In this document: positions 1 through 15,390 of the stretch, in pieces | Layout: each line of letters starts with the position of its first letter | Numbering within the stretch: position 1 is the stretch's first letter | Assembly: GCA_002343075.1 (NCBI GenBank) | Contig: DDRH01000007.1 | Span: 52,260-67,649 of the forward strand | Direction: 5' to 3' | DNA length: 15,390 nt | From: Phycisphaerales bacterium UBA2421 | GTDB taxonomy: Bacteria > Planctomycetota > Phycisphaerae > Tepidisphaerales > Tepidisphaeraceae | Translations under genes and position numbers: made by a program | The notes under the pieces: model-generated | The model's input: the letters and a program-made list of their open reading frames with translations, nothing else | Told to the model about the DNA's origin: nothing | Databases searched by the model: none

Positions 1-1
1 T

Positions 2-841
2 CGCGCGTCTTCAGATGCGCGGGCAGCGGCACGCCCAGCGGCGGGGGGGGGGGCGCGCCGCGGCGCGCGCGGGGGGCGGCGCCGGGGCGCGCGGGGGGGA
101 GAGAGAGCGGGCGCGGGGCGGGGCCCGGCGCGCGGGGCGCGGGCGGGCGGGGGGGCGGAGGCCCCGCCGCTGCCGGGCGACTTCCAGTACGCCGAGGTGC
201 TGCGCTGGCTGCGCGGGCGCCTCGACGACGACGACATCGTCTGCAACGGCGCCGGCAACTACTCGGTCTGGCTGCACCGCTACTTCCCGATCCGCCGCTT
301 CGGCACGCAGCTGGGCACGACCTCGGGGTCGATGGGCTACGGCCTGCCCGCGGCGCTGGGCGCGCAACTCGGGCGGCCCGATCAGACCGTCATCGATATC
401 GACGGCGACGGCAGCTATCAAATGACCCTCTACGAACTGGCCACGCTCGCCGAGTATGACATTCCGGTGAAGGTTGCGATTCTCAACAATCAGTTCCAGG
501 GCATGATCAAGCAGTGGCAGGATCTGTTCTACGAAAAACGCTACGTGGCGAGCGTGATGAAGAACCCCGACTTCGCAAAAATGGCCGAAGCCTTCGGCGT
601 GCGCGGCATCCGGTGTGAACATAAGTGCGATGTGCCCAAGGCGGTGAAAGAGATGCTGGAACATAAGGGGCCGGTCGTGGTCGATTTCTTTGTCGAACCA
701 AACGAACACGTCTACCCGATGGTGCCGGCGGGCAAGGGCCTGCACGAACAGGTGCTCGGCACGGTAGGAAAGGACGGCGGGCAAATCGAAGAACACCTGC
801 GACAATTCAGCGGCGGGCTGGATGAGGGGACGCTGGCGTAG
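2..841 (+). CDS. ilvB: Acetolactate synthase large subunit, C-terminal part (5' end outside window)
   Basis: This is the C-terminal, thiamine-diphosphate-binding domain of acetohydroxyacid synthase, the enzyme that joins pyruvate to pyruvate or 2-oxobutyrate at the start of branched-chain amino acid synthesis. The clear protein begins near 170 (PLPGDFQYAEVL) and runs to the TAG at 839-841. Visible signatures are GSMGYGLPAALGAQ, the ThDP/Mg motif GDG (codons 404-412) followed 24 residues later by NN, then GMIKQWQDLFYEKRY, which is typical of AHAS rather than of other ThDP enzymes, and VYPMVPAG near the C-terminus. The frame stays open back to base 2, but codons 2 to about 165 translate to Gly/Arg/Ala-rich nonsense, so that part cannot be trusted. 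An in-frame ATG at 197 lies inside the domain and is not a real start. The usual partner ilvN does not follow; a toxin-antitoxin pair does. Family call is firm; the exact AHAS isoform is not. Confidence 0.85.
   Translation, partial: RASSDARAAARPAAGGGARRGARGGRRRGARGGERAGAGRGPARGARAGGGAEAPPLPGDFQYAEVLRWLRGRLDDDDIVCNGAGNYSVWLHRYFPIRRFGTQLGTTSGSMGYGLPAALGAQLGRPDQTVIDIDGDGSYQMTLYELATLAEYDIPVKVAILNNQFQGMIKQWQDLFYEKRYVASVMKNPDFAKMAEAFGVRGIRCEHKCDVPKAVKEMLEHKGPVVVDFFVEPNEHVYPMVPAGKGLHEQVLGTVGKDGGQIEEHLRQFSGGLDEGTLA
17..170. other. Low-complexity G-rich tract without T
   Basis: The plus strand has no T between 17 and 170 and almost no A between 38 and 99. It contains G runs of up to 11 and GCGCG/GGGGC repeats, plus one short GAGAGAG. 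It falls where the ilvB linker should be, and its translation has no resemblance to the family. Composition returns to normal sharply at about 171. Most likely this is a base-calling or assembly error in a GC-rich stretch near a contig end; a genuine low-complexity linker is possible but less likely. Confidence 0.6.
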
Positions 842-880
842 AATGTCCTAAAATGCACAGTTGTTTGCGGCGGTCGGACG

Positions 881-1111
881 ATGACAAAACTTGAAGAAGC
901 GGTGATTGAAGCGGCGAAGCAGCTTCCGAAAAGGCTTCGGCGTAAACTGGCAGATGATTTGCTCAACGGCGAAACACCGCTATCGCCCGAGTGGATGACG
1001 GAGATTGACCGCCGACTTGCGGATATCGACTCGGGGAAGTCAAAAAGCTATCCATTTGATGCCGTCATGCGCAAGCTCGACGCTGAACTGGCAAAACGGT
1101 CAAAGTCATGA
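881..1111 (+). CDS. Addiction-module antitoxin (Unstab_antitox-like)
   Basis: A 76-residue charged, helical protein (MTKLEEAVIEAAKQLP start; a central LSPEWMTEIDRRL segment) that resembles the short 'putative addiction module component' antitoxins, Pfam Unstab_antitox. In that family a phrase of the type 'W..EI..R....D.G......' sits in the second half and the protein neutralises a ParE/RelE-like toxin encoded directly downstream. Here the stop codon overlaps the next start (ATGA at 1108-1111), the usual translational coupling of such pairs. The ATG at 881 has no clear Shine-Dalgarno sequence. The gene starts 39 bp after the ilvB stop and might be read through from it; I see no convincing promoter of its own. 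The antitoxin reading frame is intact even though the toxin is damaged. The family call rests on length, residue pattern and neighbour, not on a database search. Confidence 0.75.
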   Translation: MTKLEEAVIEAAKQLPKRLRRKLADDLLNGETPLSPEWMTEIDRRLADIDSGKSKSYPFDAVMRKLDAELAKRSKS

Positions 1112-1405
1112 GAGCCTCGATACGGCCAGATGCACTCCAGGAATTGTTTGAGGCGAGCTTCTTTTTGGAGGATGCCAGGGCAGGGTTGGGGCGGGCTTTT
1201 CGCGCGGAAATAGACTCGGCGGTGAAGGTGATATTGGAGGCTCCGCGGCGTTGGCCGCAGATTCGACCGGGCATTCATCGATATCGGGTGGGTCGATTTA
1301 AGTACTCGATCGTGTACCGGAGTAGTCAAAGCTGACTCGGTTGTGGATATCATTGCAGTCGCCCACCAACATCGCCGACCCAACTATTGGGCAAATCGAA
1401 CCTGA
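1108..1405 (+). pseudogene. ParE/RelE-family toxin, frameshifted near its C-terminus
   Basis: The frame opened by the ATG at 1108 gives 71 convincing toxin residues (ALQELFEASFFLEDARAGLG, then RYRVGRFKYSIVYR) and then stops at 1333-1335 after SSQS. Reading one base further on, from 1322, gives VVKADSVVDIIAVAHQHRRPNYW and a stop at 1403-1405. That tail is the normal ending of this toxin family (I-A-V-A-H-x-x-R-x-P-x-Y-W). Skipping one base at about 1321, within AGTAGT, would restore a 98-residue protein, the usual family length. ParE/RelE toxins target either gyrase or ribosome-bound mRNA; which one applies here cannot be told. The toxin as written lacks the last strand and its conserved residues and is probably inactive, unless the extra base is a sequencing error or the ribosome slips +1 here. 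Confidence 0.75.
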
Positions 1406-1436
1406 CGTAAGTTTCAGCTTCAAATGCGCGCTTACG
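1406..1436. terminator. Possible bidirectional terminator between convergent genes
   Basis: CGTAAG at 1406-1411 and CTTACG at 1431-1436 form a perfect 6-bp inverted repeat with a 19-base loop. It lies immediately after the restored toxin stop and 16 bp beyond the glgP stop on the other strand. The position between convergent genes suits a shared terminator, but the stem is short and there is no clear U-tract, so this is a weak call. Confidence 0.25.
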
Positions 1437-1452
1437 CCACCCTGCAAAATGC

Positions 1453-3555
1453 CTACCCATTCGCAGGCACATAGAACTCATCTGCGTAGTCGGCAACCAT
1501 GCGCGCCGTGCTGAACTGGTTACACACAGTTCGCATGGATTCCTTCATCATCGCGAGCCACGCCTTGGGCAGACCGGCTTTATCGCGCGCATAAAACCGC
1601 GGGATGACTTCGCGTTCCAGCAGGTCGTACAGGCTGCCGGCATCGTATGCATCCTGCTTCTTCTGATCGGCAAACTCTTTGCCGCCGATGGCCCAGCCGT
1701 TCTTGCCGTTGTAGGCTTCTGGCCACCAGCCGTCGAGGATGCTTAAGTTGACCCCGCCGTGGAGAGGCGGCTTCATGCCACTGGTGCCGCTGGCTTCCTG
1801 CGGGCGAAGGGGGTTGTTGAGCCAGACATCGACACCGCTGGTGAGCATACGGCCGACGTGCATGTCGTAGTCTTCTAGAATGACAACCTTGCCGATGAAC
1901 TGTTGCGCGTACGCGTGTCGGTAAATCTCCTGCGCAAACTGCTGCCCACCCATGTCCGCAGGATGAGCTTTGCCGGCAAAGACGATTTGCATCGGTCGTT
2001 TCTCATCGCCCAGGATTCTCGCTAAACGCTTGGCATTGCTAAAGATAAGAGGAGCGCGCTTGTATGTGGCAAACCGCCTGGCGAAGCCGATGGTGAGGGT
2101 GTCGGGGTTAAAGGTCTCATGGGCTGCAGCGAGCATGGAAACATCGCCGTGCGCGCGGGCGATCTGGTCGGCCAGCCGCGTGCGGATGAACTGAATCAGC
2201 CGCGATCGCAGCATCCGGCGGGCGGCCCAAAGCTCGGCGTCGGGAATCTTGCCTGCGTTCTTCCACCAGTCGTCCTTCGGGCCTGCGCCGTTCCATTTTG
2301 GCTTGAGATACTTGTCGTAGACGGCGCGCATCTCCGGTGCCAGCCAGGTTTCTGAGTGAATGCCGTTGGTAATCGAGCCAATGGGAACTTTTGCGTGTGC
2401 GTCGGCGGTAAGGCCGTACATTTTGGTCCACATGCGCCGGCTTGTGTCGCCGTGCAGCGCCGCCACGCCGTTGCAGTGGCGGCTGAGCTTGAGCGCCAGC
2501 ACGGTCATGCAATAGGGTTCGTTCTTGTCCGATTCATCTTCGCGCCCGCTGGCGAGCAATTCCTGGTTGTTGATGCCGAGCGCCTTGGCGTAACTGCCGA
2601 TGTATTTCAGTGTCAACGTCGCATCAAACCGATCGTTCCCCGCTGGCACGGGTGTGTGGGTGGTGAATACGCTGCTGGCGCGCACCTGGCGGATGGCGGA
2701 TTTCATGTCGCTGCCCCGTGCGACAAACCGCCGGACGCGCTCGAGTGCCGCAAACGCCGCGTGGCCTTCATTCATATGAAAAACGGTGGCCTTGAGCCCA
2801 AGTGCATCGAGCGCCATCGTCCCGCCGACACCCAGCAGCATTTCCTGTCGAATGCGATACTCACGGTCCCCGCCGTAGAGGTGGCGGGTGAGCTTGCGGT
2901 CTTCGGCGTGGTTGCCTTCGACATCCGTGTCCATCGAGTAGATCGCGGCACGCCCAATCGTCTGCTTCCAGATCCTGGCCTTCACATCGCGCGAGCCAAT
3001 CCGCAGCTTGATCGATTTCCCCGTATCGGTGATCGGCAGGTCGGCAAAATCCAGCTCGGGGTAGATGACGCGCGTCGAACCATCCGTGGCGAATTCCTGC
3101 GTGTAGTAACCCGCGCGATACAGCAATCCGATGCCCACGAGCGGCAAGCCGAGATCGCTCGCGCTCTTGATGTGGTCGCCGGCAAGCACACCAAGACCGC
3201 CGGAATATTGTTGCAACGATTCATGAATCGCATATTCGGCACAAAAATACGCGACGAGCATCCCCCTGGTCTTCTTGCCATATGTACGATCAAACCAGGT
3301 CTTGCTGCTGAGGTAAGCCGCCAGTGATTTCTCGACGCGATCGAGATGTGCCGCGAACGCCGGATCGCGGCCGATCCAGCCGCGCCGCTCGGGCGAGAGC
3401 AGCCGCAGCGTGCGCAGCGGGCCGCGGCGCGTCGCCACCCACAACGGCGGGTCCATCGACTCAAACAACGCCTGCGCGTCGGGGTTCCAGCTCCACCACA
3501 GATTCCGCGCGAGAGATGCTACGCGATCAAAAACGCTTGCTTTGTTTTTCGCCAT
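1453..3555 (-). CDS. glgP: Alpha-glucan (maltodextrin/glycogen) phosphorylase
   Basis: A cytoplasmic GT35 phosphorylase that splits alpha-1,4-glucans with phosphate to give glucose-1-phosphate. The 700-residue protein has the N-terminal segment of the short 'alpha-glucan family phosphorylase' group (LARNLWWSWNPDAQALF, about residues 15-31), then FCAEYAIHESLQQYSGGLG (104-122), FHMNEGHAAF (259-268) and TTHTPVPAGNDRF (298-310). The pyridoxal-phosphate signature EASGTSGMK is at 587-595, with Lys595 the expected PLP Schiff-base residue. The frame extends upstream to a TTG at 3579, but I prefer the ATG at 3555: AGGGT at 3561-3565 sits five bases before it, and the protein then begins MAKNKASVFD, as relatives do. 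It is shorter than the E. coli MalP/GlgP type. It lies 93 bp downstream of malQ on the same strand, so the pair is probably co-transcribed and acts in sequence on maltodextrins. Confidence 0.92.
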   Translation of the reverse strand: MAKNKASVFDRVASLARNLWWSWNPDAQALFESMDPPLWVATRRGPLRTLRLLSPERRGWIGRDPAFAAHLDRVEKSLAAYLSSKTWFDRTYGKKTRGMLVAYFCAEYAIHESLQQYSGGLGVLAGDHIKSASDLGLPLVGIGLLYRAGYYTQEFATDGSTRVIYPELDFADLPITDTGKSIKLRIGSRDVKARIWKQTIGRAAIYSMDTDVEGNHAEDRKLTRHLYGGDREYRIRQEMLLGVGGTMALDALGLKATVFHMNEGHAAFAALERVRRFVARGSDMKSAIRQVRASSVFTTHTPVPAGNDRFDATLTLKYIGSYAKALGINNQELLASGREDESDKNEPYCMTVLALKLSRHCNGVAALHGDTSRRMWTKMYGLTADAHAKVPIGSITNGIHSETWLAPEMRAVYDKYLKPKWNGAGPKDDWWKNAGKIPDAELWAARRMLRSRLIQFIRTRLADQIARAHGDVSMLAAAHETFNPDTLTIGFARRFATYKRAPLIFSNAKRLARILGDEKRPMQIVFAGKAHPADMGGQQFAQEIYRHAYAQQFIGKVVILEDYDMHVGRMLTSGVDVWLNNPLRPQEASGTSGMKPPLHGGVNLSILDGWWPEAYNGKNGWAIGGKEFADQKKQDAYDAGSLYDLLEREVIPRFYARDKAGLPKAWLAMMKESMRTVCNQFSTARMVADYADEFYVPANG

Positions 3556-3648
3556 TACCAACCCTGATTCTGAACCCAAAGCTATGAAGAGCGAGAAAGC
3601 TCGTACAGTCTTTCACTGCTTTGTGTTCTTAATGCCCTTCGTGATTCA
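3556..3648. other. malQ-glgP intergenic spacer with a possible decayed dispersed repeat
   Basis: The 93 bp between malQ and glgP carry the glgP Shine-Dalgarno (AGGGT, minus strand, 3561-3565) and, at about 3618-3648, a TTTGTGTTCTT / CCCTTCGTGATTCAT phrase. This resembles the CACGAAG-type intergenic repeat that I recall as common in planctomycete and verrucomicrobial genomes. I see no strong terminator or promoter, in line with malQ and glgP forming one transcript. The repeat assignment is from memory of similar sequences and needs a genome-wide count. Confidence 0.3.
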
Positions 3649-5187
3649 TCACTGGACCCGTTCAAAGTCCTCACACATCGTCCGCAACATTGCGGCGTGT
3701 TCTTTCTTCAGCGCGCCGGGCTTCATGCGCCATTCCCAGTTATCGACTACCGTCCCGGGGACGTTCATTCTCGCCTCTCCGCCCAACCCAAGAATGTCCT
3801 GCACGGGAAAGATCGCGGTGTGCGCGCGGCTGGCCATGACGGTGCGAATCAGGTCCCAGTGCATGTTCGTGCCGTCGCCATTGGTATTGGCATATCGCTG
3901 CATGAGGGCAAACTCGGCCCGCGCCTTGCGGCTGCGCCGCCCCGCCGTCTCGACCTTATCGAAATAGCCTCGAATCGTGTCGTTGTCGTGCGTGCCGGTA
4001 TAAAAAACACTCGCCGCCGACTGATTGTGGGGCATATGATCGCAACCCCCGCCAAAGCCGAACTGCAACACTTTCATGCTCGGGAAGCCAAACTCGTCGC
4101 GAAGCCTGCTCGCGCCCACCGTCACGGCACCGAGATCTTCGGCAATAATCGGGGGCTGGCCCAGTCGCTTGCGGACGGCGGTGAACAACTCACGGCCTGG
4201 GGTCTTCACCCATTTGCCCACGCGAGCGGTTAGCTGGTCGGCTGGAATCTGCCAGGTGCGGTAAAAGCCCAGAAAGTGATCGATTCGCACGCCATCAAAG
4301 AGGCGCAGCGTTTCGGCGAACCGCTTTACCCACCAGGCAAAGCCTTCCTGCTGATGCCGGCGCCAGTCATAGTGAGGATGCCCCCACCGCTGCCCGTCTG
4401 CGTTAAAAAAATCGGGCGGGCAGCCACTGACCACTCTGGGTGCGCCCTCGCGATCGAGTACGAACAAGTCGCGCCGCGCCCAGACATCGGCTGAGTCGTA
4501 AGCAATGAAAATCGGAATGTCTCCGATCAGCCCGACGCCTTTTTTATTGGCGTACGCCTTTAACGCCGACCACTGCTTATCAAAAATGTACTGCTGAAAC
4601 TGATGAAATCGCACCTCGTCTGCCAACACCCGCCGGGCATCGGCCAGCGCCGAAGGTTCGTGAAGCCGAAGATCGCGGGCCCAGAGGTTCCACGGCTTCC
4701 CGCCGTGCGCTTCCTGCAGGGCACTGAAAAGGGCAAAATCATCCAGCCAACCAGAATGCTTGCGGATGAACCGGTTCAGTGCTGCGTTTGCACCCGATTT
4801 GTACTTAAACCGCTCGTAAGCAACCCGCAGCCGTTCGGCACGATAGGGCACAACCGCCTGGAAGATCAGTTTTGCATCGCGGAAAGCAGTCGAAGGGAGC
4901 AACTCGCTTTTTCGGAGAAGCCCCTCTTTGACCAACTGATCGAGACTGATTAACCACGGACTGCCCGCGAAAGTGCTGTTGCAGGAGTAAGGAGAAAAGC
5001 CATCGCCCGGGGGGTTGACCGGCAGCATCTGCCACCACCGCTGACCCGCGGCGCTGAGGAAATCGACGAAATCGTAAGCCGCCCGCCCCAAATCGCCGCT
5101 GCCGTGGCGGCCGGGGAGCGAGGTAATGTGCATCAGCACGCCGCACGACCGGCGGTTGAAGGTAAATGGCTGCTTGACGGCTTTCAT
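3649..5187 (-). CDS. malQ: 4-alpha-glucanotransferase (amylomaltase, GH77)
   Basis: A 512-residue cytoplasmic GH77 enzyme that transfers maltosyl and longer units between alpha-1,4-glucans, turning short maltodextrins into longer chains that phosphorylase can use, plus glucose. The length matches the compact bacterial amylomaltase type. Visible signatures are HITSLPGRHGSGDLG (20-34), LPVNPPGDGFSPYSCNS (55-71), IGDIPIFIAYDSADVW (221-236), the nucleophile Asp303 in DGVRIDHFLGFYRTWQIP, the acid/base Glu350 in PIIAEDLG, and the third catalytic Asp401 in GTHDNDT. All three catalytic carboxylates are present. The ATG at 5187 gives the normal N-terminus; only a weak GGGA lies upstream. A sigma70-like promoter candidate is at 5225-5252. 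glgP follows 93 bp downstream on the same strand, the classic MalQ-phosphorylase pairing. Confidence 0.95.
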   Translation of the reverse strand: MKAVKQPFTFNRRSCGVLMHITSLPGRHGSGDLGRAAYDFVDFLSAAGQRWWQMLPVNPPGDGFSPYSCNSTFAGSPWLISLDQLVKEGLLRKSELLPSTAFRDAKLIFQAVVPYRAERLRVAYERFKYKSGANAALNRFIRKHSGWLDDFALFSALQEAHGGKPWNLWARDLRLHEPSALADARRVLADEVRFHQFQQYIFDKQWSALKAYANKKGVGLIGDIPIFIAYDSADVWARRDLFVLDREGAPRVVSGCPPDFFNADGQRWGHPHYDWRRHQQEGFAWWVKRFAETLRLFDGVRIDHFLGFYRTWQIPADQLTARVGKWVKTPGRELFTAVRKRLGQPPIIAEDLGAVTVGASRLRDEFGFPSMKVLQFGFGGGCDHMPHNQSAASVFYTGTHDNDTIRGYFDKVETAGRRSRKARAEFALMQRYANTNGDGTNMHWDLIRTVMASRAHTAIFPVQDILGLGGEARMNVPGTVVDNWEWRMKPGALKKEHAAMLRTMCEDFERVQ

Positions 5188-5224
5188 GAATCATCCCGCG
5201 GCACTCGGCCACGATCGGCGGTGC

Positions 5225-5252
5225 AGTATGCGGTTCTGGCTTGTGACGTCAA
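5225..5252 (-). promoter_or_regulatory. Candidate promoter for malQ-glgP
   Basis: On the minus strand TTGACG (5252-5247), a 16-base spacer and CATACT (5230-5225) form a sigma70-like promoter matching 5/6 and 4/6 consensus bases. Transcription would begin near 5218 and leave a leader of about 30 nt before the malQ ATG at 5187. The perfect 8-bp palindrome TGACGTCA (5244-5251) overlaps the -35 element. Such matches arise by chance, so this is tentative. Confidence 0.35.
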
Positions 5253-5393
5253 TCGGAGACAAACACCGATGTTGGGAGTCACTGACTTGCACTTCCGGTT
5301 CAAGTCGTCTTTGTGGTGCGCGGTGTTGCGATTTCTCCAAGGCACGGGCTGGATTGAAGCCATGTTGTGGCATTCGGCGCACAAACCGCTCAC
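5253..5393. other. Intergenic stretch without recognised features
   Basis: This is the middle of the 248-bp gap between malQ and the pseudopilin gene. Short frames exist on both strands, but none has a recognisable protein, a ribosome site or codon use that stands out. Apart from the malQ promoter candidate on one side and an inverted repeat on the other I see nothing here. Confidence 0.5.
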
Positions 5394-5437
5394 AAGTGCA
5401 TCAGGGATGACCTCTCGAAGTCTTGCAAAATGCACTT
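5394..5437 (-). terminator. Inverted repeat at the pseudopilin stop codon, possible terminator
   Basis: AAGTGCAT (5394-5401) and ATGCACTT (5430-5437) are a perfect 8-bp inverted repeat. The 28-base interior holds a second, imperfect stem (GACCTC...GAAGTC, about 5410-5423). The outer arm overlaps the TAA stop (5436-5438) of the pseudopilin gene, so the RNA could fold right at the end of that reading frame. There is no U-tract, so a processing or stability hairpin is as likely as intrinsic termination. Confidence 0.35.
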
Positions 5438-6425
5438 ACCACTTGTACGGGCTGACTCGAACTTTCTTCAGGTCATCCTGCAGCATCGTTTCGGCATGAC
5501 CATCGGCGAAGGCCACATTCAGCTTGCCGTTGCGCCAACTGTTTCCCACCCGCTTGCCGCCGTGGCGGTCGAAGGGGAGACGCTTGGTGCGGTTGACATA
5601 CTCCATGGTCCCCTGCACGTCATCGGTGATTGCCGCCGCGCCCGGAATTCGCGGTGGGCTCAGATCGAAATCGTCGGTTGAAAATGCCAACTCATCAGAC
5701 ATGCGCATGAGCTTGTTGGATGTTGGATTACCAACAACCTGCGCAACATCCTGCATCGGTCTAACACCCATATCAGCAAACAGCGCGGTTTCGGCAGCCC
5801 GATTGACCTTGTTCAGCCGCGCGCCCAGCGGAATCGTCGCGGGCCGGCCGGGGCCTTGGTACACGCCGAGAACGGTATTGTAGTTGTAGTAGCCCTGCCC
5901 GTTGCCGGGATCGATGCCGCACGCAATGTCGGCGTTGATGCCATAGCTCGCCGGAACATAGTCGGCGGTGTTTGAAAGGCCGATGTTTACCGTGATTCGA
6001 TAACCCGGCTTGGTGTCCTCCTGGAAGGAATCACTCGGGCACTTGTAAACGTCACGCTTTCCGGGGGAATCCTTAAAAATCTTATCAATGCTGGTCTTGT
6101 CGCCAAGATAGGGGAGTAACGCCGAAGCCCAGTCGAGCGGCACCAGATTGTTCCCACCGTCGCGGTACCAGATGAACTTGGACTTTGATGGATCGAGGAT
6201 GGTCGCGCGCTCTTTCTCGCCCACCAACTGAATAAAGCCGTTGCGTTCGGTCGCCTGCACCCTTGCCGCGGTGGCGAGCTGGCGCAGGTTGGAGAGGCAC
6301 TTTACGGTGTTGGCAGCACCCTTTGCGCGCCCGAGTGCGGGCAGCAGGATGCTGATCAACAGCGCGATAATGCCAATGACGACAAGGAGTTCGACGAGTG
6401 TGAATGCCGCCCGACGGTGGGTCAT
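5436..6425 (-). CDS. Pseudopilin-like protein (prepilin-type N-terminus, DUF1559/H-X9-DG-like)
   Basis: A 329-residue protein with a type IV pilin/type II secretion leader: MTHRRAA, then FTLVELLVVIGIIALLISILLPAL as the membrane helix, with the cleavage site before Phe and the conserved Glu at +5. Ala rather than Gly precedes the cleavage site, which is common in planctomycetes. The helix is followed by GRAKGAANTVKCLSNLRQLATAAR, the usual next segment of this large family. The C-terminus has RHGG...NVAFADGHAETM, related to the H-X9-DG ending of processing-associated pseudopilins. The frame extends to 6458, but the ATG at 6425 is chosen: AGGTG at 6431-6435 precedes it by five bases and it gives the standard short leader. 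Specific function is unknown; by family it is a minor pilin or pseudopilin of a secretion or surface system. Its position between malQ and secreted amylases suggests a role tied to starch use, which is inference. Confidence 0.88.
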   Translation of the reverse strand: MTHRRAAFTLVELLVVIGIIALLISILLPALGRAKGAANTVKCLSNLRQLATAARVQATERNGFIQLVGEKERATILDPSKSKFIWYRDGGNNLVPLDWASALLPYLGDKTSIDKIFKDSPGKRDVYKCPSDSFQEDTKPGYRITVNIGLSNTADYVPASYGINADIACGIDPGNGQGYYNYNTVLGVYQGPGRPATIPLGARLNKVNRAAETALFADMGVRPMQDVAQVVGNPTSNKLMRMSDELAFSTDDFDLSPPRIPGAAAITDDVQGTMEYVNRTKRLPFDRHGGKRVGNSWRNGKLNVAFADGHAETMLQDDLKKVRVSPYKW

Positions 6426-6468
6426 GGGTGCACCTAAAATGGTTTGAACCAGTGACATTTCATCGGGA

Positions 6469-6488
6469 GAAGCGTCCGCTGGCGCTTC
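6469..6488 (-). other. Hairpin in the pseudopilin mRNA leader
   Basis: GAAGCG (6469-6474) and CGCTTC (6483-6488) pair perfectly around an 8-base loop, inside the roughly 110-nt leader expected if transcription starts near 6534. It lies about 45 bp upstream of the ATG, so it does not cover the ribosome site. It could stabilise the transcript, or it could be chance. Confidence 0.3.
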
Positions 6489-6513
6489 GAGGAACAGGCC
6501 CGACGAAGATTGC

Positions 6514-6525
6514 TTAACCGGTTAA
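6514..6525. promoter_or_regulatory. LacI-family-type operator palindrome
   Basis: TTAACCGGTTAA is a perfect 12-bp palindrome with a central CG, the symmetry expected of LacI/GalR-family operators. It sits about 15 bp downstream of the candidate -10 of the pseudopilin promoter, where a bound repressor would block transcription. No LacI-family gene is present in the window. The identification rests on palindrome form and position only. Confidence 0.5.
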
Positions 6526-6540
6526 CTATCCGCCTTTTGA

Positions 6541-6568
6541 ATTCTATCGCTCAGCCCGGCTAAATCAA
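6541..6568 (-). promoter_or_regulatory. Candidate promoter for the pseudopilin gene
   Basis: On the minus strand TTGATT (6568-6563), a 16-base spacer and TAGAAT (6546-6541) make a good sigma70-like promoter. The predicted start is near 6534, with the TTAACCGGTTAA palindrome centred about 14 bp further downstream and the ATG at 6425. The coincidence of promoter and operator supports both. Confidence 0.5.
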
Positions 6569-6604
6569 CTTAAATCGCCGGAGTGAACTTTGCATAATGT
6601 CAAC

Positions 6605-6628
6605 GCCCGTTGAACCGTTCAACCGGGC
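6605..6628 (-). terminator. Stem-loop after the last GH13 gene, probable terminator
   Basis: GCCCG-TTGAA (6605-6614) pairs with TTCAA-CGGGC (6618-6628) around the loop CCG, with one bulged C at 6623: a 10-bp stem beginning three bases past the TGA stop of the GH13 gene at 6631. On the minus strand it is preceded by GAAA and followed by GTTGACATTATG, which is only modestly U-rich. Position and stem strength suit termination of the GH13 operon before the pseudopilin promoter. Confidence 0.55.
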
Positions 6629-6630
6629 TT

Positions 6631-9600
6631 TCATTCTGGGGTTGCGGGCCGGTTTCGACACCGGCGCCCGCGCCGAAGCAATCCAACCGCCGCCGCGCCG
6701 AGTGCCGCGCCGAAGGAAGGCTCGGGCACAGCGCTCCGCGGAAGATCGCCGGTCGATACGAAGCCGAAGTTGCTTGCCAGCACGGTGAAATCATTGAGAT
6801 TCACCACGCCATCGCCCGTAAAATCACCACTGGCCCAACCGCCGGCGCTGCCAAACCCGGCGGCGAGAGCGGTAAAGTCGTCTAGATTGATGCTGCGATC
6901 GAGATTGGCGTCGCCGTACTCGGTCAGGAAGATGTTTCGGAGAAGTAAATCGACATCGGCAACCGTGACCATGTTATCGACGTTCAAATCGGCGCGCCAG
7001 ATATTGCTGGTCGAGCCGAGTTGGCTGAAGAGCGAATCGATGTCGGCGGCATCGCCGGGGCTGCTGAGCGGTGAATTGTTGATATTCCCGCGACGCAACT
7101 CCGCGGCGCGGGCCTCGTTCAAGACCGCAGCGGGTGCCCCTGCGGCGACGAGTACGGCACGGATTGCAAGCAAGTCACGCGTATCGAGCAGGCCGTTGCC
7201 GTCGATATCGGCTGGCGCGCCCGGCAGGCCGAAGGTGTGGTTGGTCACGCCGCCGGAGTTGGGATAAGTAAGAAACTCGATGCCCTGCGGCCCATTGATG
7301 TCCGCGGTGGTGTATGAGTTGCTTCCGTCCAGATCACCCAGGCCCAGGCCACGACCCGGAATGAGCAGAAAAATCCCCGGGGTTCGCTTCACACCGACAT
7401 TGCCAGTCTCTTCAAACGCCACCGAGGTCACGACCTGATTGCCGCTGCGCAGTTGCGTTGAGCCGAATGTGAGCGCGAACAAATCGCGATCAATCCTGGC
7501 GGTCAGCCCGACATTGACGTTTGCCTGCGCGATTGCAGCCGCCTCGGTCTGGTTGCCGGGGAAATTGAGCAATATGTGAACGCGGTTGGCGGTGCCGTCG
7601 GTGGATTGCTGGCGAAACTGGTACTGCGAAGCCGATGTCTGCACGATTGAATTGTGATCGGCAATTGGCGCAAGGCGATCGACATAGATTGCCTGCCGGA
7701 AATCTTCAAACACGGCCGGCCCGCCGTCGCTGCGCTGGCGGAAGGCGCGCACCGTGATGTAGTTGTAGCCCTCGGGCAGCAGCGTGGTATCGATCGACTG
7801 GCTATAGGTGCCCGCCCCACTCAGCGCAGGATTGGAGTTATAGCCCGGCTGCCGCTGGGTGACGAACTGCTCGAAACCGTAGACCACGCCGGTGAGCGGG
7901 TCGTCGGCCAGATCGACCCCGCCGTTGCCATTCAGGTTCAGCCCGGCGTTAAACTTAAACAGCGCGTTATCCCCGTCGGCGGGAGTATCGCGCGAACCAT
8001 CGGGCAGCGTGACAGGCAAAGTGTTGAGCGTAATCGAGAATGCGTTTGCGGTGATGACTGGGAGCGCAGTCAGTCGATTGGTGGCGTTATTGCCCGCAGT
8101 GGGGGTAGCCGGGTTGAGCGTCGCCGCGATGTTGCTGATCGAGAGCGTGCCGGTCGGCTTGGCCAGGCCGTAAATGGCATAGCCGTTGTCGGTGAGCGTG
8201 CCCTGTGCCGTGGCATTTCCGGCGACAGAGAAAGTGCCCCTGCCCAGCGCGTCGATCGTGACAACGTCGGGCAGCGCGCCGGTGGTATCGATCGCGGGGT
8301 TGGTCGCGTTGCCGGTGAGATCAATGAGCTTGGTGCCCGGCGCAAATCCGGTTTGAATGACGCGCGTCTGCACGGGTGAATCGCCCCGGTTGTTGAGCAC
8401 GACCAGCGCGCTGCGGTCGCGCTCGTAGGCCATCACTTCCTTTTCCAGGAGCCGGGTGGTGTAGTTGCCCCGGCCGTGGGTGTTGCGGATCTCAACCAGG
8501 TCGGTAATGCGGCTGCCGTGGAAGCCGCCGAGCGCGCTCAGTTCGCCGTCCTTGGGAAAAGTGCGCCCGTTGCCGAACTCTTTGGCATTAAAGTAGACCA
8601 GCGCATTGCCCGGCCGCATGAGCATGTATGCATGAGCAACCCGCTTGAGCGCCGTCACACCGTCTTCGTCGTGGCTTTCGGCAAATGCCACGCCCTGTGT
8701 GCCATTTTCAAGGCCGTCGTCCTGCACATCTTGCGATCGACCGACGACGTTGCGCCAATCATTCTGCAGACCGTTGGCGGTGAGATTGTCGCGCATGGCG
8801 AAAAACAATGGAAAATCGAGCGCGTCACGGTTGCCGCCGATGGTGGTGCCGCTCACGGTATTGGCATTTTTCTTGATGTACTGCTGAACCGCGCCGCGGT
8901 TGCCGTCGAACATTTCGCTGAAGCTGAACACGTGCTGTTGCTGACCGTTGAGCAGCGGCGTCTTGATCGACTTCCAGACCTGCCGATCCAGCTCATTAAG
9001 CACGGCGGGAGGGAAATGCTTCACTGCATCGAGGCGAAAGCCGTCAAAGCCTACTTCCTGCACCATCCAGCGCGCGTGGCGCATGAGATAATTTTGTCCA
9101 TTTTCCATCACCGGATCGCCGGCGGCGGGGTTGGCGGTGTTGAAATCGTAGACCGTGACATTGCTGCCGGTGGTCGGGTCAAAGTAGGTCGTGCCGCCCA
9201 GCGCCTGATCGGGGTAAAAGCGGCGATTGGATTCATTGGCGATATTGGCCGTGCGGCCATTGAACGTACTCGTCCCCGCGGGCAGGTTGCCGGCAAAACC
9301 CGGGACGGGGTTGCGGATGTACTGGTAATTCTTCTCCTGCGCAATATCGATCAAGCCGGAGATTCGCTCCAGAAAAGGATCGGAGCCGGTGTAATTCTGC
9401 TGATGAAAATCGCCGTCGATGTCGTCGCCGCGGGTGATGGCGAAGCCGGGATATCCACCTGAAGCGGTAAAGCCGGGATTGAATCTTGTGGCGAAGCCGT
9501 TGTGGTTGAGGATGAGATCGCTGTAAATGCGCCCGCCCCACCGATGGGTCTCGGCGACCATTGCCTTGATCGACCGCTCGGTGCCGTAGAGCGTGCTGTT

Positions 9601-9885
9601 ACCGGTGGCCCCGAGATCGAACCGGTCGTAGACATCGTAGCCAACACTCGTGTTTCCGCTTTCGGCGCGGCTCGGGGGGGGTGTCCACAACGAGCCATAA
9701 CCAGACATAAACACATCCGGGCTGCGGCGCTCGATGGTCTGCCAGGTGCCTTCAAACCACTGCAACATCGCAGGTTGTGAGGCATTTTGCGCGTGAGCAA
9801 ATGAAGCCGTCGAAACAGCAGCAAGGAGGATGTTGTGAATTTTGCGGGTCATAAGTTGTACGGCAAAACAAGTTGAGACATTCAT
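6631..9885 (-). CDS. Secreted GH13 alpha-amylase-like protein A with dockerin-like repeats and PEP-CTERM tail
   Basis: A 1084-residue exported glycoside hydrolase, expected to cleave alpha-1,4-glucans. A Sec signal peptide ends near FAHAQ (residue 33). The ATG at 9885 is used here; the ATG at residue 12 (9852) gives a more typical signal (MTRKIHNILLAAVSTASFAHAQ) but has no ribosome site, while GGGGG lies three bases before 9885. The GH13 barrel spans about 37-500: region I SDLILNH (Asp123, Asn127, His128), region II GFRLDAVKH (nucleophile Asp286, Arg284), region III FSEMF (acid/base Glu324), region IV ESHD (Asp406; Ser where Asn is usual). Beta-rich modules follow (about 500-845). Calcium-type dockerin-like repeats lie at about 851-863, 893-908, 966-982, 991-1012 and 1020-1041, then VPEP (1053), a short hydrophobic stretch and RRGRR. 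It is the last of three tandem paralogues, 36 bp after the previous stop. Exact product specificity is unknown. Confidence 0.9.
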   Translation of the reverse strand: MNVSTCFAVQLMTRKIHNILLAAVSTASFAHAQNASQPAMLQWFEGTWQTIERRSPDVFMSGYGSLWTPPPSRAESGNTSVGYDVYDRFDLGATGNSTLYGTERSIKAMVAETHRWGGRIYSDLILNHNGFATRFNPGFTASGGYPGFAITRGDDIDGDFHQQNYTGSDPFLERISGLIDIAQEKNYQYIRNPVPGFAGNLPAGTSTFNGRTANIANESNRRFYPDQALGGTTYFDPTTGSNVTVYDFNTANPAAGDPVMENGQNYLMRHARWMVQEVGFDGFRLDAVKHFPPAVLNELDRQVWKSIKTPLLNGQQQHVFSFSEMFDGNRGAVQQYIKKNANTVSGTTIGGNRDALDFPLFFAMRDNLTANGLQNDWRNVVGRSQDVQDDGLENGTQGVAFAESHDEDGVTALKRVAHAYMLMRPGNALVYFNAKEFGNGRTFPKDGELSALGGFHGSRITDLVEIRNTHGRGNYTTRLLEKEVMAYERDRSALVVLNNRGDSPVQTRVIQTGFAPGTKLIDLTGNATNPAIDTTGALPDVVTIDALGRGTFSVAGNATAQGTLTDNGYAIYGLAKPTGTLSISNIAATLNPATPTAGNNATNRLTALPVITANAFSITLNTLPVTLPDGSRDTPADGDNALFKFNAGLNLNGNGGVDLADDPLTGVVYGFEQFVTQRQPGYNSNPALSGAGTYSQSIDTTLLPEGYNYITVRAFRQRSDGGPAVFEDFRQAIYVDRLAPIADHNSIVQTSASQYQFRQQSTDGTANRVHILLNFPGNQTEAAAIAQANVNVGLTARIDRDLFALTFGSTQLRSGNQVVTSVAFEETGNVGVKRTPGIFLLIPGRGLGLGDLDGSNSYTTADINGPQGIEFLTYPNSGGVTNHTFGLPGAPADIDGNGLLDTRDLLAIRAVLVAAGAPAAVLNEARAAELRRGNINNSPLSSPGDAADIDSLFSQLGSTSNIWRADLNVDNMVTVADVDLLLRNIFLTEYGDANLDRSINLDDFTALAAGFGSAGGWASGDFTGDGVVNLNDFTVLASNFGFVSTGDLPRSAVPEPSFGAALGAAAVGLLRRGRRCRNRPATPE
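6763..6915 (-). repeat. Dockerin-like tandem repeat in GH13 protein A
   Basis: Two roughly 30-residue repeats (GDANLDRSINLDDFTALAAGFG and GDFTGDGVVNLNDFTVLASNFG, residues 991-1041) with Asp/Asn-rich EF-hand-like loops of dockerin type I style. The DNA is a tandem repeat of about 90 bp, and closely similar copies occur at 10033-10185 and 13563-13715 in the other two paralogues. Such modules may bind calcium and a cohesin-like partner, or act only as spacer before the PEP-CTERM tail. Confidence 0.7.
8576..8623. repeat. Near-identical direct repeat shared by GH13 genes A and C
   Basis: These 48 bases match 15343-15390, the very end of the window, with only two differences. They encode MRPGNALVYFNAKEF in both proteins. 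Such identity over 6.8 kb marks recent duplication or conversion between the two genes and is a possible site for recombination or misassembly. Confidence 0.85.
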
Positions 9886-9921
9886 TTACCCCCGCCGGCT
9901 ACGTCGGGACGGGAAGAGCAT

Positions 9922-12900
9922 TCAGTTTCTGCGACGGCGAAGCACCAGCCCACCGATCATCAATACGCCGCCGATGCTTGCGGGTTCCGGCACAAACGCG
10001 CCACGCAGCGCCGGTGCCGACGGCCCACTGAGGCCGAAGTTGGCCGCGAGCAGGGTGAAGTCATCGAGTGCGACGAAGCCTTGTCCGTCAAAGTTACCCT
10101 GTGCCCAGCCGCCGGGCAGGCCGAAATTGGCGGCAAGGGCGGTAAAATCGTCAAGGTTGACCGTGGAATCCAGATTGGCATCGCCAAAACGGGTTCCGAG
10201 GATGACACTGAGCATCACATTCAGGTCGCTGGAATCGATTGGCCCGCCGTCGCTGTTGAGGTCGTATTTCCACTGGTAGGGGCCGAAATTGGCGTAGAGG
10301 TCGTCAATATCGCCCGCGTTGGCGGGTGAGACGTAGTTGCCGGTAAAATCGCCCCGCCGGCGCACCGCGGCGAGCGCTTCGGTAAACGCCTGGCTCGCCA
10401 TGACGGAGGCATATCGCCCGGGCAGTGCGAAGAGATCGACGTTGTTCACGCGCCCGTCGCCATTCATATCGCCGGCGGCGTTAAACTGCTGATCCTGCGT
10501 GTAAAGCACGTTCTCAAAAGTGGTTACATCGCCGGGCGCGTATCCGCCGTCGAAGTTGGTGTCACCAAGACCCAGGCCGCGCGTGGTGCCGATGAACTGA
10601 CCAACGAACCGCTGCACTGAGAAATTGCCCGTCGGCTCAAAAGTCACGCTGGTGACGACGTGGTTGCCGCTGCCCACGCCATCAAACCGACGGCCAAACA
10701 AATCGGCATCGATCCGATCAGTCTTGTTGCCGTTGTTGACAAGCGCGAGGATCTGCGCGTCGCTGAGCGCCGCGCCCAGATCAAGAAACACATGCACACT
10801 GTCGGCGGTGCCGTCGGTGCTCTTGATTCGGATATCGCGCGACTGCGTGCTGGTCTGGTAGGGAAACTGCGCAGTCGAGTCCACCGCGCTCACCGGATCG
10901 AGGCGATCGACATAGATGGTCTTTCGGAAGTCTTGGAACACTTCGCTCTCGCTCGCGCCTTGCTTGCGCCACGCGCGCACGGTGACAAAGTGATAGCCCT
11001 CGCTCAGGCCAGCAGCATTGATGACCTGCTCATACGTCCCCGCGCCGCCGTTGCCGAAGCCAGGTGTGTTGGTGGTAAGGAATGACTCAAAGCCATACGT
11101 CGTTGCATTGCTCGCGGCGCTCGATGGGTTGTCCAGCACGCCGTTACCGTTGACATCCAGCCCTTCATTCAGCCTGATGAGCGCACGATCGCCATCGGCA
11201 AATGTGTCGCGAAAGCCGTCTGCGAGGGTGACCGCATTGGTGTTTAGCCGCACTTTGAAAGTGTCGCTGGTGATGACATCGATCGCGTTGATCAGCGCCG
11301 TGCCGTTGTTGCTCGGGTTCAGCGCTTCGGCTCCGAACGTCCCCACCGCGGCCCCGGCGGTGGTGGTGACGGCGAGCGCGCCGCGTGGCCGTGGCAAACC
11401 GTAGACAACGTACCCTTTGTTTCCATTGGCAAGGTTGTTCCAGGGGATATCGATCGTCACCTGTCCCGAACCATTGACGGCAACGACACGATCAACCAGC
11501 CCGCTTGGGTCCTGCCAGTTTCCGGTGACTTCTTCCAGGCGAGTGCCCGGCGCGAACGATGTCTGCATCGTGCGCGTTGCGACACCGGGGTTGTAGCCGA
11601 TGTTGAGCCCGACCACCGCGCTGCCCTGCCGCTCGAACGCATACACCGCCGACTTTAGCGAGGGGTTGGCGGTGTTATCGATGAATCGCTCGATAAAATC
11701 CCCCCGGCCATAGCTGTTGCGCACATCGACCAGCGTGGTGATGATGCTGCCATATTGTCCGCCGAGCGCATCGCCCCGGCCTTGCTTGAGGAAGAAGTTG
11801 TTGTTGCCGCTGCGGTTGAATTCATCGCTGCGGTAATAGACATACGCGTTGCCGGGTCGCATGAGAATCCAGGCGTGGGCGACGTTGTCCAACGCGATCG
11901 TGTTCCCCGCACCCTGCCCCGGCGGGGTCACACCTTCGTCGTGGTTGTAGACAAAACCGATCCCATTATCGCCATTGTTGGCAATGTTGGGATTGAGCGT
12001 GTTATAGACTGCTGCGTTGATCCCCGCCGAGCGAATCTGATACCAGTCATTTTGCAGGCCGTTGCCCGTCATGTTGCGGCCCATCGCCGCCCACATGCTG
12101 AAGTCGAGCACTTCGCGATTCGGGTTTACGGTGTCGCCCGGCTGCTGGCTTTTGCGGATAAAGCTCTTGAGCAGGTTGGAGTCGTAGCTGAAGACTTCCT
12201 GAAAGTTGAAGGCATTTCGCGTGGTGCCGTCGAGATTTTTGCGATTCAGCGTGCCAAATGCGGTGGCACGATCAATCTCCAGCGGGACATTGAGCGAATT
12301 GGGGTTGTAACCGCTATTGAAAACGCCAAGCGGGACATGCCGGGCGGCATCGATGCGCAGGCCATCGACACCGACGACCTGCGTCATCCATTGTGCGTAC
12401 CGCTGCATATAGCCGAGCGTGGTTTCGGCCACCGGATCGCCGGCGCTGGGATTGGCGGTGTTGAAGTCATAAACCGTGTAACTCACTCCGCGGTCGACGA
12501 CGGTGCGCGACGGCCCGTTTAAGTCTGGGTAAAGCCGACGGTTGTCCTCGGTGGGCACATTGGCCTGCCGCAGCTTGTTATCGACCCCGACGATGCCGTT
12601 GGACAGGATTGTGGTCGTTGGCACCGACCAGTTGGCGGGCGATTGCCGAACATTCTGCCCGTTGCCGGGCACCGGACTTCGCACCGCTGTGCGATTGCTG
12701 GTGAGATCGATGGTGACAAGGTTCTCGCCGAGCCGAAACCAATACTCAAACACGTCGCCAAATGGCCTCTGGCCCGCATTGCCGCCGTATAGGTCGGCGT
12801 AAGTGTCGCGGTGGAAGGGTGATGAGACGCTGTTGTTGGGATCGCTTAACTCAAATCCGGGATAATCGCTGCGATCTTGCAGGTAGGGCACGCCCTGGCT

Positions 12901-13326
12901 CAGCAATGACTGCGGATATTGATATCCGTTGAGATTCAGATCGAGCGAGCCGACGTGATGATGCACATAGTCGACGTAAACATTGCCGCCGGACTTTTGC
13001 ACCGACTTGACGAATGATTTGTAGGAGCCTTCCGTGCCATACAATGTCGGGTCGCGCGGGCGGCCGAGGTCGAATCGGTCGTATGGGTCGTAACCAATTC
13101 CGCCGCCTTGCGGAATGTACACCGCGCGCCCTGGAGGCGGGGTCCAGACGGCACCATAGCCCGCAGCGTGGAAGTCGGCGGTGCGGCGCTCGATGTTCTG
13201 CCAGCTCGACTCAAACCACTGCAGCGTGACCGGCGGAGAGACCTGCTGCGCATGCACCGCCCCCGCTGTCGCCAAAACAGCAACCGCGGCCAAACGCAGC
13301 ACGTCGAGTCTCTTAACAAATCGCAT
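9922..13326 (-). CDS. Secreted GH13 alpha-amylase-like protein B with dockerin-like repeats and PEP-CTERM tail
   Basis: An exported GH13 enzyme of 1134 residues (numbering below counts the preceding TTG at 13329 as 1). The ATG at 13326 is preferred because GAGGAG at 13335-13340 lies eight bases before it. The signal peptide runs to VHAQ (28). Catalytic regions: I VDYVHHH (Asp120; His124 replaces the usual Asn), II GLRIDAARH (nucleophile Asp327), III FNFQEVF (Glu378), IV YNHDEG (Asp464). All three catalytic acids are present. Compared with paralogue A it has extra insertions between regions I and II and before region III. The post-catalytic part includes ADGDRALIRLNEGLDVNGNG (711-730) and VTVRAWR...FRKTIYVDRL (782-810). 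Dockerin-like repeats fall at about 921-935, 953-969, 1006-1039, 1049-1070 and 1078-1099, then VPEPASIGGVLMIGGLVLRRRRN. It lies 89 bp downstream of gene C and 36 bp upstream of gene A, so one operon is likely. It is the most divergent of the three. Confidence 0.9.
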   Translation of the reverse strand: MRFVKRLDVLRLAAVAVLATAGAVHAQQVSPPVTLQWFESSWQNIERRTADFHAAGYGAVWTPPPGRAVYIPQGGGIGYDPYDRFDLGRPRDPTLYGTEGSYKSFVKSVQKSGGNVYVDYVHHHVGSLDLNLNGYQYPQSLLSQGVPYLQDRSDYPGFELSDPNNSVSSPFHRDTYADLYGGNAGQRPFGDVFEYWFRLGENLVTIDLTSNRTAVRSPVPGNGQNVRQSPANWSVPTTTILSNGIVGVDNKLRQANVPTEDNRRLYPDLNGPSRTVVDRGVSYTVYDFNTANPSAGDPVAETTLGYMQRYAQWMTQVVGVDGLRIDAARHVPLGVFNSGYNPNSLNVPLEIDRATAFGTLNRKNLDGTTRNAFNFQEVFSYDSNLLKSFIRKSQQPGDTVNPNREVLDFSMWAAMGRNMTGNGLQNDWYQIRSAGINAAVYNTLNPNIANNGDNGIGFVYNHDEGVTPPGQGAGNTIALDNVAHAWILMRPGNAYVYYRSDEFNRSGNNNFFLKQGRGDALGGQYGSIITTLVDVRNSYGRGDFIERFIDNTANPSLKSAVYAFERQGSAVVGLNIGYNPGVATRTMQTSFAPGTRLEEVTGNWQDPSGLVDRVVAVNGSGQVTIDIPWNNLANGNKGYVVYGLPRPRGALAVTTTAGAAVGTFGAEALNPSNNGTALINAIDVITSDTFKVRLNTNAVTLADGFRDTFADGDRALIRLNEGLDVNGNGVLDNPSSAASNATTYGFESFLTTNTPGFGNGGAGTYEQVINAAGLSEGYHFVTVRAWRKQGASESEVFQDFRKTIYVDRLDPVSAVDSTAQFPYQTSTQSRDIRIKSTDGTADSVHVFLDLGAALSDAQILALVNNGNKTDRIDADLFGRRFDGVGSGNHVVTSVTFEPTGNFSVQRFVGQFIGTTRGLGLGDTNFDGGYAPGDVTTFENVLYTQDQQFNAAGDMNGDGRVNNVDLFALPGRYASVMASQAFTEALAAVRRRGDFTGNYVSPANAGDIDDLYANFGPYQWKYDLNSDGGPIDSSDLNVMLSVILGTRFGDANLDSTVNLDDFTALAANFGLPGGWAQGNFDGQGFVALDDFTLLAANFGLSGPSAPALRGAFVPEPASIGGVLMIGGLVLRRRRN
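10033..10185 (-). repeat. Dockerin-like tandem repeat in GH13 protein B
   Basis: The pair GDANLDSTVNLDDFTALAANFG and GNFDGQGFVALDDFTLLAANFG (residues 1049-1099) corresponds to the repeats at 6763-6915 and 13563-13715. The second copy has lost some acidic loop positions (GQG, VAL), so calcium binding there may be weaker. Confidence 0.65.
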
Positions 13327-13334
13327 CAAACTCG

Positions 13335-13340
13335 CTCCTC
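13335..13340 (-). promoter_or_regulatory. Ribosome binding site deciding the start of GH13 gene B
   Basis: GAGGAG on the minus strand, eight bases before the ATG at 13326. This is the clearest Shine-Dalgarno in the window and favours ATG 13326 over the adjacent TTG at 13329. The rest of the 89-bp spacer to gene C shows no convincing promoter or terminator. Confidence 0.7.
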
Positions 13341-13418
13341 ACTCGCCATCCCCAGAATCACTCCGGCTAACAAGCTCCAACGCATGAACAAAGTCGCCAA
13401 ACGAATGCGCCAGCCCGC

Positions 13419-15390
13419 TTAGTGCAGGCGACGGCCCCTCCGCCGGACTGACAGCAGACCTGCCACCGCAGCCATGGCCGATAGCGACGCCGGCTCGGGA
13501 ACGGGCGCCCCGCGCGCCACAAATGCGCCCGGGGGCAATGGCATGTCTCCCGCGCCGGTGAATCCAAAATTGGCCGCCAGCACCGTAAAATCGTCGAGGT
13601 TGACGAGTGCATCGCCGTTGAAATCGCCGTTTGCCCACCCACCCGCACCGCCGAAGCTGGCGGCGAGGGCGGTAAAATCATCGAGGTTGATGGCGCGATC
13701 GAGCGTGGCATCGCCGTACTCGGTCAGCAATATCGTGCGCACGAGCACATCCATATCGCTGTTGGTCACGGCTTGATCGACATTCAGATCAAACTGCCAG
13801 ATGTCGCCGGTGGCACCGCGCTGCGAGTAAAGCCGATCGATGTCGGCGGCATTGGTGCCGTCGATAAAGTTCATGTCTCCCCGCCGAAGAACCATCGCGC
13901 GCGTTTCCACCTGCACCGCCGCGGGGGCGTTCTGGCTTTGATACAGGCCCGGCAGCGCAAACAGGTCGAGATTGTCGACCCGACCATCGGCATTCAAATC
14001 GCCGGCGGGGTTAAACTGCGCGTTGCGGCTGTACAAGACCTGCTCAAACGCGTTGGCCACATTCGCCACGTCGGCGGTGGTGAAAGTGCCGTTGCCGTCG
14101 ATATCACCCAGCCCAAGCCCGCGGCCGTTGGCGATGAACACGCCGGGCACGCGCTGAATGTTGAGATTCCCGGAAATCTCATAGGTTACGATCGTGGCGA
14201 TGTTGTTCCCGCTCTGCACACCAAAGAAGCCATACTTGAAAAGGTCGCGATCGTAGTCGCCGGCGCGGTTGTCCTGGCCGACGAACGACAAAATCGATGA
14301 TTCGGTTACCGTCTCGGGCAGATTGAGAAACACATGGACGCGATCCGCGGTCTTGTCGTCGCTACGGATGATGAGGTCGCGGTTTTCGGTGTTGGCGGGG
14401 TTGAACGGCTCAAAACTCGCGACACTGCTCTCGGGCTTCAATCGATCGATGTAGACTGTCTTGCGGAAATCGGTGTAAACCGAAGTCCCGCCGTCGCTGC
14501 GCTGGCGGTAGGCGCGGACGGTGATGAAGTTCTGCCCCTCGGGCAGAGTCGTCGCATCGATGGCCTGAATGTATTGCCCGTTGCCGCTGGCGTTGTCATA
14601 GCCGGGGCTGTTGAGCGTTGTAAACGCCTCAAAGCCGTAACCGGTCGAACTGGGATTGACGTTATCAACCACACCATTGCCGTTGAGATCAAGCCCGCCG
14701 TTGATGCGAATGAGCGCGCGATCGCCGTCTGCGGGCCGGTCGCGATGAATTCCCAGCAGCGTAACAGCATTGGTGTTGAGCGTGACGTTAAAATCGTCTG
14801 CGGTGATGACATCGAGGCTGCTGAGCCGGGCGGTGCCATTCGTCGCTGCGGTGGGGGTTTCGCCCGCGATGGTCTGCGAAACGTTGGAAAGCGAGAGCGA
14901 CCCTTGCGGCGTGGCGAGGCCGTAAATGAAGAATCCGCGATTGTGCGTTGCGCCGCTCGCGCCCGGCGCTTTGTTACGCGGAACCCGGAGGTTCACCGTG
15001 CTGTCGCCATTGACAATCAGCAGTTCGGGAAAGTCATTGAAGGGATCGACGACCGCATCAGAGGCGTTGCCGGTCAGTTCGATCAACGGCGTGCCTGCGG
15101 CGAAGGCTGTCTGGATGGTGCGGCTGTCAAATCCGCCATCACCACGATTGCTTAACACCACCAGCGCCGACTTTTCTCGCTCGTAGATGAGCATTTCTTT
15201 CTGATCATTCGTAGGCGTGCGGTCCTGGTAGTTGCCCCGGCCATGGGTGTTGCGGATGTTGACAAGCTTGGTGATAGCGCTGCCGTAAAGCCCGCCGAGC
15301 GCATCGCCACGGCCGTCGGCGGGGAAATCGCGACCGTTCCCAAACTCTTTGGCATTAAAATACACCAGCGCATTGCCCGGCCGCATGAGC
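13419..15390 (-). CDS. Secreted GH13 alpha-amylase-like protein C, C-terminal part (5' end outside window)
   Basis: The frame is open through the window end (Leu codon at 15387-15389 before MRPGNALVYFNAKEFGNG), so the ATG at 15386 is internal and the signal peptide and GH13 regions I-IV lie outside. What remains, about 655 residues, begins in the last part of the barrel and matches protein A there almost word for word (ALGGLYGSAITKLVNIRNTHGRGNY). Then come the shared modules: ADGDRALIRINGGLDLNGNGVVDN (219-242 from that Met), ITVRAYRQRSDGG (288-300) and HVFLNLPE (351-358). Dockerin-like repeats sit at about 428-440, 463-478, 514-547, 558-578 and 587-608, and the tail is VPEPASLSAMAAVAGLLSVRRRGRR. 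It is the first of the three tandem genes seen; hydrolase activity is inferred from the paralogues because no catalytic residue is visible. Confidence 0.88.
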   Translation of the reverse strand, partial: LMRPGNALVYFNAKEFGNGRDFPADGRGDALGGLYGSAITKLVNIRNTHGRGNYQDRTPTNDQKEMLIYEREKSALVVLSNRGDGGFDSRTIQTAFAAGTPLIELTGNASDAVVDPFNDFPELLIVNGDSTVNLRVPRNKAPGASGATHNRGFFIYGLATPQGSLSLSNVSQTIAGETPTAATNGTARLSSLDVITADDFNVTLNTNAVTLLGIHRDRPADGDRALIRINGGLDLNGNGVVDNVNPSSTGYGFEAFTTLNSPGYDNASGNGQYIQAIDATTLPEGQNFITVRAYRQRSDGGTSVYTDFRKTVYIDRLKPESSVASFEPFNPANTENRDLIIRSDDKTADRVHVFLNLPETVTESSILSFVGQDNRAGDYDRDLFKYGFFGVQSGNNIATIVTYEISGNLNIQRVPGVFIANGRGLGLGDIDGNGTFTTADVANVANAFEQVLYSRNAQFNPAGDLNADGRVDNLDLFALPGLYQSQNAPAAVQVETRAMVLRRGDMNFIDGTNAADIDRLYSQRGATGDIWQFDLNVDQAVTNSDMDVLVRTILLTEYGDATLDRAINLDDFTALAASFGGAGGWANGDFNGDALVNLDDFTVLAANFGFTGAGDMPLPPGAFVARGAPVPEPASLSAMAAVAGLLSVRRRGRRLH
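13563..13715 (-). repeat. Dockerin-like tandem repeat in GH13 protein C
   Basis: GDATLDRAINLDDFTALAASFG and GDFNGDALVNLDDFTVLAANFG, followed five residues later by the PEP-CTERM region. The DNA is strongly similar to 6763-6915, with long shared stretches around GCGGTAAA and CATCGCCGTACTCGGTCAG, again linking genes A and C. Confidence 0.7.
15343..15390. repeat. Near-identical direct repeat, second copy (gene C)
   Basis: Partner of 8576-8623 with two mismatches in 48 bases. The window stops inside the repeat, so its real length cannot be judged. Confidence 0.85.

Follow-up and report, generated by a model that had tools for sequence, protein, structure and literature searches.

Three adjacent GH13 amylases of Phycisphaerales bacterium UBA2421 share a genome-wide dockerin-like tag that may serve as a private docking code

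Three adjacent amylase genes of a starch locus in Phycisphaerales bacterium UBA2421 end in a dockerin-like pair that is common to about 100 proteins of this genome and is spelled differently in other species, which suggests a private lock-and-key system. In the reading that we favour, with a probability of about 0.6, the amylases are exported and cleaved by an exosortase, and the dockerin pair near their C-terminus acts as a docking tag, private to this genome, for a dedicated partner.

The window analysed is a stretch of 15,390 nucleotides from this planctomycete (Planctomycetota; Phycisphaerae; Tepidisphaerales; Tepidisphaeraceae), corresponding to positions 52,260 to 67,649 of the forward strand of contig DDRH01000007.1 in assembly GCA_002343075.1. 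All features with coordinates below lie on its minus strand. As the original prediction had stated, it contains three consecutive GH13 genes (AmyA, AmyB and AmyC), separated by 36 and 89 bp, each ending in dockerin-like calcium loops followed by a PEP-CTERM tail. We judged GH13 membership by four conserved motifs, which we take to carry the catalytic Asp/Glu/Asp. These are intact in AmyC (6631..9885, 1084 aa; DLILNHNG, GFRLDAVKH, SFSEMF and AESHDED), while in the alpha-amylase-like AmyB (9922..13329, 1135 aa) the first is divergent (DYVHHHVG) and the remaining three are present. For AmyA, the window includes only the 3' part (13419..15390), the 5' part lying past a scaffold gap that splits the gene. 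Extension of the sequence beyond position 15390, a check proposed at the outset, completed it across the gap as a 1091-aa protein (P0014) with all four motifs. The amylases have the GH13 barrel fold, and all three are predicted GH13 alpha-amylases. A recent tandem expansion was considered and rejected: each of the three has closer relatives among proteins from other organisms than among the other members of the array. Judged by sequence, the paralogy is old, and the family to which the three belong is widespread among Planctomycetota; the array is therefore ordinary.

Directly downstream of the amylases is a gene for a pseudopilin-like protein (N_methyl; 5436..6458), followed by MalQ, a 4-alpha-glucanotransferase of family GH77 (3649..5187), and an alpha-glucan phosphorylase (1453..3579). 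Upstream are a LacI regulator, a CBM48-GH13 enzyme, an ABC binding-protein/permease fusion and a second permease. The recommended comparison with related genomes covered 12 amylase loci of 11 relatives: the pseudopilin-like gene adjoins the amylase in 9 loci, and LacI and the CBM48-GH13 gene are near it in 7. The proposed association with starch use is upheld by these neighbours, and the predicted gene functions place the three amylases in a LacI-linked starch/maltodextrin locus.

In AmyC, the catalytic region (approximately residues 35-577, the range of the structure match; 8155..9783) is followed by a modelled beta-sandwich (approximately residues 578-842; 7360..8154), Ig/FN3-like at best and with weak matches, and by two EF-hand-like loop pairs delimited by eye (approximately residues 850-987; 6925..7338). 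Next come the final dockerin pair, here called the tag (residues 991-1042; 6760..6915), and the PEP-CTERM tail (residues 1053-1084; 6634..6729). The equivalent tag and tail occupy residues 1049-1101 (10027..10185) and 1112-1135 (9925..9996) in AmyB, and 13560..13715 and 13422..13502 in AmyA. With a cut-off of 16 bits, the PEP-CTERM match is 20.5 bits for AmyA, 20.3 for AmyB and a marginal 16.5 for AmyC. A hydrophobic N-terminus can be seen by eye in the amylases and is a helix in the AmyC model. The exosortase that the original prediction led us to seek is represented by two genes over cut-off.

The tag occurs at 107 places in the UBA2421 genome (E<=1e-6), and many of the proteins carrying it are not starch enzymes. 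Aligned tags consist of two loop-helix repeats with calcium positions 1, 3, 5, 9 and 12, position 9 often being S, D or G. Pfam Dockerin_1 is below its pass level on the final pair of the amylases; the tag profile matches 2y3n_B at 1.1e-8. There are two classes: one has PEP-CTERM, and the other lacks it and has an N-terminus resembling LEPR-XLL (48/1 against 2/35). In all, 53 tag proteins have PEP-CTERM, and 89 of 103 PEP-CTERM matches in this genome are over cut-off. The second class resembles the NCBIfam LEPR-XLL domain NF012209 in its ESLEPRRLL-type motif near the N-terminus; a difference is that the model itself is over cut-off only once in UBA2421, and at no identified tag protein.

Each of four sampled genomes has its own tag code. 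Identity within a genome is 0.66 and 0.63 for the two UBA2421 classes, a uniformity that is in part built in because these tags were gathered by likeness to that of AmyB, and 0.65, 0.62 and 0.85 for G046, G010 and G020 (20 tags each), whose tags were retrieved by their resemblance to the UBA2421 code but nevertheless depart from it. Between genomes it is 0.32-0.49. At positions 10, 11, 17 and 18, the published determinants of dockerin specificity (PMC5748583), unrelated proteins of one genome have identities of 0.78, 0.69, 0.65, 0.76 and 0.99 in the five sets, and 105 homologous amylases from across the database have 0.19. The G020 amylase tag, for example, is 0.84 identical to other G020 tags and 0.26-0.43 to those of other amylases. 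An exception is the G010 amylase G010_b, which departs from the code of its own genome (0.37). The G016 and G008 amylases have a final pair even though the same profile detects 5 and 0 tags, respectively, in their genomes.

The two loops of the tag are also coupled. Among 60 non-redundant amylases, loop 1 is 0.564 identical to loop 2 of the same protein, compared with 0.386 after shuffling (highest of 2000 shuffles, 0.416) and 0.404 for loop 2 of the nearest relative. Coupling at positions 10, 11, 17 and 18 is +0.50, +0.26, +0.50 and +0.30. Positions 13, 14 and 16 are coupled as strongly as the published specificity positions or more so; position 11 is coupled less, and its residue agrees between the two loops in just 15% of the G046 tags and 20% of the G010 tags.

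Could the final pair simply be a spacer or stalk, stabilised by calcium, in front of the anchor, with no partner and homogenised through shuffling and gene conversion? The pair does adjoin the anchor and is absent from the amylases of four relatives, and each of the five sets shows a slight excess of identity at fourfold sites over expectation (0.448/0.378, 0.452/0.398, 0.617/0.559, 0.396/0.370 and 0.472/0.460). The excess is clear in the closest pairs (0.556 over 338 sites in UBA2421 class I; 0.774 over 62 sites in G046), so some copying occurs. However, synonymous sites are mostly near random expectation, and recent copying is therefore not the main cause of the uniformity. Whole-loop conversion is argued against because the loops, coupled at the specificity positions, remain unlike at positions 2 and 4. 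Immediately upstream, the preceding loop pair of 46 of the same amylases shows no coupling (0.251 vs 0.247, reached by 608 of 2000 shuffles); the final pair in this comparison gives 0.562, reached by 0 of 2000. Proteins without PEP-CTERM end in the tag too, and we regard a partnerless stalk as quite unlikely. A sorting signal for the machinery of export or outer-membrane anchoring, a reading that overlaps with docking, would suit a single tag on very different proteins, placed just before the PEP-CTERM tail or, in the other class, 28-107 residues from the end. It is similarly improbable, given that the same amylase has PEP-CTERM but no final pair in G023, G001, G021 and G008 and that exosortases are found in 59 of 61 genomes irrespective of tags.

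A starch-specific dockerin-cohesin array is not supported, given the genome-wide tag and the cohesin searches that the original prediction had called for; the caution of that prediction in leaving the dockerin partner open was justified. Searched at E<=1, the UBA2421 genome gives no hit to Pfam cohesin PF00963, and with a profile built from 12 cohesins of relatives no cohesin appears at E<=0.1 in G000, G020, G046 (73 tags, 99% complete), G002, G021 and G006. The profile does detect G004, G010 and G011, but these provide no independent control because their cohesins were included in it. An ordinary cohesin in a scaffoldin might nevertheless have been missed, through divergence or because the assembly is only 91% complete, and would make this a planctomycete amylosome, a special case of docking. 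Cohesins are over cut-off in 10 of 61 genomes, including 4 of the 14 in which at least ten tags occur. A 2188-aa protein of G004 combines two cohesins with a LEPR-like N-terminus and a final pair that has its own code, and giant frames containing cohesins occur in G009 and G010. With 10 of the 14 tag-rich genomes lacking a cohesin over cut-off, we consider this explanation unlikely, if somewhat plausible.

Under the docking interpretation, AmyA, AmyB and AmyC would be exported, cut by exosortase at the PEP-CTERM tail and retained with the outer envelope or matrix. Maltodextrins would enter through the neighbouring ABC transporter and serve as substrates of MalQ and the phosphorylase. The final pair would form a calcium-held, two-fold symmetric surface recognised by a dedicated partner of the same cell, and the tagged proteins of both export classes could thus be kept together or at a single site. 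More tentatively, and at somewhat less than even odds, many Planctomycetota may use such a species-private code: a 53-residue calcium module whose recognition face is identical across about 100 unrelated PEP-CTERM and LEPR-XLL-like proteins and is read by a non-cohesin receptor co-evolving with it. If true, this would be a general way for Planctomycetota to organise their outer surface and would yield a wealth of docking pairs that are orthogonal to one another. The code predicts that exchanging that of one genome for another's abolishes binding.

Dockerins are common outside cellulosomes. Their function there is not known according to a review citing Peer et al. (PMC5244752). Since the tag code names residues, it offers a direct handle on such dockerins and a bait for the partner. 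Like the type I dockerins of cellulosomes, as these are described in PMC5748583 and PMC5301203, the tag has two symmetric calcium-loop/helix repeats, D/N at positions 1, 3, 5, 9 and 12, and species-typical residues at 10, 11, 17 and 18; unlike them, it is joined to PEP-CTERM or a LEPR-XLL-like N-terminus in a genome with no cohesin match. The Ruminococcus bromii amylosome, for which five cohesin-bearing scaffoldins bound by dockerins are reported (PMC5814915), also places several dockerin-bearing GH13 enzymes on starch at the surface. It differs from UBA2421, where the anchor is PEP-CTERM, the tag is on about 100 proteins and no cohesin-bearing scaffoldin of the cellulosome or amylosome type was found in the 91% complete genome. 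The PEP motif, the hydrophobic stretch, the basic end and the exosortase agree with the PEP-CTERM/exosortase system as set out in PMC1569441, from which UBA2421 differs in that about half of its PEP-CTERM matches also bear the dockerin tag. That system also includes an N-terminal signal, for which the hydrophobic N-terminus of the amylases is a candidate. The planctosome, a hypothesis for freshwater Phycisphaerae, was proposed for peptidases and with cohesins (PMC6461901). In UBA2421 the tag is also on carbohydrate enzymes, and the two cohesin profiles revealed no cohesin-bearing anchor or adaptor; common to both is the presence, in Phycisphaerae, of dockerin/cohesin modules unconnected to cellulose.

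The last pair of dockerin-like calcium loops in each of the three adjacent minus-strand alpha-amylases (AmyA, AmyB and AmyC), hereafter the tag, is part of a tag system that spans the genome, is specific to it and has no detectable cohesin. With AmyB as query, 107 matches were obtained in its own genome, of which five are to the amylases and 102 lie elsewhere; almost all are to the final 110 or so residues of AmyB. All 102 were fetched and the 94 with a readable C-terminus (L033-L110) were sorted into classes. Class I proteins end in PEP-CTERM; class II proteins lack it and start with a LEPR-XLL-like motif. This label is a reading, because the motif pattern was broadened after looking at the sequences and the NCBIfam model is mostly under its cut-off. 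Forty-eight proteins carry only PEP-CTERM, 35 only the motif, one both (its motif, within an N-terminus resembling a signal, is a chance match) and two neither (one has the variant SLETRRHLT, the C-terminus of the other lies in N); eight lack the N-terminus (Fisher p 1.5e-20 for the split).

Twenty tag proteins from each of three relatives were classified similarly. G020 gave 10 with PEP-CTERM only, six with the motif only and four without an N-terminus; G010 gave 15, two, two with neither (one having a variant motif by eye) and one without its end. In G046, 18 have PEP-CTERM only, one has PEP-CTERM and a chance motif, and one was scored as lacking PEP-CTERM but shows the tail by eye. Class I members include pectate lyase-like, GH57, GH16 and chondroitinase proteins; class II members include subtilases, M36 and reprolysin-like peptidases and one glycoamylase. 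The linker residue is W in 98% of class I and F in 77% of class II (own genome). In four proteins (L060, L095, L105 and L108) the dockerin pair is separated from the PEP-CTERM tail by a conserved insert, roughly 60 residues long (..YPQIYWEAR..FESMNLGPIPDMP..). Some class II genes form clusters, many side by side (contig C52, 10-70 kb, and C25, 11-24 kb; L084-L090, L094). Class II tails past the dockerin often have F[SAG] near the end, and those of G020 stop 6-7 residues beyond the listed tag.

Each of the four genomes sampled has its own code: NLDDFTxLAANFG here, NGDDYFxIDSNFP in G020, NFxDLLALARNYN in G010 and SLxDLNALGANFG in G046. Tag identity within genomes is 0.66 and 0.63 (own classes; partly built in, because this set was collected by likeness to AmyB), 0.65 (G046), 0.62 (G010) and 0.85 (G020), compared with 0.32-0.49 between genomes and 0.58 between own classes I and II. 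The relatives' samples come from the best 60, 32 and 37 of 73, 73 and 77 matches to an own-tag profile, and are therefore biased against finding different codes. The available text of PMC5748583 gives dockerin specificity positions as 10, 11, 17, 18 and 22 and calcium positions as 1, 3, 5, 9 and 12. At the four specificity positions covered here (10, 11, 17 and 18), agreement is 0.78 and 0.69 (own classes), 0.65 (G046), 0.76 (G010) and 0.99 (G020); it is 0.19 among 105 homologous amylases (listed matches, unthinned and with paralogues). Amylase tags resemble the house code at 0.84 in G020 and 0.64-0.66 here; G010_c follows partly (0.55) and G010_b does not (0.37).

Recent copying as the source of this likeness is disfavoured, since fourfold third-base identity between tags is near expectation (observed/expected: own I 0.448/0.378, own II 0.452/0.398, G046 0.617/0.559, G010 0.396/0.370, G020 0.472/0.460). 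Most protein identity is retained while synonymous sites are nearly randomised. The small excess in all five sets is greater for own I and G046 when only their most similar pairs are taken, and that between loops 1 and 2 within tags is likewise small (0.434/0.380, 0.465/0.397, 0.704/0.579, 0.429/0.375 and 0.494/0.451, same order); some homogenisation is therefore possible.

The three-gene array itself is ordinary: its enzymes are of a known family, and it sits in a starch locus. A database search scored 7995 candidates, with 1509 homologues at E<=1e-20. Some of the 120 listed have names including alpha-amylase and dockerin type I domain-containing protein, from Tepidisphaeraceae, Phycisphaerae and Pirellulales; in a FastTree phylogeny of the listed proteins AmyA, AmyB and AmyC form separate clades, each closer to foreign proteins. 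The family is present in 13 of 26 family genomes (own included), with one copy in most relatives, two in tandem in G010 and two unlinked in G008. The first GH13 motif of AmyB (residues 120-127; window 10-13 kb) reads DYVHHHVG, not DxxxNHNG, and its activity may differ. The final pair occurs in 12 of 16 amylases examined (own three plus relatives). The other four (G023, G001, G021 and one of G008) have PEP-CTERM without it, in genomes with 1, 5, 0 and 0 tags; the G016 amylase (five tags) and the other of G008 (0 tags) nevertheless have it.

The starch use originally predicted is supported by gene context. Downstream lie a pseudopilin-like gene (window 5436-6458), MalQ and alpha-glucan phosphorylase. 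In the upstream stretch (L021) two small proteins come first, and in one of them PEP-CTERM exceeds the Pfam cut-off; beyond, on the plus strand, are a LacI regulator, a CBM48-GH13 enzyme, an ABC binding-protein/permease fusion (one frame, L021 10111-12555, joins solute-binding protein and permease), a second permease and a PEP-CTERM protein. We compared 12 amylase loci from 11 of 12 relatives (G003, a weak partial match, was excluded), several stopping at contig ends. The pseudopilin-like gene adjoins the amylase in nine, LacI and CBM48-GH13 are near it in seven, the small PEP-CTERM protein is found in five, the transporter fusion in three, and MalQ with phosphorylase in one. A pilus-like structure might take part in handling starch. 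Starch or maltodextrin use by the locus is therefore well supported. The G/C-rich imperfect repeats at window 1-165, which lie in an acetolactate-synthase-like gene and beside a scaffold gap, are probably an assembly end.

The cohesin search called for by the original prediction returned none in the own genome, either with PF00963 (E<=1) or with a profile from 12 relatives' cohesins, which was also negative in G020, G046, G002, G021 and G006. This profile was positive in G004, G010 and G011, genomes that supplied its sequences, and gave E 0.012 in G019. PF00963 exceeded its cut-off in 10 of 61 genomes: four of the 14 with at least 10 tags (E<=1e-6) versus six of the 47 others. Some of the relatives' cohesins lie within very long proteins (L222 in G004, L210 in G009, L211 in G010), and the giant G004 protein has a LEPR-like start and its own tag. 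Docking, with a putative partner, is the best supported reading of the tag, and the partner is now a testable point. PEP-CTERM and dockerin were not found combined in one paper in a search mostly outside the subscription literature, which limits any claim of novelty accordingly; LEPR-XLL occurs there in two papers, and planctomycete dockerins appear in the planctosome hypothesis (PMC6461901, available text).

The two loops of the final pair are coupled. The 120 listed homologues (114 with the domain, 105 usable) were thinned to 60 at <70% mutual identity; loops 1 and 2 of the same protein are 0.564 identical, compared with 0.386 when shuffled (2000 shuffles, highest 0.416) and 0.404 for loop 1 against the nearest relative's loop 2. 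The excess lies at positions 10 (+0.50), 11 (+0.26), 13 (+0.44), 14 (+0.56), 16 (+0.34), 17 (+0.50) and 18 (+0.30), with little at 15 and 19 and none at 2, 4 and 12. For the 46 proteins whose upstream pair could also be read, the final pair gave 0.562 versus 0.382 (0/2000 shuffles) while the upstream pair showed no coupling (0.251 versus 0.247; 608/2000). Such coupling is a sign of selection, not of binding. It is as expected from the symmetric, dual-mode binding face described for type I dockerins in the available part of PMC5301203.
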